Source of the DNA: Tubulanus polymorphus
Taxonomy: Eukaryota; Nemertea; Palaeonemertea; Tubulaniformes; Tubulanidae
Direction: 5' to 3'
Assembly: GCF_964204645.1 (NCBI RefSeq)
Contig: NC_134027.1
Location: 10,032,485 to 10,096,484, forward strand
DNA: 64,000 bases
Positions 1 through 64,000 of this stretch are shown in pieces. Every line of letters begins with the position of its first letter. Position 1 is the first letter of the stretch. Below the pieces are notes generated by a model. It saw nothing but the letters and a program-made list of their open reading frames with translations, was not told where the DNA came from and ran no database searches. Position numbers and translations under genes: made by a program.

Positions 1-2846
1 ATGGATCATAGCCTGCCGCGATCATTGAAACACATTATCAGCAATGCTGAATACTATGGGCCGTCGCTGTTTCTGTTAGGTAAGCGAACTTACAAATTCA
101 ACAATTCAATCGTTGAAATCATTGATGAGGTTTGAAGGTTCTAGGGCCAATTTTCATTTCCTATCAAGGCCGTTAACCTAGAACTAAACTTTACATGACA
201 TAGACGTTGAAATCGTATCAGACGATTTATGATCCTCGATGAATGGAAATCTTCAATATTTTTTTTCTGGCTTTATCTCGCTAGCAACTGATGTTGTGAC
301 TGTTTACGTGTTCCAAGAACCATCGCTGTTGTCGTCGCTGCAAGATAACGGACTTACGGATGTTGTCTTACAATCACTGCTTATCAAAGATGTAAGTACA
401 ATTCACTGTTGTTCCTTTGATCTATTACCGTATGTTTGTAAAAATCTTTTATTATATACTTCCTGCAAAGTTAAAAGAAATTGTTTCGAGCTTAAAAAGA
501 TTCAGAATTTAAGGGTGCATGTATTTGGATATGATCAGGCTTAAGTTGTTAGTAAGGCTATATACCCTCTGCCATTACTTGACAAATATTCAAAATTTTC
601 CCTAAGTCAAAGACTGCTCGATTTTGTTTTGTTTAGGTTCCTGCAACGCGAGAGGTTTTGGCGTCGTTGCCGAATGTTTTCAGCGCTTTGTGTTTGAACG
701 CGCGTGGCTTACAGGCGTTCGTCGCGTGCAAGCCGTTCGAACGTCTGTTCAAAGTACTGTTGTCGCCGGATTACCTGCCGGCGATGAGGCGTCGGCGCAG
801 TTCGAATCCGCTCGGCGATACGGCCAGTAACCTCGGCAATGCGATGGATGAACTAATGCGTCATCAACCATCCCTACGTATGGATGCAACCAAAGCTATT
901 ATAAAGGTACATTTCTACTTGGTATATGAGTGCAAGGTTTTTAGCCCAGGGCAAGGCTCCAGATGGCGGGAAAAAAACTAATTCTATATGAAGAAGAAAC
1001 CGCCCTGAATGAAAATGGTGGCAGATTAAGTCTGGTCTCGAAATATGGTAGAAACAATCATTGAATTGGAAAGATGATTTTTGAAAATTTAATTTCAGTT
1101 GCTGGAAGAAGTTGTCGCGATGGGCCGCGATCCCCGTTACATTTGTCAGAAGCCGCAGCCGAAAAGCGACGTGCAATCGAACAGCACGCCGCGATCTCCG
1201 GCGCCGAATGATGCCACATCCTCGGACGAAGAGGAAGACGACGATGACATGCCGGCGACGCCTCAAAATCAGATGACGACGTCGGTATCCGAGAAACCGG
1301 CGTCAGAGCCTGGCACCAGCGATGGTCAGTCGCACGAGAAGACTCCGATTCCCCTCATGGACTATGTGCTAAATGTGGTATGTATGGATAATCACACGAT
1401 GAATGGCTTAAACTTTCTCATCCTTAGCAAATGGATCAGTGCATTTCATACAGAAAATTACAATATTGTATTTAAAGTCATAGTCAAATTGTCAATTGTG
1501 GATATATATTTATTGGCACTAGGCCTCTTTCATGTTAGTAGTTGGATAAAAGACTCGAATCCGTGTACACTACTGTAGATAATCAATATAACGATATTCA
1601 GTAATGATAATCAGTGATAATAGATATGGGCCTTCTGCGATTGGCTTCTTTCATCACTGATTCAGAAGGACTTTTTTGCATAAATCAAATCATTTAAAAG
1701 AATTTAAAAAAAATCACTGCGCCGCTGCAATAGAATATCAAATTTTTCCACTCTAATTACCTTTACTCAAATAAAGATCTCAAGTAAGGAGTCTATCGTA
1801 CTAATGCAAGCGGTTGAATGAGACAAATATTAGTCTAATGTTCACAAATATATTTGTTTTATTTCGCAATTATTTCTCAACAGATGAAGTTTGTCGAAGC
1901 GATTTTGAGTAACAACACGACCGATGATCATTGCCGCGAGTTCGTCACGCAGAAAGGACTCGTGCCTCTTATGTCGATACTCAGTTTACCGAATTTGCCG
2001 ATTGATTTTCCGGCATCTGCCTCTTGTCAAGCTGTTGCTACTGTCTGCAAGGCCGTGTTTGTAAGTTATCGGTTATACTTATCAACTTGACTTGGGTGTT
2101 ATCTTAAGCAAAAACCCTGGTCGATCATTTAGAGTTACAATTTGCCCAAGAGGGCCGTTACTATTTTCGATCACGCATACCAGTATTGAAATTTCCCTGA
2201 TTGTGTTGAAGTCTGTCTGCTGTAAACACTGATGTAGGGATAACCACTTGCTAATGTGTATTTCAACTTGAATTTAGAGCACATCAAGTGGCCTAGCTCG
2301 GTCAGTTTTGATGGTACGCACCTGATAAAAGTCTTAATAGGACCAGAAAGGACTGGCAGTTGATCAAAGCATGGTTTTTTTATCCATTTTTCACTATTGA
2401 AGGATGGCAAAAAAGTATTCATTGAAGGGGTCGTCAAGTCAAGTTGAAATAGACATTAGATTTAAAACTTTTTGATGTGTGTAATTTGCTTGATTTTGTC
2501 GTTACTTAGAAATCTATCTATCACCTTGTGGTTTGCCACGATTTAGGGTAAAATTAGTAAATAGTGCATTTGTCATAACCGTTTACGTGTTATTTTGCAG
2601 ACGTTGTCCGTTGAACCGCAGGTACTGAAACAGGGCCTGTTGCAGTTGAACGAAGTGCTACAGTCGTTGAAACCACTTCACAAACCGCTCGATCCACCCG
2701 GCGGCTCGGTGTTGCTGCGAGAACTCGCCACGTCGCCGAACATCCAAGAGGCGACGACCCTGTCGTCGGCGACTCCTTTGTTGCATTCGTTGACAGCGGC
2801 CCATGCTTATATAATGATGTTCGTGCATGTGTGTCGCGTGGGACAG
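1..2846 (+). CDS. HUWE1: HUWE1 exons 1-6: DUF913 armadillo-like region
   Basis: Exons 1..79 (possibly extending left of the window), 285..391, 637..906, 1099..1377, 1884..2060, 2601..2846. They encode about 386 residues close to the human protein, with recognisable landmarks such as [39 protein letters not shown] and [13 protein letters not shown]. In vertebrates this is the DUF913 part of the armadillo-like ring that presents substrates to the HECT domain. Exon 4 carries a low-complexity Ser/Asp/Glu insert after ICQK. The 505-bp intron 1378-1883 and the 540-bp intron 2061-2600 show no gene. Confidence 0.94.
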
Positions 2847-5800
2847 GTAAGAAATCATGTATGTATCTCGCTACTATATACATATATATTCATTCATCTT
2901 ACATAGTCGCTTGCTTAGTGGAACTTCGCCCTATTATTTGATACTTTGACTGCCAGCATTCGTACCTGAACGTTGTGTTGAGGTTTTTCTAACGATGTTA
3001 GCTAGTCGCTGATCAAATGTGTCGAATAGCAACTACTTCTACTGAGTAAAGAGATGACTTAAGTCCGCTTGGGGCGAAGTTCCATCGGTTTATTGCATTC
3101 ACTTTTCGTCTGACCATCGGTTGGTCAATAGACAGGATTTAGTTCTCTTGGATAAATTCCATTACACTTTCATCTACAGCCTTGATGTTTGTGTTAAATG
3201 TAGACACATCTACAGCCTGGCAATTTGGCCCGATTGTCATTATTGCTCAGCTAAATCAGCACTTTTGCAATTTTGCAGTTTTTATGGGAAATCTTGGAAG
3301 ACCCTTTGATTGATTGTCTTGAGGTTTAACCCTTTCAGTGCTGACTAATTAATACCCTGTAGTGCTGGAGGTAATTTGAAAATTTTATAAGATTCCACCC
3401 TAGTGTGTTGAACAACGGGAATACCACTATAGTGCGTCTACACTGCGGGCGCAGTGTATCGTTAGTTACTAGTATTACACTATGTTTGACAGGTGCTGCC
3501 ATTTTTCAGGAGAGATAATTACTAATTACATCAATACACCGCGGTGCGGTGTACTAGCAAAATCTATCACTGATTTATACACCGCACAACGGTGTAGACG
3601 CACTGGAAGGGTTAATATGTATATGTTCACCAGGGGCATTGTATATTGAAATAGCCTTATTGTCAGGCCTTTCAGGCCACTTCCCATGTAGGCATGTTGT
3701 CACTCGACCCCTGATTATTGCTTCTGTCCAGTTAGTTTTTAACAACCTTACACTCGGTATTCGGTTTTTCACCAGACGCAGAGGGGTTTGAATTGGGCAC
3801 CCCGCAACACTACGGCACATTATCATCATAGAGATCACCAAACATAAACTAGTTGATCGCGAACCCTAAATGCTAGGAAAATGAATCTTAGCACCTAATG
3901 CGCTCACATTGTGGGGACCGCCACGCTACGCTACGATGTTAACTCTGCTTGAACACTACTATTAAGTGCAGTAGTTTCTTGAAGTCATTTGGGATCTACT
4001 GTAATCACAATTAATCTCATTAAAGCAGAGTCCATGATATAACAGTTATATGCTAAATCTAAAGCGATGCCAAAGATTACATAGAAACTCTCCAAAATAT
4101 TACTAATGATTGGATTATAAACTCGATAGCGTTCAGTAAGCATCAAGTGCGTGGCTTTGTTGTTGGACTTTGGCTGTGGTGTTGGCTAAAAACTATGCAA
4201 AATATTTCAACTTTTCAAATAGATGTATGTACGTGTAGTATGCTTTTAGATAAAGTGCTTGCCTGAATACTAATTTACTCTGCTAACTACATCACGCGTT
4301 TCATAAGAGTATGGACCTATCCATCTAATTGCCAGGTGATATGATTAAAATTTACCAGTTGACTAAATTCTAAATGGTCATAATGATAGATTTCATTGGG
4401 GATTTCTGAAACGGTTTATTTTTTTCTAGAAAAAAAGGTTTAGAGCACTGTATCTTGATCTCCTGTCAAACAAAGTGTTTGTCTGGAATAAAAGTAGTGC
4501 GGAATTAACTATTGCATTTGTGCTTTTTTTCAACAATCTAGGCATTTTATGTCTGATTAATGAAGTATATACCAACATTGATTACTATGATTTCAGATAT
4601 TGACAAGTTATTTTGAGGTTTTTTATAGCAAGCACTGTATCTTGATCTCCTGTCAAACCACTGTTTGTCTGGCATAAAAGTAGTGCAAAATTAGCCACTG
4701 GGTTTATACTTTTTTTGTTCAAAATCGCGTATTTTATACCTGATTATTTGAGTATAATCTAGAAACATTGATTACAATTTCCGATGTTTACAAATTATTT
4801 TGAAATTTTTAATAACAGCACTGTATCTTGATCTCCTGTCAAACTAGTGTATGTCTGGAATAAAAACAGTGCAAAATTAACCATTGGGGTTTATGCTTTA
4901 TTTCTTCTAAGTCGAGCATTTTATGCCTGATTTCATTGAAGTATAATCTACAAACCCTAGTCACCTCATATAACTCGAATCAAAAGATCCACTGTAATTT
5001 CATGCTAGGTGAAGCTCGTTTTAATCAGAGTTCCTGCGGTCATTGATAATTGATGATCGTCAGGGAGTTTGGAATTAGTTTTCCCGGTCTTAGAAAGTTC
5101 AACGCTTTTTCTTGCATAAATCGGTGAGAAGAAATGGAATTTTTGGTGTTGGCTTATGATATCTTCATATTTTTTTGGTCATTGTTGAGTATGCTTCATG
5201 CAAAAGTTAAAATTCTTAGAGATCAGGAAAGGCATTGAGTTTCGGAGTTAAGAACATCTATCAGGAACTTTCATAGAAAATTTGGGAGAAAGGTTGTGGG
5301 AAGTCGAGGAATTCTGTAGATTATTTGGTGCAGGAGCCCTGTTAATTTTTCAAATGATATGGACCTAGACTTGCTCAGATAAGAAACAATGAATCAATTT
5401 TGTATTTTGCAGATTGATATTCGCACGATATCAGTAAGTCACTGGGGATCGGAGCTGGGCTTGCAAGTTCTCAAGGGATTAAGTCAGTTGTACACGTCGC
5501 TCGTTTGGGAGAGCACCGTTCTTCTCGCGTTGTGCAGCGAGGATATCCTGCCGAGCGATTGCGAATTCGGACGCGCCGATATGGAAAACTTGTTGCCAAA
5601 AGACATGAAAGACTTGAAGGGATCGCAAATGGAACTCACGCGCAGCGTCGGCGAACTCGGCAGTAACGGAGTCAGCGCCGCGATGGAATCGTTAAGCACG
5701 CAGGAGAATAGCGTACCTAGTCCTATGGAATCGGACGACGTTCCCGTATTAGAAAACGAATTGACGAAGAAAAACAAACTCTCGCCCGTCTTACAAGCTC

Positions 5801-8800
5801 AAATCAAACAGATCAAGCCGTTGTTGTCGGCGTCCTCGCGGCTCGGGCGCGCGCTCGCCGAACTGTTCGGACTTCTAGTTAAACTTTGCGTCGGATCGCC
5901 GGTGCGTCAACGTCGCAGTCAACAAGTTACACCCCCGGTCACGCCTACGCCGTCCGCTCAGGCGGTCGCGACTGCGTTAACGAAACTGTTAGCTAACGGA
6001 TTATCGTGGACTCCCCCGGATACATCTCCTGTGCCAAAATTACAGTAAGTTCGTCTCAAAGATTTTATATGGATTTTATGATGTGGTTTCCAGATGAAAG
6101 GCTTGCACTTTGCAACCGAGCACATTTTGATACGAAGCATACATTAACGCATTATCCATATTCAAATTGCTAGGAAGTCGAATTTGGGAAAAGGGCCTTG
6201 TTTTTAATTTAAGGGGGTGTTTTGGTGAAAATCTATGCCAAAAAGATATCAGTTTCAAAAGGACAATCAGAGAGCTAAGTCTTCTCTGATAAGGCCAATT
6301 GCAGATATCAGCAGTGTTTAGGCAGGGCTCTAAACTTGTTTTTGAAAATATTTGTTTTCTTTGTCACTTTAAGTGGATTTGATACTGTATAAAACGTACG
6401 ATAATCATTATCATTTGAAGGCTAACTGTGTTTATTATGTCTTCCATCAATGCTGAGTAGCCTATAGCCTGGTCATCCCAAGGCAACCTATAGTGGGCTG
6501 AATATTTTAATGTTAATTTTCCAGATTAACATTCTATATTTGTTGTGTTGGATTTACGTCGCCGATGTTGTTCGATGAATTGAAATATCCGTATCATTTG
6601 ATGCTGCAGAAATTCGTCCAGTCTGGTGGTCAGAACGCTTTGTTCGAGTAAGTTATAACCATAACATTTGGATTTTGCATCTTTAGTTAATACGGAAATA
6701 ACTAATATAATCAGAAGACTAGGTAGCGAGACCAAACTGCTGTCTTATGAAGTATTTCCAACAGAAAATCGGGGAATTCTGGGAACTCGGTTGAGCAGTA
6801 ACGATGTTCTTCGTTCCTCCCCGGACATATCAAGATATAAATCATGTATAGTAAATAGTGGTCATCGTTGCATATATAAGATCTCGCTTTTGATTTACAG
6901 AGCTTTCAAGTGGGCATTATCGTGTGCTGGTAAGGTGACATTAAACGAAGGATTAGAATATGCAGAATTACCTGGTATGTAAGCTTTTAGTATATCATTA
7001 TAGTAAAAAAAGTAATCTTCATACGTTGAGAGCGTAACGAAATCTGCACTGATACTGCAAATACTATGTATTATATCAGCTGGCTAGTGAAATACTCTTG
7101 GGAACCACAGAACGCCAAAATCTTCATTGCAAAGCCCTTGCATTTTAGAGTGTAGAGATAGATAATATGTGAGATCGCCTATGCCCTGGGATCTTGGAAA
7201 CTTGCTTAACCTGGCCCGTAGAATTACACTAAATCCTCGTAGCAGAACGAAGTGTTAATAGATATGTGGTTTTAGGAGAAGAAATATGGTCCCGGCCATG
7301 CGGGAGTTGAACTCTGGGCCACAACGTACAATTGATGTAGATTTTACTTAGTTTGTTGTACATTAGACAGTCAGAAAGCTGACAGTAGGAAGATTGATCA
7401 CACAATTATCCTACCGTCTGCCCATAACAATTCAGTTGCTGATCAGCGGAATTCGATCGAATGATTCATCATCTCATTCTCACCATATTTATTTCAGATG
7501 GAACGGGTGAATTTTTGGACGCTTGGCTTTTACTCGTCGAGAAAATGGTCAACACGAAAAATGTATTAGAATCTCGTCATAATATGCCGAAACGCATCGC
7601 CGGTGATTTAACGCCATTCAGTCCAGTACAGTATTTAGTGAAAACGCACAAGGTAGATTTAACCCAACGTGTAACTGAAAATGCTTTATATCGATGTTAG
7701 TGGTGTTTCAAGTTGGGCTTCATATATATCCTTACTTTCAGTCTGCATTCCAATCTATCATGCATTTGTGGGAGAAGAAGCCTTTGAGCGTGTATGGAGG
7801 CCGCATGTCCGAATCAATTCTGGCCATATTGTGTCACATCATTAAAGGCGAAGCCGTCATTCGGGTGAGTAGAAATAGGTCTAAAATTATGGACCATTTT
7901 AATACTGTGTACATGTCAATGATCTTAATTTGTATATTTTTTTGAGCTAGTGGTAATGAATGATATGGAAATTACTTTCAGGAGAAACTAGGTAAAGATA
8001 AAGTCAGCGAAACTGCCACCGGCAATTCAGCAACGGGTACAACGCCAGCGGGTGAATCGACATTGGCTAACAATCTACGAGCGGTGGAACCTGACGAGCC
8101 GGCTATCAATCAAGAACACTTACAACAGGTAGGCGTATGAAGTGATGAGTAATAATAATTGAATTGTGAATTTGAAAAACTAAATAAATTTAATTGTTTC
8201 ACATCTTGGAAATATTGAAAAAGGTTTAGGACTTACTTTGAGACGTGAACATAGAAGCTGTTTCTTGGAGGCTTAGCTGGCGCACAATGAATTATTCTAC
8301 AAAGCCTACAACTTATATGCACATGGTTTATTGAAATATGATTGAAAGATGATTACGATATTGATTGTCAGAACTTTTTTGTAGTTGATTGATATGGGTT
8401 TTACGCGTGAACACTGTACAGAAGCGTTATTGCACACGACCAGTATGGAACAAGCTACGGAATACCTCCTCACGCATCCACCGCCAGTTCCAGTGGCTAT
8501 TCTCGTAAGTTATTCATGATTCTGCTATGATTTTTGCATCCTAGTTTGGGTGAAAGATGTGCCTATACTGTCCGGTGTCTCGTTAATATATTCTCATTAA
8601 AAACGCAGCCCGCTTCTAGATAAATGCCACCATTACGCAGTTAACTCAGAAAGTAAAAGACGAATGCGATTATCATTCTGGAAAGTGCTGATGATCGTAG
8701 TTACTTTTATAGAGTTATGTAGAATTGTTTGCATCCAAAAGCTAATAGATTGCAATGAAATGGGGAACATTTGGAGATAGGTTTAGATACAGTTTTCGGT

Positions 8801-11800
8801 TTAGTTGATTGTTTTTGTTTGTTCGTCCTGTGTTGGTGAATCGTTCTGTATCCGTTCGTTATTTTCGTTGTTGTTCGAAACTACCGTATTTGTGGTCAAA
8901 CGTTGACTGTTAGGATACTCGACCTCCTCTGCCCGTATATCTGCATGCTGATTGATCGATTCAGTCGATCGATTGAGAATGATGCGAATAGTGACGTCGT
9001 GTTGTTATTGATCTGTAAATATTCCGCAGGATCAGTCGGCGGCAGCTGCAGCAGCAGTGGTGGCGGCGTCGGCGGCGTCGTCGGCCTCGTCGTCGAACGC
9101 TGAAGATTTGGAACTGTCCGAGGACGACCAAATGCTTCGCGCGATCGCGATGTCACTGGGTGAGAATATCCTGATGTCAACCGACCAGGTAATTAACCAA
9201 GCATTCTGTACGTGTTCGGTATTCATTTGGCCATGGATTTTTTTATTTCGCTTGCAAGTGATTATGTCGTACAGGGTGGCCACTGACCTGGAAATCCTGC
9301 AAAACTCAAGGAATCAGAAAAAAAAAGGAAGAGCTTGGGGAACTTGAGACAAATTTTACTGAAAACTTGGAAAACTCAGGGGAATTCGGATAATTGATCG
9401 TGTGTTTCTTTATTAGTACGTGATTCAATGAAAATTGAATGAATTATAACATTTCAAATCTAGAAATTTGTCCAACTCTCTCTGGGAATTTTTTTGTGCA
9501 ATCACTTGGAAATAAATCGGGGAACACTCAGAGGATTTGTAAATGGGTTCAAAGTGGCCACCCCATTGCAAATGTCTTCGCTTCGTAAATAATGCGAGTA
9601 GATTGTATTTCATACTTTTTCCTCTGGTTCAAATCATCCATGAGCTGGTGATTGGCATCATATTTTCTTGATGGTTTTGATTCAGCAAAGATTTTCAGCC
9701 AGAAATTGTTAGCTTAGAAATGTATTTATCTGTGTGTGCCGATCGTCTGATGTTTTCAATATTAGTTGGTATGAATTGATTATTGTGGCAAAACCTGAAA
9801 TCAAACCGAGTCACTTCTCGCTCATCTTTACTCATTATTCTAGCCAATCATAAGAATTTGTGTTTAATTCGACAATTATTTCTGCAGTAGTCATTAACTT
9901 TGTAACCAAGTGAATATATGTATAAGGCTTTTTGCTCTTTGTTCAGTCCCATGGATTGAAGATCTCTATGTAGCTGCCCGATCTGTTAGTCAGGTTATTT
10001 GCTGTAAATTTCTATGCCATAAGCTTCAAACCCCAGCAAGGGAAGATAGTTTTAAGTAGCACAAGTAGAACTAGGTATCCAATATCAATAACTCTTTAAG
10101 GTAGTAAGCAGTACCTTCATACACATACATAAGCGCATCATGAAAAGAATTTTCCTCTGAGAAATTGGCGATATTCTTCTTCAGTCAAGATTGGTGATAT
10201 GATATTTTCAGGATGAAGAAAAAGAACAGAAAAAAGAGGAGGAAGATGAATCGCCACTGGAGAAAAGTGTCCTTGATCAGTTTACAAACACAGTCATGCA
10301 CGGTAATTAAATAAAGAATTAAATAATTGTTTCCTAATTAGAGTTTGGTTCAGTACATTCCGACAGTTTTGGTGTTTACCTTAGCTATACGATAAAATAC
10401 CTTATAATCTCTTTCAATGTATGAATGGGGTTACAAGTTTATCATTTTAGATTTCGGTCTTAAGGTTTAAACTTCATCACGATACAAGCATTGAATAGTT
10501 TTGATTTGACATAGAGAAATATTTGAATATTCATAGAGTTCGCATATATTACGATATTAGGTTGTTTATCATTACTGGATACTCTCCCCGAAACCGTGTA
10601 TCGTGTCTGTGACCTGCTGGTTGTCGTTACAAATCGCAATGGCCAAACATGGCGCAATGAAATGTTACAAGATCTGATGAAACAGGTCAGTAAATTTAGA
10701 AATATTGTTTTATCTTGTTTTGATGACCGATGCATTTTGATGACTATGACTGAATCATAATTTAAAACTCTTGAAGACTGGTTGAGATGTATTAAGTGTT
10801 CAACAACAAGTTGAAATTTGTACATTTTTACTCGTATGTTAATCATGCTCTTACGATTTATTTTCAGATCTGTGAGTTGTCCATAACACTAGTGGAACTT
10901 TCGGCTCCATTAACCGTATCAGACTCCTGCAATATCCAAGAATGGGCCAGTCATCTATCAACAGTAGCAAACGCTTCGAAACTCGCTACACGCTTACATT
11001 TATTGAGTCTGCTGTTTGAGGTAACGAGTTTTCTCCAGTTCGAGGGTCGGTTGCTCAAAAGTTGGTTAAAGATAACCGGCGGATAAATACCATAGTAACA
11101 ATGAAATTTTAATTGTCAATATGTCAATTATCCACTAGATAACTGTAAACAACTTGAATAAAATCATTAGCCAGGCCTGTTATTATCATATATTTCTACT
11201 ATGGAACCATTATATATCTATTGGATATTAGTTATGATGGATAAAGGTTTTGATACGTAGTAATGTTGTTCTTTTTGTTCAGGAAATGAAAGTACCATGT
11301 GCTGAAGCATTAGAGAAGGCAGGGCTTATCGATCAACTTGTCGCTTTGTTAGATGCCTCTCAACAGTGTCTCAGTATCGCCAAAGTAACGACTACTCCAA
11401 AGTAGGTTGACAAGCCATAAAAACTTCATAGTTAATCATAGAGTAGCTGCCTCCATAAATGCTCCTATGAAATGACGTACATCTAATCAAATTGCGTGCC
11501 TAATTTCACGGATGAATTGATTATTTCTAGATGGATAGCTCCCATGCTACTGCTGATCGACCAGTATGAAAGAGTTTCCATATCATGTCAACGAAAGTCT
11601 GCAATCAAGCACCTTCTGGTAAGAACTGAATTGTCATACTTAGCTGCCAAAAGTTCCTGATTTTGATCTATAGCAGTAGTTTTTCGATAATTTGGAATTT
11701 ATTTGCTGCGAAAAGTCGATCTTGTGCATCTTCCAAGATGAATTTCCAGTATTAGAAAATTTGAAACATGATTTCTTTTGTCATGCGTGAACACATAGTA

Positions 11801-14800
11801 TTTGTTTAAGATGAATGAATCACGTTGATGTTGCAGGGTGAGGCTCATACATGGAAGTGGTTTGACGATCGCGGTGGTAGATGGTGTACTTACAGCGCGA
11901 GCAACAATAAAAGTATCGATGACGCGTATAGAGCGGGAGAGACCAGTGTACGGTAAGTCTTCATTGAAATCAGGCGTTCGATTGATGTGAACAAATTAAT
12001 GTATGATCCTTAAAATGCCGTATACCATGGGGCACATTACACAAGCCAAGTTAACAAGCTTAACATGTTCTGTTAAAGTTTAAGAAATTTCATTCTAATC
12101 TGTCCAGATTGTGTTCAATAACCATTTATGTTAGTGTTCCTTGAAATTTAAAATGTGAAAATCCTAGTATTTTGTTATGAAAAAAATGTTAAAAACGCCA
12201 ATTGTAATGATATGAGAAAACATGAGAAAATTCTGGACTTCATCTATCTGACCCATGAGAGATTTAGCTGAGATTTTTAGATTCCTACCGGAAGTGTCAT
12301 AGTCTACGATAACATTAAAAAACTTGCCTAGTAATTAGTAATGATTATGAGAGCAAAATAAGTGGATGGTTGAATGATATTTCTTTTTTTGCAGATTTAC
12401 CGCTGGTCGACGTAGATACACAGTGCATTTCAACTCGATGGTTCAAGTCAATGAAGAGACCGGAAATAGACGGCCGATCATGCTCTCATTACCGACGAAA
12501 GAAGAAAAGGAAAAAGCGGCCAAAGAACGCGAAAAGAAAGAAGAGAATGCTCCTAAAGATGAAAACAAGGATAAGAAAGGTATAAAGGTTATTGACGAAA
12601 TTGAATTTTAAAATAGACTGGTCGCCCAAAGCCTTGAATTATCACTGGCCCTGCTTCAAGATTGGTTGCTGCTTTTCCATGGATCTTAGTTGTTAACTTA
12701 GTGCAAATGAAGTTAATAATCTGAGATAGAATTGTTATCGTGAAGTGATTGATTCATATTTGTAGATGAAGATGCTGCTGCAAGTGCTATGGATACTAGT
12801 TGCGACATTTCGGAGAAGATATCCAACATCATTTGTCTACTTCCTGACCAGATTGCCAGCATTATCAGGTAAATAGCTTCACTCATTTGTGCAAAACAGA
12901 AAACCGTGCTCAGGTTCACTTACAGATGTCATACTGTGAATAAGTATTCAAGATACAGCTGGCCCATATTTGCTTAATTTTCCTAGTCACTGAATACATC
13001 CATCTAACCAAATCCCGATGTATAGGGCTTCTAATAGACATGTCTTGATAGCCAGGGTCATAGAGTTTGCCTAGATTGGCTGATATCTTGTCATCTATGG
13101 CCCAGGAAAATTAGTTGTTTGGAAATATGAAAGTACATATACTGATAATAGAAACGTATGACATTTTTAGGTCATGTTGCGGCTTAATCGGTATTCCGGT
13201 CGAACCGGACAGTTTGCACGCTGTAATGAGATTACTACTGAGGTTAACGCGTGAACACAAATACGCCGTGCTGTTCGCCGAACTCGACGGCCCGAAACTG
13301 TTGCTCGGTTTGAATCAGTCGTCGGCGTTCCAAGGTTTTACGTCGTTGGCTACGTTGCTGCTGCGTCATGTCATGGAAGAACCGACCACGTTGAGACAGA
13401 CGATGGAACGCGTATGTATTATTCATTACTCGCACAATTTTTATTATCGTCTCAATTTTGCAAATGATGCAATTATCAATGGATCCTTCATATCACACCA
13501 ATAAAGTACTCTCGGTGTGGGAATGAGTGATTTTAATGTTATTCTGATGCGAAATCTTTCTACTTCTTCGGTGAAGTTAGGAATTTCATTCATGCTATTC
13601 AGCATGAAATGAAATACCGATAAGTCTACAATAATATATAAAGTCTATTGAATGAAAGTTTTGTGCTCTAAGATGCAAGTTCATCGTTTTACATGGAATA
13701 AGAACTTGCTGAATGTAATTGCTATTCAGCTATTAATTCGACTTCACAATTCGTAACTTACTCCATATTTACTTTTGATTTTGTGATTACGTAGTGGGAA
13801 TGATAGCTAATGACATATAAGCAGACTTGATAGTAATTCATTCCAGTTTATTGGTTTCCAGTCTCGAATAGGCTTAAAATCTTCTTGAAAACTCATTATA
13901 TCTAGGAATGACTAATCTGTAGGTCCAGAATCGGCTTAGGCAGATCGGACTTGTGCCTGCCTTGAATATTTAATCATACATACAGCTTGCTATGTTTGTA
14001 TGTTTATTTATAGGTCGTTCGTCATCCACAATCAGGCAACAATTCCAGCGTAACCGGCGTCGCTCACTCGAGCATCGGTGCCATTGAAATGCACTACGTT
14101 CTACGTGTTCTCAGTCCAGCTGCGTGCCGGTGCCCTGATCTGTTCAAACAAGTAGCGAAGGACGTATATCGTATAGCCTTGACACACACGTCATCAGCGC
14201 TTCAAGGTTTGTATATTTTCATTCGGTTTTAGTAAATTTTCATCGCATTTGGTTTAGTTTATCGTTGACGGTTCTTTTTTTTGCAGATGAGAGCCGTTTG
14301 TCATCTCAAAACGCGGCTCAAATCCTGAAAATCTCTCCGCTCGGTCAACAGAAACCGGTTGAAATGGGCGAACAGGTGCAACGAGTTGTACACGAGTTGC
14401 TCAAAGGACTAGCAATGCAGTACATCATTCCAAAAGAAGAAAGTGAGTTTCGCGAAGATACGAAAATCGAATGTTACTTCGATTTGTTGTGGCTTAGACC
14501 CTTTTTGAAACAAAAGAATGTGGAAACAATTCTAGAGAATTTTATCTACGTGAAGTTCTACCTCATTCAGTAAATATATTGAGATTTCAGACGATTCAGT
14601 GTCAATGAAATTTATCTGCTTTATGAGACACTCGAATTCTACAATTCATGTATTCAAATGAAGTGCACTGCAATAATTTCTGAATTTAATATCATTGAGT
14701 GTTCGTCACTGTTAGCTCTATTAGTTAAGCTGAATTGTCAGATAAATAGATATATGAATTAGAAACATTATTTGAAAACTAATGTGACGATGTGGAAACA

Positions 14801-17800
14801 AGCCATGAATCTGAATTGACAAATTATGATCATCATTCAGATAATGGTGGAAATGCAGCAACTTCGGCGTCCAGCTCGGCCGTGAAACCTGCTCAGACGT
14901 TAGAAGAGGCGATACAAGAGGTGGTGAATGAAGTGGCACGAGAGATTACAGACGGACAAGATATCATGTGTACGCAGATTGTACGTCAGGATAGCAATAT
15001 CGACTTACACGCGCAGGACGATGACAATTCGAATCAAGTTTCAGAGGTGAAAATTTGAATATAAAGGGTTATTTTATTTAGGGACTGGAACTAGAATAAG
15101 CAGGTGGAGAAAGATGTGAAAAATCCAGGTTTTATTTGGTGAAAAAATATGAAAAAGTTAAAATGGATGGTGTAGAAAAATGTGAAAATTCCACTTAACA
15201 CCCATCTTGCTCCTATATCGGGGAAATAGGTGGAATCTTCAGAAAATCTTTTCTGCAATTTTGCAAATGATGCAGTTATCAATGGATCCTTCATATCACA
15301 CCAATAAAGTACTCTCGGTGTGGGCATGAGTGATTTCAATGTTATTCTGATGCGAAAACATCTTATTTCTCCTCTAAAATTAGAAATTTCATATACTAGT
15401 ATTTATTCATCATAAAATGAGATACATAAGAATGCGTAATTTAGATGATTGCAGAGACGTTATATAATTGAGGTGGATGTAAACGTAAATTAGGTTTTCA
15501 TGTTTAAACTTATCCCTCAATGACAATTGATTGCAACTAGATAAAACACTCCATAAGCAACATAAGCGACCTTAGATTTGAAAAAGCAATGAACGAAATC
15601 CACATTTCTTTGCAGCAACCAGTTGTTGCAACGTGTAACAGTTCATCGCTGTCCGATTCTGCGAAGGAAGCTTTGAAGGAAAAATTGGAATCGAAAACAG
15701 CGGAAGAGAAAAAGAATCGGCCGCTGATCCCTAAATCGGCGATCCTGCGATTGTTAGCCGAACTAGTGAGGTCTTATCCGCATACAGCTACCCTTATTGC
15801 GCAACATATGTTCCCCGCTGGTCTCACTGAATCAATAGCAGAGGTATGTTATTTCATTTAACCCTTTCAGTGCTGGCTAATTAATACCTGAAAGTGCTGG
15901 AAATAATTTAGAATTTTGAATAACAGGTATACCGCTATAGTGTGTATACGCCGCAGCGCATTGTAGCGTAGCATCAGTTACTTATATATCAGTTCGACAG
16001 GTGCTGCTATCTTTCAATAGAGATAAAAACTGATTACTAATTACATAAATGCACCACAATGCAGTGTACTAGCAAAGTCCATCACTGATTTATGCTCCGC
16101 ACTGTCCTATAGACGTACTGATAGGATTAATTGGACTAGTAACCCCGGAGACGTTGGAAGAACTGCATTTTGATCTTGGTATCTTCAAGTCACTGTTCTT
16201 GTCGTTTCAGGATTGCACTGTTTTGGCGTACATATTAGACAATCTGTTACCGCCCTGTCAGACTGCCGGAGATAAAGATTGTCCGGCGCTAGCGCGTGTA
16301 ATCGTAGCGAGCATGTCCGCGTGCAACAGCTGCCCGGACGCGCAAACTACTTTAGTCAACGAGATCAAAGCCGCGTTGCAACGAGCGCTCGTTTTGTCGG
16401 AAAGCGCCGAAAAACACCACAAGGTCCAGTCGCTGGCCAACGTCATCAGCATCATGATAGACTCGTGCACAGTCGCCGGGAAAGTGCCGAACCAGGTGTT
16501 CAAGGGGCAACAGGCAACGATGAACAACATGGTGAGGATTCTCGTCAAACGAGGACTGGTCACCGACTTGGCGCGTATACCGCACAGTCTCGACCTGACG
16601 AGTCCGAACATGGCAAACACGATGAACTGCGTGTTGAAACCGTTGGAAACGCTATCGCGTATCGTGAATCAGCCACAAACGGTTACTGGCGGCAACAAAA
16701 CGGCGAAGAATAAGTCGTCGGATGGAAATCTGATATTCACAGAGTCGATCGTGCATGAGGCGCCCGAGGCTATGAATTCAGCCGGTGAGTATAAATCTAG
16801 CGCCTTCGAAAGCTTGTTCATTCTTTAATCAACATCAACGAAGATTAAACGTAATCAATTTCCTCATTTCCTCAGCGAAGGATGTTAGATTAGATTAATC
16901 ATGATCAATGCTTGGAAGGTTGAAACGTTGAAACCTTTTTAGAAATCAGTAAAATATTTTGGAAATTCATTTTAAACTTAGCGTAGCATATTTCTGGGAT
17001 GCCAATTGCTCTCCAAAGGACACTTTTCTCCAGCAATTTTTCTTCAAAATTGGTCATCATTAAAATGTCAATGTTTTCTCTGAAATATGGTGGTATGTTC
17101 ATTTTCACCAACTTTCCATTTCCTTTTGGGAAAATCGAAAAAAAATCAATCATGAAATACTTGGGAAGAACTAGAATTTTGAATTCATGTGACTGTAGGA
17201 ACAATGTGTTTGATACAGATGACTTAACACTTTGTAATGAATGCAATTAAAACTCTGTAAAATCCCAGCATTATGAAGAACACGGATTTGAAATGCTTTA
17301 GCAAGATAAAATAGATGTATCGTTCTGACTCGAGAGGTTTTCGGAAATAAACTTTGAGGCATTATTCGTTTATAGAAGCGGCCACAAACGAGCGTAATAC
17401 GGCTGATTCGATCACTGCGCAGCAGGGAACAGATGTGCGAATCGAAGACGTATCCGATCATCCGAATGCCGTCGGCGATTTAGAGGAATCGATCGCGTTG
17501 AACGTCGAAGAGCCGGAGCTGCGCGTGCGCAGTTGCCGCGAAACAGATCTCGAGGAAGTTTTGGACGACCTGCTGCAACGGGAAACGTTGGACGACCCGG
17601 AAACCGAAGTATTAGGAGACATCATCATGACAAGTAAGGAAATATATACTGCAAAAAGAACCATGACAGTGTGGGTACTGACCTTGAAAACCTGAAAAAC
17701 TTTGGGGAGAAAAATCTAGGAAAAAATTGTGAGAACTCAAGGAATTTGACAAATTTTGTAAAAAAGAAAAAACCTGGAAAACTCTACTGTATTTCCAGGG

Positions 17801-20800
17801 AAATCGAATATTCTATTGACCACACATTTTTATCAATACGGGATTCATGAAAATGAATGAATTATAACATTTGAACCCTAGAAATATATCTGATTCTCAC
17901 GCAGAATTTTGTGTTGTAACATGAAATAATCAGAATTTGTAAATGGGCAGAAAGTAGCATCAGAAATCTTAACAATGATTGTTTATGGAAATTTCATCAT
18001 GTCTCTAAAATGTGGCATCATTATGCTGAAATAGATGAAAACAATTTTGACAATCATTAAAACTACTCTGGAGTTCATGCAAAAAATTGATTCTTGCAGG
18101 GTGTCTGATCAGTTCAATTCTTTAATTTCATCGATTATCGTATTATCATTTCACAGCTGAAAATAGTCAACAATCGCAAGTGGACACAGTTGTGATTGCG
18201 TCGTCGGATCCTCGTGATGCGCAAATGATCACTCAGGATATGTCCGATGACGAGGATGAAGTAGAAGATGAAGATGATGATAATATAGTTGGTAAGCAAT
18301 CCATTCATAAATGGGCATCGCTTTAACCCAGAAGAGTGATAGTGTACTACAATTTTCTGGTCATTATTTCGGTTTAGTTTCGTGCCTGGACGTCGATGAG
18401 GAAGGCGGTGAAGAGGACAACGCCGATCAGTGCAGCGTCGCCGATGAGGATACTGAAGATGAGAACGACGACGATGACGACGACGACGTTTGCGAGGACG
18501 ATGTCGATGAAAGCTACGTCGATGACGAGGAGGAAACCGAAGAAGAAGACGATGATGAGGTATTTCTATGTTCATAACTCTGTTGGAAGAGCCAAACATG
18601 AATTTTGCGAAATGCTGCTTAATTCAGATCAATTCAAACCCGATGAAATGCAAGGGTTATATACTTATATACAGTCCGATTCTACTTACGGTAAAAGATT
18701 TGATTTGCCTTGCGCATATTCCGATTCGATATATTTATTGGCATTACATATGACTTCGAGAATATTTTTGTAGCTCGTGAAGTGTAAAACATATATTGCA
18801 AATGATGCAGATATCAATGGATCCTTCATATCACACCACATAAGTACTCAAGGTGTGGAAATGAGTGATTTTAATGTTATTCTGATGCGATATATCGAAA
18901 TTCGACAATCCCAGAAACTTAGCTACCATAACAAATCAAAAGTTAGTCCATCATTCCAGATTCTTGATTCATGTTTGTGACTTTGTTCCAATTCCTACCT
19001 ATATTGCGACTATATTTCAATTGAGCTGTGATATCGAAATGAACGCTGACTCATCTCATTTACCAGGGTTCAGATATGGAGGCTGACTTCAATATGATGG
19101 ATGATTCGGTAGCTCGAATGAACGAGGATAACGACTTATTCGTACAATTGGAAGATGTTTTTCCACCAAGTAAGGATACTTTTATTCTCCTGATTCAATG
19201 TGTTGATGTTGTTCTATGATTTCAAATGTATCCGATGGCCAATGATAGATGATGATACTCATAAGGCATAAGAATCCTGTTCGAACAGTTTGAATATGTT
19301 CCTCTGGAAAATGTAGTGTGAAGTATATAAGTGTATAGGAAATGGTGTGAATGGTCATTTTGTGAGATTTTATTATATTCACCAAAGTTGCTATGCATGC
19401 TGAAAAAAGCTTTTCCAAACGCGTTTGAACAGAAAATGGGTTCATTGCGTTGGTAATAACGAGGACAATGTTAACAGTTGAATAATTTCCAAATTTCTAC
19501 CTCAGGTCAGCAGTTGGTCAGTCAGTTCCGAACGTACAGTTTCCCCATCTCGGTTCCCGAGGTCGACAACGGCAACGAAAACACGCTACCTTCGGTGCCG
19601 CCGGCGCCCTCGAACGTAACCTCCAGTCATCCGTTACTCGTACGCCATCCGGACGGTTCGACGGGCGTGTCCGGTAACATGGCGGCGCGGGTGCACCGTC
19701 TCGGGCGACAGAGAGGAACGTATCGATACAATCCGAATACTCAAACGCTTCATGTTCATTACGCAGGCAGCGGCAATAGGCATCCTAATCCTCCAGCTAT
19801 ACTTCAAAGGTGAGAGATCAAGTGTAGTTTGTGTGGCCGATGGATTTTAGTAATTGCTGTCTGGTCCTGTCAATTCACGGCGTGGTACGGGCAGTTTCTC
19901 TGTGTTTGATGCATCCCTTCCCGCGTATGTGACAGAAACAGGGCGGCCACTTACCTGGAAATCAGGGAAACGTCGGAATTTTTCTTATGTTTACAAAAGT
20001 CAGGGAATTTTGTAAAAAAGCTAAAAAGCAAAGGGAAATTCGTTGAGATAGTGATGGCACCTAAAGTAAAGCAGTTTCCGTCTATGTCTTATATATTTGA
20101 CTGTGTTAATTGATTTGTCTCTTAGCTAAAAAAATCTATTTGTGAATTCTAATTCTCTGCCAAATTGAATCCTACAATTGAACTGTCTGACACAAATCTA
20201 TGAAATTGACTCATGAAATGACTGAAACGTTGTTGGTTTTTAAGGTTGCTGGGTCCAGATTTTCTACAGCTTACAAATAGTCTTTCATCGTCGCAAGGAA
20301 ACTCATCCAATGCTCGCGTTCTCGTTTCCGATGATCTCCGTGTTATATCCTCGCGGCCCGAAGACGACATCTTCGAAGACTTGTTCCAGGTACGGTTGAA
20401 ATTGATTTGCGCACGCACTTCGCAAATGATGCAGTTATCAATGGATCCTTCATATCACACCAATAAAGTACTCTCGGTGTGGGAATGAGTGATTTCTAGG
20501 TTATTCTGATGCGGTGTCATTTATTTCTCATTAAAAGATAACACTTTTCGATTGAATTCTTCTGGGTTTGGGTAAAAAGTACGTTTCAGACAACACAAAT
20601 TTGAGAAAATACAAAACACTATGATACTTACCATTATGAAATTAGATTGTTGATATACCGTTCGCCACCATTTCCATCTTGTTACACATTTTAAATTACC
20701 AATTTCCCCACTTGGGAGTTTGGACTATAAAGTCAGGCTATTGCAGGCCATGATCAATTATTCTGAAAACAAGTCATGATTTTTTGTTTTACAAATCATT

Positions 20801-23800
20801 TGCCTCTTGACTGAAAATTTATTGTAAATCTTTTGTGGGTTTTAGTGCTTTGATGGCCAATGTAGAAATTGCAAGAACATGTTTTAATTGCTAAGATTCT
20901 TGAAAATTTATATTACAGGATCAGTACGCTGATAGCTCAACTGGTACGGGAGTCTTAGCGTCGGTTCCATCCGCCCTGACACGTTGGACGGAGGAATCAC
21001 GTGTGCTAGACGGCGATAGTATGCACGATTGTGTACTGTGTAAGTATATACTCAATATCTGTAATCTTAGGAAGTACTGGAGTATCATAATGAACAGCAT
21101 TTAAGCTTAAAAGGTTAAACGGTCTGTAGATTTTTGCCATAGACTTTGCCTTCCTCTGCCGAGGATAAAGGGGAGACACACGATTAAATTTTTTTTTTTT
21201 TTCGTTCAGTGTTAAAACCAGATATCGTAGAAACATTGGAAAAAAATCGCGACGAAGAAGTCGCGAAACGACGCGAAATACGCAAAAAGTCCGATGACAC
21301 TACGGACGACGAAAAGAAAAAGAACGATCTGTCCGGTTTGAAAGCGATGGATTGGACTACACCTATACGTACCGATGTAAGTGAGCAGCCTTTTTGTTTT
21401 GAATTGAACTGAAAGAAACATTTACCGGAAAGAATGATTCTGAAAAGAAATTACTGAAAAAATGATAAACCTTCATCAGTATCCTATACGATACTCATTA
21501 GATATCTGTGTAAATGATGACAGGCATTGTGTCCATTGACAGGCATTTGCTCGAGCCGCTCATTGCTAGTCACATCAATGCAGGGTTCATGGGGTTGATT
21601 TCTACTCAGGTCCTCCCCTTAATTAGGCATTGAGAAACCCTCAAGCCCGATATAAATGTTGAGTGTGGTACTCAGCAAGATGAAGATAAAAAATAATTCC
21701 AAAGATCCGGAAATCGATGCAGAATGCTTACATAGGTGTATCTTCGTTTTCAGGCTTCAAGTTCGGTCGCAGCTGCAACCACTAATACGGGAACGACCAC
21801 GAACGCAGTGACTAGCTCTCAATCTCAGTTAACCTCGGCGTCGTCTACTACGGCAACGTTATCAGCACTCGGTGAGGTCACGGCTGCCGAGCGTGTGGCG
21901 CAGGAATTATTGATGCACGTCGAGGAAGCTCTGCGACGTCCTTTCGCGCCGAGCACGACGTCGGCACCCGGTAAGTGAGGCTTTTGCAACCGTGACCATC
22001 GATCTATCGGATCATGGCATATGTTGTTAAAATGATGATCAACTCGTTGAATGCCCTAGTACTTATCAGTACAGTGTTGGGTTTCACACCTTGGAGAACT
22101 GAAGAAAGTATTTCAACAACAACAATTAATTAATCAAAATTCTGTTTTCTCATTTGTTATTGAACGGTTAAAAAGCTGCCAATTTTCTCCGTTTGTAGAA
22201 ACGCCTCCCGTGTCAAATAACAGCGGCTCTTTGACCAGCGTGCCGATGATATTACAGTCGGTAGATCGTCCGAGTATTCTGCAGCAAACGCCATCCGACA
22301 GCAATGTACAAATAAGCATGCCACCGGCGCCATTCAGGTTCGTATTATTAGACCGTGGTTGCGTGTCGAATATAAAGACAAAAAAAGTTGCAGAAAATGA
22401 TGATCACCTTAAGAATGCCCTAGTACACATACTGGTACTATGTTGGGTTTCACACCTTGGAGAACTGATGCAACTTACAAAATGAAGCTCACTTATTCAG
22501 TTTAATATTGATTCCTGCTTGACCAGAAAAGAATGAATTGATTATTTTAGTTCACCTAGGGTTTTCATTTGTAAGCAAAACCCTTGTAAATGACTAATAT
22601 TTCAGTTAACCTCCATGACCCAGTCCCATAGTTTTCGATTCAGTTTGAGTTAGGATCAGTTCATTTCCAAAGTTTTAACCTTAGAAACTTCAAATGAAAT
22701 GGAGATCTATATATAGAACTGGGTCCGGTTTTATCTACATAGAACTTAAACCTGCCTGAATTACGTGACAAAAATTTTTCACCCAAAAATCTATGAGAAA
22801 TTGACATTTTTGCTCACTATTCGACTCTAATACTAATACATATTCTTTAATATGTTTGTAATCGCAGATTGCCGCCTGGTGTCGAGACGTCGAGTATCGC
22901 AAATTTGGGTCCATTTTCGATGCCGCTGTTGCAGTCGTTCCAGGGCGGCGCGTCGAACAGTTCGCGCGAAGCTCCGATGGACACGACCGTGCACGAATCT
23001 GTCATCGAGCGAATCGATCGCGAGGCGGAGAATTTCGACCGTTTCAATGAATCGTGGTTGCCGGCGCAGTCGTACCTGGGCGCGATCGAACCGCCACCTG
23101 TCGAATCGTCGATCGCTGACAGTTTGGCAGCGATCCTGCAGAATGAATCGCAAGATGGACTCATCAATCCCGGTTTGTTATTTACGATATTTATTTGTTC
23201 CTCTCACTGGTTGTGTTTTTATCGGGGCTGATAAGTTATTTCAAATTTAGTCCACACTTTTCGTTGAATATAGATTTTCATTTTCTATCAGATAAGGCCT
23301 ACAATAAAATCCAACTGTTATAATTCTGCATCGTAATTATTTCAGCCCTTAGCCCGGTTTACACGAGGTAGTGAAATTGGAGTGTCTCGTAAAAATTCTG
23401 TTGCTTTCAATCAAAATTTGTTCATTATCGGAATTTATTCTAACCAGATCCTAATCTAAGAATATATAAGACGAATTAGGAATAACTTGTGACACTACGC
23501 AGAAATGTCCTTGTTAGAATTAAATTTAGATGAAGTGGCTCCATAGACTTCTGCTTCTGTTGTAGTGAGACCTTCGTTTCGATAATCTCCTTTTCCATTC
23601 GTACATTTAGTCGCCGGATTGGGAGAATTACAGCCCCCAGCGGCGCCCCCTCCGAGCGGAGGAACGATCACTCCGGAGGAGCCGTCGAATGTAACGAGCT
23701 CTGACGCGGTGACGATCCACAGCACGCCATCCGACAGCAGCACGGGTACGCCTACTACTGAACCGTGTCTAATTGCTGGAGTACTTTCTACACCTGTCAC

Positions 23801-26800
23801 CTCTACTGCGCCTAGTTCATCTACCACAGCCAGGTTAGCATTCAAAATCACAAAATCTTCTTCAAAGTCTACTACGAAGTCTTCTTTCATGATAATAGAC
23901 ATTCAGTTAGCTTAAGAGACCTATGCAGTAGCAGACCTGGTTATGACTATTACCGTATTTGAGAATAGTTTCTACTGTTTAGACCTCAACAACTGCCAAA
24001 TATATCTCGGCGCTCTCAGAATCGGAATGATTTTTAATTCGTTTTCAATTAAATTGCTATTTTCTATGTCAACTCTAGCGCAAGCTACGATTAGAAATCA
24101 CAGGAGCCCAGGTCTGAGTATAGTTTGTGCTCATGCTTGTTGGTATTATTTCCCGCTATATCTCCATTGGGAGATGAAGCCCCCAGGACTTATGAGTAAT
24201 ATATCCGGCCAGGTAGCTATAAGCTCCTGGGGCCAGTTGCACAGTTGTGACTTAAGTCCAAAAGTGGTCTTAAATCTTAAAACTGGTCTTAAATTGTTAG
24301 ATTGGCTTTAGAACAAAGTTGGTCTTAGACTGGTCTTAAGTCTAAGCCATGACTATGCAACCTGCCCCTGGGTAGAGAGAGGAAACTCGGATCTTGCCCA
24401 GGGATGCTACAATACTGCACAGCATTTGCACCCAGTTGCGGCATCCCAGTCAGCAACTGCTCTACAATTCATGTAGCGGATTTGTTTTTGATTCTAGCGT
24501 GACTGGTAATCCGGTCGGTTCGGATTCTCCATCCGATCCCCTCGTGCCCGACGGCGTCGACCCGTCATTCCTCGCCGCTTTGCCGGAGAATATCAGACAG
24601 GAAGTGATCGCCGAACAGTTGCGTCTGCAGCGAATACAACAACGCGCTCAACAACAGAATCTGGCCGCGGTCGAGGCCGGCGGATCCGTTACCGAGGTCA
24701 ATCCGGAGTTCCTCGCCGCCTTGCCACCTGCCATTCAAGAAGAGGTAAGTTCTTGGTGTTCGTAGTATTTATTTTACGTGTTGTGTTAATACATTTGAAG
24801 CATGTAGGATTCGATGATATTTACTAGGACAATTACTCCCCCAATTCGTTCTTGTTTCAATTAATGTTTGAATTTCAGTTAAATCACCTAAATACTAACT
24901 GCTAATTCCAATGAATTAGGCAAAGCTCACTAGTACACTTAATTGAGCTAATAAGTGCATCTAAGACATTTGGATTTCTCAGTATCTTAGATTTTGGTTT
25001 ACATGTAGTTGGGAAATGATGCATGTTTTCTACGAGTCTTAACCATTCCAACTGTCATGAGTCTTGACTGATTTTTTTTCGACCTTGATCTGAAGTTACA
25101 GATGTTTCAACTGTTGCAGCTAATTATTAAGTTTCCTTTGATTTGGCAAATGAACTACATGCTTGACAAGACATTGAACAATGTGGGGGGTAATTGTCCT
25201 AAAATCTAGATATATTATTGACGTATATCCGTAATTCAACCGACAGGTCCTAGCGCAACAACGGGCTGAACACGCTCGTTTGGCTCAACAAACCGGCACG
25301 GTCGCCCAAGAAGCGCCGGTCGACCCGGCGGGATTCATCGCCACGTTACCGGCGTCGCTTCGGCAACAAGTCCTCGCCGACATGGACGACAGCATGTTGG
25401 CAGTGCTGCCACCTACGCTGGCGACTGAAGCGCAGACGTTGCGACGCGAACTCGAAGACCGACATCGTCGCGTGATGCAGGAACGCCTATTCGCACAAGC
25501 AGGTGCGACTTTTGGCTCATTATCAGCTATTCTCAGACACTCAGGTTTGTCAACTGTTGTTTTCTGCCTAAGAAAATTAGTCTCTTAATATGTTTCGTTG
25601 AACGGATTGAAATCTGCGCTAAAATTGTGCATCTCAAATGTCATTCGTTAGTGAATTTATCTCGGTACTATTATTGGCTTTAAACTCGGTGCTGTTGCTC
25701 TAGAGAACACTCATTGACAGACCTGAGGTTTCAAGCATCGAAATACATGTATGGAGTATTTCAGAAGATGTGGCGATTTATTTCATCACTAAAATTAAAG
25801 TGCACTCTTATCATCTGTGGTGGTAAACAGAAAAGTTTCGATTTTCAGTTCGTTTAATTTACATGCGTCAGTGTGGTAGGTTTGTTTTGGGCTTTTGTTT
25901 TCTGAATTTGTACCTGAGATGATGCTCAGTCAGGCGTGATTTCCTGATGAAGTTTCAACTTGACCAATGATTAATCAAAAGCAGCCCACATTGAAAATAC
26001 GTTGTCACATTTTCTGAAATGTCCTGTTGACTATTTCTATAGATAGTAATAAATATCTAACATATTTCTGATCGACCCATTTCGTCTTGTATTACAGGAT
26101 TAGGACGCGTCGGTACGCGCTGTGCGATCCGCGCCGTTCCGAGGCCGCTGCATTCCTGGCGATGGCCCGGTCATCAGTCGCAACCGACGCAGGCGACAGC
26201 CGCAAACATGAACATGCGCGGGCGCCACCTTTTAGACCACGAGGCGTTGACTTGTTTGTTGATATTGCTGTTCGTCGACGAGCCGAAATTGAACCCGACG
26301 AGATTACATCGCGTGTTGCGCAATTTGTGTTACCACGCGCCGACTCGCGCGTGGGTTATTCGCACTTTGTTGTCGATCGTGCAGCGGACTAGCGACAATC
26401 GCGTGGAATCGGAAGAGAAATCCGGAAAAGGCAAACACCGTCGCAAATCGAGCAATCCGTCTAGTCAGGACGCGTCGTCGTCATCGTCTAGGACTTCACA
26501 TCCGTCTTGGTTATCGATCAGTCTCGACGCGGCGCTCGGGTGCCGCGCGAACGTCTTCCAAATTCAGCGCAGCGGCAAGAAATCGAGTAACAACACGTGC
26601 ACGTCGGTGTCGATACATCCGCAAGCTTCGCCGGTCGTCTGCCGACACGTATTAGACACTCTTATATCGTTAGCGAAAAGTTTCCAACTTCAGTTGTCGT
26701 CGTCATCGTCGTGTCAGAAAGCGAAAGAGGCGACGAAATGTGATTCGAACGTGGAAACGACTCCAAAAGACTCCGAAACGACTTCTTGTAAATCGTCGTC

Positions 26801-29800
26801 GTCGAAATCGAACCAGTCGAGTCCGGCTCGCGCCGCCGGAACTCCGAGTCGGTCTCGTTCGGCGTCGAGCGGCAGCACGTTGGAGTCGGATTTCTGGGAT
26901 TTGTTGATCAAGTTAGATTCGACGACGAGTAGCAAAAAAGGCAAAAGCGTTCAGCGGTCACATTCGAGCTCGGCGACCGATCACGCAGACGTCGACGCGG
27001 CCGACTTCGAAAATTCGCCGCTCGGACAACTAATGAACATGTTGGCGCATCCTGTGATAAAACGTAGTCAGTTGTTGACCGATCGTCTGCTGCGATTACT
27101 CGGTCTCGTGTCGGTCGGATTACCGGATCTGAATCGACCGTCGTCGTCGGCGGCCGCAGCCAATAACGCGTCGGTCGCCGGCGTGTCGTCAACCGTCGTC
27201 GCGACGTCCGCGAATATCGCGCCACCGCCGGCTCAGGTCACGTGGGTGTCGTCGGAACCGAACGCGGCCGTCGGTACGGCGACCTCCGTCGAACCGGTGA
27301 TAGTGACGGCGGAAGATCGCGCTCCCCCGTCTGTTCAGCCGTCAACCGGTGAAACTCGCATGGATACATCGTCAGCTCCATCTGGTGGTAAGTGAAGAAT
27401 TAATGAACTTTCATTGTATTGATGATAATATAGATACAAGCAATAAATACGATAATCTATAAATTTTGACGCAAGGAAGGAGCCCAGTTGCTGTACACTT
27501 TGTGGCTGAGGCCCTGATAAATTGGAATGAAAATAGAAAAACTTAGCAAGCAAGAAATGAAAAGGGAAAAAATGATGCAAAAGAGAATAAGATAATACTA
27601 TAGGCGTGCATACTGCCCTAGTTCACTAATTTCCATTCATTGCATGAGACCCTATTGCTGCCCTGTTTATACGATATCAAGTTGCTTAATGATTCTATTT
27701 TGAATTGTAAATGAAAAATTGAAAAAGCTTATTTCGAAAGGTTGTTTCATTACCGATGACCAGTCCTGAGATTTGAGCACTCTCTGGTACCCATATATTC
27801 AATTATAAGAAGCCTAGAATATGTTCTGAGGAGGGATTAATTAAGGGCGATACAGCACTATAAGTGTTAAGAGTTCTTGAGCAACCTTCAGTTAAAATCA
27901 TCACTTGAACAGAAAATGTTCCTGGCCACATTTTGAATGAATTTTATTTTAATAGATATAAGATCGTGTACATGAATAATAGATACAATATAGAACACTA
28001 TTTTCAAATACTGAAACTATACCCACTACTATTGTATAGCATCCATTAGATTAGTTATGTGTATAATCTGTTATAGATCGCGTGCGTGTATTTTAGTTGC
28101 TAAATGATATCATTTCAGAATCACCTGCTGGAACTCCTGCTGCGGTTCCGGTTGTCCAAGCACCTATCGGCACGCCCGCTCCGGCTGCTACTGCTAGGAA
28201 AACGGAAACAAAAGCAGACGATGCTAAAAAAGCCGAACAAAGTGAGGAAAAAGAGGAGTGCCTCGTAATGGAAAATCAACTGCAACTAGCCGTCAATGTG
28301 CGTAGATAAGTAACAATGCGGGCCACCTGGCCACTTCATCGATACATGGGGTACCGGCACTCACCAGATAGCGCAACAACTCACTGTGTTATTGTTAGTG
28401 AAAATAAGGTCATTTCTATGAAATTTGATTTTAAGGCTTCCAAAACCAGAAGTTATCGTCATAGGACAGATGTGAGATTCACCTTCTTACTCAGTTTATC
28501 GCATAGATTTCACTGAAAATTAATTTACTTATGTGGAAACGAACTTAATTGAAATGTTGAGAAAATTGAAGCTTGGTAACCCAGTTAACACTTGTAAACT
28601 TGGTGCGAACATCATTGCCAAATCCTAGCTAGCCACAGTAGGGTTGTCGATAACCATTATAGATGAAGTACCTTTGAACAGTAATGCAACAATGACGCAT
28701 TGCTTTGTTTTGTATATTCCAGGTTCTGACATCAAAAGCATGTTCCGAAGAAGGTCTAGAAGATGCAACCAATCTGCTGTTACAGTTGTCACGTGCAAAT
28801 TCGGTGTCTCGAGCTACTGTACTGAAACTACTGCTGGAAGGAGCGAGACAGTTAGGATGTACAGTCTGTTCAAATATTAGGTAATTGACATTTCTTTAAG
28901 AAAACGATTAACTAAAATTTCTACATCTTACAGCCTGAACTACTTCAAGGCCCGTAGTAGATTTATATATTTTGGTCAATGAATTTCAATCTTATGCTGC
29001 CATCTCTCTGTTCGAAACTTTCCTCAGAATTAAGTCCCTACTGTCTTACTTTGGAAATTCTGAACAGTAGCAACATCATAACAAGGCAACCTATACATCA
29101 GAATATACATCATGGTTCATCTGTTTTCAGGTTATTACTCGGCGAACTGAGTAACGTGACGTTCAAAGCGAAGGATGAAGACGAAAAGGAAGACGTCGAT
29201 GCTCTAGCCACGTCGCAGCAACCGAAGGGCGTTATTACCGACCGGTTCGGTACCGGTAGCGTCGTAGTCGTCAGCGCTCCATCCAAAGTGAAAGGCGGTA
29301 AGTGGATCTATCGTATTACTACTGCTAGTCATACGAAGACCTCTAAATCTACAATTTGCATGCCAGTATAGTGAACTATAGTTCACCCTCTTGTTCAGTA
29401 GCATTCTGACTAGATGATTTATTCTCCAAGATTAGAATCATAGAAATAAGTATTTCCAAATAGTGTGAATTCAGCTGTATGTGTGGTTTGCTGAGATGAC
29501 TTCTTTAATTTGTTTAGAACAATAAAACATTCAGCGTAATTTCAAAATGGAATAAGGATTATGGTAGATGCCTTCATGGTACCCGGTATTTTGGGGAAAG
29601 TTTGTTGATTTCTTGCCTCAATATTTGCTGTTTCTATTTCGTAGGTGGTCGTGAGTTACAGTTACCATCGATGACATTATTGACCAACAAAGCGACCAGT
29701 CAACACTTCTTCCTGCGTATACTCAAAGTAATCATTCAATTGAGGGAAGCCGCGCGTATGGCCGCTAAAAAGGCTAAAAGATCAGGTGAGATTATCGCGT

Positions 29801-32800
29801 TCTGTCAGAATGCCTATTTGAAATTAAGAATTGACACTGGTATGATAAACGAACTTGAAGAAGGATTTGAAAATGGTGTCGAAAATGATCGTATTTCATC
29901 GTTTCAGATACTCTGTCATTCTTAGAGTCGGAAGATCCACTTCTGGATTTAGTAGCTCGTGCGGGCAGCGCCGGCGGTAACAATAGTCAACCGACCTCAG
30001 TGGATAACAATCTACAGAATCAGATCTCAACGGACACCGGCTCGGTTTCTCAACAAGCCTCCGTCGAAAGTCACGATCTGCCGATGGAAGTCGATCAAGC
30101 CGGTAAGCTAATCGTTTCATTGCCAATTTATTAAAACGTTAAGACAAATAGGTTTGTTTCAAAAAAGATGTGTTTTCAAATTTGATTTGAAAGTTTCGAC
30201 TGTAGGAATCTGTAGATCTAATATGACTAGGCAGAACAGGCAAATTTAAGGGCTCTCTCTTCTATGTACTATTGGTTCCACTAGTTGATAAAAATCCTGA
30301 TTGGAACAAAGATGTCCAGTTGGTATACAGTTAACAATGATTTCGAACATACCTTTACACATATTGTTACCGGTACTTTGATTTTGCCCAAAAAAAGGTA
30401 TAATTCATTCAAAAACATTTTTTGTTTCGTCTGTAGGAACATCAGCCGCCGATTCGAAGTCGACGAAGAAAGACGACACGCCGGTTCTACCTCGACTCAG
30501 CGAGCAGCTATCTCTCGACGAACTGTGGGATACGCTCGGTGAATGTTTGACCGGATTAGCTCAGACACCCGATCAACATGCCGTTCTCGTGTTACAGCCA
30601 GCTGTCGAAGCTTTTTTCATAGTCCACGCCGGTAATTTAATAGTCGATTTATCTCTTTGCCCCATAGAAATCTTACAATTTCATATTTGCGGCTAAAAAT
30701 TAACTGTTGATCAACATTTTCAACTTAAGTAAATCTTAACTAGACCGCAAAAGAGTTACGTCTTGTTGAAACAGGTTTTATATACCTAGTTTCACAGTTA
30801 TGAGTTAAAGTTAAAATCAGTTCATTTTCAATGTTTTAACTCTCAAGAGTCAATTTAAACCAGAACTGTGGAACTGGATCCAGTTTTGAGTCCGAGAGGT
30901 TCACACAGTTGTCAGATAGGTAAAATCTTAAATTAATGTAATGAAGACGGGTCTATGATTGGCACCTGGATAGTAGAACAGTTCATAGCCTCATAAGCTT
31001 CCTACGTACGTAGATTTAATGCCGCGTTTTGTATCGAAATATTCTAGGGGAGAAGGACGGAAGCAACAAGCCGCGTGAAATTTATCGTCAAGCTCGCGAG
31101 GATCAGCTGTCGCATCTGAACGTCGATATAGGCATGCCGATGTCGCCGAACCCGTCGAGTACGAGCAGCGGCGCCGACGTCGGATTATCGCGTGAAAATT
31201 CTGTCGCCTCCGTGTCGTCGTCGATCGTTAGTTGTTCTCCGGACGTTTCAAAATTCTTGAGATTTGCAGGTAGGTTTTTTTTCCGGTGATTCTGGTGTAA
31301 AGTTGATGGTAAATAATGAAATATGATATGATATACGATATACCATATAATGTAGAATGATGGGCATAGCTACAACATTACATAAGTCTTATATATTTCT
31401 CCACTGTTAAATGAGAAATGTCAGTATTCACCGGGGTCCAGTTTGATAGAATGTCGAAATTTATAATCGCACCTAGCAAAACTTGTGCAATTTTATCGAT
31501 TGTCCCATGATGAAGCTATAGTAATGAGTGGAAAAGAATTCTCAAAAAGTATCTACGCATGTTTTCGAGAAGTTAATTTGTAAGTGCAATAAACAGAGCC
31601 GCCAACTGTTCCAGATTTTCAGTATTTGTTACTCTTGTATGATGAGAAATACTGATTTGATTTGTATGATGCATACAGATATATGAAAGATGTTACTGAA
31701 GGTTGTACTGTTGATTACTGATTAATTGAATATTTTTTTTCATATTTCAATGAAACATTACGGAAAAAAATTCAATTTGTTACTGATAGTACATTTCAGA
31801 GATTGGCAGCCTTGAATAAAAAAAAAACGTTAAAAAGTTATTATTTAAAAATATTTATCCATTGTTCTGTATGATTAGGGCTAGGGATACAATTCCTGTT
31901 ATGTTGCAGTTTAGTTCTGAGGACTATTGTTACAACCAGAAGTGAAATAATGTTCACATTAAATTTTTTCGATTTCTTCAGAAACCCATCGCACGGTGTT
32001 GAATCAGATTCTGCGTCAGTCGACGACGCCGTTAGCAGACGGACCGTTCTCCGTGCTGGTCGATCATACGCGTGTGCTCGACTTTGACGTGAAACGACGC
32101 TATTTCCGGCAGGAATTGGAACGAATGGACGAAGGCATGCGTCGCGAGGATTTAGCCGTGCACGTACGACGCGAGCACGTATTCGAAGATTCGTTCCGGG
32201 AGCTGCATAGACGTACACCCGATGAATGGAAACATCGTTTTTATATCGTATTTGAAGGTAAGAAATAGTTTATATCTTGTCATTTTAAATACTCCGTATG
32301 TGGGATAGTTTAGTAAGGATTTTTCTCTGTATTGGTATCATGATTTTGGTCTAAGGTCGTGCAGGAAATTATTTGGGCTGTTGATGCATGGAGATGATTG
32401 TACGGTAGACTCTGCTTGCCTCGGATGTCTCAGGACCAACAGATTTTCTCTGAGATATTATGGGTCAGTCCAAGCAGGGATGGATCATTATTACATTAGT
32501 AAGAAAATTTGTCTACGGCTGGGGCAATCCACTCTGGGTAGACCCAAGTCTACTGTATCTGATAACATGGAACTAGCTAGTGCAATAGAATCCGTTTAAT
32601 TCGGATCATTTGGGACCAACAAAAATCATCCGGTTTACCAGAAATCCGGATTGAAAATAATTTTGTTGTATATTGATGAACATTGTCCGGATTGAACCAA
32701 AATCCATATTAAGCTGATCCGAATTAAGCGGGTTTGACTGTATCTGACAGTGTCATTAGAATGAAATTAAGACACAGTTGGTGAAACATCTCGCCCAATT

Positions 32801-35503
32801 TGATTTTCATCTTTAGGGGAAGAAGGTCAAGACGCCGGTGGATTGTTACGCGAGTGGTATCTGATCATTTCGCGCGAGATTTTCAATCCGATGTACGCGC
32901 TGTTCAGCACGTCGCCGGGAGACCGTGTCACCTATACGATCAATCCTTCGTCGCATTGTAACTCGAATCATCTCAGTTACTTCAAGTTCGTCGGTCGAAT
33001 CATCGCGAAAGCCATCTACGACAACAAACTGTTGGAATGTTACTTCACGCGATCGTTCTACAAGCATATACTCGGCGTCCTTGTCAAGTGAGTAATCTCC
33101 CTCACGGTGGCCTGGAAAATCAGGGAGTCATAAAATTCTAGAAAAAAAAAAATATATTAACTAAATCAACTATATCAAGAAATTCCTCCGGATTTACTGA
33201 GGAAATTTTGTATCATAGCATGAATAAATCGGAGAAAACTCAAATTTGTTAATTGGTGGAAAGCGGCCACCCTGTCCCTGCTGCATGTTTGGAATAACAA
33301 CTCAGTTATGATTGATATAGCTTACATGTTTAGACACAAGCACTTAGATTTTAAGTGTAAGCGAACGGATCATCTGTATTTTGTTTTTGCATTGCAGGTA
33401 TGTAGATATGGAAAGCGAAGATTATTCGTTTTACCAAGGTCTAGTTTTCCTACTGGAACACCGTGTAGAAGATCTCGGCTATGAGTTGACGTTTAGCACC
33501 GAGGTAAAATAAGAGTATATCAGGGGCCGGTTTTACAGACTGGTATTAACTTCAACCCGGGGGCTAACTCAATTCATTTTCAATCGAGTTAACCCCCGGG
33601 TTAAAGTTGTTACGAGTCTATAAAACTGGCCCCATAGTTATACATAGTAGCACATTGAACTATATACGCCCAAGTTAACTAATACGCATTGAAAACAAAA
33701 AAGCCAATGTGATGCTCAAATATCCACAGGATTGTCATTCGTCGATATTTCTTACAGATCCAAGAATTCGGCGTCACCGAAGTTCGTGACATGAAACCGA
33801 ACGGCCGACATATTCCCGTCACCGAAGAGACAAAAAAAGAATACATGAAACTCGTTTGTCAGATGAAAATGACCGGTGCCATTCGCAAACAGCTGAACGC
33901 GTTCCTCGAAGGGTTCTACGACATCATACCGAAACGTTTGATATCGATATTCAACGAACAGGAATTAGAATTGCTCATATCCGGCCTGCCGACAGTCGAC
34001 ATCGACGATCTGAAATCGAACAGCGAGTATCATAAATATCAACCGACGTCTTTGCAGGTAATGTTATACGATGATCGATATGATTGGTAGTCATTGATTC
34101 GGCCCTCCATCTGCTGGTGATGCGTTCAAAAATTGTTGGTTCTTGGGCTTCTATCTGTCTTTCAACTACTTAGCTTCATTGATAGTGGGTCGATCTACAT
34201 GAAACTTGGGTCCAATTTTAGTATGGGGGTCTAGTTGTGTAATGCAAAGAATTGGACCAGTGCACCGCTTAGTGGTAGAACTAGACACTTAAAACTCTTA
34301 TTTTTCGGTGACATAACCTTGAAGATGACCTCATAACTCAGCAACAGTATCCAAATATAGCTATTGGTACAACATATCCCAAATGCAAGGGAACTAACGC
34401 ATGGAAATTTCAGAGTTCCACATTCGAGCCTTAGCCTGTTGTCACCTTGTCATATGGCTTGTTAAATTTCAATTTAAACGAAATTCTCAATTACATTATA
34501 ATTTCAGATCCAATGGTTTTGGCGCGCGTTGAGATCATTTGATCAAGCTGATCGGGCCAGATTTCTGCAGTTCGTCACCGGAACGTCGAAAGTTCCGCTG
34601 CAAGGATTCGCGTTCCTCGAAGGCATGAACGGTATTCAGAAATTCCAGATCCATCGCGACGATCGTTCGACAGACCGTCTACCATCTGCTCATACCTGGT
34701 AGGTGACCAATTCAACACCTTCAAATTAACAATGTTCTCCGCAACAGGTTTTAGAGGAGCTGCCACTCCTTGCATTTTCACATCCACCCCTTTGAGAATC
34801 AGCCCCCTCGCATTAATGGCTGCTGCCCTACCATTTAGTGGAAGTCAATATACTATGCTGATAATTACATAAAGCAAATTAAACATATTGAGCTAATGTG
34901 AAAACTACAACATTACACCAAAAGTAAGCGTAAATTGTCCGTATTTTTCGGGGGATTTATGCCTTGCTACTTCAACAGCCATGATGTTATACATTTGACA
35001 TTGAATGCAGCCACTTTAGAATTCTATCATATGGAGAACACTGACTTAGCTGAGATGAAACCAAGTGTGAAAAGTGGCCTCTGGAGGCAAATTATCAGTA
35101 CCTGCATTCAAAAGCAATTTGGCTTAAAAATGTTTGAAAAAGTTTTTGTGTCACTGTGTCTTCTTGGAAGACAGTCAACTCAGTCATGACTGAGCGAGCC
35201 GGCTTTGTGGCTTGCTAAGTTCTGTCAATTTAATTAGGCATCCATAATTACAAAGACTGTTGAGACTGCCAAAGGTCTTGGCCGCAGTCATTTTAGGTAT
35301 GACAGTTTTCTGTTGGCTTTAATGTTGTTGGTTATTGAATCAATTGCCAGTATAAAGTAGTTACGGAACAAACTTTCATTGTTTCATTCTTGTATTTCAG
35401 TTTCAATCAGCTAGATTTACCCGCCTACGAAACTTATGACAAACTGAGAAATATGCTGTTACTGGCGATCAACGAATGTTCGGAAGGTTTCGGTCTAGCA
35501 TAA
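1..35503 (+). CDS. HUWE1: HUWE1 (MULE/ARF-BP1) HECT-type E3 ubiquitin ligase, 3' part, 56 exons
   Basis: Giant HECT E3 that transfers ubiquitin to many nuclear and cytosolic substrates. Spliced from 56 exons by reading frame, GT-AG sites and resemblance to vertebrate HUWE1 as I know it. All phases agree and the exons sum to 11907 nt, i.e. 3968 residues plus TAA; the human protein is about 4370. The gene is 5'-incomplete: position 1 is already coding, inside the DUF913 region. Visible domains in order: armadillo-like DUF913, UBA (exons 12-13), UIM (exon 14), WWE (exons 20-21), acidic tract (exons 30-31), UBM repeats (exons 41-42), HECT (exons 51-56). No frameshift or in-frame stop was found, so the gene looks functional. 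Exon coordinates are in the block entries. The least certain junctions are the acceptors of exons 26 and 31 and the donor of exon 40. A single very long transcript is expected, and its introns host small RNA genes. Confidence 0.96.
3326..3615. mobile_element. piggyBac-type MITE, copy 1
   Basis: Begins TTAACCCTTTCAGTGC and ends GCACTGGAAGGGTTAA. The terminal inverted repeats are flanked by the TTAA target duplication typical of piggyBac elements. The interior has small ACACCGC/GCGGTGT hairpins and no coding capacity. Copies 2-4 share the ends and interior. Confidence 0.85.
4400..4985 (+). repeat. Three tandem ~187-bp repeats with conserved hairpin
   Basis: AGCACTGTATCTTGATCTCC recurs at 4444, 4631 and 4817. 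Each copy folds as GCACT, a pocket, UCC, CAAAC, loop, GTTTG, GGA, a pocket, AGTGC, followed in copies 2-3 by AAATTA. This resembles the 5' hairpin plus H box of an H/ACA RNA. A second hairpin with varying but paired ends (TGC/GCA, TAC/GTA) follows. No clean lower stem for that hairpin was found, so an RNA gene is only a possibility. Confidence 0.55.
5413..7864 (+). CDS. HUWE1: HUWE1 exons 7-11: end of DUF913 and following helical region
   Basis: Exons 5413..6044, 6525..6647, 6901..6974, 7498..7652, 7742..7864. Exon 7 (632 nt) contains [20 protein letters not shown], followed by a Pro/Thr-rich linker that diverges from vertebrates. Exon 8 has [11 protein letters not shown], exon 10 has [10 protein letters not shown] and exon 11 has [17 protein letters not shown]. 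Phases run 0,2,2,1,0 and all junctions are GT-AG. Introns here are short except 6975-7497, which contains a tRNA-derived SINE-like fragment. Confidence 0.93.
7270..7335 (-). repeat. tRNA-derived SINE-like fragment
   Basis: On the minus strand CAGAGTTCAACTCCCGC fits a Pol III B box. No intact A box or tRNA fold is visible. It lies in the HUWE1 intron 6975-7497. Confidence 0.35.
7982..9188 (+). CDS. HUWE1: HUWE1 exons 12-14: UBA domain and ubiquitin-interacting motif
   Basis: Exons 7982..8128, 8385..8504, 9030..9188. The end of exon 12 plus exon 13 gives a UBA domain ([19 protein letters not shown], then [14 protein letters not shown]). Its MGF loop is the usual ubiquitin-contact surface. Exon 14 starts with an Ala/Ser/Val run about 25 residues long and continues into [19 protein letters not shown], a classical UIM with the acidic lead, central Ala and conserved Ser. 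Both domains bind ubiquitin in the vertebrate protein. The Ala/Ser-rich run is not in the human sequence as I recall it. Confidence 0.95.
9274..9563. mobile_element. MITE with GGGTGGCCACT ends (HUWE1 intron 14)
   Basis: Terminal inverted repeats GGGTGGCCACT (9274-9284) and AGTGGCCACCC (9553-9563). The AT-rich interior has repeated TGGAAA and GGAA words and no coding capacity. Partial relatives occur at about 17660-17960, 19937-20060, 33103-33276 and 48625-48785. The rest of the 1-kb intron 9189-10211 shows nothing recognisable. Confidence 0.8.
10212..11618 (+). CDS. HUWE1: HUWE1 exons 15-19: linker between UIM and WWE
   Basis: Exons 10212..10302, 10561..10685, 10868..11020, 11283..11401, 11531..11618. 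A charged Glu/Lys segment (exon 15) leads into predicted helices with conserved [15 protein letters not shown] (exon 16) and [18 protein letters not shown] (exons 17-18). The order and spacing match vertebrate HUWE1 between the UIM and WWE. Phases 1,0,0,2,0 are consistent throughout. I know no catalytic or binding motif for this stretch. Confidence 0.92.
11837..12579 (+). CDS. HUWE1: HUWE1 exons 20-21: WWE domain
   Basis: Exons 11837..11952 and 12395..12579. The first Trp motif is [19 protein letters not shown] and the second half is [19 protein letters not shown] followed by [13 protein letters not shown]. This is a near-canonical WWE domain, a fold that in several E3 ligases binds ADP-ribose-containing ligands. 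In HUWE1 it is also used for protein contacts. The intron interrupts an Arg codon (CG|A). After the domain comes a Lys/Glu-rich disordered tail. Confidence 0.96.
12766..16784 (+). CDS. HUWE1: HUWE1 exons 22-28: helical solenoid with BH3-like segment
   Basis: Exons 12766..12868, 13171..13411, 14014..14206, 14287..14442, 14841..15046, 15616..15843, 16211..16784. Landmarks: [16 protein letters not shown] (exon 23), [13 protein letters not shown] (exon 27), and in exon 28 the segment [18 protein letters not shown]. That last segment corresponds to the part of vertebrate HUWE1/MULE described as a BH3 motif that contacts MCL1. [14 protein letters not shown] and [13 protein letters not shown] follow. 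The acceptor at 14840 for exon 26 was chosen because upstream AGs run into in-frame stops. Introns 23 and 26 each host a box C/D-like RNA. Confidence 0.92.
13455..13555 (+). ncRNA. Orphan box C/D-like RNA, copy A (HUWE1 intron 23)
   Basis: Box C-like ATGATGC at 13464-13470 and box D CTGA at 13544-13547. An 8-bp terminal stem pairs 13455-13462 with 13548-13555. The stem, the three unpaired bases AAT and GATG opposite CTGA form the layout of a canonical C/D kink-turn. No rRNA or snRNA target was recognised for the sequence upstream of box D. Same strand as the host. A MITE or SINE origin is the alternative. Confidence 0.6.
15259..15357 (+). ncRNA. Orphan box C/D-like RNA, copy B (HUWE1 intron 26)
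   Basis: Box C-like ATGATGC at 15267-15273, box D CTGA at 15347-15350, and a 7-bp stem (15259-15265 with 15351-15357, one G-U). The interior is nearly identical to copy A. It lies inside the 569-bp intron 15047-15615, sense to HUWE1. The rest of that intron shows nothing recognisable. Confidence 0.58.
15858..16130. mobile_element. piggyBac-type MITE, copy 2
   Basis: Starts TTAACCCTTTCAGTGC and ends in a decayed TACTGATAGGATTAA, with both TTAA ends kept. It fills most of HUWE1 intron 27 and begins 14 nt after the exon 27 donor. Same orientation as copy 1. Confidence 0.8.
17376..21039 (+). CDS. HUWE1: HUWE1 exons 29-35: acidic tract and DNA/histone-contact region
   Basis: Exons 17376..17633, 18157..18291, 18378..18559, 19067..19169, 19506..19809, 20245..20389, 20919..21039. 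Exons 30-31 encode a dense Asp/Glu run (about residues 1855-1948 of this partial protein) matching the acidic region of vertebrate HUWE1. Exon 33 has [12 protein letters not shown] and LHVHYAG; exons 34-35 have [10 protein letters not shown] and [12 protein letters not shown]. Codon use in the acidic exon is almost all GAC/GAT/GAG/GAA, with a risk of slippage. Introns 31 and 34 host box C/D-like RNAs. Confidence 0.92.
17660..17965. mobile_element. Degraded relative of the GGGTGGCCACT MITE (HUWE1 intron 29)
   Basis: Shares with 9274-9563 the run of GAAAACCTGAAAAAC-type words, a TTCATGAAAATGAATGAATT block and the AATTTGTAAATGGG block near the right end. The terminal repeats are largely eroded. 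Confidence 0.55.
18791..18895 (+). ncRNA. Orphan box C/D-like RNA, copy C (HUWE1 intron 31)
   Basis: Box C-like ATGATGC at 18802-18808, box D CTGA at 18882-18885, and a 10-bp terminal stem (18791-18800 with 18886-18895). The stem sequence differs from copies A and B, but pairing is kept, including an A-U pair where the others have U-A. This is the most diverged interior, with about 6 changes over the central 70 bases. Confidence 0.6.
19937..20135. mobile_element. Partial GGGTGGCCACT-family MITE (HUWE1 intron 33)
   Basis: Begins AGGGCGGCCACTTACCTGGA. A segment including GCAGTTTCCGTCTATGTC (about 20073) recurs near 48647-48705 in the SLC2A13-like gene. The right end was not found. Confidence 0.5.
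20417..20517 (+). ncRNA. Orphan box C/D-like RNA, copy D (HUWE1 intron 34)
   Basis: Box C-like ATGATGC at 20426-20432 and box D CTGA at 20506-20509. The stem is CGCA/TGCG plus one G-U pair, then one mismatch and two further pairs. It starts 28 nt after the exon 34 donor. The interior is almost the same as copies A and B. Confidence 0.55.
21210..23833 (+). CDS. HUWE1: HUWE1 exons 36-40: low-complexity linker
   Basis: Exons 21210..21376, 21754..21970, 22199..22337, 22868..23172, 23611..23833. A Lys/Arg/Glu coiled segment (exon 36; [16 protein letters not shown]) is followed by Ser/Thr/Ala/Pro-rich sequence poorly conserved with vertebrates. The exception is a patch in exon 39 ([19 protein letters not shown]). 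Exon 40 could use a donor at 23749, but only the donor after 23833 restores the frame into exon 41. Introns 37 and 38 each contain a SNORD55-like gene. Confidence 0.86.
22023..22120 (+). ncRNA. SNORD55/U39-like box C/D snoRNA in HUWE1 intron 37
   Basis: Box C ATGATGA at 22032-22038, box D CTGA at 22099-22102 and the same guide CACCTTGGAGA at 22087-22097. After box C comes CAACTCG and then AATGC, which resembles the 5' half of human SNORD55 as I recall it; this is therefore the more canonical of the two paralogues. An outer GTTGTT/AACAAC stem is possible but sits about 12 nt past box D, so the mature ends are uncertain. The two copies lie in consecutive introns and share most of their 3' halves. 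Confidence 0.8.
22385..22476 (+). ncRNA. SNORD55/U39-like box C/D snoRNA in HUWE1 intron 38
   Basis: Box C ATGATGA at 22397-22403 and box D CTGA at 22465-22468. An 8-bp perfect terminal stem pairs AAGTTGCA (22385-22392) with TGCAACTT (22469-22476). The guide CACCTTGGAGA at 22453-22463 ends one base before box D. It is complementary to the conserved large-subunit rRNA segment TCTCCAAGGTG, the SNORD55/U39 target in vertebrates as I remember it. By the D+5 rule, 2'-O-methylation would fall on the second C of that target. It lies in the sense orientation in its host intron. Confidence 0.8.
24239..24368. mobile_element. CTTAAG-type MITE (HUWE1 intron 40)
   Basis: Imperfect terminal inverted repeats: GGGGCCAGTTGCACAG with GACTTAAG at the left, and CTTAAGTCTAAGCCATGAC with ATGCAACCTGCCCC at the right. 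The interior repeats TGGTCTTAA. A relative is at 42847-42987. Confidence 0.75.
24498..25544 (+). CDS. HUWE1: HUWE1 exons 41-42: UBM ubiquitin-binding repeats
   Basis: Exons 24498..24744 and 25247..25544. Three copies of the ubiquitin-binding motif with the Leu-Pro core are visible: [32 protein letters not shown] (continuing across the intron) and [19 protein letters not shown] fourth, degenerate one is [13 protein letters not shown]. In human HUWE1 this cluster bears the ubiquitin-binding function of the middle region and is covered by DUF4414. The segment ends with LSAILRHS, followed by a phase-1 donor. Confidence 0.95.
26098..27387 (+). CDS. HUWE1: HUWE1 exon 43: largest exon, helical plus Ser-rich disordered region
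   Basis: A single 1290-nt exon, G+C rich compared with its flanks. It contains [40 protein letters not shown] and [16 protein letters not shown], all strongly conserved. Between and after these are Ser/Lys-rich and Ala/Ser/Val-rich disordered stretches. [18 protein letters not shown] and [12 protein letters not shown] also match vertebrates. The first ~35 codons after the acceptor are less conserved. Overlapping ORFs in other frames over 26087-27225 are by-products of the codon bias. Confidence 0.95.
28119..31269 (+). CDS. HUWE1: HUWE1 exons 44-50: region preceding the HECT domain
   Basis: Exons 28119..28297, 28723..28880, 29131..29297, 29645..29785, 29908..30102, 30437..30631, 31048..31269. 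Conserved blocks: [20 protein letters not shown] and [13 protein letters not shown] (44-45), [20 protein letters not shown] with [14 protein letters not shown] (46-47), and [18 protein letters not shown] with [14 protein letters not shown] (49). Exon 50 ends in VSKFLRFAE (with exon 51), the usual lead into the HECT domain. Exon 48 is Ser/Gln-rich and poorly conserved. Confidence 0.93.
31982..35503 (+). CDS. HUWE1: HUWE1 exons 51-56: complete HECT catalytic domain and stop
   Basis: Exons 31982..32257, 32817..33087, 33398..33503, 33758..34057, 34508..34698, 35401..35503. N-lobe landmarks are [35 protein letters not shown] and [19 protein letters not shown]-lobe landmarks are [32 protein letters not shown] and the catalytic loop [13 protein letters not shown]. 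The active-site Cys, which forms the thioester with ubiquitin, is about residue 3935 of this partial protein. Its TGT codon is split by the last intron (TG at 34697-34698, T at 35401). The protein ends in ECSEGFGLA and TAA at 35501-35503, as in vertebrates. Confidence 0.97.
32580..32745. mobile_element. Possible mariner/pogo-like MITE fragment (HUWE1 intron 51)
   Basis: The right end reads AATTAAGCGGGTTTGACTGTA, like the ends of pogo/Tigger-type elements. ATTCGGATCATTTGG and ATCCGG words repeat inside. The left end is not clear. The rest of intron 32258-32816 shows no gene. Confidence 0.4.
33103..33276. mobile_element. Short GGGTGGCCACT-family MITE (HUWE1 intron 52)
   Basis: Starts CACGGTGGCCTGGAAAATCAGG and ends AAGCGGCCACCCTG. 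It shares an internal AATCGGAGAAAACTCAAATTTG block with the copy at 9274-9563. A deletion derivative. Confidence 0.6.
33523..33633. mobile_element. Foldback element in a HECT-domain intron
   Basis: GGGGCCGGTTTTACAGACT at the left is inverted at the right. The two 48-bp arms agree at about 41 positions around a ~15-bp loop and would make a near-complete hairpin in the transcript. It fills much of intron 33504-33757. Related GGGGCCAGTT ends occur at 24239 and in other introns. Confidence 0.8.
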
Positions 35504-36940
35504 CTGATGAATCTTCATTCATTCACCGAACACCCACCCTGCTAAATGCAACCAATAATGACAGCGGATCTTCACCAATCTTCGACTTAAATCATTTCTT
35601 TCAAGTTTCGCGTTCTTGAAATAAGTGGTTGATCAAACTGTTCTTATGTTGTGTGTGCGGTCGTCATTTATGAGCCGGTTAAAATGATTAAGTGATATTT
35701 TTCAAACGATATGTGACGGATGCGAAATATACACCGGTATGATTGCTGTACAATTCTAGCTGTGAAAAGTTAAAAACTGAAAAATAGTAGTGTAAGTGGA
35801 AAAGATACGCGTTATCTACGCCAGGTGTTGGTTTCGTAGACAGGTTATTGGCTATTAAGTAACCTTGGTCCCTCGTCTAGACAATAACTACAGAGTAAAA
35901 GTAGTAATATGACCTAGTAACAGTAGTAATATTATAAGCGATATTACTGACGAGAACCTATGGAAATATTTGATTCGTAGAATGCGCAGGTCTACTATGG
36001 TCTCTGAAACCGGGCCTTGGTAGTTTGATTATACAGTCAAAGCTCGTTATCGCGTCTCTTGTTTAACACCAAATTAACCTTACACCTGGTAATCAATCAC
36101 CCAGGCAAGATCTGATCATCCTGTAACGAAATGTTCTGTGATTAATCATAGACTATTCTGACCTTGTTGATCGTGCATGGGCCATATCGCGTAATACGAT
36201 GTTCTGCCAATTCGTTTTACCGCCATATTTTCATAGGGCCCAAATGTTGATGTTATAATGATATTTGACTGTATCGCGTTATGACGTCGTGAATGTTCGT
36301 TTGCTCAAGTTCCGCTTTTTGATTTCGTTGCATTATCGAAATTTCGACTTATCTGACATGTACATAATATAAAACTGTAAATAACACGGTAATGTAAGAA
36401 CCTAGCGACGAGACCTGTATGAAAACGTGTACATTTTAGACCGAAAGTGGCTGTTTTGCAGTGTGCTGTGCGTTATGATTTCAAATTCTGGTAAAACTTA
36501 AAAGAGTTATTGAATGGTGTTAGTTCGAAATGAATGAAAACATATAGAATTCGATGTTGCCGTCATATCGTCTGATTTTGATTCGACTTGAATATGTGCT
36601 GATTTGTGTGACTGGTTCCAGCGTCACCGAAAATTAAAAAGAAAAAGATTGATTGTCGTTTTCAATTTTCAACGACTTGAAGGATAAGAACTAAAACCTT
36701 TCCGTGCTACTATTCATATATATATAATTGTATGTATCAGTCTCTGTAAAAATATGAATAATAGCGCTTTAATCGATGATGATCATACAAAAGTTCAGTA
36801 GGAAATTTGTGTGCGAAGTGTATTTTTTTGTTTTTTAGAAAAATGCATCTAGCTTTATTTTGATAACCGTAAGATGCATTTTTTTTTCGAAACAAATTCG
36901 CTTGCACGAAATTAATGAAAACAAAAATGTGCTTAACCAC
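35504..36940 (+). other. HUWE1 3' untranslated and flanking sequence
   Basis: Non-coding AT-rich sequence after the HUWE1 stop. A candidate poly(A) signal ATTAAA lies at 36633-36638. The true cleavage site cannot be decided from sequence alone. No other gene was seen. Confidence 0.5.
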
Positions 36941-36957
36941 TAATAATAATAATAATG

Positions 36958-37006
<49 letters not shown>

Positions 37007-37031
37007 TATTGATAATAATAATGATGATGAT
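36941..37031. repeat. (AAT)n microsatellite
   Basis: About 90 bp of AAT/ATA trinucleotide repeats interrupted by GAT units. Confidence 0.95.
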
Positions 37032-37760
37032 ACTAGATACTATTGACGGTAATTAAAATGACAATGATTTCTGTGAAATGTACTGTACTATATTTCGTGA
37101 TGGGTTTCGCTTTTTTCAGCCGCGTGTGTTGATTATATATAAGATGATAAGCTGTACATAATTCTACGCTTCTTTTTTCTGTGTTCAAACAAATACATAT
37201 GGATATATACGTGTATGTATATGCCATTGACTATATTTTCTAGAAAAGAAAAAGTTGTTAAGCTTCGTGAAATGCGTGATTTAAATGCTTGGAAACGTTC
37301 AGGTTTTATGTATGGCAAAAACCTCTTGTAAGCGTCGGAAGTATTTCGTTTTGTTCGTTTTTTTTTTTGTCCAGTATCTTCTTTATAGACGAAGTTTAGG
37401 TGTATTAGATATTTGATGTATGTATGTGCTCGTGTAAGCTTTATTTAAGCTTTATTTAAGCCATTGATGTGACAGTCGATGGGCCAGTTATATAACCAGG
37501 TCCCACTTCTACGGTTGTTAGTTATAGGTTTAATGTATGAGGAGTTGAATTTAGTATGCATTTCATTCAAAGTTTGACTTAAGATCGGTCTGGAACTGGG
37601 GCCGGTTTGTTTATTGAGTTCTTACATCAGTTTGGTGAAAATAGCCGTAAGTCTAAAAAGTAACTGTTAACTGTTGTCGTTACGAAATACAGAAAAATTT
37701 CACGATTTCTCAGGCGCTTATTTCGGCCTCGTGTCTAGTTCTGAAACTGTGGTTTAGATT

Positions 37761-38043
37761 TCAACCCTTTCAGTGCAATTACACTGTAGTGCGGTGTATA
37801 AAGCAGCGATCGACTTTGCTAGTACATCGCATAACGGTCTATTGATGTAATTAGTTTTCATCTCTTTTGTAAGATGGCAGCACCTGTCTAGCATAGTAAA
37901 ATATTAGTGACTTACAACAATACACCGCACCACAGTGTAGATACCCTATAGCAGTATCCCCGTGATTCAACACACTGCGGTGGAGATTATCAAATTACCT
38001 CCAGTGCTAACGGATATTAATAAGTCGGCGATGAAAGGGTTGA
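37761..38043. mobile_element. piggyBac-type MITE, copy 3
   Basis: AACCCTTTCAGTGC at the left and GATGAAAGGGTT at the right, inside TCAA/TTGA, i.e. mutated TTAA duplications. The interior is inverted relative to copies 1 and 2. Located in the HUWE1 3' flank. Confidence 0.78.
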
Positions 38044-38419
38044 TGTTAAACAATTTAATGTCGTCAACCGCAGTTCTAAATCTCAGTTCACAGTTTTTTA
38101 GTCAATTGCCAGAATGATCGTATAAATTGAGCAGCGCAATGTCCATCGATTAGGCTTTACTCGGAACTGGCCGTGGAGATGAACCAGATGCTGCTTTCCC
38201 TGAATGAACCGGGTGAAGTGTCGCGTGTTGAAATGCTGCTATTACAAATGTAAATTCGGTTTAAAAAATTTGATACTGTGATCTACTGCACACTGAGTGC
38301 ATTGTATGGTCTAGTATTTTTATGATGCAGTTATTTGTTAGTAGTATAAATCAGTGTGTAGCACAACAACAAAAATAATTTTCAAACTTTCACGTGAAAA
38401 AAAAGATGATATTTACTCC

Positions 38420-38675
38420 AGGGTCCGATCTAAGCACTTGTCCGATTGCCCGGGACAAGTTTATTCTCTTCAGGGCAAGTAGGTTATCATTATCACTTGC
38501 CCCCCGGGCTAGTGCAATTTTATGTCACAAAACTTTTTTCCCACTCGATACAACAGATGATAGTGCCACCAATTGGACTGCCTGTGTAGGGCAAGTAGTT
38601 TTTGGGAGGGGGCAAGCAAAATTTCAGATATGCTTGCCCCCGGGCAAGTGGCTTTCATTCCTTAGATCGGACCCT
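38420..38675. mobile_element. 256-bp MITE with AGGGTCCGATCTAAG ends
   Basis: Perfect 15-bp terminal inverted repeats at 38420-38434 and 38661-38675. The interior has several CTTGCCCCCGGGCAAG-like palindromes, so the whole element can fold. An ORF across it is incidental. Confidence 0.85.
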
Positions 38676-40289
38676 GTTACTCATCAGGCTCGATTGAGCA
38701 ATGCTCAGTTGAGCCAATACTTCTAGAAAATCACATAGTTAGGCACTAGTAAAGTTATATCTGGGTTTTAAATATACCATTTTTTCACATCTATCGGTTA
38801 CATTTCTTTCTATCCCTGATGATATATCGATGATGATGTTGATGATGATGATTGTTGTAAGATAATTTACTTAATGATGATGAAGATGATGATGTGTTGG
38901 TGAAGATGATGAATATATTATGATAATGATGTTTGCGTTATTACTATGACAACAATAAAAACCAATTACTATGGTTCCATAAAAAAAGCTGTAGGTGTGT
39001 TCATTTTGATGGTGGGTGATATTTTATTCGAGATGACGAGCAACAGAGACAGTGCGTTCATTATACGAGACGTCATAGAATGTTACATTGGCTATAGAGC
39101 GCAAGCGGCTAAAGGAGTAAAACTGTGTCACGATTGCCCGTTGACGTTGGTCAGTATCGAGATTCGATTCACATTGATCTTGATCTTAGAATAGGTATTG
39201 ACCGTGTTATCTATTCGATGGGTAGATTTCGTTTGAGTCGGTGGTCCCTTACAAACCACACCTGCCGGGAGCAAAACAGAGGGTTTGATTCATCGATCTT
39301 AGTATCTCCTCTAAAGCTTGAATCATTACACGGGCGCCAGATTTATCGCTGGTTCAACGGGCACTGGCCCCTTTGGTACCAGTCTGAAAGTTATGCTCGG
39401 GAGTAAGATCCATAGCCATCCATAAATCTTGTCGATTTAACCCTACCATCACATCAACGGAAGTTAAATTGCATCACTTGGCACCGGTCAGTTCGTCGTT
39501 GTACCATACGCTCCAATTGTCTTGAAATGACGCCCTCATTAAGAATTTTAACAAACAGTACCGACCGTGCGTCGGCAAAATGGACGGCTCTTTAAGCACT
39601 GACTATATATTGATTAAAAGAAACATCACCTATTGAATTAATCTGTTTCAACTAACCAGATCACGATATTTCAAAATCTCATACATGTCTTCCCTATATA
39701 ACGAAAATAAATACTTATGAGCGCTGATCACCGTAAAATAGTTAACTCGCTAAATCGATCGGTGCTCGGAACTGAAAAGTTATGTCATGACATATTTGAA
39801 TTGTTTTTCGCCCAAGTTGGGTATTATCATTCGGCGCAGTAATCCAAAAATTATGGCTATTCGGAGCATGAATCTTTTACTTAATGCCCGTTAGAAGTTA
39901 AGATCTTTTCGCGGCCCTTCTAGTAGTTTAATCTCAGATAATTTGAGATAATCAAAATGAGTATTGTGACATATGTGCCAAACAAATACTATTGATAAGG
40001 CCTTATAGTACTGTGACAATCAACTCAATTAGACATTTTGTGATTTCACAAGGTAACTTTTGACGCAGACTTTACTAGGTATATCGTGGCATAGGATAAT
40101 TAAAAAAGCATCGACGACCTTCTATGTGTTGACTTTGTTATGATATATGCGATAAGCGGGTATGCGTAATAATGTGATCTAATCTTTTTAAATATCAAAC
40201 GAAAGTTCTGGAAGAACTGTCATTTTGTATATAGAAGATATATTAAATTGTGCATTTTTTCGAGGAGATAACACTCAACATCTATCGCA
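38676..40289. other. Intergenic region before the sugar-transporter locus
   Basis: Contains GAT-rich simple sequence at about 38815-38935 and otherwise unremarkable AT-rich DNA. ORFs at 38946-39406 have no recognisable protein content. The last 100 bp presumably include the promoter of the upstream transporter module, but no firm core element was identified. Confidence 0.5.
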
Positions 40290-41124
40290 ATGGAGACCAC
40301 TCGATTTACAGCCATTTACGTTTATTCGATGGTTTTGTTTGCGTCAACCGGTGGATTCATTTTTGGCTACAACACGGGTACCATGTCCGGAGCGATGATC
40401 TACATCGTGAATGAATTTGATCTCGACACATTTTGGACCGAACTAATAGTGGCAGTGGCAGCCAGTTCGGCCGCTCTGTCCTCGTTCTTGGCCGGACACC
40501 TGAACGATCTTTTGGGTCGCAAACCAACGGCGATTATCAGCAGCTTTATCTGTACGGTGGGGCCCATTCTCAGTGCAGTGGCCCCTGATAGATACTCTCT
40601 GTTGGCCGGACGTATCATCGTTGGAGCTGGAATAGGTAAGGATAAGACAGTGGATGGGTTCGATAACTGTGAGGTATAGAATTTGACTCATAGTTTCCGA
40701 GTTTGATTTAATTTTCAATCAATTCAATTGAAGCCTTGATTTTTCTACTAATCGAATTTTACCCTGGCTTTGGCCAAGTTCTGTAACTAGGGCCAGTTTC
40801 AGGAAAATATTGAAAATATTCTGTTAAATAAATTTGCCATCCAGCTGTTTCCCTGCAAAATTCGAATGCTAGGGCCCCGTGCATATCTCTGTAGTCAGTT
40901 ACCCATTAAATTCGGATACGATATCGTTATTTCAGCATCTTCGCATATATACACTTTACTTCAGGGATGGTAACTGTAACTTCACCAGTCTACATAGCGG
41001 AGTCAACCCCACTCAGATTGCGGGGCCGGGTTACTACGATGTACACCGTGTTCCTTACAATGGGCCAATTTGTTGCTGCTGTTATTAGTGGTGTCTTTAG
41101 TTTTAATGAACAGAATGGCTGGCG
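40290..41124 (+). CDS. SLC2A13/HMIT-like upstream module, two exons encoding TM1-TM5
   Basis: Exons 40290..40635 (phase 1 end) and 40965..41124 (160 nt, phase 2 end). They encode a sugar-transporter N-terminus: GGFIFGYNTGTMSGAM (TM1), LNDLLGRKP (the loop 2-3 GRK motif), LLAGRIIVGAGIG (TM4), then SPVYIAEST and RGRVTTMYTVFLTMGQFVAA (TM5). The start codon gives only a short cytosolic tail. No TM6-TM12 exons follow before the next homologous first exon at 47387. Both splice donors are intact and match the phase of exon 3 at 50699. The module is therefore either an alternative promoter plus first exons of the downstream gene (predicted product about 543 residues) or a truncated tandem duplicate. 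The donor and start show no decay. Confidence 0.75.
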
Positions 41125-42341
41125 GTAAGTCAACGAAAGAGTCGAACACTCTTATCGCAACTGTAGAAAAAGTCCTACAATAGCATTTTAAGTGATAAAC
41201 TTTTATTAGAATGTAACTAAAATGTTCCGGCTGTTGATGCAGTTCAGCCTTATTTAGAGGGATGATATTGCATTCTATAACGTGTGAGGCCTGCTGGTGG
41301 TCAACGGACGATACGTCGTGGTTTTATCGCATGATTCTATTGTGCGGATCTAGTTTAAATCATTTAACTCTACCCATCCGCGCATTCCAAACCGAAGTTA
41401 AGTATAATCAAATCAGATTGAAGGTCAGTCGAAGGGTAAGCCATCAGCGACCTGTTGCTGCAGTGTCCCGAGTATGTTTTTAGAGCCGGCCCATGGCTTT
41501 TCAAATATCTCCACATTTTTCGGCATTGTCAATACTTTTGTTCGGTCCGTTTTTACTGAAAGTCTAGATATTTTATTCAAATGCCCAACGATCGACTAGG
41601 TGGGGGCGTTAAGTGTATATTGCTTTTAAATGAAAGATTCTCCGCCCAGCCTGCGCTGCTCGGGAGCTGAATACCATGCAGTCGTTGTACGAGTTATTGT
41701 TTGGGACCAACGGTTACTAAACTAAATTTAGACTGTTCGAGCTGGAGTAGAACTGGCTTACGGGCACCGTATAGTTTGAAGAAGAATCTTAAGATCACGG
41801 TAATAACAAAAAATATGAAGTAGTTGAAATTTATTCAATTTCTTTCCCTCGGGCATCGGACCGCCACGCCGGGGCCGCAGGCGCGGGAAACACCGTATCG
41901 TTCGGCCATGCCTTTGTTGTTCGGTAATTCGACACTATTCCATAGAACTCAAATCAAATTTGATTTTAGTTCTATGACTATTCTAAAGGAGCACTGTTTA
42001 AAAACAAATTTGTCGGCCATTACGAAAGTAATCTTGTCTACTTGGGAAAGCACTCGGGTGACGGATCTAAGCATGATTCAACAAGATACTTTTTCTACTC
42101 ATCCTAGTTCTAATTCAAGTTCTAGTTTATTTCATGAAGAGCAAAAATGTCAAAGATATTAAAATACCGTATGCCTTATATAAAATCTACAAGGTATTTT
42201 ATTCGGATAGATTACGGAATTGTCCGCCAGCCCGCCTTTTATTCGTAGCAATAAAATCGTAGATTTTACATTGACTTTGACCCGTCGACATATTTAATAG
42301 GCGGCGTTGTCGCCGATCCGATAATTCATTCTGGAACTTGA
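41125..42341. other. Non-coding region after the upstream transporter module
   Basis: No homologue of transporter exon 3 or later is present. The ORFs at 41262-41483 and 41824-42162 do not resemble known proteins. Confidence 0.6.
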
Positions 42342-42378
42342 CAGCTAGGGATTGATGTCTGTCTGCAGAGTTTCCAGA

Positions 42379-42416
42379 ACCTGTCATGTCAGGTCTTAAG
42401 ACCTGACATGACAGGT
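42379..42416. repeat. 38-bp perfect palindrome in the left TIR
   Basis: Arms ACCTGTCATGTCAGGT and ACCTGACATGACAGGT around CTTAAG. The right-end counterpart at 47276-47313 has the same arms around a changed centre (CTTGGGCC). Confidence 0.9.
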
Positions 42417-42846
42417 CTGACCTGTCATGTCAGGTCCCGAAAAAACCCAAACTCATGACAATATTTGACGAAACGGCGAAATATCTAGGCATGTGCTAGA
42501 CGAATGGAAGAACATTTTGAGTTGAATGAATATTCTGACCCGTCGTTAATATCGAAAATGATTCAACAATAACGATAAGGAAAATGTTCTGACAAATGAT
42601 TCATTTGAAAGGTTGATTTATAAGAAGAAAATATTTATGTGTAAACTATGACTTATTTCTGTATTAAAGGGAAAAAATAAGTTTCAGGCATAGATGAATT
42701 GATTAATGTAGAAGTAAGAGCACATTATAAGAGAATATTTTCGCTAGATGAATCGAGGTCTTGATATTTCGTTTCCGCAATAAGACACTGAAAATTATCT
42801 GCTCACTATCACAGCTCGGCAACACTCCTCACTGTCCTGAAGTCCT

Positions 42847-42987
42847 GGGCCCAGTTCCATAGTCATGGCTTAGACTTAAGACCAATCTAAGACCATCTTA
42901 GTACTATAACCAATCTAACAACTTAAGACCAGTCTTAAAATTTGAGACCATTTTTTGACTTAAATCTCAACTGAGGAACCAGCCCCT
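42847..42987. mobile_element. CTTAAG-type MITE nested in the large TIR element
   Basis: GGGCCCAGTTCCATAGTCAT at the left and GGAACCAGCCCC at the right, with TAAGACCA words inside. Same family as 24239-24368. It sits inside the left arm of the element 42350-47342. Confidence 0.65.
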
Positions 42988-43124
42988 GAAGTCTCACTAT
43001 TTACATTCATTGTCTTTATGATGTACATGTAAAAGAGCCGAATGCACTATAGAGACTGATTTTATTGAGACTGATTTTAAATCAACTCATCAATTTAAAG
43101 CATGAAGTTTTTTTTCTATCTATA

Positions 43125-46100
43125 TCAGTTTTAATGCAGACCTGTCGCCATTATATAATACTCTTTACTATAAAGAGACCATAGAAATTAATGTTTTCCT
43201 TCATTTCATCAGTTTTAATGCAGACCTGTCACCACAGGTCTCGAAAAGCTCTGCAAAATGGCGCGAGCTGCCGTGTGAGGTCTCGCTTCATAATTATTGT
43301 TTTATAGTAACTTAAGATTAATTCTATCCATGGTTAGCAATTTATATTATACTCTTTACTATAAAGAGACCATAAAAATTAATGTTTTCCTTCATTTCAT
43401 CAGTTTTAATGCAGACCTGTCACCACAGGTCTCGAGAAGCTCTGCAAAATGGCGCGAGCTGCCGTGTGAGGTCTCGCTTCATAATTATTGTTTTATAGTA
43501 ACTTAAGATTAATTCTATCCATGGTTAGCAATTTATATTATACTCTTTACTATAAAGAGACCATAAAAATTAATGTTTTCCTTCATTTCATCAGTTTTAA
43601 TGCAGACCTGTCACCACAGGTCTCGAGAAGCTCTGCAAAATGGCGCGTGCTGCCGTGTGAGGTCTCGCTTCAAAATTATTGTTTTATAGTAACTTAAGAT
43701 TAACTCTATCTGTGGTTAGCAATTTATATTATACTTATTACTATATAAAGGTTATAAAAAGTAAAGTTTTTTCCATTTCATCAGTTTTAATGCAGACCTG
43801 TCACCACAGGTCTCGAGAAGCTCTGCAAAATGGCGCGAGCTGCCGTGTGAGGTCTCGCTTCATAATTATTGTTTTATAGTAACTTAAGATTAATTCTATC
43901 CATGGTTAGCAATTTATATTATACTCTTTACTATAAAGAGACCATAAAAATTAATGTTTTCCTTCATTTCATCAGTTTTAATGCAGACCTGTCACCACAG
44001 GTCTCGAGAAGCTCTGCAAAATGGCGCGTGCTGCCGTGTGAGGTCTCGCTTCAAAATTATTGTTTTATGGTAACTTAAGATTAACTCTATCTATGGTTAG
44101 CAATTTATATTATACTTATTACTATATAAAGGTTATAAAAAGTAAAGTTTTTTCCATTTCATCAGTTTTAGTGCAGACCTGTCACCACAGGTCCCGAGAA
44201 GCTCTGCAAAATGGCGCGAGCTGCCGGGTGAGGTCTCGCTTCAAAATTATTGTTTTATAGTAACTTAAGATTAATTCTATCCATGGTTAGCAATTTATAT
44301 TATACTCTTTACTATAAAGAGACCATAAAAATTAATGTTTTCCTTCATTTCATCAGTTTTAATGCAGACCTGTGACCACAGGTCTCGAGAAGCTCTGCAA
44401 AATGGCGCGAGCTGCCGTGTGAGGTCTCGCTTCAAAATTATTGTTTTATGGTAACTTAAGATTAATTCTATCCATGGTTAGCAATTTATATTATACTCTT
44501 TACTATAAAGAGACCATAAAAATTAATGTTTTCCTTCATTTCATCAGTTTTAATGCAGACCTGTCACCACAGGTCTCGAGAAGCTCTGCAAAATGGCGCG
44601 TGCTGCCGTGTGAGGTCTCGCTTCAAAATTATTGTTTTATAGTAACTTAAGATTAATTCTATCCATGGTTAGCAATTTATATTATACTCTTTACTATAAA
44701 GAGACCATAAAAATTAATGTTTTCCTTCATTTCATCAGTTTTAATGCAGACCTGTCACCACAGGTCTCGAGAAGCTCTGCAAAATGGCGCGTGCTGCCGT
44801 GTGAGGTCTCGCTTCAAAATTATTGTTTTATGGTAACTTAAGATTAACTCTATCTGTGGTTAGCAATTTATATTATACTTATTACTATATAAAGGTTATA
44901 AAAAGTAAAGTTTTTTCCATTTCATCAGTTTTAATGCAGACCTGTCACCACAGGTCTCGAGAAGCTCTGCAAAATGGCGCGAGCTGCCGTGTGAGGTCTC
45001 GCTTCATAATTATTGTTTTATAGTAACTTAAGATTAATTCTATCCATGGTTAGCAATTTATATTATACTCTTTACTATAAAGAGACCATAGAAATTAATG
45101 TTTTCCTTCATTTCATCAGTTTTAATGCAGACCTGTGACCACAGGTCTCGAGAAGCTCTGCAAAATGGCGCGTGCTGCCGTGTGAGGTCTCGCTTCAAAA
45201 TTATTGTTTTATAGTAACTTAAGATTAATTCTATCCATGGTTAGCAATTTATATTATACTCTTTACTATAAAGAGACCATAAAAATTAATGTTTTCCTTC
45301 ATTTCATCAGTTTTAATGCAGACCTGTCACCACAGGTCTCGAGAAGCTCTGCAAAATGGCGCGTGCTGCCGTGTGAGGTCTCGCTTCAAAATTATTGTTT
45401 TATGGTAACTTAAGATTAACTCTATCTGTGGTTAGCAATTTATATTATACTTATTACTATATAAAGGTTATAAAAAGTAAAGTTTTTTCCATTTCATCAG
45501 TTTTAATGCAGACCTGTCACCACAGGTCTCGAGAAGCTCTGCAAAATGGCGCGAGCTGCCGTGTGAGGTCTCGCTTCATAATTATTGTTTTATAGTAACT
45601 TAAGATTAATTCTATCCATGGTTAGCAATTTATATTATACTCTTTACTATAAAGAGACCATAAAAATTAATGTTTTCCTTCATTTCATCAGTTTTAATGC
45701 AGACCTGTCACCACAGGTCTCGAGAAGCTCTGCAAAATGGCGCGTGCTGCCGTGTGAGGTCTCGCTTCAAAATTATTGTTTTATGGTAACTTAAGATTAA
45801 CTCTATCTATGGTTAGCAATTTATATTATACTTATTACTATATAAAGGTTATAAAAAGTAAAGTTTTTTCCATTTCATCAGTTTTAGTGCAGACCTGTCA
45901 CCACAGGTCCCGAGAAGCTCTGCAAAATGGCGCGAGCTGCCGGGTGAGGTCTCGCTTCAAAATTATTGTTTTATAGTAACTTAAGATTAATTCTATCCAT
46001 GGTTAGCAATTTATATTATACTCTTTACTATAAAGAGACCATAAAAATTAATGTTTTCCTTCATTTCATCAGTTTTAATGCAGACCTGTGACCACAGGTC

Positions 46101-46735
46101 TCGAGAAGCTCTGCAAAATGGCGCGAGCTGCCGTGTGAGGTCTCGCTTCAAAATTATTGTTTTATGGTAACTTAAGATTAATTCTATCCATGGTTAGCAA
46201 TTTATATTATACTCTTTACTATAAAGAGACCATAAAAATTAATGTTTTCCTTCATTTCATCAGTTTTAATGCAGACCTGTCACCACAGGTCTCGAGAAGC
46301 TCTGCAAAATGGCGCGAAGTTCCGTGTGAGGTCTCGCTTCATAATTATTGTTTTATAGTAACTTAAGATTAACTCTATCTATGGTTAGCAATTGATATTA
46401 TACTCATTACTATAAAGATACCATAAAAATTAAAGTTTTCCTTCATTTCATCAGTTTAAATGCAGACCTGTCACCACAGGTCTCGAGAAGCTCTGCAAAA
46501 TGGCGCGAGCTGCCGTGTGAGGTCTCGCTTCAAAATTATTGTTTTATAGTATTTCAAGATTTAATCTATCTATGGTAAGCATACAATTTTACATTCACCA
46601 TTAGATAGAGATCATAAAAAGTTCAGGTTTTTCTATTTCATCAGTTTTCAAGCAGACCTGTCACCACAGGTCCCGAAGCTCTGCAAAATGGAGCGAGCTG
46701 CCGTGTGAGGTCTCACTAATTAATCACAGTTATGT
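43125..46735. repeat. ~191-bp satellite array, about 19 units
   Basis: Tandem units of 190-191 bp, each containing AGACCTGT, CACC or GACC, then ACAGGTCT (8-bp arm hairpin), followed by TCGAGAAGCTCTGCAAAATG and GGTCTCGCTTCA. Two subtypes interleave: A (CTTTACTATAAAGAGACC) and B (ACTATATAAAGGTTATAAAA). The first unit is internally deleted and the last two are diverged, as expected at array edges. The 66-69-aa ORFs repeated through it are not genes. Confidence 0.95.
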
Positions 46736-47275
46736 CTAATTTATCCTATGTCAACTTATAAGCTTGGACTGAAATGTTTTTAAATTATAAGTGCACTTGG
46801 TGAATTAATTATATTGCGAGTAATTAATAAAAATATGTAAATATATAGGGCCTAATCATAATGAGTATACTGATTGTTATTAATACTGATTATGAGTACA
46901 TAAGGCACTACCGGTACTGGTATCATTGCCTGATCTTGATATTTTCATGTTTCATGTTACAAAAAAATTAATAAATTGTAAACAATTCTTTCAATGTTCT
47001 CAAATCATTCACCATCATTGCATCTTTATCATATACAAGGCGATATAGTTCAACAACTACGGACCAACATAAATTCTTAAATGAATTCATAACACATCAT
47101 AGTTTGTTTTTTGTTTTTGAATAATATATTCAGAAAGCACTAAGATATGTTCTTTTTGTTTCTTATCGGCTATCATTTGTTCTAAATCCGCGCCTATCAT
47201 ATCTTCTAATCGACTATCATCGGTTCAGTCATAACGATTTTCATTTTAGCGAATCGACCTGTCACCTGAGGTCCC
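46736..47275. other. Right arm of the TIR element
   Basis: AT-rich sequence without ORFs between the satellite and the right TIR. A further CGACCTGTCACCTGAGGTCC motif at about 47256 resembles the satellite hairpin. Confidence 0.6.
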
Positions 47276-47386
47276 ACCTGTCATGTCAGGTCTTGGGCCC
47301 TGACATGACAGGTTCTGGAAACTCTGCAGACAGACCTAAATGCAGCTAGGAGCTAGAGGCGTAAATTCGCTGTCAAAAATTAAGAA

Positions 47387-50300
47387 ATGAGCGACTCTCC
47401 CGACGGTTTTGTCAAACAAAGATCGGCAGCATCGAAGCAACAACAAAAGGAGGATCGTCCGAAAATGTCGGACAAAGAACCGCTGTTAGCAGCTGCGGTT
47501 GCTCCTCCGTCTTCTGACGAATCTGTCGAATTGCAAAACACGGCCGTTTCCTACGGATCTACGCCCGACGACGAAGAAAATGTTCCGAAGAACGAAATTA
47601 ACGGCGATAACAGCCAATCCGATGAAGTACACATGCCGGCGATGACGAATTTTGTCTATGTGATCGCGTTTTTTGCGTGCATCGGTGGATTTTTATTCGG
47701 CTACGACACGGGCGTCGTGTCGGGCGCGATGATCTTCATCGTCAAACAATTCGGCCTCGACGAAGTTTGGACTGAATTGATAGTCAGCGTTACGATTGGA
47801 GCGGCGGCCGTTTTCTCGTTCGTCGGCGGTTTCCTGAACGATAAGTTCGGTCGAAAGCCGACGATTTTACTCGCCAGTTTCATATTCACAGTCGGAGCCG
47901 TAATTCTCGGCTTCTCGCAGAATAAATACCATTTGTTGATCGGTCGTATCGTAATTGGCGCCGGAATTGGTAAGCGTGCCGTCAAATTTTCGGCTTCTAT
48001 TTTTATGTTTTGATTAAAAAATTTCGATTTTTTGCTTTCGAATTTGGGTTTGCCGCAGAAAAACCAATGAAAACCGAAGGAAGTGGTCCATTGTTTTTTG
48101 ACATCTGCTTTATTTGAGAATGAATTAAACTCATCATTTGATCGTCTCCCTAAATGTGCATAGGGCCATTTGCATAAAAGTTAATAGAAGTTAACCACCG
48201 AATATGTACCATAGTTAAGATTAAAGCTGCAGCTATTATGGTATTTCTTCAGCTGGTTTACATCAACCAGACCAGTTGCACAGTCAAAATTTAGATTAAG
48301 ACCTTTCATATATTTATTTTTTATATTGAATCAAGCAGAAACAAATATACCATATATCAAGACCAGTCAAAGCCCAGTCAGACAGTTTAACATGTACGCT
48401 GCTGCCATGTTCTTCCCAGTTGCTAATGTGAGTTATCTATTAGTTGGCAATTGAGTGTATTGTATAGTCAGCCGTTGTTCATAATTGACAAATGATTAGG
48501 CCGATCATTGAGAATGAAGCTGAGTTAGTTTACTTAAGTGTCTGCCAATTGAACTGGATCATGTGTAAATGACCGAGTGTATATCAGACAACTGAATAAT
48601 GAGGATCAGCTATGAGGTAACTCGCATTGGCAATGATAGCTGAACAGTTTCCGTCTATGTCTCACACATTTGACTGCGTAAGTTAATTGGATTCTTAGCA
48701 GATCGAGTCAAGGGGAAAGCAACATGCATGTCACAGAAAAGTCAGGGAAAAGCAAGCCAAATTAGATAAAAGTGGCCCGCCCTGATAATGCTTTGAAATC
48801 GACAAATTTTGCGCGACACATAATTCAAGAAATCTTACTCGAGGTTGTCTTTTCGATCGTAGGTCTCGCTTCAATGACCGTGCCTGTGTACGTCGCCGAG
48901 ACTACGCCGGCCAACGTGCGCGGCCGTCTCGTTACACTTTATACAATGTTCATTACGTTCGGCCAATTCGTCGCCAGTGTCGTAGATGGCGCGTTCAGTT
49001 ATGATAAAGAGAACGGGTGGAGGTGAGTTATTTTATCGTAACTGTTGTAATACCGACTACGATTTTCTGATTTGCCCAGGTTTCACGTCGATGACCACGC
49101 CCGTATACCTCGCCGAAGTGTCGGTGGCCTCGGATAGGGGGCGCGTTGTAACGTTATACCAGATGTCGATAACTGTTGGTATATTATTATCGGGTATAAT
49201 GGCTGGTGCTTTCAGCTATTACCCGACCAGTGGTTGGAGGTAGGGTGTCTCGACTCAGCTATCTCTAACCGAGCATGTAACGTATCTTCGCTTTGTGACA
49301 AGGCAAAAACGTTTCTTTTTTGTTGATGAAACTCAGGACTATATCATGATTCATATGTATTCTATGATACAAAATACATAGTTCATTAAGACAACATTGT
49401 ATTATGAAACATTAACCCTTTCAGTGTGTCTACACACCGCAGTGCGGTGTATAAATCAGCGATAGAGTCAGACTTTGCTAGTACATCGCATCACAGTGTA
49501 TTGATATTAATAGTAATTAGTTTTTATCTATTGAAAGAAGGCAGCACCTGACAAACATAGTCATGTGTAAAGTTACTAACAATACACCGCACCGCGGTGT
49601 AGATGCACTTAAATGGTATGCCCACTGGGGTGGAATTTTTTAAATTTTCAAATTATCTCCAGCACTTTCGGGTATTAATTAGTCAGCACTGCAAGGGTTG
49701 AAATTGGAGGTCAACATGTGTTCCCTTCAAAAATTGCTTAAATGTCTATTATTGAATTGATAATGATGCAATGTAAAAATTACGTAATTATGATATCAAA
49801 TTTATATTTCATGATGTTTAGAATGTATTATTGTCTAAATGAAATATGTACTGATATATTATCCTGAATTTTATTCTGTACACATCATCTGGTGGTTCTT
49901 CGCTAATGAAACTTATTTTCCATATTTCATTCTTTTTTTGTTAACTTTTATAGTTCATTTTTCTATGTTAACCTATATAAAAATTAGGCATAGTAGTTTG
50001 TGCTTCAACTAAACCTTATGACCACTAACATAATTTTAACTTATAGATATGTTTAGAAAACCCACTTTGTTTTGCGACTTTTATTCTTACGTATTTAAAC
50101 ATTAGTTTAATATCACAAACTGAGGGTTAATTTTAATGTGATGTTTTTGGTCTGGTGATGGTTTCGGATATTGAATCGTATTATGCATTAAGTCATTATT
50201 ATAATTATTGTTATATTATTTCGGTCACCTATATGATCATTCATTATTACCGCTATGAAAAAATGACCAGAACATACAGAATTTTCATCCTTAAATGACT

Positions 50301-53300
50301 CAGTCATGAAGAATTAATACTGGAGCTTGTTGCTTAATGGTAGATTTAAGATAACTGGCGGATAAATACCATAGTAACAATGTCAACTATCCACCGGTTA
50401 ACCACTCTAACCAACTTTTAAGCAACTGGCCCCAGGTAGTTATGTCTAGTATGAAAAAGTTATTGGGTTGTTTTGCCCTGAAAGTCAACTCCACTACTTT
50501 GGTATGATACACTTCAACTGGTTGTGCTTACTTAGTTCATTAAGCTGGCCTACGTTCGGGTTTAGCCTGCACTGCTTAATGTCATATCATATTTATTTTC
50601 TGAATAATTTACATCAATGTATAAAAGATATCTAAGACTTATGTTACAATCATTTATTTCTAATAACTGTACGCATCCGTTTGTTCTGAATTTCCCAGGT
50701 ACATGCTCGGACTGGCCGGAGTGCCGTCGGTGATCCAATTCATCGGGTTCTTCTTCATGCCGGAAAGTCCTCGTTGGTTGGTGATCAACGATCGACACGA
50801 GCAGGCGCGTAAAGTTTTGTCGGTCATACGCGACGATCAAGACGTCGATAAAGAGCTCGAAACGATTCAAGAGTCGCTACTGGAGACCCGTCGCGAACAA
50901 AGCGAACATGGTAAACATTAGTATGACCTCTGCATCACTGGGTCCGGAGCCAGATGAACTCCTTCACTACCACAGATAATGTAACGCCTTGCACCGGGAT
51001 TCGAACCCGATGGCGTCATTCAATTCAAATCGATTCAGTATTTGAGGCTCTAGTTAAGAAAATATATTTGCAACGTAAAACAACAATGGGAATGGTTGGC
51101 ACTACAGTTAAACTTGCTTAATCGACCAAAAGGTTTTTTGTGTCCCAGCCATATTAGGTCAGTTTGGTTTTTGCATCGTAGTTAGCGGAATATTTGATAC
51201 AATTTTTAGTCACTCTGAAGGTTATGAATTCAAATTCTTATGGAGCAAATATCGTGTTTTTTTGTTTAAATAAGCATTTTACTTTGGTTGAAGGCAACAG
51301 AAACATACTGGTAGCTATGTTTAAAGATCCTGTCGTCAGGAAAGCGTTAGTAGTTGGCTGTGGGCTGCAAATGTTTCAACAAATCAGCGGAATTAACACT
51401 GTCATGTAAGTTTACTTCAATAGTATTCATACTGGGCACGTACGATAAATAATACACGCATGCTTGGATAGGTAAATCCTTACTTATTTCAATTTCTTTT
51501 CAGGTATTACAGCGCCACAATCATCAAAATGTCCGGAGTTCGAAGCGATTCGTCCGCCGTGTGGTTGGCCGCGTTGACCGCTGCGACTAATTTTCTGTTC
51601 ACATTCGTCGGCCTGTATTTGGTTGAAAAGATCGGCCGCCGATCCCTTATCATATCTAGTCAAGCAGGTACGCAGAAGACATATTTAGTAATGCAGTAGA
51701 TTCCGCTGACCAGTTAGTGGAGTCTGCTGTATAAACTTCTCTGTGATACTAAGTACAAAAAGGATGATGCACTGACAACAGAAAGTGCTATAGTATAGAA
51801 CACTTAGGATGGATTTGATTGATAGCTTACTTTAGTTGCAGTTCCACTGGTAATTTAACTTTATTTCGTTATATTGTTTTAGGTGTTGTATTCAGTCTCA
51901 TAGCTCTAGGGATAGGTTTCAACTTGGCCAGTGTATATTCACCGGATATTACTCAGCATGGGTTCAGCGTCGATCAATGCAACAAATACCAGTAAGTGCG
52001 TTCAAAATATAATAGATACCCTAATTCAAAATATGAAATTTGTGTCTCTGAATTAGAATATCAGGGGCTGGTTTTATAGACCTTAAAGTAAACTTTTGAG
52101 CAACTGGCATCGTCTCCATGTCTAATAGTTGCACTACATTTTAGTTGATTATTCGATAGTCGAATTTAGCCGTTTATCTAATTCCAGATCCTGTGATGCT
52201 TGTATCAGTAATCCGTATTGCGGATTTTGCTATACATCAGATCAAGGCAGCGTTACAAATTCTTCATGCCTCGCGGCGACGAACATTTCGCATGAAAGGT
52301 CGCAATACGGTCCATGTAATCGAACAAATTTAGATGCTAGTCAAATCTGGGCGTACAGCTACTGTCCTACGCCTTATTCCTGGATGGCTGTTGCTGGGCT
52401 TGTTATATACTTAGCATTTTTTGCACCTGGTAAGTCTACAATATTGCGCTAATGCAGGATTTGTGTGACTTCTTCCAAAACTCCCCCCATTTTCCATTTG
52501 AATCTTGATTCCAGCATGGGCTGTACAATTAAATTTAGTTAATTAGGGGAAGATTTGTTTCTTCTAAATTTTCCTATTAGCTGGTACAGTTGAACCTGCT
52601 ATTGGTAGATACTCAATCGATATCTATGAATTATGAGTTTCATGCTGTTTTTGAGAGAAAATTGCATCGAGAAATTATTGATTTGTCTTTGGGATCGGAG
52701 AAATCATAATAATTCGATTCGTTTTTCAGGTATGGGTCCGATGCCATGGACGATAAATAGTGAAATATATCCATTGTGGGCAAGAAGTGCAGGCGCAGCG
52801 GTTGCCACGTCAACGAACTGGATTTTCAATTTGATCATATCCATGACATTCCTATCTTTAACTCTTTCCATTACAAAATACGGTGAGTCTGTGTCCACGA
52901 AAGCGGGTGGGGGAGGAGTGACATTCTATTTTACTTCACGATTCTTTTATTTCACGATTCATCCAAACGACAATGGTGTCATTCTCCCAACTTTGTAACT
53001 CCCAAAATCACGTGACAGATATATTTATTGATTTAGATATAACATCCCTATTTTAGAATTTTGAATGAAACTTTTCTACATACATAAGCGTTAACAGAGC
53101 AACCCATGTTACTTCCTAAGTTCCCCAGCAATTGGAACCTTACGATACAGAACTACTGACTGACTGAATGTGTAAACAGTGGACCTGTGAAACTTAGTGG
53201 TTGGGATGGTTTAGTCATTCTAGTCACTCCCTCTTTCAAGATGGCCACCATTACTTAAACATACTGGAATGACATACACTTGTAACTTTCATCACCATCT

Positions 53301-53529
53301 GTAGTCCCTTTGCCACGCTGACCACCTACCCACCATAAAATACTCTGGATATACTCATGCTGATGTTTGTTTTTGCTTTTTTTAAAATTTTTCAGGTGCT
53401 TTCTACTTATACGGCTGTTTAGCGTTTTTGGGCTTGTTGTTCTCGATATGGCTTGTGCCAGAAACCAAGGGCAAACAACTGGAAGAAGTGCAAGAATTGT
53501 TCAAAAAACCATGGCTGAAGTGTTGCTGA
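47387..53529 (+). CDS. SLC2A13: SLC2A13-type proton/myo-inositol cotransporter (HMIT), complete
   Basis: Twelve-TM major-facilitator sugar transporter. Exons 47387..47969, then 48863..49022 (2a) or 49080..49239 (2b), 50699..50910, 51294..51405, 51504..51667, 51883..51991, 52188..52429, 52730..52882, 53396..53529. With one exon 2 the product is 622 residues; human HMIT is about 648. Family signatures: [47 protein letters not shown] (TM7 substrate face), [26 protein letters not shown] (TM10) and PETKG. The Cys-rich exoplasmic loop 9 ([14 protein letters not shown]) is diagnostic of HMIT as against ordinary GLUTs. HMIT imports myo-inositol with H+. The Asp/Glu-rich N-terminal tail is cytosolic. 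Confidence 0.93.
48863..49022 (+). CDS. SLC2A13: SLC2A13-like alternative exon 2a (canonical HMIT TM5)
   Basis: 160 nt, phase 1 in and phase 2 out. Encodes [20 protein letters not shown], then [20 protein letters not shown] and [13 protein letters not shown]. This is the version closest to vertebrate HMIT ([14 protein letters not shown] there). Thr occupies the position equivalent to GLUT1 Gln161. Acceptor AG at 48861-48862, donor GTGAGT after 49022. Confidence 0.9.
49080..49239 (+). CDS. SLC2A13: SLC2A13-like alternative exon 2b (GLUT-like TM5)
   Basis: 160 nt with the same phases as exon 2a, only 57 nt downstream of it. Encodes [20 protein letters not shown], then [20 protein letters not shown] and [13 protein letters not shown]. 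The Gln in [12 protein letters not shown] aligns with GLUT1 Gln161 (TLHQLGIVVGIL), a hexose-contact residue, where exon 2a has Thr. Including or skipping both copies shifts the frame, so use should be mutually exclusive. Confidence 0.85.
49412..49701. mobile_element. piggyBac-type MITE, copy 4
   Basis: TTAACCCTTTCAGTG at the left and GCACTGCAAGGGTTGA at the right. Same orientation as copy 3. It lies in the intron after the alternative exons of the SLC2A13-like gene. Confidence 0.8.
50940..51015 (-). repeat. tRNA-derived SINE fragment
   Basis: The minus strand contains CGGGTTCGAATCCCGGTGC, a strong Pol III B box/T-arm, with GACGCC and GGCGTT either side. No anticodon arm or A box was found, so it is not a tRNA gene. 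It lies in the SLC2A13-like intron after exon 3. Confidence 0.5.
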
Positions 53530-55690
53530 CAGGATTTCCAATGCAGTGGGGTTACACTTTTTGATTTGATTCATTTGGAGTTGAATTGGGAGGTCTTATA
53601 CACATTCTTGTTGTACACGTGGAAAATTTCAAGTGATGTTTTTAGATCAGTTTCTTAGATAATACTTCAAACGTCTGTCTACCCTTCCGGATATATAATT
53701 GCAGGAACGAGATTAAATGGCTAGTTATTTTACAGCCATAATTTTTAGATTGATAACAGTATGAATGCATAAAGCGTGCTTATCAATTGTTAATTCAGTC
53801 GTTTTAGATAAAATGCCTCGAAGGGAGGGGGTTAAGGCAGTGCATGGATCGAAATTGAATGCATAATCATATCTTAAATTCATAATATTTGGTGCCATTT
53901 TGTGGGCTGCATGTAAGAGCCAGCTTTGTGATTGATGGATTAACCCTTTAATCGGCAATCGGTCGCTAGCGACCGATTTGAATAGACCAGCTATAGTGAA
54001 TAGGATAGTCAAGTATTGATTTCAGTGTAGCATACTAACTCATTTTCCTGTGAGCAGATGGCGGCACCAGACAGCCTACAATGTCTAACAAAGCAGGAAA
54101 GTGATATATCAAACATTTGGCATGTATTAGGGGGTATAGAAACCATGTGTCACGTGGGTCAGATTTCCAAGGTTGAGAAGATCGTAAGTAGTAATGGCCA
54201 ATGCACTAAAGACGTTCTCTAGTGATTTTGGCTGCTATTTTGGACATAGTAATGAACGATTCTGATGATAATTCGTATTGGGATGAATCTGATGACAGTG
54301 CTTGATTATGGATGGCCCTAAAATCTGGATAACCTTGGGATCTGTGACCTTGGGGTCAGACCCTGAAGGTAACCCCCAAAGTTGGCAAACTTGGTACCAT
54401 TCAAGGTTGTTTCAAGATTGGTTTCTGTAGATGTTGACCAGGGAACGTTGTCAGATTGTCAAGCAATTCAAACCACTTTCCAAGTTGGCATGGTGTCTCT
54501 GGACCCCTAGTCATTCAGGTAATAATTTTTAGATGTCACGTTATGCAACAAAAGGAAGATGCATTGTCATTGTAACTTAGGAATTCTTTTGACCAAAATC
54601 GATTTCATAAATCCACCCGGGAGTCAATTGCAGGGAATATATTTTCAACCTATAAGCTAGGCGAAGAGCCTGTGATGCATTGTATGGTTGTGAATCAAAC
54701 ATTTAGTACATTCCTCGATCATGATGTTGCATTTCTGTTTAAATGGATTTTTTCAAACATTTTACAATAATACAAGGTGGTGTACTTTTCAAATTTTGAT
54801 AGAAACAGCATGAAAATTATGATAGAATTCTATTTATCTATAATCCATGTCTTCCAGAGTTTAAATCTGTCCAGTATGTCGAGTTGTATTTATACTATGC
54901 AACTTAACACTTTTTTGAACCAACACAAAATGCACTACTTTTTGATACTACCGGTATGTATATGCATCAACATAGGTTTATTGTCTTTATTACAATGTAA
55001 TAAATTGCTTAACTTATTCAAATTCCTCGAAGTGAAAAAGTCGATCGATCAACAATAATGAAGGCTAAGTATATACCTATGATCAGATGTTCTAAATGCC
55101 ACTACCTTAAAATAAGTGAAAGAAGAAACTTATTCGTATCCTTAAGCCAAAAGAGGCTCTTCTGGTAAAAGGGAATTATTTTTCATCACTTATCGTAATT
55201 GTTATTAAGAATACATTATAATCATGTTGGTACCAAATAAATTTATTTATGAAGTTAAAAGTATACTGTTTTCAGTCGTTACCTCATTACATGTATTTAT
55301 CTTCGTTATTTTGATTGTTTCATACTAACTTCCGAACTATGTACTGATCCTGATGTGAGGACCAAAAGGGTATTTCAGATCTCAACTGCCATATATGTCA
55401 TTGACGGTAGATTTGGCTATTAGAAGATTCTAAAGTTGCGACACCCTTTCAAGAATGCTGGGAAATTTGTGCGTAAATACAATAAGTTCATCGAATATCA
55501 TATTTGTTTATACATGTAGTCTTAACCATATGGAGGAAAAAATGAGAGTATGAGTTACAATTAGTTACCAGTACGAAAACAGACAATAGAAGCATTTCAA
55601 AAATTACAAACCTTATTTACAACACACACTACATTTATTTGTGACAATACATATGGAGGGATACACCATTCATCAAAGAGAATTTGCCTT
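53530..55690. other. Intergenic region between the transporter and the LINE
   Basis: Holds the transporter 3' UTR and AT-rich DNA. At 53940 TTAACCCTTTAATCGG starts a possible further piggyBac-type MITE, with a 22-bp palindrome around GGTCGCTAGCGACC at 53957-53978. No protein or RNA gene was recognised; the ORF at 54777-55058 has no recognisable content. Confidence 0.5.
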
Positions 55691-56074
55691 CGGAAATTTA
55701 CAAATTTATTTATTTATACTCCAACCCTTTTCATGGTACATAGGCGGAAAATGCATGAAAGAATTTACAAATATTTACAGAAAAATAACACTTTTAAAAC
55801 ATAACAGTTATTAACAGTATACACATATATATACACGTACATGCACAAAATAATTATTTACATCGATTACGATTACGATTTATTTACACTCCAACCATTT
55901 CCATGGTATATGGAGGAAAACTATTACACATGTATATACAAATATTTACAAAACAACACTAAAGTGATTAAAATTTAGAGAATGAAAACGTAACGAAATA
56001 TATATATATACATCAACTATTTACAATACTATATATACTATTATATACATCAACTATTTACAATACTATATATA

Positions 56075-57531
56075 CTATTGGAGGGATCTATATACATCTA
56101 AGCCGGTCTTAATGAATTTAGCTAAGTTGACCGTTGGGTTTTTCAGAATATCAAGGGTATTAAAGGTATTCAAATTCAAAAAGTTTTTGCGTTGTTCGTT
56201 AAGTAAGGTACAGTCAAACAGAATATGGGATTCGTCACCTAAAGTATTACAAGTGGGGCATATTCTATCGGCTCTGTCTAAATGAAGGTTTGAAAATTTG
56301 TTCACAGGTAAAATATAGGACCCGACCCTAAATTCAAATAAACTAGTTCCTAAGTCATCACCAAGTTCTATTATATACTTCTCTAACCTAATATCATTTT
56401 TATATTGCCTAAAGTTAGTGTATATCGGATTAGTATTTATGGCAGATACAGTTTCTTGAAGGTGCTGGTCACGGAGTATCTGTTTTATTCGTTTTGAAAA
56501 AGATTTACTGTTAGTCATGAATTGCTGCGTCCAAATGCAGGACAAACCACAGTCATCAAACGTTTTCTTTATATATGATAACCAAGGGCTCATAAATTTA
56601 TCCCTTAAAAATAAATTGAAAGATATTTTATAGAGTATTGAATTAAGTTTGGTTTGCTTTCCAGATACTGTTTTCACCCAAAAGTTAATCATCCTGCGTC
56701 TAACATCTATATTCATAGGGTAACGTCCTAGCTCTGATAAAACTTGTAAGTTGCGAGAATATTTCGTCACTTTCATTAAGATTTTACAGAAGAAGCAATG
56801 AATATTTTCTAATAAATCAAGATTTTCATATCCCCAGATCTCACACCCATACATGGCTATTGGAGCAACACACGTATCAAATAATTTAAACATAACATCT
56901 ATGGGCAATTTCAAACGTCTGCCTTTTTGAACGATCGAAAACATAGCTCTGATAGCTTTATCGTAAAGATACTTTTTTGCCTTAGCAAAGTTACCATTCC
57001 AATTGAATTTTACTCCGAGATAAACATAATCTTCAACTACCTCTAACTCTTGATCACCAAACATAAATTTCGAAATCGTTTTTATCCGGGATTTACTTCG
57101 CGCAAATACTAGTACTTTAGTTTTCTCTGAGTTAACAGTGAGACCATTAGCGGCGCAATATTCAAATAAGGTATCTAAGTGTAGCTGAAGAGATTTCTCA
57201 TCCTCAGCAAGAATAACTGTATCATCTGCGTATAGTATTATGAATAAATTCAGTAAAGTATCAATATCCTGATCACGATTCAAATTTAGTTTTTCTATAA
57301 ATGACAAAGTCGGTTTTCCACGATCAATGAAAAATTCTACAATGTCGTTTAAGAATAACGAAAAGAGGATAGGTGAGAGATTTTCGCCTTGTCTTAAGCC
57401 TCTATCAGCTGCAAAGTATTGTGACGTGCAACCATTTAATTCAACACATGATTTTATGGAGTTATACATATTTTTGACCACATTGAAAAAGTTTCCATTA
57501 ACACTGTTAGCAATTAATTTTCGCCATAACT
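56075..57531 (-). pseudogene. LINE ORF2 fragment: C-terminal half of reverse transcriptase and zinc motif
   Basis: Continues the RT in another frame: GLRQGENLSPILFSLFLNDI, the catalytic ILYADDTVILAED box, NGLTVNSEKTKVLVF and the thumb. The C-terminus has CPTCNTLGDESHILFDC, the Cys-Cys-His-Cys motif common at LINE ORF2 ends. The largest open part is 56075-57481, and similarity continues upstream to the frameshift near 57557. Apart from that one deletion the copy is open, so it is recent. Confidence 0.88.
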
Positions 57532-58470
57532 TTACCCTACAAATCGAGTCGAAAGCTTTCTTAAATCAACAAAGGCGCAAAAAAGTCTTCTTCCCTGACA
57601 AAGATACAGCTCTACGATTGTTTTAAGCGTGTAAATATGATCAATGGTGGAATATTTCGATCTAAAGCCAGCCTGGGCTTCACTTATAATGTGATTCGTA
57701 TCTAGAAATGTTGACAATCTTTGATTTAGGATACTTGTAAATAATTTACCAAGACAGCTAACTAAGGTAATACCTCTATAATTATCAGGATTAGAGGGAT
57801 CGCCATTCTTTTTGAAAATGGGTTTGATGACGCCTATAGACCACATCTCTGGAACATATCCTGTTTTAAGAACTAAATTGAATAATTTTTGTAATATATC
57901 AACTAAAAACGGATACTGACTAACTCCCAACAGCTCATTCGTGATTCCATCAATGCCTGGGGCCTTATTGTTTTTGAGTAAAGAGATAGCCTTAATTACC
58001 TCATCACTGGTTATATCACTGTTCAAAATATAATTGTCATAGACAGGATGGTCACCCACGTCTGGGGGCTCATCACCGTCATCGGTTTCATTGTTAACAT
58101 TATTCAAATCATTTAATCTCATAAAATGTTCAAGAAAAATATCAATATCTATATTAGCCTCATTATTTTTTGTTCCGCTCGCAGAGTTTAGCATCGACCA
58201 ATACTTTTTTGGGTTATTAATTTCGCATTCTCTCAATTCCTTAATAAATTCATCCTTTTGTTTCTTCTTATTTTCTCGGATGACCTTTTTATAGTTTTTA
58301 GACGAGTTCTTAAGGGATTCAAAATTGGAAAGAGTAGGGCAACCCCTATATCTTTTTTTCATATAATTATATTTCTTCTGTGCATCTCTACAGTCCCTGC
58401 CAAACCATCTGTTGCGGACCGGTTTTTTGCAGTTATTACTTTTCCTACATTTGGCAAAGAAGTGCGACAT
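57532..58470 (-). pseudogene. LINE ORF2 fragment: linker and N-terminal half of reverse transcriptase
   Basis: 312 codons. Basic linker, then the RT fingers: NNKAPGIDGITNELL, GVIKPIFKKNGDPSNPDNYR, GITLVSCLGKLF, NQRLSTFL and SEAQAGFRSKYSTIDHI. The frame breaks inside the first palm motif (AFVDLRK), where the catalytic Asp motif should follow. A single base is missing at about 57555-57560 and reading shifts to a stop. The endonuclease domain is absent. Confidence 0.88.
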
Positions 58471-58636
58471 CTAGCGGAAAACTATTGAACTATTGGAAGG
58501 CATTACTACGTTGTCTCACAGTTCGACGTACGCCGGAGTCGAGAGGAGGGAATCATGAATGGAAATTGACTATTTTAATCGATCTATGGATATTATTTAC
58601 TATCGAATTATGTAATTAACGATAAGGATAATTACT

Positions 58637-60347
58637 ATGTCTGCTGCTAATCATGCCGCTTATGGCGAATCGATGAAAGTAAGTAAATGTCGCTGTGATT
58701 AAATAAGTCGAGGTTCGAAATTTTAATTGCCAAAATTCAATCGGCAAAATCAATCAAGGAATTTTATTCCGGCTTTTCTTTCCAGGTATTATAAACTGCG
58801 TGGGGACTTTTTAGAATTTGACAGGCGCGTTGGAAGCAATTTTTGATTGCTGCAACCAAACACCGATTTTGGACAGTTTCTAAATTATTACTTAATTTCT
58901 TCAAAAAACGTATTCAAAGAAAAAAAAACGTCATTCAGTAAATTATTGCCGCAGCTTTTGCCGCTGCAGTGGCTGCACTGCCAACGCCACTGTTTGATTA
59001 TTTAATGGGAATCAGCTGGAATCGGAATATTTCACCCAGTTCCATGTGGCCCAGTTCTACTAAATTATAGGCCCGTACTCAAGAGGCCCGGGGTTGGCCT
59101 ATAATATTTGGTGCGAACGCACGTCCCCAAAAAAGGTTCCACTATTTTTTGTCTAAAAAAATTTTATTAGATTAATTACGCATTAGTGTTTCAGTGACTT
59201 ATTAGGCTATATGAAATATTCACTTAAAATTTTCTTGGGGGAGGGCCCAAACCATTGCTGGCTCTGCTATTAAGTTCCACCATATCTAAACTTGCACCCA
59301 CCCAAAATAGAGTCTGCGTATGGGTCTGCTACATGATGATAGGAACGTTATGGGCTAGTCATGTGATAGTGCCAGTTTGAGTTGGGCCTATAAAGATAAG
59401 GAATAAAAATTTTAAGACATTGATTGATTCCAAGGCACATAATGGCGAATCTAATTTATGGCACTTTGGTGAGATTTTAACTTTGCGCTTGAGTGCAATA
59501 TTAGGCCTAACTGGGGGGTAGGGACGGAGGAGGGGGAGGGTAGGTCTACCGGTACGTTAACTTTTTTCTACACAGGCTCGATATTAAAGCCTACATCAGG
59601 CCTATCAGATTTCAGCCTTTGACCCCTGCGGCGCTGGTCCTGGATCAACTCAATGCCAAATACCTTGGGCTCAGTTTGAATTTAATAGTATAGGCTTATG
59701 GTACTACTCTTAATCAACAAAAATTTTTCAAAACCTAGAGGGTTGGGCGGATCAGGGAGGTCCCACCTACCTGGGCGGATGAAGCATTTCGACCCTGCTG
59801 ATACTAGAAATGTGGCACTGGTGTAAATGTCATGGCATGCCCGATCATGGCTTACTGTGGCATTAGTTTACAATTAGTTAGCCTACAGGGAGTCTGTTAT
59901 GACAAACAACTAATTTAGTTCTAATGCCAGTGTCAGCAGGAGCTGGATTAACTCAGGACATAGGGTCTACCTACGTTACATTAGGCTTTGGACCTATTAA
60001 GTTGTATTTCACAAGACTGAATGTTATGAATCTAGTAAGCCAGTTGATGGTTAGGATTTGACTTTCAGATTGAACTCTGAATTGAACTACCTACTAGGCC
60101 AGTAGCCTCAAAAATTGAATCCTCATATAACTTTGTTGTTGAGTGATTAATTGATAATGTCTACTCAAAAATGTCATTTTGAGATTTTTATTTTGTTCTC
60201 AATAGGATGTTTATTTCATTCCTACAAATTGTGATTATGATTTCTTCTTCGATTTTAGGCAACTATTATATCAGGCGAACTTGAACGCGGGCGGCCATGT
60301 CTTAAATGTGGAGATCAGTGCCCGGGTTTTGCTCTACACTATTGGAG
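58637..60347 (+). CDS. TES: Testin-like (TES) gene, first two coding exons, 3'-incomplete
   Basis: Exon 58637..58678 (MSAANHAAYGESMK, then GTAAGT) and exon 60259..60347 (ATIISGELERGRPCLKCGDQ, then CPGFALHYWR, then GTAAGA). CLKC, CPGF and HYWR match the Cys-rich N-terminus of testin (CLKC..CEGFELHFWRKICRNC in human), which precedes its PET and LIM domains. Testin is a focal-adhesion and actin-cytoskeleton scaffold. The phases fit (0, then 2). The next exon should begin with KxCRNC but is not seen up to 64000. The start codon is the first ATG in the frame and is less certain than exon 2. LMCD1 is the nearest alternative family. Confidence 0.72.
58679..60258 (+). other. Testin-like intron 1
   Basis: 1.6 kb, AT-rich, with no ORF of interest and no repeat assigned. 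Confidence 0.5.
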
Positions 60348-63300
60348 GTAAGATTCCGCGCATGTAGGTCTGGAAATAAATTTTGCCACTGATAAGTCAA
60401 CTATTGGCCACTTTGTTGTGTATTGATCTGGTTAAGCTGGTTGTCTTTGTATTTTGAATAGAGTGAGGAGTTTTTTAATGAGAAGACTAGAGGTCTTTTA
60501 CCTGGTAAAAAAGTTTTACTAGGTAGAAGACCTCTAGGCTTCTCATTTTCAGCATTTCAATAACGCCGAAAAGCCTAAAGCTTCTAAATACGGAGCTTAG
60601 AATATTTGTCAATTGAAATGAGACATTTCAGACGCTCTCCAGACTGATAGGAGGCCTAAAGACCATTTTCGAATTTGTGTGATACTTTTTTTTTTCATTT
60701 CTAGAACTATTTATATGCCCCTACTGATAGCGTGAAGTAGTCATTTGTAATTCAAATAGGTTAGAGTTGTAGAGTATGAATTGCTAATATCGGAGTTCTT
60801 TGAATGCTGACTATATGCTATTACTACGAAGCCCTTCTATAAGGTTTTTTTTCGAGAGTTGGCAATGAATTTTTGAAAAGTTTTCGATCAATTTCATTTT
60901 CTACAAACATATTAGCGTATTTGTCTGACGATTATATAATAAATTAGTCAGTAGAATTTAATAATCAATAACTGCTAAATATATACTAACAATTATGATT
61001 GGCTAACGCGTATGTATACATGTTCATTACTGCGTAAACCGTGAAGCATAATTTGATTATAAACAGTCGTTTGGGGTAACGAGAGGTGATGATATTTGTA
61101 TATTTGGCGGATTAATGACCGAACAAATAATCAAATTTGATTAAAATCCTAACCCATCGCTGGCTCTACCCCAGCCTTATCGATAATAACCGTGAATACA
61201 CGTTCAGCCGAGGCCTGTTTATATATATTACCCGACAGTTCAACAACACAAGTGAAGTGGAAACATTAGGCGTGCTGTTCTCCAGGTTCTGGTTCTACCG
61301 CTGAGATCTTACAGGTGAATTCGCTCTCCTCGATGATCTCTGCTGCTCTCGTCTGTACTCGGTAAAAATAGAGCCGCTGCAATCGGCGAAACTGACATCA
61401 TCATCATCATCATCATCAAAGGCAAAATATAGTCGGGGCTAACATCGTATTTCGCCGGAGAGAGAGTTGGTTAGTTGTGGTGTTTAACCCGACAGAGTGG
61501 TTTATTGAAGCCTACATCGGTTGATCTGGCGCGCTGTGTTTCGCGGCCGGTGAACACCGATTTATCCGCCTTTAATCGGCGATAAAATACGTAATGCGTT
61601 CTCGTATCTCCTCTTCAGTTCGACATCAAACGAACCGTCAAATCTTAACTACTTCTGAATTTATATATATTTCTTTGCGCCTTTTTGCTCGTCGAGTTGA
61701 TAATAATTCCATGAAAGTGAATGAATTAGGTAATGAAAAATGGGTTTTTTCTCAGGTCTAACCTTTTGGTGAATCAGTTGTGGTGGATCACAATATCTGT
61801 AGTAAAATGATTAGAATAAAAGAGCTTTTTGGCCAGTAATCTTAGACTGAATACAAAGGGTGGTAGCAACCACCAGAAATATTTCTAATATTTTCATAAA
61901 CGTTTTACCTATCAATGCATTTATTGTGGGATCTTTCTCTCTAACCTTTTTGTGGTTAAGTAGACCATTCCTCTAATCGGTACCGTTAATGGGACCCCAA
62001 ATATTTTACTCGATTAACTGATGCTGCAATGAAAGATCGTGGTAATTTAAGGTTTTCTACAACGTATTCGTAAATTCAGCAACTTGAAAGTTATCGGCGT
62101 TGATTAAACAAGAAATAGTCTGTAAAGTACTTCCTACTAGAAAGTTTTTGGGTTGATGAAATTTGCTTGGGGAAGTATCAATCGAAGTTGAAATGACGTT
62201 TTGGCAGTAAATCGTCTACATTAAACTCGCTACGAAAGGGTTAAAATTCACCTGTTTCGAACGGTGATAATTGGTAACGTAGGGAGACTACGAAACAACT
62301 TCGGAAAATCACTTAATGATCTCGACGTATCTTATAGAACTGAACCGTATAGGAACTGGCAGTATAGGTTCTAGCCGTTTATCTGCTCGTATGTCAGTTA
62401 CTGGAGCTGATTATTCAACTGGTTTCTTGAGTTTCTTAAAGGTCCCTCTTGAGAGATTTTCAATCATTCATGCTTAAACTTCTTCCGATTTTTTTTTAGT
62501 CACCTTTTCATGACGAGCGGCTCTTAGCATTTTTCGTTAAGTTCATTAAATCGGGAATGCTTTCACTGAAGTTCGCATTCAAAGGGGTTTGAATTTACTG
62601 GGGGAGGTGGGGGGTTATTCTTTATTAGATCTGAACTGAAAAGTTCAAGTTGATTAAGATTCATGAAAATCCTTGGACAAGTTAGATGAAATTTGTATCC
62701 TGAGAGGATGCTGGAGAAGAATGAGGCTGGTGATAGCAGGGCATTGTAGTGTGAAATTCAGTAGTTCTTTTTCTGAAATATATTGGACTTGTGGCATTTT
62801 ATGCAATGACAGCTGGCCATGTGGCAGGCTTATTAATACATATTTGATGAGAGATCAAGCAAGTGCATTATCCAGATATCCGACTATATACCCCTACATT
62901 GGTACCTACCTGCCACCAGCTGGGCAGGTGAAATAGGATAACATGTTCCAGATGTCCTGCCATTCCCCCTAGTACTAGAAGAAGTAGAAGATCTATAAGT
63001 TAAAACTGACTGGACTAAGAATAGCGTGTTGACACAACCATTAATATTGTGTATTCTCAATCCCAGAAATAGATACATTATTGAACCTACTACAAAGTTT
63101 ACAATTAGGCCTTAGCTTTATGCAGATATTCCGATAGTGGAAAAAAAATATATCCCCATGTTGACTGAAAAAATTAAAATGTTAAAAATAGTTTATAACA
63201 AGATTTGAGTTTCAAGGACCTATTGCTGAAAATTATGTACTTTTCATAAAAGACTTAATATTACAAGTGTATCAATTGTATTAGATGCATAGTCAAAATC

Positions 63301-64000
63301 GGCTCAAATTTTTTTTTGATTTTGCCAAAATGAAATATTCATCGTAACAAATGTTCAGTGTTGAATACGCGTTAACATAAAGTCGGAAATATCAGAGGGT
63401 TAATTTCGCCAAGCGTAGTGGGTCTAATGGCTTTAGACACTTGACTGACTGTCGACTCTGACTTCTGATTGCTGGGGTTAGCTAATGAGTGTTGATATGT
63501 GAAAAAAAAGTCAATAAATGAGCAGGACATATCTGGGTTAATTAGTATGGAATCGATAGAATTTTTTTCTAGTTCAACTGCTCAACTTGACTGCCATTTT
63601 ATGGCCAGTTTTCAAAGAAATAGTTTTAATATGAGTAAGAGAATGAATATATATGGCTTTGTAACATCTCATTACACTACATATATATAATATATATTGT
63701 GATATTATAGCATGTAAAGGGTCTCAAAGGGGCGATAAGCTGCTGACTGTATTGAGAACTTGGTATTTTAGATTTCACCCATGGGTAAACTGTTGAAACC
63801 AGAATCCTGTTGCACACTTCTTAACGAAATGTTGTTTGCTAAAGGTCAAAATTTGATTATGGGCCTACAATGGAATGGAGGATCTATGGGATATTATGAA
63901 GGGGTGAATCTTGAAATAGGAATGGGCACTTAATTTGAAAAGGGCAGATTTGGCAATGCGAGGGCTGCAAGCGCTTACATTACTGGGGGTTCTGGTGGCC
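60348..64000 (+). other. Testin-like intron 2 (continues past the window)
   Basis: No further coding exon recognised. It contains a (CAT)n microsatellite at about 61391-61415 and a moderately GC-rich patch at 61430-61630 with a TATATATA motif upstream (61221). No conserved protein was found in the ORFs at 62673-62936 or 63499-63690. Confidence 0.45.
61391..61415. repeat. (CAT)n microsatellite
   Basis: About eight CAT repeats. Confidence 0.9.

What the first reader, a model, noticed from the sequence alone, without database searches (positions are those of the whole stretch)
48863..49239. Mutually exclusive exon 2a/2b in an SLC2A13-like transporter may switch substrate specificity
Two 160-nt exons with identical phases lie 57 nt apart. 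Including or skipping both shifts the frame, and 57 nt is probably too short to splice. Exon 2a keeps the HMIT TM5. Exon 2b puts Gln at the GLUT1 Gln161-equivalent position and a GLUT-like VGIL motif in TM5, the helix that contacts sugar. One gene could thus yield an inositol-type and a hexose-type transporter.
Basis: partly seen in the sequence, partly recalled or inferred. Interest (0 to 1): 0.85.

Follow-up and report, generated by a model that had tools for sequence, protein, structure and literature searches.

The report
Sugar transporter with swappable binding helix
One animal gene for an inositol-type transporter carries two interchangeable versions of the exon that builds the sugar-contacting helix, and the second version carries residues typical of glucose-type transporters, so splicing alone may change what the protein carries.

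Summary
A nine-exon SLC2A13/HMIT-like gene (47387-53529, +) contains two 160-nt exons, 2a and 2b, with identical phases, 57 nt apart. Either gives an open 622-aa protein; both, or neither, gives an early stop. The 57-nt gap is shorter than the introns I could measure (minimum 98 nt here, about 84 nt in 35 myosin introns). 2b is a diverged copy of 2a whose divergence does not look neutral. At the three TM5 positions named for the GLUT5 sugar cavity, 2a has Thr/Ile/Gln and 2b Gln/Ile/Ile, as in GLUT5. Among 80 prokaryotic porters, inositol-catabolism genes lie near 12 of 18 without that Gln and 0 of 62 with it. Mutually exclusive splicing is likely; a shift toward hexose-type recognition is plausible but untested. 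Against it, 2b breaks two conserved positions and is not more hexose-like elsewhere. Upstream (40290-41124) lies a third open TM1-TM5 module without a 3' half, with Asn where proton symporters carry Asp; it could splice in frame onto exons 3-9. No RNA or eukaryotic relatives were available.

The parts
47387..47969 (+). Exon 1 (ATG; N-terminal tail, TM1 with Asp of the GYDTG motif, into TM4)
   Evidence: open frame, donor TTG|GTAAGC
48863..49022 (+). Exon 2a: end of TM4 to TM5, HMIT-type (Thr, Ile, Thr, Gln at GLUT1 161/164/165/168)
49023..49079 (+). 57-nt gap between 2a and 2b, probably too short to be spliced
   Evidence: branch-point-like A at 8, 13, 19, 28 and 48 nt from the 5' splice site (consensus matches only); intron sizes
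49080..49239 (+). Exon 2b: alternative TM4/TM5, hexose-type residues (Gln, Ile, Thr, Ile)
50699..50910 (+). Exon 3 (PESPRWL loop), shared
51294..51405 (+). Exon 4 (FQQISGIN of TM7), shared
51504..51667 (+). Exon 5, shared
51883..51991 (+). Exon 6, shared
   Evidence: end corrected by one base
52188..52429 (+). Exon 7 (Cys-rich extracellular loop, by recall typical of HMIT), shared
52730..52882 (+). Exon 8 (GPMPW and TNW motifs), shared
53396..53529 (+). Exon 9 and stop, shared
40290..40635 (+). Exon 1' of an upstream 5' half copy; TM1 has Asn (GYNTG) where exon 1 has Asp
40965..41124 (+). Exon 2' of the upstream copy: 160 nt, same phases, donor GCG|GTAAGT; phase-compatible with exon 3

Best explanation
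Exons 2a and 2b are a mutually exclusive pair made by tandem duplication of exon 2 in an SLC2A13/HMIT-like gene. The intervening 57 nt is too short to be spliced as an intron, and frameshift spoils any transcript with both or neither exon (anatomy shown; exclusive use inferred). Exon 2a gives an HMIT-type TM5; exon 2b installs the Gln that in hexose porters is the one N-bundle residue seen to coordinate glucose, together with Ile in place of the HMIT-type Gln seven residues further on. The two isoforms share TM1 with its presumed proton-coupling Asp and the whole second half. Hence 2a most likely makes a proton/inositol transporter and 2b a proton-coupled transporter with altered, hexose-leaning recognition (inferred).
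For: Anatomy. Both variants fit the Sugar_tr model (94-aa segments: 2a 115.5 bits, 2b 100.7). Mapping to GLUT5 166/169/173 and GLUT1 161/164/168. Constraint: codon-position mismatches 22/12/35 and 52% protein identity at 56% nucleotide identity, not reproduced by neutral models. Switch codons ACA to CAG and CAA to ATA, joint neutral probability about 1.5e-4 (3 of 20000 runs at 0.6 changes per site). Prokaryotic test: iol genes near 12 of 18 porters lacking the Gln and 0 of 62 with it; QITI, the quadruple of 2b, is the commonest, 48 of 80. Two further porters next to iolE (besides L033 seen again) also lack the Gln. [quoted passage not shown]
Against: No RNA evidence of either junction. 2b has Val at GLUT1-149, Pro in 62 of 62 Gln-type and 12 of 12 iol-linked porters, and Ala at 175, Asn or Asp in 62 of 62 Gln-type (exon 2' has Ser there). 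Summed log-ratio toward Gln-type porters is +7.3 while the two switched sites alone give +9.6. Isoform B scores below A on the SP and XylE models. Absence of stops alone is weak: 927 of 4000 neutral runs kept an open frame. Third-position excess on the 2b branch alone gives p 0.058 or 0.012 by outgroup. The prokaryotic loci are related to one another, so the counts are not independent. GLUT5 Q166E data are mixed (PMC7462842, passage), and the abstract of PMC10322154 (start seen) says that sugar-coordinating residues differ little among GLUTs of different preference, so residues at this site need not decide the substrate.
Confidence: 0.55

Rival explanations
1. The exons are mutually exclusive, but 2b tunes affinity, turnover or location while the substrate remains inositol or another polyol, as NKCC2 exon 4 variants tune ion affinity without changing the ions.
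For: 2b differs from 2a at 25 of 52 positions, most of them outside the sugar site, including two conserved ones. NKCC2 precedent (passages of PMC7818487).
Against: Two of the three TM5 positions named for the GLUT5 cavity changed, each by more than one base, to exactly the GLUT5 residues, while the third stayed.
Confidence: 0.23
2. 2b is a relaxed or dead duplicate exon that is rarely or never used; only 2a matters.
For: 2b evolves faster than 2a (35-37% identity to the other two copies against 54-58% for 2a), breaks Pro149 and Asn/Asp175, and its donor GAG|GTAGGG is by eye weaker than GAG|GTGAGT of 2a.
Against: No stop or indel, both splice sites kept, third-position excess, GC3 0.60 like its neighbours. 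In 9000 neutral runs none matched both identities; the codon-position pattern alone was reached in about 2.
Confidence: 0.15
3. 2b is a regulatory poison exon: joined 2a-2b transcripts are made to trigger decay and lower expression.
For: Joint inclusion shifts the frame and hits a stop after 18 codons.
Against: A poison exon needs no conserved transporter helix; the 57-nt gap is shorter than the introns measured.
Confidence: 0.05

Closest known systems
NKCC2 (SLC12A1) exons 4B/4A/4F
   Same: Homologous tandem exons, one used at a time, encode a transmembrane helix plus loop and specify ion affinity (passages of PMC7818487).
   Different: Different family, same ions in all variants. Here two sugar-contact residues of a sugar porter switch between two patterns that go with different substrates.
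Human mutually exclusive exons of SLC25A3 and SLC39A14
   Same: Solute carriers cited as having mutually exclusive exons in PMC5740500 (passages).
   Different: Not sugar porters. In that main text 'slc2' occurs 5 times, the same number as SLC25A3, so no SLC2 gene seems to be named.
OGDH exons 4a/4b and alpha-tropomyosin
   Different: Their introns are longer (118-131 nt for OGDH in birds and mammals) with mapped branch points; here the whole gap is 57 nt and branch points are only consensus matches.
SLC2A13 / HMIT (GLUT13)
   Same: Sugar-porter family, TM1 Asp, HMIT-type TM5 in isoform A; long loop and likeness to human HMIT are recalled.
   Different: A second exon 2 is not known to me, and the listings show none.

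Membership tests
Sugar porter (SP) family | Family model above curated cut-off | tested here: met
   TIGR00879: isoform A 400.9 bits, isoform B 380.9, cut-off 237.8
SLC2A13 / HMIT | Proton-coupling Asp in TM1 | tested here: met
   GYDTG aligns to GYDNG of GlcP and GYDLG of STP10; presence only, coupling not assayed
SLC2A13 / HMIT | Orthology by tree with animal HMITs | not tested
   No eukaryotic relatives in the collections used; Cys-rich loop and TM5 likeness to human HMIT are recalled
SLC2A13 / HMIT | Proton-coupled myo-inositol transport | not testable with these tools
   needs a transport assay
Mutually exclusive exon pair | Adjacent homologous exons of equal length and phase, open | tested here: met
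Mutually exclusive exon pair | Frameshift on joint inclusion or skipping | tested here: met
Mutually exclusive exon pair | 5' splice site to branch point distance under about 50 nt | tested here: inconclusive
   all TNAY matches lie within 48 nt, but branch points are not mapped
Mutually exclusive exon pair | Exclusive use in RNA | not testable with these tools
   no reads available
Hexose-type porter (isoform B) | TM5 Gln/Ile/Ile at GLUT5 166/169/173 | tested here: met
Hexose-type porter (isoform B) | Other conserved TM4-TM5 residues (Pro149, Asn/Asp175 in GLUT1 numbering) | tested here: not met
   Val and Ala in 2b
Hexose-type porter (isoform B) | Hexose transport | not testable with these tools
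   needs a transport assay

The most novel reading that the evidence does not exclude
The locus is a modular transporter gene with three alternative TM1-TM5 halves on one shared second half: exon 1 with 2a (proton-coupled, inositol-type), exon 1 with 2b (proton-coupled, hexose-type), and 1'-2' from an upstream promoter (Asn in TM1, so perhaps uncoupled, inositol-type). Splicing and promoter choice would then set substrate class and proton coupling separately.
Probability: 0.25. Interest if true: 0.85.

Novelty: new variant of a known kind. Interest (0 to 1): 0.64.

Why it matters
How far TM5 residues set substrate choice in sugar porters is not settled; the GLUT5 Q166E mutant, for instance, gave mixed results (PMC7462842, passage). 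Here evolution supplies a matched pair of proteins that differ at 25 residues, all within one 52-residue cassette, so that the sugar-contact helix alone is exchanged. If the isoforms differ in substrate, the question becomes testable with two cDNAs and their point mutants, and substrate choice by splicing would be shown for a sugar porter. A proton-coupled hexose symporter of the GLUT family in an animal would, as far as I recall, also be unusual.

Tried and rejected
Import of 2b from a GLUT gene: not favoured, since 2b is closest to 2a (53.7%) against 37-39% for the other HMIT-type copies, and the genome search with a 2b query gave 2a as its best match outside the gene's own 2b and exon 3 and no other 2b-like exon (only the best candidates are scored). 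A second 2b-like exon in the paralog at C3:3.50-3.51 Mb: none in its intron 2, 5361 nt without N. Exons 3-9 belonging to the upstream 5' half: none recognised between 41125 and 47386 and none left over elsewhere, though such searches can miss weak matches. dN/dS by counting was useless because synonymous sites are saturated (rows of that call with exon 2' used a start one base off and are discarded, corrected). Grouping of 2a with 2b has 68% bootstrap support on 52 residues. (30 loci of the 80 given, 29 genomes, list cut) served only to find iol regions. Rows in the operon count: L036, L041, L056 (IolG-like at 29-30%), L072 (iolA only, 84%) and L086 (aldehyde dehydrogenase 32%, the one Gln-type locus with any hit) were counted as not iol-linked. 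In the seven Glu/Gln loci the only iol gene seen is an IolG-like one at 58-59%, judged by identity. In L052, L053 and L057 the porter lies several kb from the operon and may be there by chance; without them 9 of 18 against 0 of 62. Several loci are short contigs, so absence there is weak. In the ten iolE regions (seven genomes, three regions cut by contig ends), seven gave no readable TM4-TM6 match; one of these, L099, had a weak partial porter match. In the intron estimate a very short intron could hide inside a match, and uncorrected gaps go down to 75 nt. Structure prediction was not run, because a spliced protein is not a contiguous reading of the window. The species was not identified.

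Full report
What is there. The window lies in a 267.8-Mb assembly of 77 contigs, contig C3; the species is unknown, an animal by its genes. On the + strand I assembled a nine-exon gene, 47387-53529, whose product is a sugar-porter protein of 622 aa (TIGR00879 400.9 bits, cut-off 237.8). The TM1 motif GYDTG, with the Asp used for proton coupling in related symporters, aligns to the same Asp in GlcP and STP10. The long Cys-rich loop encoded by exon 7 is, by recall, typical of SLC2A13/HMIT. Orthology was not tested by a tree.

The exon pair. Exons 2a (48863-49022) and 2b (49080-49239) are each 160 nt with the same phases and canonical borders. Either gives a 622-aa open frame. Both together give a stop after 18 codons of 2b; skipping both gives a stop after 10 further codons in exon 3. 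2a and 2b share 29 of 54 residues; the other two HMIT-type exon 2 sequences of the genome, exon 2' and the paralog (which has a near-identical copy on contig C13), match 2b at 37-39% and 2a at 56-59%. So 2b most likely comes from 2a, although the grouping has only 68% bootstrap support.

Can the 57 nt be spliced? The other introns of the gene are 98 nt or longer. Thirty-five myosin introns estimated from neighbouring matches have a minimum near 84 nt (from 66 hand-entered rows of the 91); a shorter intron hidden inside a match would be missed. Branch-point-like adenosines in the gap lie 8, 13, 19, 28 and 48 nt from the 5' splice site, under the roughly 50-nt steric threshold given in PMC7969005 and PMC5740500 (passages). 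Exclusivity is therefore enforced twice on paper. It is not shown in RNA.

Is 2b under selection? Mismatches between 2a and 2b fall 22/12/35 on codon positions 1/2/3. When 2a is mutated neutrally to the same nucleotide identity, protein identity never reaches the observed 0.519 (maximum 0.481 in 4000 runs), although 927 of those 4000 keep an open frame, so lack of stops alone means little. With a constrained 2a and a neutral 2b, 0 of 9000 runs match both identities with an open frame, and about 2 of 9000 reach the codon-position pattern alone. These simulations take present 2a as ancestor. On the 2b branch alone the third-position excess gives p 0.058 or 0.012 depending on the outgroup (counts). 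2b evolves faster than 2a, so partial relaxation or positive selection is possible.

What changes. The 2b segment aligns to GLUT1 (5eqg, 1-93 to 125-217) and rat GLUT5 numbering (4ybq, 2-92 to 131-221) over equal spans, and the printed alignment with 4yb9 is ungapped. This places the 2b Gln at GLUT1-161/GLUT5-166 and its two Ile at GLUT1-164 and -168, GLUT5-169 and -173. PMC10582729 (passage) names Gln166, Ile169 and Ile173 among the residues of the GLUT5 central cavity; [quoted passage not shown] 2a has Thr, Ile, Gln there; exon 2' has Thr, Leu, Gln and the paralog Val, Ile, Gln (read from sequences). Of five other sugar porters fetched from this genome, four have Gln and one Glu at 161, with Ile or Leu at 168 (read by eye; the sixth fetched locus did not look like a sugar porter and was dropped).

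A test of the inositol/hexose reading. I fetched 80 prokaryotic relatives, the cap of the call (473 candidates were confirmed). At 161/168 they are Gln/Ile 60, Glu/Gln 7, Asn/Ile 6, Thr/Ile 5, Gln/Val 2. Relatives, at 49% identity or more, of iolB, C, D, E or G proteins whose identity was confirmed by curated models lie in the fetched flanks of 12 of 18 porters without the Gln and 0 of 62 with it (Fisher p 3e-10, but the loci are related and several flanks are short). All seven Glu/Gln porters are linked, through an IolG-like gene only. Ten regions taken round iolE held three readable porters: two new ones, both Glu/Gln, and a Thr/Ile one on the contig of L033. The quadruple of 2b, QITI, is the commonest, 48 of 80. 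Loss of the TM5 Gln thus goes with inositol genes; 2a fits that side, 2b the other. That the Gln-type porters carry hexoses is inferred from the solved members and the literature, not tested for these 62.

Results against. At GLUT1-149 2b has Val where all 62 Gln-type and all 12 iol-linked porters have Pro; at 175 it has Ala where all 62 have Asn or Asp (exon 2' has Ser). The two switched sites give +9.6 of a net +7.3 log-ratio, so the remainder of 2b leans slightly the other way. Literature on GLUT5 Q166E is mixed: better glucose binding, no improved glucose transport shown (PMC7462842, passage). The abstract of PMC10322154, start seen, says that sugar-coordinating residues differ little among GLUTs of different preference.

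A third module. At 40290-41124 lie exons 1' and 2', open over 115 and 52 codons, about 54% identical to exons 1 and 2a. A neutral run of that length at 0.4 changes per site stays open about 3% of the time. Exon 2' is again 160 nt in the same phases with donor GTAAGT. No exons 3-9 were recognised before 47387, and no unassigned set elsewhere. Joined in silico to exons 3-9 they give an open 543-aa protein. Its TM1 has Asn where exon 1 has Asp; the same difference separates uniporter GLUT1 (Asn29) from symporter XylE (Asp27) according to the abstract of PMC5491310, which adds that more than this residue is needed. Either the module is an alternative 5' end, or a whole gene copy lost its 3' half recently, perhaps with growth of the 191-bp tandem array at 43151-46714. 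The sequence alone cannot decide.

Known or new. Mutually exclusive exons that tune transporters are known: NKCC2 exon 4 variants specify ion affinity (PMC7818487, passages), and SLC25A3 and SLC39A14 are cited in PMC5740500 (passages). For the sugar-porter family I found none: one search returned 0 papers; the listings (4 papers; 15; 6; 12 shown of 1201, none of the 12 holding 'mutually exclusive exons') have no title on it. Of the papers listed there I looked into only PMC7462842, and not for this point. The library lacks most subscription journals. I therefore call it a new variant of a known kind.

Noticed in passing
40290-41124: Open TM1-TM5 half of a second HMIT-like gene, with Asn at the TM1 Asp position and no recognised exons 3-9; may be an alternative 5' module of the main gene.
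   Followed up: partly
43151-46714: Tandem array, 191-bp unit, 18.7 copies, also reported with a 381-bp period, between the 5' half copy and the main gene.
   Followed up: no
G000:C4:4125126-4126944: Four successive matches to the same Myosin_head positions (about 119-152) in what looks like one myosin gene, possibly a mutually exclusive exon cluster of the kind known in other animals (comparison recalled).
   Followed up: no
G000:C3:3498378-3513000 and C13:74320-89500: Another HMIT-type gene present twice, about 99% identical over the fetched parts, the second on a 244-kb contig: possibly an unmerged haplotype copy.
   Followed up: partly
56075-58470, minus strand: Two ORFs (468 and 312 aa) that look by eye like pieces of a LINE reverse transcriptase.
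   Followed up: no
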